Part shown: piece after piece, positions 1 to 34,248 of the stretch
How positions within the stretch are numbered: position 1 is the stretch's first letter
Layout: every line of letters begins with the position of its first letter
From: Synechococcales cyanobacterium bin59.metabat.ball.084
GTDB lineage: Bacteria > Cyanobacteriota > Cyanobacteriia > Cyanobacteriales > Chamaesiphonaceae
NCBI GenBank assembly: GCA_013297675.1
Contig: JAAFHZ010000038.1
Location: 1 to 34,248, forward strand
DNA length: 34,248 nucleotides
Direction of reading: 5' to 3'
Made by a program: the position numbers and the translations under genes
The notes under the pieces: model-generated
Seen by the model: the letters and a program-made list of their open reading frames with translations, nothing else
What the model was told of the DNA's origin: nothing
Databases searched by the model: none

Positions 1-957
1 TCAACGCTGGATCACAAGCCGTGCCGCCAAGTGGCAAGAACTTGAAGCTTTGTTACAACGAGTAGAAAAGCAGGGAATTAAATCTTTAAATGCTGCCGAA
101 ATTGGTAACTTGGCCAGCTTATATCGATCGCCGCAGATTTGGCGCGAGCCCAGACTAACCAAATTAGTCCTAGCATTATCCAAGAGCTGCAAAGCCTCAC
201 CAGCCGAGCTTATAGCCAGGTCTATCGCGGCTCTCATCGCCAAGAACTGACTGGCCTGATCAAGTTTTACGCCTGGGATCTGCCGCAAGTAATTCGAGCA
301 ACCTGGGTGTACACAGCAATTGCTACCGGGCTGTTTATTCTGGGGGGCTTAATTGGCTGGTGGTGTGCTTGGAAAGACCCCAGCTTTTTACCACTAGTAA
401 TGCCCCAAGAATTAATCGAAAAAGTACGAGATAAGCGTGAGCTATGGATGGGTTCAATTTTAGGCAGTGAGCCACTGGCCGCCAGCGGCATTATGATTAA
501 CAATATGGTCGTGTCTTTTCGGGTTGTGGCTGGGGGCATTAGTGCCGGAGCTTTTACGGTCTATGCGCTGTTTTTCAACGGCTTGATGATTGGCGGTGCT
601 GCGACTCTAGTTGCTCAACATAGTCTGGCCTATCCTTTTTGGGCTTTTGTTTTTCCCCATGGTTCTTTGGAACTCCCGGCAATTTTTCTGGCTGGTGGAG
701 CTGGTTTATTGATTGCCAAAGGTATTCTGTGGCCGGGTCAATATCGACGACGAGATGCGTTGAAAATATATGGGGCACAGGCGGCGCAGTTGGTGATGGG
801 CATTGTGCCCATGCTGTTTGTAGCTGGCCTAATTGAAGGGTTCTTTTCACCGCAAGAAGTAATTCCTGGCATTTTTAAGTATTTAGTAGGCAGCATTATT
901 TTTGTGCTGCTGATTCTGTACTGCCTGCGCAAACCAACTAAAAACAAAGACCTGTAA
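1..957 (+). pseudogene. SpoIIM/DUF95-family membrane protein, 5'-partial with apparent frameshift
   Basis: This is the 3' part of a SpoIIM-like (DUF95) integral membrane protein whose start lies before the window. The N-terminal part is read in frame 2 (QRWITSRAAKWQELEALL ... LASLYRS). The rest is read in frame 1 (AADLARAQTNQ ... to the TAA at 955-957). The usual family text is LYRSxxADLARA, so the frame changes at about 128-133, inside CGATCGCCGCAG, as if one base had been lost. The frame-1 part has about five hydrophobic segments and the family motif PHGSLELPAIFLAGG at about 657-705. SpoIIM-like proteins are widespread outside sporulating bacteria and their role in cyanobacteria is not settled. 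The break is either a real inactivating indel or a sequencing error; downstream codons look intact, which fits a recent event or an error. Confidence 0.75.
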
Positions 958-1003
958 AAATAGCATTGAAACGCTTCTATCTCCTTTCAACAGACTTAGG
1001 AGA

Positions 1004-1189
1004 CTAAATATCTGCTTCTCCTAACTTGAGCTGCAATTGTGGAATTTCTTTTTGGACGATGACCACTGTAGGTAGGAAATTCTTAGCGGCTGGATTTGCA
1101 GAGACGATCACGGGGTCACGGTTGTCCTTCTTGGATTTGTGGCAAGGGGTTTTATCAGTGGGGATTTTGCTGGTTGAGGGCGATCAGTT
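1004..1189 (-). pseudogene. Possible C-terminal gene remnant, unrecognised
   Basis: On the minus strand a frame open from about 1189 to the TAG at 1004-1006 encodes protein-like text, including DPVIVSANPAAKNFLPTVV and then QLQLKLGEADI at the end. It has no ATG start, is preceded in frame by TGA, and is only about 60 codons long. The amino-acid mix looks coding, with alternating hydrophobic residues, but no family is recognised. It may be the tail of a gene lost when the array or its flank was rearranged. It is equally possible that the open stretch is chance. Confidence 0.25.
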
Positions 1190-1323
1190 TTGATAAATGA
1201 GGATCTAACTCCGAGAACGTTCAATATGTTGGGTGGGGTTTTATGACAATTACAACAAATAAACTAATAGGTTTGTAAAAATTTTGTAATAATACTCCGG
1301 TGCAATAAGTATGGTGTTATGCT

Positions 1324-1477
1324 GAAATTTGTCTGCCTAATATGCTGATTAAGAGTGTTAGGCTGACAAATTTCCGTCTAATAACCCTGAGAGGGTGTGT
1401 TAGGTGGAAAAATTTCTATCTATGATCCCATTCTGGGGTGTTAGACGGAATCAATTCAGTCTAATCACTTGTTAGAT
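1324..1477. repeat. Cluster of TTAG/CTAA inverted repeats (hairpins) at left edge of cassette array
   Basis: The first hairpin has arms at 1324-1340 and 1358-1374: 17 nt each, one mismatch, GCCTAA facing TTAGGC. It shares its AAATTTC end with a second, looser hairpin whose arms are ATTTCCGTCTAA (about 1370-1381) and TTAGGTGGAAAAAT (about 1400-1413), with a CCCTGAGAGGG core in the loop. A third inverted repeat pairs TTAGACGGAAT (1441-1451) with ATTCAGTCTAA (about 1454-1464), one mismatch. The sequence GTTAGATC at 1471 resembles the GTTAGAC start of the cassettes downstream. The function is unknown: it could be an attI-proximal region, a degenerate attC cluster, or an unrelated palindromic repeat. 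Confidence 0.6.
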
Positions 1478-1519
1478 CTCTTACGATAAATGTCTATTGT
1501 TTACGGAGTTGGTTAATTG

Positions 1520-1930
1520 ATGAAATTTTTCACGAGCTTTTTGATCAGTGTTGGCGGTTTGTACTTTACTGTGTTGATAGTTGCATGTGACAGCACACCT
1601 ACAAGTTTATCTTCATCTCCTAGTCCTTTGCCAAGCAGCACATCCAAGACCCCTGCTTCAAATCCTTCGGCGGGCAGCACATCCAAGACCCCTACTTCAA
1701 GTCCTTCGGCGGGCGTTACAATGGCAAACTTTAGCCAACTGAAAACTGGTATGGCTTACGCTCAAGTTGTGAAAATTTTGGGCAAGGATGGTGAGGAGAT
1801 CAGTAGTAATGAGATTAGCGGTATCAAAACTGTTATGTACAAATGGGATGGAAACGGCTTTGGTGCCAATATGAATGCGATGTTCCAAAATGGTAAGCTT
1901 ATGAGTAAGTCGCAATTCGGCTTGAAGTAA
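1520..1930 (+). CDS. DUF3862-like lipoprotein with Ser/Pro/Thr linker
   Basis: This is a predicted lipoprotein of 136 residues in the first cassette. ATG 1520 is preferred over the TTG codon at 1517 because GGAG lies about 11 nt upstream. An N-terminal hydrophobic segment (residues 5-22) ends in a lipobox-like LIVAC, so Cys22-23 would be the lipidated residue. A low-complexity Ser/Pro/Thr linker follows, containing a duplicated 13-residue unit (39-bp direct repeat starting at 1635 and 1674). The C-terminal 75 residues (FSQLKTGMAYAQVVKILG ... MYKWDG ... KSQFGLK) match the DUF3862/SmpA-OmlA-like pattern of small periplasmic beta-lactamase-inhibitor-fold proteins. The function is unknown. It is followed directly by attC-1, which supports its being a cassette gene. 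Confidence 0.75.
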   Translation: MKFFTSFLISVGGLYFTVLIVACDSTPTSLSSSPSPLPSSTSKTPASNPSAGSTSKTPTSSPSAGVTMANFSQLKTGMAYAQVVKILGKDGEEISSNEISGIKTVMYKWDGNGFGANMNAMFQNGKLMSKSQFGLK

Positions 1931-2014
1931 AGGAAATCCACAAATACCAGTTCTTTCAATCACTTAAGCCAAAGTAAGCGAATAGCTATGTAGAACTCTG
2001 CAAAATTGACGCTG

Positions 2015-2098
2015 ATCTAACAAACCTGTTGCACGCCGACTAAAAACGAATTGACTATCCCAAAGCTCTCTAGTAGCGGGTGAACAGGAACGTTAGAC
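2015..2098 (+). other. attC site 1
   Basis: This site is 84 bp long. The R'' box ATCTAAC (2015-2021) faces the R' box GTTAGAC (2092-2098). The L boxes CCTGTT and AACAGG pair exactly, with an unpaired G after CCTGTT. The inner stem CAC/GTG, CCG/CGG and ACTA/TAGT closes the arm below a variable loop. The first R'' base is A instead of G, so the outermost pair is lost. The expected cut is between G2092 and T2093. Confidence 0.88.
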
Positions 2099-2130
2099 CG
2101 CTTACAGAATTTACGTGCAAATATCAAAAC

Positions 2131-3171
2131 ATGAAACAGCGAGTCTTCATCGGTTCTTCTTCCGAGTCGCTACGTCTAGCACATGCATTGCAGTCCGGAT
2201 TAGAGAGGATAGCTGAAGTCACAGTCTGGGATCAAGATGTATTTCGTTTGTCACAGCCAACACTCGAAAGTCTTGTCAGAGCTGTTCAATCTTCTGATTT
2301 CGCAATTTTTGTATTTGCACCTGACGACAAAATAACCATTCGGGGAGCACAACTCAATGCGGCAAGGGACAATGTGATCTACGAACTAGGCTTGTTCTCG
2401 GGTTGGCTGGGGTATCAACGCTGCTTTCTGTTAAAGCCTCAGGGTGCCACGAAGCTTCGTATTCCATCCGACTTGCTAGGGATCACCTGTGCCGAGTACG
2501 TAGCTGATCGCAGCGACCAGAACTTAAGTGCGGCATTAGCTAATGCGGTCCAGTCTATCGCTGCCGTAATTGAAAAGCTTGGCTCATTTTCGTCAGAGGA
2601 CATGCTCTTTGACGGAGATCCGACACTCAAGGATATCCCTGCATTAGTCACAAACAAGAAACTTGCTGGGCTGTGGCTGTCTCGTTTCACATATCGTGCT
2701 TTTCGCAATAACGAGATTGTTGAGGGACTACAGTTCAATCTTGAGTATCTTGCAGCACACGGGTCTCGATCCCTTCAAGGGCGAAACGTTCTTGTAGAGA
2801 GCGGTGGAGGAAAAGAATATCGACATGAGCTACGCCTAACAATCGTCCGAGACCATATCCTTGGCCGATGGTTTAATGTGAATAGCCAGAACTTCGGTAC
2901 CTTTCAGCTTCAAATACACAACTGGCATTTGCTAATGAAAGGAAAGCATTTTGGTAATGCCAACGATAACTCAGTGCAAGCGGGAGAATGGCAGTGGATA
3001 AGAGTTGATCTGGGGCGCACCTCTACCGTCGATGCGCTGAGCCGACTTACCCGTAGCCGTTTACTCCCAATCAAGTCACTAGAAACCATGATGGCAGATT
3101 ATATTGCTAGCGAAAAGGCAATTCCGCTGACTGAAATGATAGCAGGGAGTATTAAGAAAGGCGCTTCGTGA
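2131..3171 (+). CDS. CAP12/Pycsar-type TIR-like protein with unassigned beta-rich C-terminal domain
   Basis: This is a protein of 346 residues. The start at ATG 2131 is chosen because the upstream GTG at 2080 lies inside attC-1 and homologous text begins at KQRVFIGSSSES. Residues 3-145 match the TIR-like nucleotide-binding domain seen in CBASS/Pycsar effectors: RVFIGSSSES, then DFAIFVFAPDD, RDNVIYELGLF (residues 79-89, with the candidate catalytic Glu85) and IPSDLLGIT. Family members degrade NAD+ when activated and cause abortive infection. Residues 165-310 form a second, Trp-, Gly- and Asn-rich, probably beta-barrel domain (LAGLWLSRF ... GTFQLQIHNW ... GEWQWIRVDL) that is not recognised and could be the sensor. 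No Shine-Dalgarno is evident, and no cyclase gene is adjacent, so it is probably a self-contained one-gene defence candidate. It stands first in its cassette. Confidence 0.8.
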   Translation: MKQRVFIGSSSESLRLAHALQSGLERIAEVTVWDQDVFRLSQPTLESLVRAVQSSDFAIFVFAPDDKITIRGAQLNAARDNVIYELGLFSGWLGYQRCFLLKPQGATKLRIPSDLLGITCAEYVADRSDQNLSAALANAVQSIAAVIEKLGSFSSEDMLFDGDPTLKDIPALVTNKKLAGLWLSRFTYRAFRNNEIVEGLQFNLEYLAAHGSRSLQGRNVLVESGGGKEYRHELRLTIVRDHILGRWFNVNSQNFGTFQLQIHNWHLLMKGKHFGNANDNSVQAGEWQWIRVDLGRTSTVDALSRLTRSRLLPIKSLETMMADYIASEKAIPLTEMIAGSIKKGAS

Positions 3172-3311
3172 AAATGGTTAGCGCTCAACATCTTGACTGA
3201 CTATATCTCTTGGCTGTAACCCAAGTCATGAAACCGCACGAATGCAAGTTATGTGAACAACGCTGGGTGATAAGATGACTTTCATCCGAGACGGAAATAG
3301 CTTTCATACTG

Positions 3312-3683
3312 ATGAATAATTCTGAACTACAAATCCAAGCTCAAAAGATTTTGGATAACATTGCTTTCATGCCTTTTGAACAATGCCAACCTCTGACCCG
3401 TGGATTTGAAAGCATTCCTGCTCGTCCTGGAATATATGCAATCAGACATAGAACCGATGGACTACTTTATATTGGTAAAACCAAAAGTTTGCGAGGACGC
3501 TTCAGCGGTGGTCATAAAGCTTTTTTGTGGGCATGGCTCGACAAATACAACGACGAAGACGTGCGGATTGCAGTGGAACTCATTGCACACTGGGGAAATC
3601 CCACGCTACTATTAGAGCTAGAAGCCATCATCCTTCGAGCAACTGAGCCACCGTACAACGTTCAAATTCCAGCAGAGATGTAA
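3312..3683 (+). CDS. GIY-YIG nuclease-domain protein
   Basis: This is a small protein of 123 residues. The GIY-YIG signature is clear: PGIYAI (residues 39-44) and LLYIGKT (51-57), followed by the conserved arginine region LRGRF (60-64), the metal-ligand glutamate in LELEAIIL (101-108) and the terminal Asn in PPYN. The nuclease core fills most of the protein, so no separate DNA-binding domain is present. The gene lies 140 bp after the TIR-like gene and four bases before a ribbon-helix-helix gene, with no clear attC between it and the TIR gene. Possible roles are a toxin, a restriction-type nuclease or a repair enzyme. The pairing with a ribbon-helix-helix gene makes a toxin-antitoxin-like unit plausible but unproven. 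Confidence 0.82.
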   Translation: MNNSELQIQAQKILDNIAFMPFEQCQPLTRGFESIPARPGIYAIRHRTDGLLYIGKTKSLRGRFSGGHKAFLWAWLDKYNDEDVRIAVELIAHWGNPTLLLELEAIILRATEPPYNVQIPAEM

Positions 3684-3687
3684 AGCT

Positions 3688-3894
3688 ATGCAAACCCAAC
3701 TTCACGAACAACTTTCCCGCTCCGATGCTGAAGTTATTCTATTGCGATTACCCGAACGAATTCGCACTGCTCTAATCGATCGGGCTGCTGAAATTGACTA
3801 CCCGATCGAAGCAGTCGTGGAAATGGCGATCGCTAGTTTTCTTGACACCGAAGCTTTAGGTTTTGTCGATTGCAAACCAGGGCGTGGACAGTAA
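3688..3894 (+). CDS. Ribbon-helix-helix-like small protein, partner of GIY-YIG gene
   Basis: This is a protein of 68 residues starting four bases after the GIY-YIG stop, with GAGATG about 9 nt upstream. The middle (VILLRLPERIRTALIDRAAE, then a second helix VVEMAIASFL) follows the beta-strand plus two-helix pattern of ribbon-helix-helix DNA-binding domains. The short spacing points to co-transcription and probably coupled translation with the nuclease. An antitoxin or autorepressor role is inferred from this arrangement only. It contains one HIP1 site (3826-3833), which suggests long residence in, or origin from, a cyanobacterial genome. attC-2 follows 17 bp after the stop codon. Confidence 0.65.
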   Translation: MQTQLHEQLSRSDAEVILLRLPERIRTALIDRAAEIDYPIEAVVEMAIASFLDTEALGFVDCKPGRGQ

Positions 3895-3910
3895 GCTTCT
3901 GGCTAGAGCA

Positions 3911-3995
3911 GTCTAACAAACCTGTTGCACGCCGACTAAAACCAATTTAACGACCCCCAAAATGCTCTAGTAGCGGGTGAACAGGAACGTTAGAC
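3911..3995 (+). other. attC site 2
   Basis: This site is 85 bp long, with perfect R boxes GTCTAAC (3911-3917) and GTTAGAC (3989-3995) and L boxes CCTGTT/AACAGG with the extrahelical G. The inner stems are the same as in attC-1. It closes the TIR/GIY-YIG cassette. The cut is expected after G3989. It is the best match to consensus of the five sites. Confidence 0.9.
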
Positions 3996-4061
3996 TGACA
4001 GTATTTTGATATGGAATATTTGCTAATCAATGAAAGCGCCAATTTAATGTAGAGAGGCAAT

Positions 4062-4478
4062 ATGCCAAACAACATAAGACTGAGTATGTTTGTCTTCGGA
4101 GCAATTCTTTTACTGGTTGGCATTGTTGGAGGTAAATTCAAGCTATTTGGAGCTGAGATCGCAGCAATAGTCTCAAATCCAATCTTGCGCTTTGTTTCAT
4201 CTGCATTGGGAACTGTTCTTTTAGTCACTTCAATACTTAACCTGAATACGATTTTCCCTCCTGAATGTAGAATATTAGTGCATGATCCAACTGCACCGCT
4301 TAATATTCGAGAGTCTCCAAATGGAAAAATAATAGGGACACTACCAAGTGGGGAAATTTTAAAAGTCAAACGCAACTTACGTGATTGGCTTGTAATTGAG
4401 TATAAGGGAGGAGAAGGTTTTGTACACAGTAAGCTCACGAAGGAGGAATGCAATTCGCTCATTGATCCAAAGCTTTAA
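4062..4478 (+). CDS. Membrane-anchored bacterial SH3-domain protein
   Basis: This is a protein of 138 residues with GAGAGG about 7 nt before ATG 4062. Two hydrophobic segments (about residues 8-24 and 42-62) form a membrane hairpin. They are followed by a bacterial SH3 (SH3_3-type) domain at about 75-128 with the usual pattern PLNIRESPNGKIIGTLPSGE, then WLVIEY and GFVHSKL. Such SH3 domains generally bind peptidoglycan or other extracytoplasmic ligands. The precise role is unknown. It is the first gene of the third cassette and is followed 36 bp later by a DUF4926 gene without an attC between, so the cassette carries two genes. Confidence 0.7.
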   Translation: MPNNIRLSMFVFGAILLLVGIVGGKFKLFGAEIAAIVSNPILRFVSSALGTVLLVTSILNLNTIFPPECRILVHDPTAPLNIRESPNGKIIGTLPSGEILKVKRNLRDWLVIEYKGGEGFVHSKLTKEECNSLIDPKL

Positions 4479-4514
4479 TCGAGATTTTAGAGTATCTTAA
4501 GAGTAAACTTAGAC

Positions 4515-4763
4515 ATGAAGATAGAGTTGTATCAAGAAGTTTCATTAACTCATGACTTTCCAGAGCATGGCCTGAAACATGGCGACGTTGCCATGTTTGT
4601 TGATTTTGTTCCTCATCCAAGTGGCGGAGAAGAAGGCTGCGTACTGGAAGTTTTTAATGCCATTGATGAATCTCTTACCACGATCTCTGTTCCAATCTCC
4701 GTTGTAGAGGCTTTACGATCTGATGAAGTTTTATCCGTTCGCCCCTTGGCAAAAGCACTTTGA
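4515..4763 (+). CDS. DUF4926-domain protein
   Basis: This is a protein of 82 residues resembling the DUF4926 family of small beta-rich proteins. The hallmark is an LTHDFPEHGLKHGDVAMFVDF stretch (residues 11-30), followed by GCVLEVFNA and ISVPISVVEAL. Members are common in cyanobacteria and are often encoded next to toxin-antitoxin-like or other small mobile genes. Their biochemical role is not known. The stop codon is only a few bases before attC-3, an arrangement typical of the last gene in a cassette. A weak AAGAGT at about 10-15 nt upstream may serve in translation start. Confidence 0.65.
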   Translation: MKIELYQEVSLTHDFPEHGLKHGDVAMFVDFVPHPSGGEEGCVLEVFNAIDESLTTISVPISVVEALRSDEVLSVRPLAKAL

Positions 4764-4770
4764 TCCGGCA

Positions 4771-4854
4771 GTCTAACAAACCCGTTGCACACCGACTGAG
4801 TTGGGCTGACAATCCTAAAAAGCTTCTAGCAGCGGGTGAACGGGAACGTTAGAC
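4771..4854 (+). other. attC site 3 (with covarying L boxes)
   Basis: This site is 84 bp long, with R boxes GTCTAAC (4771-4777) and GTTAGAC (4848-4854). Its L boxes are CCCGTT and AACGGG instead of CCTGTT and AACAGG. The T-A pair of sites 1, 2 and 4 has become C-G here, a compensatory double change that keeps the folded stem. The unpaired G is retained. The cut is expected after G4848. Confidence 0.9.
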
Positions 4855-4892
4855 CGCAAATCAAAAACTAAAAAAACCGGAGGAATAAAACC

Positions 4893-5045
4893 ATGTCAGC
4901 AAGTATCTATACTCGACCTAAACATATAGGCGGTGGTTACGTAACTTTTATTACTGTTGATGGAAAAGAATATAAGGGAGAAGGGAAAACAGAAGCTGAG
5001 TCGTTAGTGGCTGCCCAAGCTGCTGTACAAGTTGGTAATAAGTAA
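4893..5045 (+). CDS. 50-residue small protein, possible dsRBD-like fold
   Basis: This is a short gene with a near-perfect Shine-Dalgarno GGAGGA about 9 nt before ATG 4893, and it is the first gene of its cassette. The product begins MSASIYTRPKHIGGG, continues with a beta-rich part (GYVTFITVDGKEYKGEG) and ends in an alanine-rich helix (KTEAESLVAAQAAVQ). The order of beta strands, a GxGxTExEA turn and an Ala-rich helix is reminiscent of the last part of double-stranded RNA-binding domains, but the protein is too short to call this with confidence. A GC-rich hairpin follows its stop, which suggests that it is transcribed as its own unit. Confidence 0.6.
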   Translation: MSASIYTRPKHIGGGYVTFITVDGKEYKGEGKTEAESLVAAQAAVQVGNK

Positions 5046-5055
5046 TCTCTAAGTC

Positions 5056-5096
5056 AGTAGTGGTGGCTTCACATTAGTATAGAAGTTGCCACTACT
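5056..5096 (+). terminator. Hairpin after the 50-residue gene
   Basis: Arms AGTAGTGGTGGCTTC (5056-5070) and GAAGTTGCCACTACT (5082-5096) pair with two mismatches around an 11-nt loop. It lies 10 bp after the small gene stop. No T tract follows, so an intrinsic terminator is uncertain; mRNA 3'-end protection is another reading. Confidence 0.4.
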
Positions 5097-5225
5097 ACCA
5101 ATACATCATTACCATCGATTGAATCTCTAGATCCTACTCCTCAAGTCACTATTGACTGTGGATTAAGGTTAGAATGAGCAGGCGATCGTTTCCTTCTACC
5201 AATTCTCAGACAAGGAGATTCTCAA

Positions 5226-5444
5226 ATGCCATTAGCTCAACTCATGTCACAAATCCAAGAGCTTCCAAAAATTGATAAGCTTCGGCTAATGCAGTTTCTT
5301 GCGACAGAATTGGTCAACGAAGAAGATGTAAACTTTTTTGTCGCCAACCAAGAGTATCCAGTGTGGTCGCCGTACAACTGTTCTGAGGCTGCCAATGTCT
5401 TGATGGATCTTCTCGCAACAAAGCAACGAGGGAAGAATGGTTGA
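5226..5444 (+). CDS. Small protein upstream of retropepsin-like gene
   Basis: This is a protein of 72 residues with AAGGAG about 9 nt before ATG 5226. The first 30 residues (MPLAQLMSQIQELPKIDKLR) look like the helical start of short cyanobacterial proteins sometimes annotated as DUF2281-like or antitoxin-like. The rest is acidic and has no clear family. It overlaps the next gene by 8 bp, so the two are translationally coupled. By analogy with many small-gene/protease pairs in cyanobacterial genomes it may be a partner or regulator of the protease, but no function is established. Confidence 0.6.
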   Translation: MPLAQLMSQIQELPKIDKLRLMQFLATELVNEEDVNFFVANQEYPVWSPYNCSEAANVLMDLLATKQRGKNG

Positions 5445-5877
5445 CTCTCAAAGATTTCCCTACAAAATCATTGACAGTAGCCTTGGCATGGTCGATCGAA
5501 TGCCATACCTGCCTTTGATGCTCAGCCTTGACGGTCGATCCCTAAACACTGAGGGTTTATTGGATACAGGTGCAAGCGTCAATGTTTTGCCCTATGAGTT
5601 GGGTTTACAACTGGGCTTAATTTGGGAGGGTGAAACGCTTTCAGTTTTATTGGCAGGGAATTTAGCTCGATTTGAAGCTCGTGCAGTCGTTGTTGATGCT
5701 CAAGTCAGTTCATTCCCCACCTTTAATCTTGCATTTGCTTGGACACAAGCACCAAATGTGCCTTTAATCTTGGGACAAGCTAATTTTTTCTTTGAGTTTG
5801 ATGTTTGTTTTTTTCGTGCGCGTTCTGAATTTGAAGTTCGTCCCAAACAGGTTGGTTCAGTTGGCAGCGACCAGTGA
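5437..5877 (+). CDS. Retropepsin-like (clan AA) aspartic protease-fold protein
   Basis: This is a protein of 146 residues. The catalytic motif LLDTGASVNVLP lies at about residues 41-52, matching the D-T/S-G-A/S pattern of clan AA peptidases. The second hydrophobic signature is PLILGQANFFFEFDV near residue 110. Such single-domain proteins would act as homodimers like retroviral proteases. The start overlaps the preceding gene by 8 bp, and the stop lies just before attC-4. Substrates are unknown. A role in a toxin-antitoxin-like pair is only an inference from gene arrangement. This is the first of two such proteases in consecutive cassettes. Confidence 0.75.
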   Translation: MVDSQRFPYKIIDSSLGMVDRMPYLPLMLSLDGRSLNTEGLLDTGASVNVLPYELGLQLGLIWEGETLSVLLAGNLARFEARAVVVDAQVSSFPTFNLAFAWTQAPNVPLILGQANFFFEFDVCFFRARSEFEVRPKQVGSVGSDQ

Positions 5878-5883
5878 GGCGCA

Positions 5884-5968
5884 TTCTAACAAACCTGTTG
5901 CACGCCGACTAAAACCGAGTTGACGATCCCAAAGATCCTCTAGTAGCGGGTGAACAGGAACGTTAGAC
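5884..5968 (+). other. attC site 4
   Basis: This site is 85 bp long. The R'' box is TTCTAAC (5884-5890), with the first base off consensus and the outermost pair lost. The R' box is GTTAGAC (5962-5968). The L boxes CCTGTT/AACAGG and the extrahelical G are intact. It is very similar to attC-1 and attC-2. The cut is expected after G5962. Confidence 0.88.
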
Positions 5969-6002
5969 CGACAATTAGAAATATTTAGTACAATTCTCAT
6001 CA

Positions 6003-6383
6003 ATGAACCTCGAATTTAGTCGCCGCCTTGCCTTGTTTGGGATGATTCCATTCATAGCTGACACAATCCGTCGCTGGCATCAATTAAGTGACTTAAGAGT
6101 CTGGCCTTTTTGGTTAGATGATTTTCTGCTTGGTGGATTTCTACTCTATAGTGCATGGTTAACGGGAAAAGATGTAAAAAACGGTAGACGTTTTCTGGCG
6201 GCTGCTTGGGGATTTGCCTGCGGCATGGTTTATCCCAGCTTTTTTACTCAGATTACTTCTCTCGATCAGCCCGATCCTGCGCCAATCCCTTCTGGATGGG
6301 TAGCAGTAATTAAAGGGATATTTTTCTTTCTCGCTGTGCTGGGATTGATTGGAAGTTTACGAGAGAAAAAGCAGCGTGTTTAA
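6003..6383 (+). CDS. Small multi-pass membrane protein, unknown
   Basis: This is a protein of 126 residues and the first gene of its cassette, 40 bp after the recombination point. Hydrophobic stretches at about residues 7-20, 40-54, 66-80 and 102-118 predict three to four membrane segments. No family is recognised with confidence. The Trp-rich loop (WPFWLDDFLLGG) and a basic C-terminus (REKKQRV) are the main features. No strong Shine-Dalgarno is visible before ATG 6003. It is followed by a small gene and a protease gene in the same cassette. Confidence 0.6.
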   Translation: MNLEFSRRLALFGMIPFIADTIRRWHQLSDLRVWPFWLDDFLLGGFLLYSAWLTGKDVKNGRRFLAAAWGFACGMVYPSFFTQITSLDQPDPAPIPSGWVAVIKGIFFFLAVLGLIGSLREKKQRV

Positions 6384-6438
6384 ATGCCGATCTCTTCAAG
6401 CTAAAATAGAAGTGGCAATTCCCAACAAGGTTGAACCT

Positions 6439-6714
6439 ATGGCCGTTCGTCAACGACGTTATAGCAAAGAAGAGTTAGCTCAACGTGGTCAATCACTCTA
6501 TGAATCTAGCATTCAACAACAGGTTGAGGCTGGAAATGAGGGTAAGATTGTGGCGATCGACATCGAAACCGGAGCCTTCGAGGTCGATGAAAATGTCGTG
6601 CCTGCAACTAATCGCCTGTTTGAGCAGTACCCCGCCGCTCAGCCCTGGGTGATTCGGATCGGACATCGTGCCGTTGATCACTTTGGGGCAAGGAGTCTGA
6701 AGAAAAATCCATGA
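6439..6714 (+). CDS. Small protein coupled to clan AA protease
   Basis: This is a protein of 91 residues. ATG 6439 is chosen over upstream in-frame starts because AAGG lies about 10 nt before it and the upstream text overlaps the preceding gene. It begins MAVRQRRYSKEELAQRG and continues with GKIVAIDIETGAFEVDE and a C-terminal WVIRIGHRAVDHFG. Similar short proteins are commonly found directly before clan AA protease genes in cyanobacteria. Its stop overlaps the next start by four bases (ATGA), so translation is coupled. A partner or antitoxin-like role is inferred from position only. Confidence 0.7.
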   Translation: MAVRQRRYSKEELAQRGQSLYESSIQQQVEAGNEGKIVAIDIETGAFEVDENVVPATNRLFEQYPAAQPWVIRIGHRAVDHFGARSLKKNP

Positions 6715-7079
6715 TTTACGGAGTAGTAAATTTACGACGAGAAGCAACGCTGCCCTTGGTTGTCGGCAACACGAACAAGCAACAGAAAGTGATTGATACC
6801 GTAATCGATACAGGATTTAGCGGATTTCTATCTTTGCCATCTTCAATCATTACCGCCCTGGATTTACCTTGGAGTGCTTCAGATATTGTCACATTGGGTG
6901 ATGGGAGCGAAACTCTGTTCGACTTATACACTGCAAATGTAATTTGGGATGGTCAGTACCGCGAGATTTATATTGCAGAATCAGAAACGGAACCCCTGTT
7001 AGGGATGGCATTACTCTACGGTTATCGATTGCAGGTTGATAACGTTGAGGGCGGTATCGTCAAAATTGAAGAACTGTGA
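6711..7079 (+). CDS. Clan AA retropepsin-like aspartic protease
   Basis: This is a protein of 122 residues. The catalytic motif VIDTGFSGFLSLP lies at about residues 28-40, and the second conserved block PLLGMALLYGYRL lies at about 95-107, followed by a basic/hydrophobic tail. This is the compact dimeric retropepsin-like architecture annotated in many cyanobacteria as clan AA aspartic protease. It overlaps the preceding small gene by ATGA and is followed by attC-5 at 7108. Its cellular target is unknown. It is a second, divergent example of the family in the array; the two proteases share little sequence beyond the motifs. Confidence 0.8.
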   Translation: MIYGVVNLRREATLPLVVGNTNKQQKVIDTVIDTGFSGFLSLPSSIITALDLPWSASDIVTLGDGSETLFDLYTANVIWDGQYREIYIAESETEPLLGMALLYGYRLQVDNVEGGIVKIEEL

Positions 7080-7107
7080 TTTCGCATAGTAGCTACTTGC
7101 GGATGCA

Positions 7108-7191
7108 GTCTAACAAACCCATTGCACGCCAACTCACCTGAGCTAATAATCCTAAAAAGTTTTTAGTAGCGGGTGAACGGGAACGTTATGC
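7108..7191 (+). other. attC site 5 (last, partly decayed)
   Basis: This site is 84 bp long. The R'' box GTCTAAC (7108-7114) is intact, but the R' box is GTTATGC (7185-7191), with one transversion breaking GTTRRRY. The L boxes are CCCATT and AACGGG: the C-G pair shared with attC-3 is kept, and an adjacent base pair is now A-C. It is the most degenerate of the five sites and the last of the array, which would reduce recombination at the right end. Confidence 0.8.
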
Positions 7192-7260
7192 CGTCTATTC
7201 TTTGGGTTGTGTCAGTGGTTCTACAGATGCTTATGAGTTCTCAAGATCGGCTAAGCTTGA

Positions 7261-7681
7261 GAGGCTGTCTGAGAACTCAAAAGCTACGCTAGTCGCCTGA
7301 GCATGATACGAATCATAGTTACGTAGATGAATGTTTCTGAAGTTTCTGGCAACACCTCATAATCCTTCGATAAACGACGTGACCAATTTAACCAACCCCA
7401 AGTCCGCTCAACTACCCATCGCTTTGGTAACAGCTTAAATCCCTTCACAATGTAAAAAATGGCATTGACCACTGCTCTCAAATCCGTCGTGCGAGGTCTT
7501 CCTGTCTTTTTATCAGGTGGTAATAAGGATTGTATTAGTTCCCATTACTCATCTGTCATGTCAGTAGGGTAAAATTTCTCCATAGCCCTTGTACTCCTGT
7601 CTATTGGTTATTATTTATGACAGATTAGAGTATTTGGGCTTTCCTGTCACTACGCTATATCTGAAGTTTTCAGACATCCTC
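7261..7681 (-). mobile_element. Internally deleted IS5-type insertion sequence, MITE-like
   Basis: This is a 421-bp element. The left end GAGGCTGTCTGAGAACT (7261-7277) and the inverted right end, read as GAGGATGTCTGAAAACT, differ at two positions. The bases next to the ends are TGA on the left and TAA on the right, which fits a decayed TNA target duplication of IS5-type elements. Between the ends only the N- and C-terminal parts of the transposase gene remain. Full-length relatives are about twice this size, so the catalytic centre has been lost and the element cannot move by itself, although the ends could still be used by a transposase supplied in trans. Confidence 0.75.
7284..7583 (-). pseudogene. 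IS5-family transposase remnant (deleted core and nonsense codon)
   Basis: Read on the minus strand from ATG 7583, the frame starts MEKFYPTDMTDE, then has TAA where family members usually have Gln before [10 protein letters not shown]. It continues [20 protein letters not shown] and jumps directly to the C-terminal block [20 protein letters not shown], ending at TAG 7284-7286. The region with the DDE residues between these two blocks is absent. The fusion is in frame, so the deletion is a multiple of three relative to the parent. This is a clear pseudogene of the IS5/IS1031-like type of transposase. Confidence 0.8.
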
Positions 7682-7759
7682 TAAAATCACAAGAACAAAC
7701 CCTCGCTAATATTCAAGAAATGGCCAAGAGATACAAAAGAGGTTCATAGTCACGCCACT

Positions 7760-9523
7760 CTAACCTTGCCAAAGCTCGATCGTGCCATCAGCGCCACCGA
7801 TCGCGATCGACTTACCATCAGCACTAACCGCCGCCGACATCACCGATCGACCAGGTTCACCCCGCAGAGTTTTACGAGGTTTTTCACGCAGCAAATTGAA
7901 ACCCACATCCTGCGACCAGATTCGCGCCTTGCCATCGACACTGCCCGTAATTAAATACTGACCGCTAGGATGGAACACGCAGGCATTAATTTGACCCGAA
8001 TGCGCCTTGAACTTTTGTAGCGGATCGCTGTTGTGGAGATTAGCCATATCGATACTCCAAAGAACGATCGAACCGCTCACCGTACCAGCTACTACCGTAG
8101 TGGAATTAGGCGAAATTGCCAGAGAGCAAATGCAATTGCTGTTGCCAGTGAGCTGAGCAATAGTTTCACCGGTCTGCAAAGACCACAGCTTCACCAAACC
8201 ATCATCCCCAGTACTCGCCAAAATTTGGCCAGTGTGGTTCAGAGCAATAGCGGCGATCGGCTCTTTGTGCATCATGGTTTTCACCAAGTCGCCGGTAGCA
8301 AGCTGCCACACCCGCACCGTGTTATCAAAACTACCGCTGACTAAAAACTGATTATCGGGGCTAGTGGCCAAAGACCGCACCGAAGCCGTATGACCAGAAA
8401 GATTAGAAATCAACTCACCACCGCTGATATTCCACAGCTTAATGGTTTCATCCCAACTGCCGCTAGCCAGAGTTTTACCATCGGCGCTCACCGCCAAAGC
8501 AAACACGCCCTTGTGATGATCTTGCAAATCGTGAAGCATCTTACCATCGGCCATGTTCCAGAGCTTGATCGACTGATCGAAGCTGCCGCTAATTAAAGTT
8601 TGGTTATCGGGGGTAAAGCTCAGACAGCGCACCCAATCGGTATGAGCCAACAGGGTTTTCTTTAGCTCCCAAATCGGACGCATCCACAGATCGCCGCCTT
8701 CTAGTTCCGCCGCTGTTAAATCTCCCGAAGCCAAGTCTCCAGAAATCGGGTCAATGCCCAGCAAATCACCTGATACCAAATCTTCAGCAATTTTTTCGAT
8801 GCTGGGGGCAGCCGGATCTTTCAAAAAGCCCGAGTCGAAACCCTGCATTCTGGTAGCAGTGTTGCCAGTTAAATCATCGCTGAGGTTAGCCGAGAGTTCA
8901 TCTAAGCCTAAATCTGCCAAACTAAACATTTCTGGGGGCAAATTGTTCATTGCTGTAGCACCCGCTACGCCTGCCATTACTCCACTAGCTCCCAAAATTT
9001 CGTTGGGGTCTAGGCCAGATCTTTGAGAGAGTTTGACGATCGCCTGCTCCAAATACTCCACCCGATTGGGAATTGCCGCTCCATCTAGAGCTTCGACTAA
9101 GTTGGCGATCGTGCCTTCTACTCCCGAAATATGGCTTTGCACCGAGTTCATCAGTCGCTGCTGATCACCCACTTGTTTTTCTAAAGACTGAAAGCTGACC
9201 AATTCGCCGCTAGCCGCCGGTAACTCGGGCTTTTGTGCCGCCATAGTCTGCTTCACTAAGGCCGTAGCAAAGTTCCGCACTTGGACATTTTCTTGCTGAA
9301 AATACTCATTTTGCGCCGTCAAATCTTGAGTCAGCTTCTGCACCCGCCGACTGATTACTCGATCGGCGCGATAGCGGTTAAAAGCACTAGCGACTAAAGC
9401 AAATACCGTGGGTAGCACGGCCGCAATCGGATTTGCAGTGGCCAAAGCGACTACCAGACCGACCAAAGAAGCGGCGATCAGCCCGTATTCGACGTATTCA
9501 AGGGGTTGAGGAGATTGCGACAT
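7760..9523 (-). CDS. Membrane-anchored WD40-repeat protein
   Basis: This is a protein of 587 residues. An N-terminal hydrophobic region (about residues 13-50) contains one or two membrane segments. It is followed by a predicted coiled coil (about 55-170) and an acidic linker with repeated GDLxSGDL units (about 245-275). The C-terminal half (about 285-587) holds seven WD repeats, each ending in a variant of the WD signature: IKLWN, IKLWN, VRVWQ, VKLWS, IVLWS, ARIWS and IELWQ. Seven repeats close one beta-propeller. Such proteins act as scaffolds and no enzyme domain is attached. It is the first minus-strand gene right of the array, and its 3' end is only 10 bp from the putative split gene. Confidence 0.85.
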   Translation of the reverse strand: MSQSPQPLEYVEYGLIAASLVGLVVALATANPIAAVLPTVFALVASAFNRYRADRVISRRVQKLTQDLTAQNEYFQQENVQVRNFATALVKQTMAAQKPELPAASGELVSFQSLEKQVGDQQRLMNSVQSHISGVEGTIANLVEALDGAAIPNRVEYLEQAIVKLSQRSGLDPNEILGASGVMAGVAGATAMNNLPPEMFSLADLGLDELSANLSDDLTGNTATRMQGFDSGFLKDPAAPSIEKIAEDLVSGDLLGIDPISGDLASGDLTAAELEGGDLWMRPIWELKKTLLAHTDWVRCLSFTPDNQTLISGSFDQSIKLWNMADGKMLHDLQDHHKGVFALAVSADGKTLASGSWDETIKLWNISGGELISNLSGHTASVRSLATSPDNQFLVSGSFDNTVRVWQLATGDLVKTMMHKEPIAAIALNHTGQILASTGDDGLVKLWSLQTGETIAQLTGNSNCICSLAISPNSTTVVAGTVSGSIVLWSIDMANLHNSDPLQKFKAHSGQINACVFHPSGQYLITGSVDGKARIWSQDVGFNLLREKPRKTLRGEPGRSVMSAAVSADGKSIAIGGADGTIELWQG

Positions 9524-9571
9524 AGCCCTGATTAATTGCCCTAGGTGTAATTTTTTTTGTGATGCAAATTT

Positions 9572-9961
9572 TTATGGTGCAAACCAATGAGCCATTATAG
9601 ACCCTAAACGAACATTCAAAATACCCACAACCGCACTGCCCACTGCGTAGGCGATCCCCCATGGCCAGCGCTCTGTGAGGAGTTTAACCGTATCCAGGCC
9701 GTAGGTAGAAAAAGTGGTATAGGCTCCCAAAAAACCAGTGGTTAGTAACAAGTAGATCTCTGGTGAGATCAAATTGGTGCGAGTTTCTACTAACCCCACC
9801 AGGAAACCCATCAGCCAGCAGCCGCTCAGATTAATCGCCAAGATGCCCCAGGGAAAACTATTGCCCCAGTTGGCTACAATCCAACCATTGAGATGGTAGC
9901 GGCTCAAGGCTCCGGCGATCGCCCCCAAACTGACCGCGATCGAACCTCTTACATCTGCCAT
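9572..9961 (-). CDS. crcB: Fluoride ion channel CrcB/Fluc
   Basis: This is a protein of 129 residues with four hydrophobic segments, the normal size for the family. Conserved blocks are present: GALSRY near residue 17, the NLSGCWLMGF segment (about 43-52) and GFLGAYTTFSTY (about 76-87), which includes the Phe/Thr/Ser residues lining the pore. CrcB forms dual-topology dimers that export fluoride from the cytoplasm. The gene starts 1 bp after the DUF3177 stop, so the two form an operon. No fluoride riboswitch was recognised upstream. Confidence 0.92.
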   Translation of the reverse strand: MADVRGSIAVSLGAIAGALSRYHLNGWIVANWGNSFPWGILAINLSGCWLMGFLVGLVETRTNLISPEIYLLLTTGFLGAYTTFSTYGLDTVKLLTERWPWGIAYAVGSAVVGILNVRLGSIMAHWFAP

Positions 9962-9962
9962 A

Positions 9963-10556
9963 TTAATCTAGGGCGATCCGACCTTCTTTGCCTAACCGCA
10001 CCACCAAGAAGTAGCCTAAACACACGGCATAAAACGCCAGTGCTGCAATACCCAATGCGCCTAAGGTGCCAACATCAATTCCGCCATGAAAAATATTTTT
10101 GTATGCTAATGGGGGCTGGAACCAGGCTCGGCAATAGTCGCTTTTTAGTAGACTGCCGGAGAAACCGCACTGCATGAACGGCAGAAAACAAAGTGCGCCG
10201 ATGATCGAGTAGCCAGTAATTGCCCAGCGCCAAGCGGTCAATATTAGCTTGATTGGTCTGGGTGGCAGGTCGGTAACTTCGTCATTTACATCAACCCAAA
10301 ACCACAGGGACAGCGGAATCAAAACACGGGCGGCGAATCCGGCAAAAAAAGACAGTTGAGCGCCACCAATCATCAAATACACGGTGATTGCTAGCAGGCT
10401 AGCTACTCGCCAGTAAATGGTCATGAGGGTAATGGCCACTGGCACTTTTTTTACGAATGCCCAAATTAACAGCACTAACGGCATGGCTACTGTCAGGATC
10501 AATGCTAGGCGGAAGTCGAGCCAAATTAGGGGCTGAAACCAAGGGGGGTTAAACAT
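9963..10556 (-). CDS. DUF3177-family cyanobacterial membrane protein
   Basis: This is a protein of 197 residues with about five membrane segments. The text around WFQPLIWLDFRLALILTV, then IYWRVASLL and FAARVLIPLSLWFW, and the C-terminal LGKEGRIALD fits the DUF3177 family, which is almost confined to cyanobacteria. A short Cys-containing loop (FMQCGFSGSLL ... YCRAW) lies between the last segments. The function is unknown. It is directly upstream of crcB and probably co-transcribed with it, but no functional link is established. The start ATG at 10556 is the first in the frame. Confidence 0.82.
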   Translation of the reverse strand: MFNPPWFQPLIWLDFRLALILTVAMPLVLLIWAFVKKVPVAITLMTIYWRVASLLAITVYLMIGGAQLSFFAGFAARVLIPLSLWFWVDVNDEVTDLPPRPIKLILTAWRWAITGYSIIGALCFLPFMQCGFSGSLLKSDYCRAWFQPPLAYKNIFHGGIDVGTLGALGIAALAFYAVCLGYFLVVRLGKEGRIALD

Positions 10557-10644
10557 TTTGCAGATGAGAAATTTCGTTGGTTCTCAGTATAGCTAATGAA
10601 GACCAGAGATTTTGTGGAGGATAGCGATCGGCAGTAATTCTAAA

Positions 10645-10725
10645 CCCGGATGTGGGGGTCTTCCCCCCACGCCCCCGCAGTGGGGGACGAAACGCCTCCC
10701 CCACGCCCCCTGCGTGAGGGTTGAT
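10645..10725. repeat. G/C-run interspersed repeat
   Basis: The segment contains GTGGGGGTCTTCCCCCCAC and then GTGGGGGACGAAACGCCTCC followed by CCCAC, two successive palindromes built on runs of five to six G or C. Similar G/C-run elements are dispersed in many filamentous cyanobacterial genomes. It lies upstream of the DUF3177-crcB operon. No coding or regulatory role is apparent. Confidence 0.6.
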
Positions 10726-10771
10726 CTTGCTGAGTTGCCGCGTTGTCTTTATTGATCAGATTTAAGTTGGG

Positions 10772-10975
10772 TCAGCACCCGCAACTGCGCGACAACGCTG
10801 TATGGTGCTTTTGAATTTGGAACTGTTGAGCGATCGAAGCTTTTGCTGATACTTGATGTTCAAGTTTTTGATGAAAGAGCATTGATTGGATTGATTCAAT
10901 GATTGGGGTGGCGATCACCGGAGGTGCCAGCGAAGCGATCGTTGACAAGAGAGCAAGCCCACCCAAAAAACCCAT
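10772..10975 (-). CDS. Doubtful small secreted protein
   Basis: From ATG 10975 a frame of 67 residues starts with a signal-like hydrophobic segment (MGFLGGLALLSTIASLAPPV) and has a possible cleavage after VIATP. The rest is Gln/His-rich and ends in SRSCGC. There is no Shine-Dalgarno, the region just upstream of the start is part of a palindromic repeat, and no family is recognised. It could be a real small exported protein or chance. Confidence 0.22.
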   Translation of the reverse strand: MGFLGGLALLSTIASLAPPVIATPIIESIQSMLFHQKLEHQVSAKASIAQQFQIQKHHTALSRSCGC

Positions 10976-10978
10976 GTT

Positions 10979-11018
10979 TTCGCTGGTAGGGGCACATTGC
11001 ATGTGCCCTACCAGCGAA
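10979..11018. repeat. GTAGGGGCACA palindromic repeat, copy 1
   Basis: Arms TTCGCTGGTAGGGGCACA (10979-10996) and TGTGCCCTACCAGCGAA (11002-11018) pair with one bulged G around a 5-nt loop. The core GTAGGGGCACA is a widely dispersed palindrome in cyanobacterial intergenic DNA. Confidence 0.7.
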
Positions 11019-11102
11019 TATCAATGTATTATTATCAACCCCAAAGATTTTCAATAAACACAGTAGCCACAATAGACATGGATAGGTTCAATAGATTCTC
11101 AT

Positions 11103-11148
11103 AATTCCATCGGTAGGGCACATGCGATGTGCCCCTACCAATGGAATT
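11103..11148 (-). terminator. GTAGGG palindromic repeat, copy 2, at the end of the TPR-ATPase gene
   Basis: The outer arms AATTCCAT (11103-11110) and ATGGAATT (11141-11148) and the inner arms GGTAGGG/CCCTACC and CACAT/ATGTG give a long stem. It shares its core with copy 1 but has different outer arms. It overlaps the stop codon of the minus-strand gene at 11148 and could act as its 3'-end structure, though no T tract is present. Confidence 0.5.
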
Positions 11149-14100
11149 CATTGACTGCTTTGTGTACTCTGTGGTTCGCCATCAATGGCTGAAGAATCCG
11201 AATTTGGAGTTACCGCTAATTCCAAGGCTCCATTGAGAATTTCTCGCTCTTCCTTGGCTAGTCCCAGCCAGAGGCGTTTTTGTTGGGTTGGTTGTTTTTT
11301 GTAAGCGATCGCCACATTCATCAGGCGCAGGGGCATTTCTAGGACGGGTTTGGTGCCGAGGAGGTTTTGCCACAGGGCTAACCATTCATCGGCGGTGTAG
11401 TCGCTGATGTTGGGGGCGAGGATTTGGGGGAGAGTGGCAATCAGGGCGGTGCTGAGTTCGGGGAGAACTTGGGCTTGTTGATAGATGGTGGCGAGTTGGG
11501 TGAGGAAGGTGGATATTTGCGGTTGTGAGTTTGGTAATGAGAAGCGAGGGATTAGTTCTTCGAGGAATTCTTGGATGTGTCCAGCGATATCATTGGGACG
11601 TGTAGTAAGTTGTTGGATAATTTGGAAAGTTCGTTGCCAAGAACTAAGGGCATCTTCGTAATTGCCCATAACAAATTGCACGACTCCTTTATCGTGCCAG
11701 GAATCATATAGATCTGACTCGATCAAGATCGCTTGGTTATAAAAATTGATTGATTCTAGATATTGACCCCATTTGAAATAAGTAAAACCTTTGTTATGAA
11801 TAGATTGATGGTTTTTAGGGTTAATGGAGATAGCCTGATCATAACTAGCGACCGCTTCTTCATATCTCCCTAAATTATCCAGAGAAATACCTCGATTATT
11901 CCAAGCTTCATCGTCATCGGGTTTAATCGAGATAGCCCGATCATAACTAGTGATCGCCTCTCCATACCTCCCTAAATTGTGTAGAGAGATACCTCGATTA
12001 GTCCAATCTTGATAATCTTCAGGGTTAATAGAGATAGACCGATCGTAACTAGCGATCGCTTCCTCATATCTCCCTAAATTGTGTAGAGAGATACCTCGAT
12101 TAGTCCAATCTTGATAATCTTCAGGGTTAATAGAGATAGACCGATCGTAACTAGCGATCGCTTCTTCATATTTTCCTAAACCACACAGAGAATTACCTCG
12201 GTTATACCAAGCTTCATGGTCATCAGGTTTAATCAAAATTGCCCGACCATAACTAGTGACCGCTTCATCATATCTTCCTAAACCATGCAGAGAAACACCT
12301 CGATTATTCCAAGCTTCATATTTATTGGATTTAATCAAGATCGCTCGATCATAACTAGAAATCGCTTCATCATATCTTCCTAAATTATGTAGAGAAACAC
12401 CTCTCATAATCCAAGCTTCATCTTTATCAGGTTTAATCGAAATCGCTCGATCATAACTAGAAATTGCTTCTTCATATCTCCCTAAATCATTCAGAGAATT
12501 ACCTCGGTTATACCAAGCTTCATGGTCATCAGGTTTAATCAGGATTGCCCGATCATAACTAGAAATCGCTTCCTCATATCTTCCTAAATCACACAGAGAA
12601 ATACCTCGATTATACCAAGCTTCATGTTTATCGGGTTTAATCGAAATCGCTCGATCATAACTAGCAGTGGCTTCTTCATATCTCCTTAAATCATGCAGAG
12701 AAACACCTCGCATAATCCAAGCATCAGAATACCTTTCATCCTCAGCCAAAACCGCATCAAACAGTTCTAGAGCCTCTGAAATCCCCCCTAATTCTAGTAG
12801 ATTCAATCCTTTCAAAAATTGCAATGAAAAGGTTAGCTCAGATTTCTCAACTGATCGATCTTTTTGACTGAGGCTCTCTGATAAGAGCTTCTGAGCTTCA
12901 CTATATCGATCGGTCTGCACCAATTCCAACAGCTCTTGGTAATTTTCTTCAGTCAGCCTTTTGCTATGAAATAATTCTTCTAATGTCTCAGTAGCTAATA
13001 ACTGTTGCTGTTCCTTCAACGCTCGCTGCAAGTCCCGCTGCGAACCAATAAAGCAGGGATCTTCATCGCTCAACAACGCCCGTTCTAAATGTTCATCTTT
13101 AATATATTGACTCCTACCCCGCATCAACTCCAACTGGTTCTTTCGTTCCGAAAGCGGATACCAAATCTTGAGAAACTCCACAAAAATCTCCACCCACTGC
13201 CCCCGCTGCTTTTTCACCTCCAAACACAAACGCATCAACACCTCCCGCAGCTCATAAAAAGACTCGCGCCCATTCTGCTCCGCTTCCACATAACCCAGTT
13301 TCCGCAACTCCCGCAACTGACTCGCCGCCGTCCCCGCATCGATAAAACAGTCCGCCGCAATTTCCTTCACCATCACCGGATGTCGCCTGTCCACCAATAA
13401 CTCCACAATCTTCCGCTGTTGATTGGATAACTCCTTCATCCGCGCTTGATAGTAGGGTGTCAAATCGTCCAGCATCTTCATAAATGCCTCCACCAAATTA
13501 TCCAAAGCATCCCGCGTAATAAACTGCGAAAACAGCATATACACCCGGGGATTTCCCCCCGCTAAATGATGCACCGCCCGCACCCGCGCCCGCCCCAAAG
13601 GCGTTTGTAAAAAACTCGCCAAATCCTCCTGTCCCCCTAAAGTGGCAATCTTCCCCAACATTTCGATCGCTTCTGGCACAGTCAACCTGTCCAGATGAAT
13701 CGGATTAAAAAAGCCAAAAAATGGTTTGGTACGACTTTGCACCGCAGTAAATAACGATGGAGTAGTGGCTAAAATTGTGCAGCACTGCTCCCCTTGCAAG
13801 AAAGACCGAAACTGTTGCTGACCCGCTTCTCCTAAGCCTTTAAACAGATCATCCAGGTTCTCCATGATCAGCAATAGAGTGCGATCGCCGATTGCTTCCT
13901 TCAATAATCGAGTTGCATTGGCCGCCGCTCGATCGATCGAATCCTCGATCGAAATCCGTCGTAACTCCTCTAGAAGCAATTTAGACTGAGTTTCTTCAAC
14001 CGCTAGAGCACGCAAAATCCGACTCACCAAATCTAGCCAGGAATCTACCCCCCATTCCTCCTCCCGCAACCAAGCAATCACGAGTTGATCTTGGAGCGTT

Positions 14101-14333
14101 GGGGTTTTGGTGAATTCCGCTAGCAGCCGATAATAAATCAGTGCCACCAAATGGGTCTTCCCCATCCCCCGCATCCCAATTAGCAAGGCATAATGTTTGG
14201 CTGGAGTCGTTGCACTCAGCAGGATTTTCTCCAAGAGTTCCTGTGCCAAATCCTGCCGCTGCACCAGGATCGTTTCTAGCTCCTGCGGAGACATCAGGCT
14301 GGGCGTAAACGCCGAAATCATTTGGTTAGCCAT
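11148..14333 (-). CDS. STAND-like P-loop ATPase with winged helix and TPR array
   Basis: This is a protein of 1061 residues. The P-loop is GMRGMGKTHL at about residues 53-62 and a Walker B-like strand LLLIMENLDDLF lies at about 153-164. A winged-helix segment follows at about 285-370 (RKIVELLVDRRHPVMVKEIA ... LRELRKLGYVEA). After a helical linker there are about eleven 34-residue TPR units, most with the signature AWYNRGxSLxxLGRYEEAI. The C-terminal 150 residues are helical without a recognised domain. NTPase, winged helix and repeat sensor in this order resemble STAND-type signalling ATPases, in which the repeats sense a ligand and the NTPase oligomerises. The gene starts 1 bp after the stop of another P-loop ATPase, so the two are a unit. 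Its role, whether defence or regulation, is not shown by the sequence. Confidence 0.8.
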   Translation of the reverse strand: MANQMISAFTPSLMSPQELETILVQRQDLAQELLEKILLSATTPAKHYALLIGMRGMGKTHLVALIYYRLLAEFTKTPTLQDQLVIAWLREEEWGVDSWLDLVSRILRALAVEETQSKLLLEELRRISIEDSIDRAAANATRLLKEAIGDRTLLLIMENLDDLFKGLGEAGQQQFRSFLQGEQCCTILATTPSLFTAVQSRTKPFFGFFNPIHLDRLTVPEAIEMLGKIATLGGQEDLASFLQTPLGRARVRAVHHLAGGNPRVYMLFSQFITRDALDNLVEAFMKMLDDLTPYYQARMKELSNQQRKIVELLVDRRHPVMVKEIAADCFIDAGTAASQLRELRKLGYVEAEQNGRESFYELREVLMRLCLEVKKQRGQWVEIFVEFLKIWYPLSERKNQLELMRGRSQYIKDEHLERALLSDEDPCFIGSQRDLQRALKEQQQLLATETLEELFHSKRLTEENYQELLELVQTDRYSEAQKLLSESLSQKDRSVEKSELTFSLQFLKGLNLLELGGISEALELFDAVLAEDERYSDAWIMRGVSLHDLRRYEEATASYDRAISIKPDKHEAWYNRGISLCDLGRYEEAISSYDRAILIKPDDHEAWYNRGNSLNDLGRYEEAISSYDRAISIKPDKDEAWIMRGVSLHNLGRYDEAISSYDRAILIKSNKYEAWNNRGVSLHGLGRYDEAVTSYGRAILIKPDDHEAWYNRGNSLCGLGKYEEAIASYDRSISINPEDYQDWTNRGISLHNLGRYEEAIASYDRSISINPEDYQDWTNRGISLHNLGRYGEAITSYDRAISIKPDDDEAWNNRGISLDNLGRYEEAVASYDQAISINPKNHQSIHNKGFTYFKWGQYLESINFYNQAILIESDLYDSWHDKGVVQFVMGNYEDALSSWQRTFQIIQQLTTRPNDIAGHIQEFLEELIPRFSLPNSQPQISTFLTQLATIYQQAQVLPELSTALIATLPQILAPNISDYTADEWLALWQNLLGTKPVLEMPLRLMNVAIAYKKQPTQQKRLWLGLAKEEREILNGALELAVTPNSDSSAIDGEPQSTQSSQ
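11820..12725 (-). repeat. 102-bp tandem repeats coding for TPRs
   Basis: About nine 102-bp units encode successive TPRs. Two neighbouring units (from about 11971 and 12073) are identical over roughly 90 bases, including a HIP1 site in each. Such similarity points to recent duplication or gene conversion, and repeat number may vary between strains. Confidence 0.75.
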
Positions 14334-14334
14334 G

Positions 14335-15498
14335 CTAATTACCTCGCTGCTGATGCCAATAGCGTTGCACTAGCGAAAAGCGAAATCGATAGGCTCCCGC
14401 GTCATTTCGACAAATATAGTGGTCTTGCTCTAACAGATTGAGCGTCGATCGAAAAGCTTCTTTATCTAGATCTGGTATCTGGATACTCACCCGATTCCAC
14501 CAGTCACCAAACGTTAATGCTGATTCTGGAGCTAGTTCGTCTAATGCTAGGAGTGCCAACTTGGCATTTTCTCCATAATAGCTACCAATGCGCTTTTCAA
14601 AGTAGCCCAGATCCCAAACATCATACTGACGCACCGCTGCTTTGAGCATCGCTTCTACTTGTGGGACATCGATTGATTGAGCCATTCCTTTGAGTCTGGC
14701 AACACAGTGATGAATATAGAAAGCATTGCCATCAACTGCGGAGGCGATCGATTGACTTACTGCTGATAGATCCGCAGTTGCAACTTTCTCGCCCATCAAC
14801 AGATCCTGTGCCAGTTTCCAGGCATCATACTCAGCCAGCGGCTCTACCTCGACAGGTGGTAAATCGTTCGTGGGCGCATTCCGATATCCTTGTTTCCTTA
14901 GCTCCGCCACCACATGATGCAAACCGATCGAGCCGGTGTACACCATCCGAATTTGGGGATAGTCTTGGCGGATCATTCTTAAAGTATCGAGTACTTCCAT
15001 GGCGCTGCTAGCTCCTTGATCCTGCCGGATGTTATCGATCGCCAGCGGCAATTCATCAAATAAAAATAACCAGCGTTCTCGATCTGCAACTTGGGCAGAA
15101 AGATCTTGCACCATGCCTTGCAGATGTTGTTGCCAAGTCAAATCTGGCTTGGGTAAGCTGACTCCAGCAATCTTCTCCCCGCCCAATCCCCAGTTTTTGA
15201 GCAGTTGCTGAACTTTGCCCTGCCATTTCTGGCTGTTGCCCAGATCTTCACTGACTTTATTGAAAATCTCCCGCACCAGAGTTTCGGGCGATCGAATATT
15301 CTCTAAGTCCCAATAAAATGCTGTTACCCCTGGTGGCTGCTGCGCCAGCATTTTCCTCAGCACGCTAGTTTTGCCCATCCGGCGCTCGGCGGTCATCATC
15401 ACGCCGTGACGCTCCAATTTGTCCCACAGCTCGGCGATGAGTGCATCGCGCCCCACCACTTCTTCTGGTGCCAGCCCACCGCCAGGATTAGTTCTCAT
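14335..15498 (-). CDS. P-loop ATPase of the archaeal-ATPase/ORC-like type
   Basis: This is a protein of 387 residues. ATG 15498 (MRTNPGGGLAP) is preferred to a start 13 codons upstream, because the upstream part is a hydrophobic run lying over a tandem repeat. It begins with the ligand-like VVGRDALIAELWDKL and the P-loop TAERRMGKTSVL (about residues 36-47), typical of archaeal ATPase_2/ORC-like proteins with xRRxGKTS. The Walker B strand is WLFLFDELPLAI (about 138-149), and a sensor-1-like MVYTGSIGL follows. A C-terminal winged-helix-like part is likely (DHYICRNDAGAYRFR near the end). It is encoded 1 bp before the TPR-ATPase, and the two are probably co-expressed from the promoter with direct repeats at 15510-15539. 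Confidence 0.78.
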   Translation of the reverse strand: MRTNPGGGLAPEEVVGRDALIAELWDKLERHGVMMTAERRMGKTSVLRKMLAQQPPGVTAFYWDLENIRSPETLVREIFNKVSEDLGNSQKWQGKVQQLLKNWGLGGEKIAGVSLPKPDLTWQQHLQGMVQDLSAQVADRERWLFLFDELPLAIDNIRQDQGASSAMEVLDTLRMIRQDYPQIRMVYTGSIGLHHVVAELRKQGYRNAPTNDLPPVEVEPLAEYDAWKLAQDLLMGEKVATADLSAVSQSIASAVDGNAFYIHHCVARLKGMAQSIDVPQVEAMLKAAVRQYDVWDLGYFEKRIGSYYGENAKLALLALDELAPESALTFGDWWNRVSIQIPDLDKEAFRSTLNLLEQDHYICRNDAGAYRFRFSLVQRYWHQQRGN

Positions 15499-15509
15499 AA
15501 AATAGCTAG

Positions 15510-15539
15510 TAAAAATAACACATATTAAAAATAACACAT
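15510..15539 (-). promoter_or_regulatory. Direct repeat before the ATPase pair, possible operator
   Basis: The 14-mer TAAAAATAACACAT occurs twice, at 15510-15523 and 15526-15539, with a period of 16 bp. It lies 11-41 bp before the start codon of the ATPase operon, a usual place for a repressor or activator site or for a promoter. Whether any protein binds it is not known; a small tandem duplication in AT-rich DNA is the alternative. Confidence 0.4.
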
Positions 15540-15724
15540 GTTAATTCCACTGCCTATTTTTCTGGCGATCCAGGAGCAATTCCAAATTCAGATTTCTTGT
15601 AATAAGCCAGGTTGATGCTATTGCGAATTATGAAGATCCCCACTTACCGACAACCTTCTGCGGGAAAACTTCTTAAAATCAGAGTTCAAAGGCTCAGAAA
15701 CTCCGGCACCAGGATTTTGATCAC

Positions 15725-18046
15725 ATGACTACCGCTAAGCTACTAAATTCTCAGCCCGCTGCGCTACCAAAAACATTACTAAACATCGAAGGAATGCGCT
15801 GCGCTGGCTGCGTTGCCGCTGTGGAAAAACACCTTCTCGCTACCCCCGGAGTGGTTTCAGCCAGCGTTAACTTATTGACTGCCACGGCAGTAGTGGAACA
15901 CCAACCCGAGTTAGCCCAGATCGATCTCACCCAGCGCCTCACCGATAAAGGCTTTCCCAGTCGCCTCAGAGATCTGCAAGAAGTTGTAATTCCCAGTAAA
16001 ACGGCAGATTCTCAACCGATCAATCAATTACTGATTGCCTTGGGTTTGCTGGCACTGTCGATCGCTGGTCATATCGGCCAATCAACTACTCTTCCTCACC
16101 ATCAACAGGGCAACACCTTAGCCTCTGTCTGGTGGCATTTGAGTTTAGCGACGATCGCTTTGCTTGGCCCCGGCAGATTTATTTTGGTAGATGGCTGGCA
16201 AAGCCTGCGCAATGGCCATCCCAACATGCACTCTTTAGTAGGTATGGGAGTCAGTACCGCTTATCTTACTAGTATACTTGCTTTGATTTTTCCGCAGTTA
16301 ATGTGGGAGTGCTTTTTTGATGAGCCAGTAATGTTAGTAGGAGCCATGTTGTTAGGTCGATCGCTAGAAGCCTATGCCCGCAAGGCGGCAGCCAAAGACT
16401 TCGATCGACTCTTAGCCCTGCAACCGCCCACAGCTCATTTATTGGTAGGAGATCAATCGATCGAAGTCCCGGTCTCACAATTACAAGTAGGCGATTGGAT
16501 CAAAGTGTTACCGGGCGAAACGGTTCCCGCCGATGGACACATTCGCCAGGGCAGCAGCGGCATTGATGAATCTCTGCTTACGGGGGAATCTCAGCCTGTT
16601 GCGCGGCAGGTCGGAGATACAGTGACAGCCGGAACTAATAACCACACCGCAGCTTTGGATATTACGGTCGATCGAGTCGGTGCCGAAACCTTACTGTCTC
16701 GCATGGTAGAAGTAATTGCTAATGCCCAAACTCGGAAAGTGCCCTTACAGCAGCTTGCTGATGCCGTAGCAGGCTACTTTGCTTATATTGTCATGGGTCT
16801 AGCCTTTTTGACTGTCAGCGGCTGGTATGTGGCCAGTCATTGGCTAGCTATCGATATGCCGTTGTTGACCAGTCTCAAGATGGGAATTGCGGTACTGGCG
16901 ATCGCCTGTCCCTGTGCCTTAGGTCTGGCCACTCCCACCGCAATTTTGGTGGGAACTGGCATTGGGGCACAGCGCGGTTTGTTAATCAAAGGTGGTGATG
17001 TATTAGAAAAATTGCGCACCATCAAAACCGTGGTTTTTGATAAAACTGGCACTCTCACGATCGGTAAACCTCAGGTTACTAAGGTGCAACTATTTTTAAC
17101 TGAGTCAGAAGTCTGGCCGTTGGCAGCTATGGCTGCATCTGGGACTAATCACCCCGTAGCCAAAGCGATTTTGGCATACGCCAACCACCTGGGATACTCC
17201 GCAGAACAGGCGATCGACAGCGAAACAGTCCCCGGCTTAGGCACAGTTGCCCGCAGCGTGTCTGGACACAAAGTACTCTTGGGTAGCGCCTTGTGGCTGC
17301 AAGAACAGGGAGTTGCAGTAATTGAAGCAGAAGACCCTTCTGCCAGAAAGGGAGAAGGGAAGCCGGATTATCAAGCGCTTACCCCCTCTCCCGCCTTGAA
17401 AGAGGGCTGGGGTGAGGGTCTTGCCATGCATTCCTCCTTAGTCTATATTTCGATCGACTCTCAACTAGCCGGAGTAATTGGACTCGTAGATCCCTTAAGA
17501 TCAGACGCAGCAGATACGGTGCATTCTCTGCAACAGCAAGGTCTAGAGGTGGTGCTATTGACTGGAGATCGATCGAGCGTCGCCCACCAAATTGCCGCTG
17601 AACTCGGCATCACCAGAGTTTTTGCCGATATTCGCCCCACCCAAAAAGCCGAAATCATCACTGAGCTACAAAAAACTGGCCCAGTCGCCATGGTCGGCGA
17701 TGGGCTTAACGATGCTCCAGCCCTGGCGGTAGCTGATGTAGGAATGGCGATCGGTGATGGAACCGGGGTGGCGATCGATACTGCCGATGTAGTCTTGATG
17801 GTCGATAAATTAACTGGGGTGCAGACCGCGATCGATCTAGGCAAAGCCACCGGTCGCAAAATCCGCCAAAATCTATTCTGGGCAGTGGTCTATAACTGCC
17901 TGGGGATTCCGGTAGCAGCAGGATTATTTTATCCTTGGCATATTACTCTCGATCCTGCTGCTGCTGGAGCTTGTATGGCAATGAGTTCAGTTAGCGTGGT
18001 GTTGAACTCGATCGGTCTGCGTTGGACATTTCGAGAAAAAAGCTGA
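15725..18046 (+). CDS. Copper-type P1B ATPase
   Basis: This is a protein of 773 residues and a P1B-type ATPase for Cu(I)-like ions. An N-terminal HMA domain carries GMRCAGC (about residues 23-29). Membrane segments follow, then the actuator motif LLTGES, the transport motif AIACPCALGLATP (Cys-Pro-Cys in TM6), the phosphorylation site FDKTGTLT, and the hinge motif GDGLNDAPALAVADVG. It belongs with the cyanobacterial PacS/CtaA group, which supplies copper to plastocyanin and cytochrome oxidase or exports it. Which of the two it is cannot be decided here. A 92-bp palindrome-bounded insert lies in frame at 17331-17422 in the nucleotide-binding domain. No accessory copper chaperone gene is adjacent. 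Confidence 0.92.
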   Translation: MTTAKLLNSQPAALPKTLLNIEGMRCAGCVAAVEKHLLATPGVVSASVNLLTATAVVEHQPELAQIDLTQRLTDKGFPSRLRDLQEVVIPSKTADSQPINQLLIALGLLALSIAGHIGQSTTLPHHQQGNTLASVWWHLSLATIALLGPGRFILVDGWQSLRNGHPNMHSLVGMGVSTAYLTSILALIFPQLMWECFFDEPVMLVGAMLLGRSLEAYARKAAAKDFDRLLALQPPTAHLLVGDQSIEVPVSQLQVGDWIKVLPGETVPADGHIRQGSSGIDESLLTGESQPVARQVGDTVTAGTNNHTAALDITVDRVGAETLLSRMVEVIANAQTRKVPLQQLADAVAGYFAYIVMGLAFLTVSGWYVASHWLAIDMPLLTSLKMGIAVLAIACPCALGLATPTAILVGTGIGAQRGLLIKGGDVLEKLRTIKTVVFDKTGTLTIGKPQVTKVQLFLTESEVWPLAAMAASGTNHPVAKAILAYANHLGYSAEQAIDSETVPGLGTVARSVSGHKVLLGSALWLQEQGVAVIEAEDPSARKGEGKPDYQALTPSPALKEGWGEGLAMHSSLVYISIDSQLAGVIGLVDPLRSDAADTVHSLQQQGLEVVLLTGDRSSVAHQIAAELGITRVFADIRPTQKAEIITELQKTGPVAMVGDGLNDAPALAVADVGMAIGDGTGVAIDTADVVLMVDKLTGVQTAIDLGKATGRKIRQNLFWAVVYNCLGIPVAAGLFYPWHITLDPAAAGACMAMSSVSVVLNSIGLRWTFREKS
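17331..17422. repeat. Palindromic interspersed repeat inserted in frame in the P1B ATPase gene
   Basis: The insert is bounded by AAGACCCT (17331-17338) and its exact inverted copy AGGGTCTT (17415-17422). Inside is the motif CCCCCTCTCCCGCCTTGAAA followed by GAGGGCTGGGGTGAGGG, typical of a dispersed cyanobacterial repeat. It adds about 30 residues (KGEGKPDYQALTPSPALKEG) to the nucleotide-binding domain without breaking the frame. Confidence 0.7.
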
Positions 18047-18062
18047 GAATTAACTAGATCAG

Positions 18063-18089
18063 CAGGGTTTTGTCGCCATAGCAACCCTG
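18063..18089. terminator. Hairpin between convergent genes
   Basis: CAGGGTT (18063-18069) and AACCCTG (18083-18089) form a perfect 7-bp stem with a 13-nt loop, 17 bp after the P1B ATPase stop and before the convergent gene at 18156. There is no T run after it, so strong termination is not certain. Confidence 0.4.
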
Positions 18090-18155
18090 TCAAAGAATCA
18101 ACTAAATCAGGTAGTATCAGATCAATCCAGAAGAAAAAATCTATGCCTAAAATAG

Positions 18156-18776
18156 TCATGGCTCCAGGATATTCACCAAGATTCGCAAAAGATCATTTAA
18201 ATCAGCAGGAACCCGGTAGAGATCAAGATCTTGGGTGATGGCGCGAGTTTGTCGATCGAACCTGCCAAATTGCCAAATATTCCCAGTGGAAATCGCCCCG
18301 TACAGAACGGGTTGCTCAGATTCGATCCATTGGTCTAAGGCGATGAGTTCGATCGCTAGTTGGACAAAACCGCGTTCTAGGTCTTCGTTTTTGGCCTCGA
18401 CTACCAAAAAAGTCTGTTGATTTTGTAGCAGGTAATCTAAATAACCTTTGAGCTGATTATTGACATTGATGGGATACTCAATGTTAAGAGTGGCTAAGGT
18501 GTAGTGAAGTATGTCAGTTAAAACCGGAGCAATCAAAAACTCTCGTCTGGCCATTTCGCTAGTAAGGCTAAGGCGGGGTAGGCTTTCTTCGATGCGGGAT
18601 TTTAATTCAGTTAATCGGTCGAGAGTGCCAGAATATTGGGGTAATTGCAAAGATCGTCGCTGTAGCGAAACACCAAAATAAGCCAGGATATCTTGCGGAG
18701 CAAAATTCAGCTTGAAATAATCTGAAAAAGTATAGGATTGCTCTGGCTGAATGACAGGTGTTTTTGGCATAATCAT
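18156..18776 (-). CDS. PD-(D/E)XK nuclease-like protein (type I R-subunit N-terminal-like)
   Basis: This is a protein of about 206 residues; ATGs at 18776 and 18770 and a GTG at 18782 are all possible starts. The region QLKGYLDYLLQNQQTFLVVE followed by AKNEDLERGFVQLAIEL gives an Asp ... Glu-x-Lys pattern (D in GYLD, then EAK), as in PD-(D/E)XK folds and in the N-terminal part of type I restriction R subunits. Single-domain proteins of this kind are common in cyanobacteria and do not form complete restriction systems; no methylase or helicase is adjacent. The function is unknown. Confidence 0.65.
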   Translation of the reverse strand: MIMPKTPVIQPEQSYTFSDYFKLNFAPQDILAYFGVSLQRRSLQLPQYSGTLDRLTELKSRIEESLPRLSLTSEMARREFLIAPVLTDILHYTLATLNIEYPINVNNQLKGYLDYLLQNQQTFLVVEAKNEDLERGFVQLAIELIALDQWIESEQPVLYGAISTGNIWQFGRFDRQTRAITQDLDLYRVPADLNDLLRILVNILEP

Positions 18777-18850
18777 TATCACAATTGACAGATTGAAATA
18801 AAAGTAGGCATCACCAAGATGCCCACCAAGCTTAAGCCATGACCAGATAA

Positions 18851-19915
18851 CTATTTAGCAATGGCCAAAAGCTCATTAGCATTCTTAGCCGTCTCAAAGA
18901 AAAAGCGCACATTATCTTCGGGAGTAGTCGGCAACACCCCATGCCCCAAGTTCATCACATGCTGATGGCGACCAGCCTTGCGCATGGTATCTAAAATTCG
19001 ATCGCGGATGAAATCTTGCGATCCATAGAGCACACAAGGGTCCATATTGCCTTGAGCGCCAATATTTGTGCCAATTCGCTGACGACCAACCGCCATATCT
19101 ACAGTCCAGTCCAGGCTGACCATATCGCAACCCGAAGCACCCATCATCTCTAAAACGCCGCTGCTGCCCGTCACCAATAAAATTAAGGGCGTATCAGGAT
19201 GAGTTTCTTTCACCTTACGAAAGACCTGCTGCTGATAAGGATGAGCAAAAGTAGCGTAGTCCTGAGGACTTAGATGACCAGCCCAAGAATCAAACATCTG
19301 CACAATCTGGGCACCACTATCGATTTGATAGCCTACATATACAGCGATCGCATCAGCAATTTTCGATAGAAGCTGATGCAACAAAGCTGGCTCAGTAAAA
19401 GCCATCCCCTTAATTACTTCATAATTCTTCGAGCCTTTACCTTCTACCGCGTAGGCCGCCAAAGTCCAAGGTGCACCAACAAAACCCAACACAGTAGCAG
19501 CATTGCCCACTTCTTGCCGCAAAGATTTCAAAATAGTTTTAATAAAAGGCATCGATTCTTCTGGCTCCAAGGAATGCAAAGCATCAATTTGAGCCTGAGT
19601 GCGCAAGGGAGAATGAATAATTGGCCCTTTGCCTTCGGCAATATCCATATCGATACCCAAGCCCGGTAGGGGCGTAACAATATCAGAAAAAAGAATTACG
19701 CCGTCTGGTTGAAAAGCCTTCCAAGGCTGGAGGGAAACCTCGATCGCCACTTCGGGAATTTCTGAACGCTCCCGAAAAGAGGGGTATTTATCGCGCAAAT
19801 CTCGATAGACCTTCATGTAGCGACCAGCCTGACGCATCATCCAGACAGGTGTACGCTCCACATTTTCGCCACGGGCAGCGCGCAAGAGCAAAGGGGTATC
19901 ATTAGTGCCGGTCAT
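18851..19915 (-). CDS. hemE: Uroporphyrinogen decarboxylase
   Basis: This is a protein of 354 residues, the normal length. HemE removes four carboxyl groups from uroporphyrinogen III to give coproporphyrinogen III in heme and chlorophyll synthesis, in the cytoplasm. Conserved motifs are [12 protein letters not shown] (about residues 22-33), with the substrate-binding Arg, then [41 protein letters not shown], and the C-terminal [15 protein letters not shown]. The gene stands alone between genes of unrelated function. A 167-bp upstream gap is available for its promoter. Confidence 0.97.
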
Positions 19916-20082
19916 ATAAGTGCCTTATATAAGTGAGGAAAAATTAACAATCATTAAGAATTTGAGACCTAATCTCCGGATCATCATCCATTCTGAGCGT
20001 TTTTTCTTTCCCAAAAGTTAACAAAAAAACACAGTTCAACATTTGGCATGTTGAAGAACATTCCAACTCAGTTGTCAAACTA

Positions 20083-20697
20083 TTAGTCAGGAAGCTCTAC
20101 TGGCTTCACGGCTCCATCTCCCACCGTAAATACGGTTTTGGCCGCAAAAACCCCACCGATCAACAAGCCACAAGCAGCCAAAAACAGCACCAAATGCAGC
20201 GGTCTACTCAGTAAAGGGTGCCGCTGACGAAAAGAGAGCGCAGCCTTCTTGGGAGTGGGCTTACGCTTAGCCTGCTGTTGACGAGCAGGAGTTGGCATTT
20301 GGGGCAAATCGGCCTGATGCAAATTGAAAATATGTTGCCAGTCTGGTACCAGCCTTGCCCGATCTCTGCCCACAATTACTACTCGATCGATCCCTTGTGG
20401 TTGCAGCCTCTCTAGAGCTTCTCGCAAAAAGTCCATCAAAAACAGCCGATCGACCGTCTCTGGTAAGATCGCCGTCACCACCAAACAATCATTTCCCATG
20501 ATCGCCGTCACTTCTACACCTAATGGCGATAGAGTATTATCAATCAGCCAATTCAATGCAGCTACGTCTCCGGCTTTCGCTAAAACCATCAAATGAGAAC
20601 GATTTTCTGATGATGAATGAGGATTGTACAAAGGTATTGAGCGGGGTATAGAGCCAACTATTGACCGAGATTTGAGAGGAGAGCTGGTAGAAAACAT
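20083..20697 (-). CDS. Conserved cyanobacterial protein with C-terminal membrane segment
   Basis: This is a protein of about 204 residues from ATG 20697 (MFSTSSPLKSRS); an upstream in-frame GTG at 20808 would add 37 residues. No Shine-Dalgarno clearly decides between them. The N-terminal half holds the text LAKAGDVAALNWLIDNTLSP, then DCLVVTAILPE and a WQHIF ending, which corresponds to a repeated helix-strand unit found in several cyanobacterial hypothetical proteins. A basic linker (KRKPTPKKAALSFRQRHP) is followed by one membrane segment (LVLFLAACGLLIGGVFAA) near the C-terminus. It is divergently oriented to the tyrosine kinase gene. The function is unknown. Confidence 0.6.
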   Translation of the reverse strand: MFSTSSPLKSRSIVGSIPRSIPLYNPHSSSENRSHLMVLAKAGDVAALNWLIDNTLSPLGVEVTAIMGNDCLVVTAILPETVDRLFLMDFLREALERLQPQGIDRVVIVGRDRARLVPDWQHIFNLHQADLPQMPTPARQQQAKRKPTPKKAALSFRQRHPLLSRPLHLVLFLAACGLLIGGVFAAKTVFTVGDGAVKPVELPD

Positions 20698-20917
20698 AAT
20701 CTTTATTGAGAGATATTTATCAAGTGGAAATAAAGCCAATCGTTCAGCAATATCTATGATGCCAGTAGTTAGTGTGTTTAGGCTATAATCACGATCAAAG
20801 CCACTCACGCTAATGTATTCAGACCCTACGTTTGTTCAGTACTCTGACCATTAAGCCGCGCTTTTAAACTGTACTGCAAAGACACATAACTTACCAGGCT
20901 TTAAACCCGATCTGCTC

Positions 20918-23122
20918 ATGGAAGAAATCGCACAATACGGCTCCATTTTAAAGCGTCGTTGGTTACCCGCAACCTTCGTATTCTTGCTGATTGCTGGGTT
21001 AGCTACCATTTATACGGTGAAGCAAACACCCATCTATCAGGCAAAAGGCCAGTTGCTATTCAAGAAGAACAGCAAAACGTCTAGTTTGCTAGACGGATTA
21101 GGCGTTAGCGCATTAGCAGACGTAGGTGGAACTAATAGCCCCGTAAATAACCAGCTAGAAATCATTCGCTCTTTACCAATTATTGAAGGGGCGATTACCG
21201 CTCTAGATTTGAAAGATAAAAAAGGTGAACGGCTCAAAGCAGAGCAGTTCTTGACCCAAATGAAAGTGGCTAATATTAAGAGCACTGATATCCTAGATTT
21301 TTCTTATCAAGACACCGATGCGACCAGAGCAGCTAGAGTATTACAAATGGTCTTTGATCTATACCAACAAAAAGATCTAGAAAATCAGCGCAAAGACTCC
21401 CAAGCTGCTCGGGTATTTGTGGAAAAGCAATTGCCCGATTTGGAAACCAAAGTACGGGAATCGGAAAGTAGAATTAGAGATTTTCGAGAGAAGCACCAAG
21501 TGGTCGATTTGACTTCTGAAGCTGCTCGATCGGTAGAAACCATCAACAACTTAAACCGAGAAATCACCACAGCATCGGCTCAGCTAGCTGCCGAGAAGTC
21601 TCGCATTGCCAAAATGCAGACGCTATTAGGTAATGATGTCTCTTCCGTAGTACAAAATACCTTGGTGAGCGAAACCCCCGGAATGAAGGACGCGATTGCC
21701 GCCCTTCAAGACGCTCGAAAAAAACTGGCTCTAGAGCGTACCCGCTTTAGCGATATCAATCCATCAGTGGTTGATCTGCAACAAAAAGTACAAGCTTTAG
21801 AAGTCGATCTGCGCGATCGATTTAACAAGGCTCTCAGCAACAGAAATCCCAACATTAAAACCGGTGAAGTTACTGACCTGCAAAAATCTGGCTTACAAGA
21901 AGGCATGGTTGCGGACTTCACCAAAGCAGAAACCCAACGAGTCGCCTTAGAACAGCAAATCAATGCTTTAGTTTACGTCTCTACGGCTTACCGCGATCGA
22001 GCAAACCGTTTGCCTCAGCTTGAACAAGCCCAACGGGAACTGAACCGCCAATTGGAAGTATCCTTAACCACTTACAAAACGCTGCGGGCTAAGCTCGAAG
22101 AGTTCCGGATTGCCGAAAACCAAACCACCGGTAATATCACTCTGGTGACACCACCTACGATCAACCCCGAGCCAATTTCCCCCAAAAATGTCCAGAACAT
22201 TGCCATTGGTAGTTTCTTAGGTCTATTTTTAGGAGCCGCCGCAGCGTTCGTGCTAGACAGCACCGATCGTCGGGTGAAGACTGCTCAAGAAGCTCAACAG
22301 CTCTTTCCTGACTACTCCGTTTTGGGGCGTATCCCTGACTTCCAGCAAAAAGAAATGGTGGTTACTAGCAAATTGATGTTTGGAAAATCTACCAGAACTG
22401 CCGGTAGATTGATGGCCAGAAACACCGGTAGTGACCAAGAAAACGAAGCCTTCCGCTCACTGCAAGCTAACCTGCGCTTTTTAAACGCCGATATGCCCAT
22501 TAAAGCGATCGTGGTTTCTAGCTCTTTGCCCCGCGAAGGTAAATCTACCGTAGCTGCCAACTTAGCGCTGGTGACAGCAGAACTAGGCCGCAAAGTATTG
22601 CTGGTAGACGGCGATATGCGCAAACCTTCTCAACACCGGATTTGGCGACAGAACCCTGACGTGGGCTTGAGTAATGTTTTGACCAATCAGAGCAAGCAAG
22701 AAGAAGCAATCATTGAAGTAGAACCTAACTTGTATCTACTCACGGCTGGCACTCCACCACCTAACCCGATTGCCCTGATTGATTCTTCTCAGATGGGGAT
22801 TTTGATTGGTGAATGGACGAAGAACTACGACCTGGTAATCATTGATGCGCCGCCATTAACAGTAGCGGCTGACGCTACCTTGCTCTCTAAAAAAGCCAGC
22901 GGTATCGTGTTTGTGATGCGCCCTAATGTGGTAGACAAAGACTCGGCTATGCAATCGCGAGAAATCTTAGAACAGTCTGAGCAGAACGTCTTGGGAATGG
23001 TTCTCAATGGTATTCCGATGGAATCCAAAAAATACAACGACTACTACTACCAAGGTACCTCTAAGACTACTGTAGAAGATAGCGATCTGACCACTGGCAT
23101 CAAGATTAAGCAAGATGTCTAG
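20918..23122 (+). CDS. Polysaccharide co-polymerase/tyrosine autokinase (Wzc-like)
   Basis: This is a protein of 734 residues. A Wzz-type domain with a first membrane segment (about residues 18-35), a long coiled-coil periplasmic part with Gln/Leu repeats, and a second membrane segment (IAIGSFLGLFLGAAAAFV, about 427-444) precede a C-terminal BY-kinase. Its Walker A is SSLPREGKST (about 534-543), the A' motif is VLLVDGDMR (about 561-569) and Walker B is LVIIDAPP (about 638-645). A tyrosine cluster (KKYNDYYYQG) near the C-terminus is the expected autophosphorylation site. Such proteins control chain length and export of exopolysaccharide. No glycosyltransferase or Wza/Wzx gene lies near, so the biosynthetic partners are elsewhere. 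Confidence 0.92.
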   Translation: MEEIAQYGSILKRRWLPATFVFLLIAGLATIYTVKQTPIYQAKGQLLFKKNSKTSSLLDGLGVSALADVGGTNSPVNNQLEIIRSLPIIEGAITALDLKDKKGERLKAEQFLTQMKVANIKSTDILDFSYQDTDATRAARVLQMVFDLYQQKDLENQRKDSQAARVFVEKQLPDLETKVRESESRIRDFREKHQVVDLTSEAARSVETINNLNREITTASAQLAAEKSRIAKMQTLLGNDVSSVVQNTLVSETPGMKDAIAALQDARKKLALERTRFSDINPSVVDLQQKVQALEVDLRDRFNKALSNRNPNIKTGEVTDLQKSGLQEGMVADFTKAETQRVALEQQINALVYVSTAYRDRANRLPQLEQAQRELNRQLEVSLTTYKTLRAKLEEFRIAENQTTGNITLVTPPTINPEPISPKNVQNIAIGSFLGLFLGAAAAFVLDSTDRRVKTAQEAQQLFPDYSVLGRIPDFQQKEMVVTSKLMFGKSTRTAGRLMARNTGSDQENEAFRSLQANLRFLNADMPIKAIVVSSSLPREGKSTVAANLALVTAELGRKVLLVDGDMRKPSQHRIWRQNPDVGLSNVLTNQSKQEEAIIEVEPNLYLLTAGTPPPNPIALIDSSQMGILIGEWTKNYDLVIIDAPPLTVAADATLLSKKASGIVFVMRPNVVDKDSAMQSREILEQSEQNVLGMVLNGIPMESKKYNDYYYQGTSKTTVEDSDLTTGIKIKQDV

Positions 23123-23180
23123 CAATATCTGGCGAGCTTCACTCACTTCCGCAGATCTCTCACTATTCCATAATCAATAA

Positions 23181-23217
23181 AAGAGAAGGAGAGTAGATTT
23201 TCTACTCTCCTTCTCTT
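23181..23217. terminator. Strong symmetrical hairpin between kinase gene and tRNA-Leu
   Basis: The arms 23181-23197 and 23201-23217 are perfectly complementary (17 bp, AAGAGAAGGAGAGTAGA on the left) around a 3-nt TTT loop. Coming between the kinase gene on the plus strand and tRNA-Leu on the minus strand, it probably ends both transcripts. No long T run follows on either side. Confidence 0.7.
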
Positions 23218-23224
23218 GAACTGA

Positions 23225-23308
23225 TGCGGTACCCGAGACTCGAACTCGGAAGTCCTTGCGAACACTAGAACCTGAATCTAGCGCGTCTACCAATTCCGCC
23301 AGTACCGC
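23225..23308 (-). tRNA. tRNA-Leu (anticodon CAG)
   Basis: This is an 84-nt tRNA with a long variable arm. The acceptor stem GCGGTAC/GTACCGC is perfect over 7 bp with discriminator A. The D arm is GCG-GAATTGGTAGA-CGC, the anticodon stem is CTAGA/TCTAG with loop TTCAGGT, giving the anticodon CAG, and the T arm contains GTTCGAGTC. The 3' CCA is not encoded. The variable arm (GTTCGCAAGGAC) is of the class II type expected of Leu. Confidence 0.95.
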
Positions 23309-23367
23309 AGATGTATTTCCTGTCATCAGGATTTCCATCATAGGGTCTAGCCCTGATCCTGTCAAGA

Positions 23368-24786
23368 TCAGGAAACCTGCTGGGGCTTAGCATCAGGAAT
23401 CAAGCGCTGAATGCCCTGCTGCACAAATTCTTGCAGCACAGTTAAACGTTGATTAGCCTGAAAAACCTGCTGCAACAAAGTGCCAAATCGCTCTGGATTC
23501 CAAACTGGGTTGGGCTGAGTGGCCACAATATCTAGATCGGCAAAGTATTCCATCAAAGTCAGACCCACAATTCTAGTCAGGTAAGCCGCGCTCATCCCCT
23601 GTACCAAGCCACCCGCTACATATGTTACCGCGTTGGTCTTAAGAATGCTACCGATCGCCTGGGTGGAAACTTCTACTAATCCGAGCTTTAACAACAAGCC
23701 GCCCATGGCACTAGCCGCAGATTGACCCAGTTCGATCGAGAAAGGCCGTTGATAAATAGCACTCAAATCTACAATAGTTTGGGCATTTACGGCGGCAGTA
23801 GCCAATAAATCTAAGGCCGGTAGGGGATTGGCAAAAGCAGCCGCTCCGGCGATCCACTGGCGCTGTTCAATAATCGGTAGGGCACGAGCGCGGCGCAGTT
23901 CATTTAACTGGGCTTTGCCAGTATCTTTCAGGCGATCGACTTCCCAATAGGTAGTGTTCAAAACCAACTGAGCGCCAGATTCGGCTAGCACCGTCCGCAG
24001 GGAGTTAGTCAGAGGAGTAATTTCGATGCTGGGTTGCTCGATCGATTCCTGGACATCTCCGCTGGCCGAAATCGCCCGCACTTTAATTGGAGCAGGCTTA
24101 GCGGCGATCGCCACCACTTGATTGGTGCAGCCAGCGACAGTTCTTTGAATATTTTGATACACCGTATCTCGATCGACTGGAGACAACTGATCTTGTTTAT
24201 TTAGCGCCACTACCACCCGCTGCTGAAGCTTACTCAAATAAGCAAACTCGGTGGCAGTCAAATCGCCATTGGTGACAAATACCACCAGGTCAGCCTGTTG
24301 CAGGGCTTGGCTAATTTGTGAGTCCGCGCCGTCAACTTCAAACAGCGCCGGAGTTTCGGTCAATTCTAAAGGCTGTGCCGAGATAAAATCTGTAGCAGGC
24401 AAAGCCGCAATTACGCTAGTTTTACCAACTCGGGCAGCACCAGTTACGGCTAACCGATAATGTTGCCGATCGGCTTGTTGCAAAGCCTGTATCAATGATT
24501 GGCGTAAAGATTCGGAGTTACCACCTTCGATGGTCAACTGATCGGCAATGAGTTTTACTTGATCACTGAGGCGGGTAAGAGTCGAGGCATCAATCTTGAC
24601 TGGCTGGGCAACTGCGGCACCGCGATTTTTACTCCACAGCCAGTAGCCGCCCCCGATCGCCATGGTGCCCAACATCAAAACATTGCCGTTGCTAGCCACG
24701 GCATGACTCAGCAGATCCAGACCAAGAAACCCGGCAGTAACTGCCAAACCACCCACTAAGATTGGCTTTTGAATTTGTAGACTCAT
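23368..24786 (-). CDS. DUF697 GTPase-like membrane protein
   Basis: This is a protein of 472 residues from ATG 24786 (MSLQIQKPILVGG); an earlier start 4 codons upstream exists. An N-terminal hydrophobic region (about residues 10-55) is followed by a GTPase core with P-loop GAARVGKTSVI and the NKQD motif (ALNKQDQLSP). The C-terminal part is hydrophobic, with the DUF697 pattern (PALDLLATAAVNAQTIVDLS). Homologs of this type occur in cyanobacteria and chloroplasts and are linked to envelope or thylakoid membrane proteins of unknown role. It shares its orientation with the TerB-like gene upstream, about 115 bp away. Confidence 0.82.
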   Translation of the reverse strand: MSLQIQKPILVGGLAVTAGFLGLDLLSHAVASNGNVLMLGTMAIGGGYWLWSKNRGAAVAQPVKIDASTLTRLSDQVKLIADQLTIEGGNSESLRQSLIQALQQADRQHYRLAVTGAARVGKTSVIAALPATDFISAQPLELTETPALFEVDGADSQISQALQQADLVVFVTNGDLTATEFAYLSKLQQRVVVALNKQDQLSPVDRDTVYQNIQRTVAGCTNQVVAIAAKPAPIKVRAISASGDVQESIEQPSIEITPLTNSLRTVLAESGAQLVLNTTYWEVDRLKDTGKAQLNELRRARALPIIEQRQWIAGAAAFANPLPALDLLATAAVNAQTIVDLSAIYQRPFSIELGQSAASAMGGLLLKLGLVEVSTQAIGSILKTNAVTYVAGGLVQGMSAAYLTRIVGLTLMEYFADLDIVATQPNPVWNPERFGTLLQQVFQANQRLTVLQEFVQQGIQRLIPDAKPQQVS

Positions 24787-24901
24787 CACCTTAAGCACTC
24801 CGTAGATTGCACTGAATTTTCCAGACTTTCAGATTTTAGAATACTGTCGGGAGATCACAGTGATCGGATCTCCGCTGCTCAATATTTCTATACGCTTTTG
24901 G

Positions 24902-25417
24902 TTAGTTAATCGGCTCACCAGCTTCTGTGCTAGGCGGTTCTTGCAAAGTGGTCAACACATCGGCAGTAATGGTGGCAGCTTCTTCCGCATCTACATCTAA
25001 AGCTACTTGTAGCTCCTGTAAAAAAGCCTTGCGCATGGGTGGTACAGTCAGCGGACTGCCATCTTTAAGCGCTCCACCCATGGCCACCGAGGCGGCAATG
25101 GCGATCGCGTAGGCCGTAGGCACCAGATCATCGGAGATCACCTCTATATCATCGGCAGCATTAAACAACGCGCCCAGACCTTCTTTATCGGCAATTTCAG
25201 CCAATTTATCGATCGAAGCCAGCAAGTCTTCTTCAGAAGATTCATCGAATAGCTCAAAGGTAGATAAAATATCTAGCAGTCGATCTACAGGAATTTCGGC
25301 ATCTGGTCGATCGGCCAACATGGTAATTAAGGCGATCGATGCAATTCCTTCGGTGGGAGTGAGCTTCACATCGGTAAACTCGTCAGAATTATTGAGGATG
25401 GCCTCGTACTTAGTCAT
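24902..25417 (-). CDS. TerB-family protein
   Basis: This is a protein of 171 residues with two similar helical halves containing acidic residues (LTPTEGIASIALITMLADRP and DDLVPTAYAIAIAASVAMGG). The all-helical TerB/DjlA-like fold and conserved Asp/Glu positions are the usual features of cyanobacterial tellurite-resistance TerB proteins. TerB-like folds bind divalent metals and act in membrane-linked stress complexes, but the cyanobacterial members are not well characterised and tellurite resistance is not implied. It is probably transcribed with the DUF697 gene. Confidence 0.72.
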   Translation of the reverse strand: MTKYEAILNNSDEFTDVKLTPTEGIASIALITMLADRPDAEIPVDRLLDILSTFELFDESSEEDLLASIDKLAEIADKEGLGALFNAADDIEVISDDLVPTAYAIAIAASVAMGGALKDGSPLTVPPMRKAFLQELQVALDVDAEEAATITADVLTTLQEPPSTEAGEPIN

Positions 25418-25710
25418 GTTGCACTCCGTGTATAGATATGGCGATCGATTTTTAATGATGCTGTAGACACCGCATCATACTTCATGTAATCCCATGTAAG
25501 ATATAGCAAAACGCTTGGCGCTGAGCAGCAAAATTAATCATTGATTAAGATTTGGGCACTGAACTAATCGGCCTCCGAACCTACATCATCAATATTGATA
25601 TTGGCCAAAATTAACGAATTGTCAGATCCCCATGCAAGTATGGCAGAATATTGTAGCCGTATTGCCGATTACCTGTCCGCCTTCTGGGAATTTAGTTAAC
25701 CTGAGCACCA

Positions 25711-26589
25711 ATGACAATTAGAACCAACTTGGAATTCTTTGGTCGAGTCCTACAAAGACCGCAACTTTCCAGCCGCTTAATGGCCGCCGGATTAGCCGTG
25801 ACACTGCTGTTTATTGCGATCGCTTTTCTTTCTCCCTTGTTGGTGGCTTTAGGTCTACTGGCAGATCCTCAAGATTCGATTACCTTTGCGATTCATGAGC
25901 CGCCATCTTTTAGCCATTGGTTTGGCACCAGCCGCGAGGGTTATGATGTTTTTTCGCGCACTCTGGCCGCCACTCTAGCCGCTTTTCAGGTGGTAATTGC
26001 CGCCACCGTGATTAGTCTTTTGGTCGGCGTGTCTTTGGGCATGGTCAGTGGCTACTTGGGCGGCAACGTCGATCGAGCTTTGCTGTTTTTTATGGATACC
26101 ATTTATACTTTGCCGGGACTGCTGCTGTCGATCGTCCTGTCTTTTATTGTGGGGCGCGGCATTATTAATGCGGCGATCGCCATCAGTATTTCCTATATTC
26201 CCCAATACTTTCGGGTAGTGAGAAACCAGACAGCCAGCTTAAAGAATCAGATGTTTGTAGAAGCCGCACAAGCTCTCGGCGCTTCCACTCCTAGAATTTT
26301 AATAAAATACTTACTAGCTAACGCTATCCAGAGTGTGCCAGTATTATTTACCCTGAATGCTGCCGATGCGATTTTGGTTTTGGGAGGCTTAGGATTTTTA
26401 GGATTGGGCTTGCCCGAAGAGATCCCAGAATGGGGTCATGACTTGCGCGAAGCACTCCCTGCTCTTTCTACCGGAATTTGGTGGACGACTTTTTTTCCGG
26501 GATTGGCGCTCACCGCAATGGTTACAGGACTTTCTCTGTTAGGAGAAGGGCTGAGTGAACTAATTAATCCAAAAGAAAGGGAAAGCTAA
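25711..26589 (+). CDS. ABC transporter permease of DppC/OppC type
   Basis: This is a protein of 292 residues with about six membrane segments. The N-terminal hydrophobic segment is followed by a periplasmic loop with HWFGTSREGYDVFSRTL, the conserved DppC/OppC-type motif for permeases of the peptide/nickel family. The cytoplasmic EAA-like loop is EAAQALGASTPRILIKYLLA (about residues 188-207). The rest of such a transporter (partner permease, ATPases and binding protein) is not adjacent, so it either works with remote subunits or has a dedicated role. A terminator hairpin follows at 26616. Confidence 0.88.
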   Translation: MTIRTNLEFFGRVLQRPQLSSRLMAAGLAVTLLFIAIAFLSPLLVALGLLADPQDSITFAIHEPPSFSHWFGTSREGYDVFSRTLAATLAAFQVVIAATVISLLVGVSLGMVSGYLGGNVDRALLFFMDTIYTLPGLLLSIVLSFIVGRGIINAAIAISISYIPQYFRVVRNQTASLKNQMFVEAAQALGASTPRILIKYLLANAIQSVPVLFTLNAADAILVLGGLGFLGLGLPEEIPEWGHDLREALPALSTGIWWTTFFPGLALTAMVTGLSLLGEGLSELINPKERES

Positions 26590-26615
26590 AAGAAGAAGTC
26601 ACAGTTCTTAGTTAG

Positions 26616-26645
26616 ATCCTCCTTGTTCTCAAGGGGGATTTTTAT
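26616..26645 (+). terminator. Rho-independent terminator after ABC permease
   Basis: ATCCTCCTTG (26616-26625) pairs with CAAGGGGGAT (26630-26639) with one G-T pair around a TTCT loop and is followed by TTTTTATTTT. Stem plus T-rich tail make a good intrinsic terminator. Confidence 0.8.
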
Positions 26646-26781
26646 TTTGTCCAGTATAAATACTTGTGAAATATAATTAAAATGTTTAAACCGCATGAAT
26701 CAAAACTGTTCCTATACTGATAGACAAGATCGGGAGGGTGCTGCTAGAATGCCGGTGGTGAAGAGTCTATCTTAAAGTCCT

Positions 26782-27486
26782 ATGAACTCGACTGACGAGC
26801 ATGAAGTTGTATCGCTCATCGTCCGCTATGGTTTTGACCTAGGAGGTCAACAGGCCGCTGCTTTGGTTCGTTTATGGGGCAGCAAGTATGATCGAGATTG
26901 GCTGTTGCCAGCGACGATCGAATCACTGCATCGGGGAAGATATAAGGTTGCCTCGATCGAACAGGTATTACAGTCTTGGCAACGCCAGGACAAGATGACC
27001 ACTCGCTTCACCGCCGAGTTTGCCGAAATGATTTTGGGGCGAGGCCATCAGCCCGACTCATCAGACCCCCAAGAAGAACTAGATGAATCGTTGCTGGACG
27101 AGGAAATCTACCAATTTTCTGACCAAGATTTAGCCGAGGCTCACCAGTTTGCTGATGAAATTGGTCTCAGTGAACCGGCTCTAGACGAGGATAATATGAA
27201 CTGGGGAAAGGTTCATAGCCAAATGGCTTCTGATCAAGTGCCGTTTAGAAGTGGTGTGGTTTCAGATTTAACTGCTTCTAGCTATCCGCCCAGCAAGCTA
27301 CGTAAACCTGGTGAAGAAGAAGTTGTGCCGCCCCACTTACCCCAAACTACCCCAGAGTTTGAACCACCACCGGAAGTTTCACAGTTTTATTATCGATTGC
27401 TGAGAATGGCCAACACCTCACCTGCCGTTAATGCCCAGATTAGTCTGGCGGTGTTAACGGAGCCTCAATATCAGGTTGGAGGTTAG
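26782..27486 (+). CDS. Conserved cyanobacterial hypothetical protein
   Basis: This is a protein of 234 residues. The N-terminal 85 residues are helical with a repeated Trp/Arg pattern (VVSLIVRYGFDLGGQQAAAL ... RWLLPATIE-like text ... QVLQSWQRQDKM) that resembles a winged or helical domain seen in cyanobacterial proteins of unknown role. The middle is acidic and Asp/Glu-rich, and the C-terminal 50 residues have a Pro-rich linker followed by a short helical end. No membrane or signal segment is present. The function is unknown. The gene stands alone, convergent with the CpcS-like gene 24 bp downstream. Confidence 0.6.
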   Translation: MNSTDEHEVVSLIVRYGFDLGGQQAAALVRLWGSKYDRDWLLPATIESLHRGRYKVASIEQVLQSWQRQDKMTTRFTAEFAEMILGRGHQPDSSDPQEELDESLLDEEIYQFSDQDLAEAHQFADEIGLSEPALDEDNMNWGKVHSQMASDQVPFRSGVVSDLTASSYPPSKLRKPGEEEVVPPHLPQTTPEFEPPPEVSQFYYRLLRMANTSPAVNAQISLAVLTEPQYQVGG

Positions 27487-27510
27487 TTATTCGTGATAAT
27501 GAGCAGCAAC

Positions 27511-27996
27511 CTACTCTGAACGCATCCGAATTTCCGAACAAAATGAGGCCAACTGAATACCATTGCTGGTTTCTTGCACAATACTGCGCAGGCGTAAGTT
27601 GGGGCTAGCAAACCAGATTCTTTCAGTGCTGGTAAATTGGTCGTTGCCCACCGAAAAAGTTAAAGCTTCATCACTGCCGATCGCCACTTGACCCAGAGAA
27701 TTTTTCTGGCCATTCAGTACCCAAGCCAACTCACCAACAGATGTGGGAGCCAACAAAGTAGTCGTAGCAGCCATATTGGTGTTTTTAGGTGAACTCCAGT
27801 CTGCTACTGGTTTACTCACCACCTGGATGCCACCCCAATCAGCTTGGGGACAAAATTCTTTTACTGCATCAACAGTGAGTAGCTCAATGACGATCTCTGA
27901 CTTGCTGTGGTCAGATTTTTGGCTGGCTAGTTGGTGGGTAGTGCGCTGGGAAAACCATTTACCAACACTGAGGGCAAAAAACTCTTGGATCGTCAT
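27511..27996 (-). CDS. CpcS/CpeS-family phycobiliprotein lyase
   Basis: This is a protein of 161 residues starting at ATG 27996 (an earlier GTG adds one residue). The opening MTIQEFFALSVGKWFSQRTT and the C-terminal RIWFASPNLRLRSIV followed by ASFCSEIRM match the CpcS/CpeS/CpcU lyases, which attach phycocyanobilin or related bilins to Cys82-type sites of phycobiliproteins. They have a lipocalin-like fold. At 161 residues it is shorter than many family members. Which phycobiliprotein it serves cannot be told from the sequence. Its presence supports a cyanobacterial host. Confidence 0.85.
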   Translation of the reverse strand: MTIQEFFALSVGKWFSQRTTHQLASQKSDHSKSEIVIELLTVDAVKEFCPQADWGGIQVVSKPVADWSSPKNTNMAATTTLLAPTSVGELAWVLNGQKNSLGQVAIGSDEALTFSVGNDQFTSTERIWFASPNLRLRSIVQETSNGIQLASFCSEIRMRSE

Positions 27997-28045
27997 CACT
28001 GAAAATTATAGACTGTCTATACTATAGCGAAATTTGGTCACTGGA

Positions 28046-28144
28046 TCAGCTAGTTAAACTAATGCTTTTGCTAAAGTGGGCATACAATGCCGGCAGAATC
28101 AACAAAGTCAACGCGGTGGAAGCTAAAAAGATCCAAGAATTCAT
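28046..28144 (-). pseudogene. C-terminal stub of a CusA/CzcA-type RND efflux transporter
   Basis: Just downstream of the His-rich lipoprotein gene a short frame reads NSWIFLASTALTLLILPALY and then AHFSKS, ending at TGA (28046-28048). The string STALTLLILPALY is the characteristic last membrane helix of heavy-metal RND pumps (HAE/HME type). Only about 32 codons remain, so the rest of the gene has been lost. Its neighbours, a metal-type two-component system and a His-rich lipoprotein, make a former metal efflux locus likely. Confidence 0.55.
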
Positions 28145-28183
28145 TAGAGAGCACCCAATTAATTGATGTGGATTAATGATTTA

Positions 28184-29083
28184 CTAGGAGACATTTACCC
28201 AAAAGTCCGCAGTCACAATTTTGCCATTGCGGTTGAACTGCCCCCACATCTTGTATTTGCCAGCTTTGGGAAAAGTGGTCATAAAGTGAACTTCTCCACC
28301 GCTGCTATGTTCGGCAGCATGAGCATGGATGTAATCAGCGCGAGTGAGAGGAGTTGAATTTTTCATGATTACCAAATGTCCCCGTTCGCCCAAGTAGGGC
28401 TGCAAATCTGTGACCGGCTGGCCGTTAGCTTGCTGCATTTTAAATACCAGCATGGTTTCCTTACCAGCTTTGAGATCATCGGCAGTCAACTGTACTTTGG
28501 TGTCGCCGATCGCCTTTGGTGCAAGCGAAGCTATCAATTTGGCTTTGGTGAAATCCAATTTAGGTACAGATACTGGCTCACCAGCTACCTTGGCCTGCAT
28601 CAGTGATACCTGTTCCGCTTGACCGGCTGGTTTGTAATCGCTAAATAGGGTGTAATTGCCACTCTGTGGGAAATTGGCTCGGACTTCAAACCGGCCTTGT
28701 TGTTTGTAGACAGGATGAATGTGACTAAAGGTTTGCAGATCATCACTAACTACAATTAGGTGCATTAGCTTGGTTTGAAAGGTTTCAAATTTATCGATCA
28801 CCTGACCACTTTTAGCTTTAACATCAATAACCAACTTGGTTTCAGCGCCAGCTTGAATATTGCCAGCAGTTAATTTTGCCGTAGTAGTTTCGGCTCCAGG
28901 ATTTGCTGGCATTGCTATGCCTCCATGACTGCTGCCATGTCCTCCGTGATCATCATCCTCAGCTAGTTTAATATCAACAGATTTGGTTTGACCGACATTG
29001 CTATTTGTTTTATTGGCGAAACAAGCCGTGGTGGCTAAGAGCAATCCACCGCCAAGAATGATCGAAGTGATTAACTTTTGCAT
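28184..29083 (-). CDS. His-rich lipoprotein, probable periplasmic metal-binding
   Basis: This is a protein of 299 residues from ATG 29083 (MQKLITSIIL); a longer frame upstream lacks a signal sequence at its start. A signal segment ends in LATTACFAN, a near-lipobox that would give a lipidated Cys. A His/Asp/Gly-rich stretch (DDDHGGHGSSHGG) then probably binds metal. Two similar beta-rich halves follow, each with a pattern such as LMHLIVVSDDLQTFSHIHP ... FPQSGNYTLFSDY, and in the second HLVIMKN ... IHAHAAEHS ... FPKAGKYKMWGQF, seen in proteins encoded near CusA/CzcA pumps. The shared 36-bp element at 29116-29151 lies 33-68 bp before the start, which suggests control by the neighbouring RppA-like regulator. 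Confidence 0.65.
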   Translation of the reverse strand: MQKLITSIILGGGLLLATTACFANKTNSNVGQTKSVDIKLAEDDDHGGHGSSHGGIAMPANPGAETTTAKLTAGNIQAGAETKLVIDVKAKSGQVIDKFETFQTKLMHLIVVSDDLQTFSHIHPVYKQQGRFEVRANFPQSGNYTLFSDYKPAGQAEQVSLMQAKVAGEPVSVPKLDFTKAKLIASLAPKAIGDTKVQLTADDLKAGKETMLVFKMQQANGQPVTDLQPYLGERGHLVIMKNSTPLTRADYIHAHAAEHSSGGEVHFMTTFPKAGKYKMWGQFNRNGKIVTADFWVNVS

Positions 29084-29115
29084 AGTCGTTTCAGGAATTA
29101 CAAACTGTCCTATTT

Positions 29116-29151
29116 CTATTATTTCACTCAATAGTGAATTGAAGATGAAAA
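29116..29151 (-). promoter_or_regulatory. Conserved 36-bp element, copy 1 (upstream of His-rich lipoprotein gene)
   Basis: Read on the minus strand the element starts TTTTCATCTTCAATTCACT, continues with ATTGAGTGAAATAATAG and contains repeated TTCA units. It is identical at 30 of 36 positions to the copy at 31678-31713 and in the same orientation relative to the minus-strand genes it precedes. OmpR/PhoB-type regulators bind such direct repeats, so this is a likely binding site for the RppA-like regulator. Confidence 0.6.
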
Positions 29152-29229
29152 TCACAGAAAGCTAATTTTGACGATCGGTTAATGTTGGTGTAGTCCTTAC
29201 GTCAAAGCCATTCTTATTTCCCGACAAAC

Positions 29230-30519
29230 CTATTTTTTTGTTTTCCAGCGCCAGATCCAAGCCAGATAACCGATCTCTATGATGCCGCCTATCAGCATTC
29301 CCAAGGAAGCTGCTATCGCCCCATTTTGTCCTAATTGCATTGCAAAATAAGCGGTTCCCAGCATTGCTATTGCCCCTATCCAGGCAGCATGATTCACAGC
29401 CCAAGTCCGTCCGGCGCTGACTAAAAAACCCTGAACAGCATTTTGCATTGATACCAAGAAAGGCACGGCTGTACAGATCAACAACACTGGTTGCACCCGT
29501 GAAATCAGCTCTTGATCATTCCCAATAAACCAGCCAATCACCGTTTCACTTAGAGGCGTGCCACTAATAAATAATAAAATCATGGAGCAGGCCATACCGA
29601 CTGTAATCGAAAATTTAATAAGTAGTTGAGTAGATATTATCTTTTGATTACGAATAATAATTTGTTGCACCATACGAGTAGAATTAGCAATCACCAAGAC
29701 CAAACCCCACGCAGCAGGCCAAGCTGCCAGGGCAATTTCCCCATCATTAGCACGAGCCACAATACCAATCAAAGCTGCTCGTGCGCCCCAGACCACAATC
29801 ATTGTGCCGCCTAAAGGGGCATAAAATTTCCAGACTGCTGCCAAGCTGTGAGGCAATTCTGGCTTTGATACAACTTTTGGAGGGTAAGTAACTTTTAATT
29901 TTTTGGCTAAGTAGGTGACAGTAACGGCTTCAGCAATTACACCCAGAACCAGACTTGTCCCGGCTATTGTCGTACCTGCAATTTTTAGGATACTTCCGAT
30001 AGCTAAAATTCCTATCACTGTTGCCAGCCGTATCAAGCTGGCTTGGGCGACGGCACTACCTTGACCAGCATGAATTAGTAAGCCCTGAAAGTATCTACGC
30101 CAACCGATCGCTAACGGCCACAAAATAACGATCATCACTATCGATCGCACCCGATCACTTAACTCTGGTGAAACATTTAACCATTTCTCACCAACTAGTG
30201 CGAAAATTGCCGGAGTAGCTGTTAATGATAAAAGCAGACTCATTGCCCCACTGATCATGAGGGTGAATTTCCATAGAGCCTGACGAGAAGCTTGAGTGGG
30301 GGCTAAAGCATTACTGGCATGAAGTAGCATAATAATTGGACTTTCGCAGAAAACAGCGATCGCCTTAGCCACACCTAAAGCCGCAATATTATTTCTAGAA
30401 TCTGGTAGATGAGCTAGGGTAGTAGTCGTTAGCGGATCGCCTAATGCCATGGTCACATCAGATAAACAGAGAGGAATAAATTGCTGCCAAAGTTGAATTA
30501 ACTGACGTTTTTGAGACAT
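29230..30519 (-). CDS. MATE-like multi-pass exporter
   Basis: This is a protein of 429 residues with about twelve hydrophobic segments and no large soluble domain. The overall pattern of two bundles of six helices and short loops fits the MATE/MOP flippase superfamily. Family-specific motifs are weak, so the substrate (drug, metabolite or lipid-linked sugar) is not given by the sequence. It is 19 bp downstream of the SbnA-like gene and in the same direction, so the two should be one transcript. Export of the enzyme product is a natural guess and remains unproven. Confidence 0.7.
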   Translation of the reverse strand: MSQKRQLIQLWQQFIPLCLSDVTMALGDPLTTTTLAHLPDSRNNIAALGVAKAIAVFCESPIIMLLHASNALAPTQASRQALWKFTLMISGAMSLLLSLTATPAIFALVGEKWLNVSPELSDRVRSIVMIVILWPLAIGWRRYFQGLLIHAGQGSAVAQASLIRLATVIGILAIGSILKIAGTTIAGTSLVLGVIAEAVTVTYLAKKLKVTYPPKVVSKPELPHSLAAVWKFYAPLGGTMIVVWGARAALIGIVARANDGEIALAAWPAAWGLVLVIANSTRMVQQIIIRNQKIISTQLLIKFSITVGMACSMILLFISGTPLSETVIGWFIGNDQELISRVQPVLLICTAVPFLVSMQNAVQGFLVSAGRTWAVNHAAWIGAIAMLGTAYFAMQLGQNGAIAASLGMLIGGIIEIGYLAWIWRWKTKK

Positions 30520-30538
30520 TTTTGCTGTTGAGAATTCT

Positions 30539-31621
30539 TTATGATAGGCTACATTCTACTTTGCTGATGCCAGATGAATTTTTGAGTTGAATTTCTAGCT
30601 CTAATTGGTCTTTAGTAAGTAAATTAATTTGATTATTTTGCAGCCAAGTATGATCATATACCGTTTCTAAGTATCGATCGCCCCGGTCTGGATTCAACAT
30701 TAAAATTTTCAAGGAATGCTCAGATCTTGCTTGGGCATAAGCCAAGCCACCAGCTAAAATTGCCCCGGTTGATGCCCCCAACAATAAACCCTCGCGCTGG
30801 GCGATTTGGTGGCAAAAAGAAAAAGCTACTTGATCGCTCACGGTATAAGCTACATCAAGGAGGTTAGGATTAAAATTAGGTGGGGTAAAAGACAGCCCTA
30901 ACCCGGTCATTTTATAAGAGAATCTGGGAGTGCCAAATACCGCTGAGCCTGCCACATCTACGCCAACTATTTTGGTGTTAGGGTAATGATTTTTAAAATA
31001 CCGACTAATTCCGGCTACCTGACCGGCTGTACTGACACCAATCACAATCACATCTGGGGCACCAGCAAAAGCTGTCTCAATTTCTTTGGCGGTGTAGATC
31101 TCGTGAGCATCGGGATTATGAGGATTAAGGTGCTGACAAGGATACCAAGCACCAGGTGTATTTTTAACTAGCTCCTGCGCTTTATCCATCCGAGCTATTT
31201 GCATCGAACCATGAATATCGGCCATATGTAGAGGAACTTCAACTAATTCAGCACCATGAGCAGTGAGGATGCGGCGCATAGTTGGACTTGTTTTGGCATC
31301 GATTACAATTTTTACCTGATAGCCACGCACTGCACCCACCATGGCCAAGGCAATACCAAAGTTGCCTGAGCTAGACTCAATAATTGTGCCACCCGGTGGC
31401 AGTAATCCTGCTGCTTCGGCTTGATTAACTAAACAAACTGCATTTTTTTCTTTAATGCTACCCCCTGGGTTACAAGATTCGAGCTTAAAATAGAGCTGGT
31501 GCTTTTGACATTGTGCACTCACCTTATTTACTCTAACAATGGGAACTGAACCAACTGCTGCGGTAAAATCTTGGGCAATATGTGGTGCCGAGAGCATTTG
31601 AAGAGTTTTAAGTGCAGTCAT
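30539..31621 (-). CDS. SbnA/cysteine-synthase-family PLP enzyme
   Basis: This is a protein of 360 residues. The PLP lysine motif is NPGGSIKEKNAV (Lys in SIK, about residues 51-62), followed by the phosphate-binding or substrate loop ESSSGNFGIALAMVG (about 83-97) and the GVSTAGQVAG loop (about 200-209). The C-terminal loop GASTGAILAGGL is also present. The family includes SbnA, which joins O-phosphoserine and Glu in the synthesis of 2,3-diaminopropionate, and cysteine synthases. KEKNA instead of KDRxA after the lysine leans toward SbnA-like enzymes. No SbnB-like dehydrogenase is in the window. The adjacent exporter, regulators and the shared promoter element suggest a small inducible pathway. 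Confidence 0.75.
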   Translation of the reverse strand: MTALKTLQMLSAPHIAQDFTAAVGSVPIVRVNKVSAQCQKHQLYFKLESCNPGGSIKEKNAVCLVNQAEAAGLLPPGGTIIESSSGNFGIALAMVGAVRGYQVKIVIDAKTSPTMRRILTAHGAELVEVPLHMADIHGSMQIARMDKAQELVKNTPGAWYPCQHLNPHNPDAHEIYTAKEIETAFAGAPDVIVIGVSTAGQVAGISRYFKNHYPNTKIVGVDVAGSAVFGTPRFSYKMTGLGLSFTPPNFNPNLLDVAYTVSDQVAFSFCHQIAQREGLLLGASTGAILAGGLAYAQARSEHSLKILMLNPDRGDRYLETVYDHTWLQNNQINLLTKDQLELEIQLKNSSGISKVECSLS

Positions 31622-31677
31622 AATTCGTTGTAAATTGATTAGTTAATAAGATATGGCCATGAATCTAATCAGCTAAA

Positions 31678-31713
31678 CTAATATTTCATGTAAAAGTGAA
31701 TCGAAGATGAAAA
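31678..31713 (-). promoter_or_regulatory. Conserved 36-bp element, copy 2 (between SbnA-like gene and regulator)
   Basis: The minus-strand reading begins TTTTCATCTTCGATTCACT and continues with TTTACATGAAATATTAG. It lies 57-92 bp before the SbnA-like start and 19-54 bp before the regulator start on the other strand, so it may serve both. Thirty of 36 positions match copy 1 at 29116-29151, which supports a common regulator. Confidence 0.6.
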
Positions 31714-31731
31714 AAGGATTTTTTGGTTAAT

Positions 31732-32439
31732 ATGAGAATTTTATTCGCTGAAGATGAGCTAGACATTGGCAATGCTGTTCACCAAATCTTGAACCGAGAA
31801 GGTCATGTTACCGATTGGGTCATAGATGGTGTCGAGGCTTGGGAATGCTTACGGTCTAACTTTGTGTGCTATGAGTTAGCGATTTTAGACTGGATGATTC
31901 CCGGTATCTCTGGTATTGAAATATGTCAAAAACTACAGCGAAGCCAGCATCCAGTCAGAGTTTTGATGCTGACAGCCAAAGATACTATTAGCGATCGAGT
32001 GCAAGGACTAGATGCCGGAGCCGATGACTATTTAGTCAAACCCTTCAGGATGCCCGAGCTACTGGCCAGAATTCGATCGATCCAACGGCGACTAGATAGC
32101 CCGCTTCCAGCAACCGTTCTTAAAATTGGTAATTTGGCGCTCGATCAAAATACCTTAAAGGCGTATTCAATAGCCAATCCCATTGTTGTAATTGACTTAC
32201 ACGCTAAGGATTTTCGATTTTTAGAGTACTTGATGAGACACGTTAATATCATAGTGACTCGGGAGCAGATTGCTGAGGCGCTATTGCTGGAGGAAGATGC
32301 AAATACCCAGAACCTAATCACTGCACGGGTCAAAATCCTCCGCCAAAAACTAGCTGATATCGGCTTTCCTGAAGCTATTGAAAGTGTTTATGGTCAAGGA
32401 TACCGACTGGTCTGCGAGGCTTTTGGGCATCGACCATAA
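31732..32439 (+). CDS. RppA/NrsR-like OmpR-family response regulator
   Basis: This is a protein of 235 residues. ATG 31732 is preferred to the TTG at 31723. The receiver domain (residues 1-120) starts MRILFAEDELDIG with the acidic pair, has the phosphoacceptor Asp53 (LAILDWMIPGISG), the conserved MLTAKD and DDYLVKPFRMPELLAR blocks. The C-terminal half is an OmpR/PhoB-type winged helix ending in VYGQGYRLVCEAF. The closest known pattern is cyanobacterial RppA/NrsR, which regulate redox or nickel and other metal responses. The kinase gene begins 20 bp downstream. A conserved 36-bp element lies immediately upstream, consistent with autoregulation. Confidence 0.9.
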   Translation: MRILFAEDELDIGNAVHQILNREGHVTDWVIDGVEAWECLRSNFVCYELAILDWMIPGISGIEICQKLQRSQHPVRVLMLTAKDTISDRVQGLDAGADDYLVKPFRMPELLARIRSIQRRLDSPLPATVLKIGNLALDQNTLKAYSIANPIVVIDLHAKDFRFLEYLMRHVNIIVTREQIAEALLLEEDANTQNLITARVKILRQKLADIGFPEAIESVYGQGYRLVCEAFGHRP

Positions 32440-32459
32440 ATTTTACGACCTCGACTCCC

Positions 32460-33806
32460 ATGCTTGAAAATCCACTTTTTAACAAAACTAGGCTACAAAT
32501 AGCTGCTTGGTATGCGGCTGGTACCGGCACTATTTTGATTTTAGTGAGTTTCTACATTTACTTTACGGTGAAAGATAACTATTGGTCAGCAATCAACCGC
32601 GAAACTTCATCTTTAGGCGGCACTCTGCATGATGCCTTGGAACCCAAGTTACAAGAACCGGGTGTGATTAATGAAAGCATTGATCGAGAAATTCTGCCAA
32701 ATTTATGTGTTAGGGGCAAAAACTGTCATGTGACTAACAACCCACAGCGCCATGTGTTGGGGGTTACTCAGCAAGAGGGTTACTATTTACGTTTTTACAG
32801 CCTACAAGGACAACTCATTGCTCAGTCTGGTACTCAGCCAACAGGAGAAATCTCTCCCAATTTTGGTAAATCTTTTCATTCTATAGATAGTGCTGGTCAA
32901 CATTACCATCGCTATTCCACTGGTTTAACCACTGCTGATGGTCGCCCTTGGGGGTTTTTGCAGGTTGGTCGATCGATGAAAGAATTTGATGAGCGGCTGG
33001 CTAATTTACAACTTCGGATGATGCTAATCCTTCCGGTCTTAATCCTATTTATTGCGCTAGTTAGTTGGTTGGTTGCTGGTCGTACCATGAAGCCAATTTA
33101 TAAATCCTATGCAAAAATGCAGCAGTTCACCGCTGATGCCGCCCATGAGTTACGTACACCATTGATGGCACTCCAAGCCACAGTGGAATTGATGCAGTAT
33201 TATGAACCGACAGAATATATTGAGCACCAGAAATCTTTGGCTGCAATCGATCGGCAGACTGAGCGACTGATTCAGCTTGCCCAAGATTTGTTAATGTTAT
33301 CTCGCTTAGATTCTCCCGTGGATCAAATGTCTGTTGAATCATGTTGCTTGAATCAGGTAGTACCATTGCTGGTGAAAAATTTTCAGTCTTTGAGCCAAGA
33401 AGCAGAAATAAATTTGAATATGGATCTGACAGCATCAGAATCGTTGCTAGTCAAAATTGATCGTATTCATTTGGAGCGCTTGTTAACCAATTTAGTGAGT
33501 AATGCAATCGAACATACCCCGGCTAATGGCACTGTGACGGTTAATATATCTCGTTCTGGCAATCAAGCGGTTTTGCAGGTTATGGATACGGGAGTAGGAA
33601 TACCACCGGCAGTACAAGCCAGAATCTTTGATAGGTTTTATAAGGCAACTGTCGATAGAGGTAGACGGTCTAACGGAGCTGGTTTGGGTTTGGCAATTGT
33701 TAAATCAATTGTGAGCAATTATGGTGGCGTAGTACTAGTGCAAAGTCAGTTGCAGCAAGGCAGTACCTTTACAGTTAAGCTACCCCTCTGCAAAATTAAC
33801 AGATGA
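32460..33806 (+). CDS. RppB/NrsS-like sensor histidine kinase
   Basis: This is a protein of 448 residues, 20 bp after the regulator. Two membrane segments (about residues 15-37 and 187-208) flank a periplasmic sensor of about 150 residues that contains two Cys in LCVRGKNCHV (near residue 82), possible metal ligands or a disulfide. A HisKA domain follows with ADAAHELRTPLMALQ (phospho-His about 229), then HATPase_c motifs LVSNAIEHTP (N box), DTGVGIPP (G1) and GAGLGLAIVKSI (G2). There is no HAMP domain that I can recognise. It should phosphorylate the adjacent regulator; the stimulus, probably a metal or redox signal, is inferred from homology with NrsS/RppB. Confidence 0.88.
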   Translation: MLENPLFNKTRLQIAAWYAAGTGTILILVSFYIYFTVKDNYWSAINRETSSLGGTLHDALEPKLQEPGVINESIDREILPNLCVRGKNCHVTNNPQRHVLGVTQQEGYYLRFYSLQGQLIAQSGTQPTGEISPNFGKSFHSIDSAGQHYHRYSTGLTTADGRPWGFLQVGRSMKEFDERLANLQLRMMLILPVLILFIALVSWLVAGRTMKPIYKSYAKMQQFTADAAHELRTPLMALQATVELMQYYEPTEYIEHQKSLAAIDRQTERLIQLAQDLLMLSRLDSPVDQMSVESCCLNQVVPLLVKNFQSLSQEAEINLNMDLTASESLLVKIDRIHLERLLTNLVSNAIEHTPANGTVTVNISRSGNQAVLQVMDTGVGIPPAVQARIFDRFYKATVDRGRRSNGAGLGLAIVKSIVSNYGGVVLVQSQLQQGSTFTVKLPLCKINR

Positions 33807-33821
33807 AATACTTATTAATTA

Positions 33822-34208
33822 CTAAGAACCCATTGGATCGGGTAAGCCCAGAGCTTGGCGGGTCTTGCTGCCCACAATGCCATCTACATACAGCTTTCGA
33901 TCGGTTTCTATATGAAACAGCATCTGATCAAAGTCTGGATCAGCAGCATACTTGCCAAAAATATCTAGCCAGGGGTTGCTCTTGGGCATTATCGGCAAGC
34001 TTAGGGTTACAATTTCTGTGGTGATCAGGCGCTTTTTGATTTTAGATTCTAAGTCAGCGATGGCTTCTTCTCGGCTAGCAGCTTGGGACTGAAGATCAGG
34101 AAGGTCGATCGAGGTTGCGATCTTAGTGGTGCAGAGAACTCCTGAAAAGCTTGCGGATTGTGAATGATAGAAGAAAGGGGCGAAAGCGTGAGAAACTGAT
34201 TTTACCAA
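33822..34208 (-). CDS. Small antitoxin-like cyanobacterial protein with unusual C-terminus
   Basis: The frame runs 128 codons from a TTG at 34208, and no ATG or Shine-Dalgarno marks a better start, so the true N-terminus is uncertain. The segment SREEAIADLESKIKKRL and then SNPWLDIFGKYAADPDFDQM resembles short cyanobacterial HicB-like/antitoxin-type proteins (pattern SNPWxxxxGxxxxDPxFDxxL). After this the C-terminal 20 residues (YVDGIVGSKTRQALGLPD) look like the core of a peptidoglycan-binding motif and do not belong to that family. It may be a chimera or a frameshifted gene. No toxin gene is next to it within the window. Confidence 0.5.
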   Translation of the reverse strand: MVKSVSHAFAPFFYHSQSASFSGVLCTTKIATSIDLPDLQSQAASREEAIADLESKIKKRLITTEIVTLSLPIMPKSNPWLDIFGKYAADPDFDQMLFHIETDRKLYVDGIVGSKTRQALGLPDPMGS

Positions 34209-34248
34209 AAAAAAGACCCACTGGAATCAATAAATGAGTACGCCCCAA

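Follow-up and report, generated by a model that had tools for sequence, protein, structure and literature searches.

The window, which is the whole stretch of 34,248 nucleotides that was analyzed, carries a His-rich putative lipoprotein gene and an SbnA-like/exporter operon on the minus strand, an rppA-rppB pair on the plus strand, and two copies of a 36-bp element. The features are as follows.

28184 to 29083, minus strand: His-rich putative lipoprotein (C-terminal YtkA-like match below the Pfam cut-off)
29116 to 29151, minus strand: copy 1 of the 36-bp element, before the lipoprotein gene (pairwise repeat comparison)
29118 to 29126, minus strand: extended -10 of promoter 1, TGAAATAAT (conserved offset from the box)
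29134 to 29150, minus strand: predicted RppA-type box 1, TTTCATCTTCAATTCAC, a direct repeat with an 11-bp period
29230 to 30519, minus strand: MATE/MOP-fold exporter, second operon gene (structure model, fold search)
30539 to 31621, minus strand: SbnA-like PLP enzyme (PF00291), first operon gene (profile matches, alignment)
31678 to 31713, minus strand: copy 2 of the 36-bp element, between the SbnA-like gene and rppA (pairwise repeat comparison)
31680 to 31688, minus strand: extended -10 of promoter 2, TGAAATATT (conserved offset from the box)
31696 to 31712, minus strand: predicted RppA-type box 2, TTTCATCTTCGATTCAC
31732 to 32439, plus strand: OmpR-family response regulator of the RppA type, a divergent member (NF041734 match, tree)
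32460 to 33806, plus strand: sensor histidine kinase of the RppB type, with a periplasmic Cys pair (NF041735 match)

The two copies of the element lie where the original prediction placed them, in the same orientation, and are identical at 30 of 36 positions. When both intergenic regions were dinucleotide shuffled (2000 pairs), the best ungapped 36-mer had a mean of 20.6 matching positions and a maximum of 27, confirming that the two-copy repeat exceeds chance expectation. A search of Rfam returned no family at threshold. The TTCA direct repeats that had been noticed are present on the minus strand with an 11-bp period. Read on this strand, each copy has a 17-bp direct repeat, TTTCATCTTC[A/G]ATTCAC, which a spacer of 7 bp separates from an extended -10, TGAAATA(A/T)T. 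The sequence upstream of the lipoprotein gene is TTTCATCTTCAATTCAC-TATTGAG-TGAAATAAT, and the one upstream of the SbnA-like gene is TTTCATCTTCGATTCAC-TTTTACA-TGAAATATT. In both copies the half-sites are TTCAT and TTCAC, the second differing from TTCAT by one base. Since the box and the extended -10 are on the minus strand in both copies, the 36 bp are predicted to form a whole promoter core, directed leftward at the lipoprotein gene (32 bp from element to ATG) and the SbnA-like/MATE operon (56 bp) and not at rppA. The original prediction had put the element before three units; as a promoter core it faces the lipoprotein gene and the SbnA-like/exporter operon, whereas activation of the divergent regulator from it is unsupported, since the core is directed the other way and the rppA start codon lies 18 bp beyond the end of the element.

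The adjacent response regulator, expected to be of the OmpR type, is RppA-type by both the NCBIfam cut-off and a tree. It passes the curated RppA cut-off of 250 (NF041734) with 274.6 bits (274.1 as a genome match), and the kinase passes the curated RppB cut-off of 400 (NF041735) with 501.6 bits. The regulator scores low beside canonical RppA members (303-419 bits) and near a second response regulator group (about 253-276 bits), while in the tree it falls inside the RppA clade (47 rows, support 97/96) and outside the low-scoring clade, on a long branch (1.55) and with the bootstrap unsettled. Its recognition helix, NLITARVKILRQKL in place of NVVAAQxRLLRRKL, is the only changed one among the compared RppA-clade rows. 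The periplasmic Cys pair of RppB is found in 34 of 40 rows (one gene entered twice). The NF041734 cut-off of 250 also lets in the separate clade (about 253-276 bits), so that automatic annotation probably gives the name RppA to too many cyanobacterial proteins. The genome encodes a second, canonical RppA at C113 (383.4 bits). At that site a type I restriction-modification-like island (L264, 2538-11199) separates the second rppAB from the intergenic region with its box, and in the same-genus genome G292 the equivalent box directly precedes rppA.

The genome of origin (4.64 Mb, 220 contigs) was searched for the motif, as the original prediction had proposed. The 18-bp core GTGAATNGAAGATGAAAA gave two matches with no mismatch, none with one or two, and 14 with three, 16 in total against 20 for the reversed-pattern control. 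A widened 17-bp pattern gave seven exact matches, and 36 with at most one mismatch against 15 for the control. When the widened box was combined with the extended -10, only the two window sites matched without a mismatch, a uniqueness that is not independent because the box part had been widened to fit them; there was one mismatch at C95 and at C113 and two at six more sites, and 70 matches were found with at most three mismatches against 36 for the control. Other exact matches to the widened pattern were rejected as regulon members: the sites at C95, C191, and C113 are followed by a MazF-like pair, an S41-protease-like ORF, and hsdM, respectively, and those at C139 and C164 fall inside predicted ORFs. 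A site at C148 from the combined search was likewise rejected, as it has no suitable gene. An exact box before a MazF-like gene pair occurs both in this genome and in G292 (L143 1501-1517, L196 4643-4659), which may reflect chance or common descent.

Relatives of the SbnA-like gene were sought in 292 genomes of the phylum, and 31 of them gave a match at E 1e-60. Identity was at least 58% for 20 loci, including the window's own; with two loci found through RppA and one in a Bacteriovoracaceae MAG, these make up a set of 23. An exporter gene adjoins the SbnA-like gene in 21 of these 23 loci, and an RppA relative (at least 44%) is present in 16 within the fetched stretches, several of which end at contig ends. 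The exact consensus box TTTCAYCNNNATTTCAY stands within 400 bp upstream of the SbnA-like gene in 14 loci and is absent from that interval in nine, among them the window. A one-base variant precedes the SbnA-like gene in locus L094, and in genome G197 (L078) the box is found farther upstream, before a DUF305 gene that heads the gene row. Two boxes are present in the divergent locus L092, the second one directed at rppA; in L093 only the SbnA-facing box was found.

A scan of 18 genomes yielded 37 exact boxes against eight for the reversed control; these genomes had been picked since they had supplied sites, so that the phylum scan described below is the real test. In four of them (G022, G074, G078, and G149) there is one exact box, before SbnA-like/MATE, and in G118 the single exact box precedes lipoprotein-rppA. 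Exactly two boxes are present in G229, before SbnA-like/MATE and before lipoprotein-rppAB, which is the window's own pairing, and in G313, before DUF305-rppAB and before SbnA-like/MATE. In other families, too, the orthologous promoters of SbnA-like/MATE and of lipoprotein-rppAB carry this box, which argues for the shared operator that had been proposed.

The lipoprotein, whose C-terminal YtkA-like match falls just short of the Pfam cut-off (24.1 vs 25.9 bits), is present in 25 of 285 genomes. Its gene has an exact box within 100 bp in three other loci (G229, G241, and G118), all adjoining rppA, a variant box in front in G064, and an exact box 438 bp upstream in G072. The other scanned lipoprotein loci, that is, most orthologues, had no box, including L105, L137, and L142, in which the gene adjoins rppA.

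Across 285 genomes, the phylum scan found 130 exact boxes in 68 genomes and 18 for the reversed control (tallied from printed columns). Half of the boxes (65 of 130) are no more than 10 kb from an rppA gene (at least 300 bits), where 0.5 were expected. When the genomes seen earlier were excluded, 48 of 103 exact boxes in the held-out genomes were within this distance against 0.4 expected. A box is present in 46 of 63 genomes with rppA (at least 300 bits), leaving 17 of the 63 without an exact box, and in 22 of 222 genomes without rppA; within the window's own order the figures are 42 of 51 and 8 of 32, and as the genomes are related, Fisher values overstate independence. The promoter signature followed the same boxes, although the extended -10 had played no part in the box model or in box finding. 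T25, G26, A29, and T33 occur all four together downstream of the box in 54 of 99 distinct contexts, with 0-2 at each other offset, and the signature stands at the fixed offset in 31 of 50 phylum-scan loci and in both window copies. A gene start lies only downstream in 53 of 98 box contexts and only upstream in five.

First genes, up to 350 bp downstream of the box, were assigned for 53 distinct phylum-scan boxes, out of the 130, by BLAST against Pfam-identified representatives; the downstream genes of sites from the 18-genome scan were also examined. Behind the 53 boxes we found 10 CusB-type adaptors, eight DUF305 proteins, six RND pumps, four multicopper oxidases, two DUF411 proteins, one outer-membrane efflux protein, three RppA, three DUF2808 proteins, six other genes, and in 10 cases none. 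Genes for copper or heavy-metal efflux or binding, or rppA, thus account for 34 of the 53. As assigned from sequence, this is a copper and heavy-metal profile that does not fix the specific metal, and together with the clustering of boxes near rppA it supports the metal signal suggested originally. In one locus (L232, G091:C3:3038000-3057900), seven boxes within 15 kb stand before two rppA genes and DUF305, CusB-type, RND, DUF2808, and small secreted-protein genes.

Compared with the consensus from outside the window, the two window boxes have one and two departures at fixed positions and are exact only to the pattern widened for them. With a matrix built from 15 outside promoters, they are the two top-scoring sites of the window (13.1 and 12.9). 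We rejected the matrix score alone as proof: in 40 random windows (34 kb) the top score averaged 12.1 and reached 16.6.

From the observed box, -10, spacing, conservation, and genomic link to rppA and metal-defense genes, we hypothesize, with a probability of about 0.77, that the 36-bp element comprises the activator box and extended -10 of two co-regulated promoters activated by RppB/RppA in response to metal. RppB would sense a metal in the periplasm, most likely a heavy metal such as copper, and would phosphorylate RppA; phosphorylated RppA would then bind the direct repeat TTTCATC-N3-[A/R][T/A]TTCAY upstream of both the lipoprotein gene and the SbnA-like/MATE operon and, positioned beside the extended -10 at PhoB-like spacing, would switch both promoters on. 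In PhoB-type promoters an 11-bp direct repeat ends about 10 bp before the -10, as it does in the present promoter core; the present element differs in its repeat sequence and in having an extended -10. The comparative data make a two-promoter regulon well supported and suggest that it is most likely activated by RppA under metal stress; that the adjacent RppA is the protein that binds, that it activates and does not repress, and which metal is sensed are points that we infer.

The two promoters could instead be bound by the second RppA at C113 or by another TTCAT-reading regulator of the CopR or ManR type. The C113 protein is a canonical RppA that is now cut off from its own box by the restriction-modification island, and the available part of PMC4182526 reports TTCATN4-5TTCAT in Synechocystis for the cop promoters, for the region upstream of mntC, and for the interval separating nrsRS from nrsBACD. 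However, both window sites share the departures RATTCAC for ATTTCAY, and it is the adjacent RppA alone that has a changed recognition helix among the compared rows; this single case fits co-variation of box and helix, and we regard binding by a regulator other than the adjacent RppA as unlikely. It is highly improbable that the two elements arose by recent duplication of a stretch of promoter and share no regulation. The 30/36 identity does fall within one short block, but the similarity does not extend past the box and -10. Orthologous promoters in other families carry this box amid unrelated flanking sequence, and throughout the phylum the -10 keeps its offset.

A different signal, redox or light in place of metal, would be expected if RppA reported the plastoquinone redox state through Hik2 as in Synechocystis. 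For that organism the available part of PMC13421787 reports that Hik2 transfers phosphate to RppA and that RppA targets include pigment genes; the Cys pair of RppB could likewise serve as a redox switch. The genes behind the boxes are, however, metal efflux and metal-binding genes, and no first gene out of 53 was assigned to pigment synthesis (six were left as other and 10 boxes were without a gene), so we give this possibility little credence and favor metal as the probable signal for RppB/RppA.

RppA/RppB correspond to NrsR/NrsS (Hik30-Rre33) of Synechocystis, which function in nickel tolerance and control nrsBACD and their own operon, according to the portions of PMC4284471 and PMC13421787 available. 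Both window proteins match the same NCBIfam equivalogs, and NrsR/NrsS is a metal-responsive OmpR/PhoB-type pair, as is predicted for the window's pair. In contrast to NrsR/NrsS, the linked targets in the window are the His-rich lipoprotein gene and the SbnA-like/MATE operon, the regulator is on a long branch, and the box is unlike the RppA motif AAMAWCTCYYWCCCC given for Synechocystis in the accessible part of the review (PMC13421787). As a window site, that motif was rejected because it matched at chance level (18 matches vs 14.65 expected). The CopR box of Synechocystis (copMRS, copBAC), TTCATN4-5TTCAT in the available text of PMC4182526, is a TTCAT direct repeat read by a cyanobacterial metal-responsive OmpR-type regulator; the window copies resemble it with one TTCAT half-site and a second, TTCAC, that is one base away, and DUF305 and RND genes stand behind the present box in other genomes. 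The present box differs in having the form TTCAT-N6-TTCAY with an 11-bp period, a spacer of 6 and never N4 or N5, and an extended -10 at a fixed offset. The proposed regulon is a variation on the known CopR/NrsR TTCAT-repeat theme.

The box as defined here is the 17-bp consensus TTTCAYCNNNATTTCAY with the extended -10 TGNNANNNT. In the accessible literature on the RppA regulon, cyanobacterial SbnA, and cysteine synthase with MATE and copper, which included few subscription papers, we found no description of this box or of SbnA-like/MATE under RppA. By the literature surveyed, the new parts are therefore the box definition, the fixed -10, and the SbnA-like/MATE membership. They would provide an operator for a widespread cyanobacterial metal-stress regulator, unlike the two motifs quoted above from partly available sources, and would place the SbnA-like enzymes in a physiological setting by linking a little-studied enzyme/exporter pair to metal stress.

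The SbnA-like enzyme has its best SbnA-family match at 286.9 bits, under the TIGR03945 cut-off of 349.95. SbnA is the N-(2-amino-2-carboxyethyl)-L-glutamate synthase of staphyloferrin B, and its Arg132 and Ser185 are said to select O-phosphoserine in the available part of PMC12414870. The positions aligned with these two residues are kept in 23 of 23 loci, whereas the position aligned with Tyr152 is an invariant His in all 23 (residue mapping read from the alignment by eye). Further differences from SbnA are the MATE exporter next to the window enzyme and the lack of an SbnB-like gene among the gene clusters common to at least four SbnA-like loci, as judged by example sequences. The window exporter itself had no Pfam match, and its predicted structure (pLDDT 89.8) assigns it to the MATE/MOP fold, with MATE/MOP proteins as the top PDB matches (best TMq 0.72 at rank 1); a relative in L017 passes Pfam MatE (34.7 vs 24.9).

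In the available text of PMC9414260, cyanobacterial SbnA-like enzymes are discussed chiefly because they might produce diaminopropionate and BMAA. As a predicted member of the regulon, the SbnA-like/MATE pair may be the source of an exported chelator. Tentatively, and as a speculative extension, the pair might be a minimal two-gene metallophore system. An amino-acid chelator, of ACEGA or diaminopropionate type, would be made by the beta-replacement enzyme and exported by MATE; RppAB would induce the pair when metal is in excess, and the chelator and the His-rich lipoprotein would jointly keep metal out of the cell. The box might then represent the first operator of RppA-type regulators to span the phylum, co-varying with the recognition helix in the window's divergent pair. 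A scan of a genome-contig collection with the SbnA-like protein found one locus, in the Bacteriovoracaceae MAG (L017 5899-8296), where the SbnA-like/MATE pair has no adjacent metal genes in 13 kb.

Elsewhere in the window are five repeats of about 91 nt (2012-2100, 3908-4000, 4768-4856, 5881-5973, and 7105-7193), spaced 0.9-1.9 kb apart, that end in (G)TCTAAC...GTTAGAC or nearly so and fold as imperfect hairpins (z -1.2 to -4.5). We take them to resemble the integron attC sites of a cassette array. Nine tandem units of 102 nt, 68-84% alike in register, occupy positions 11679-12794, a unit length that equals that of 34-residue protein repeats.
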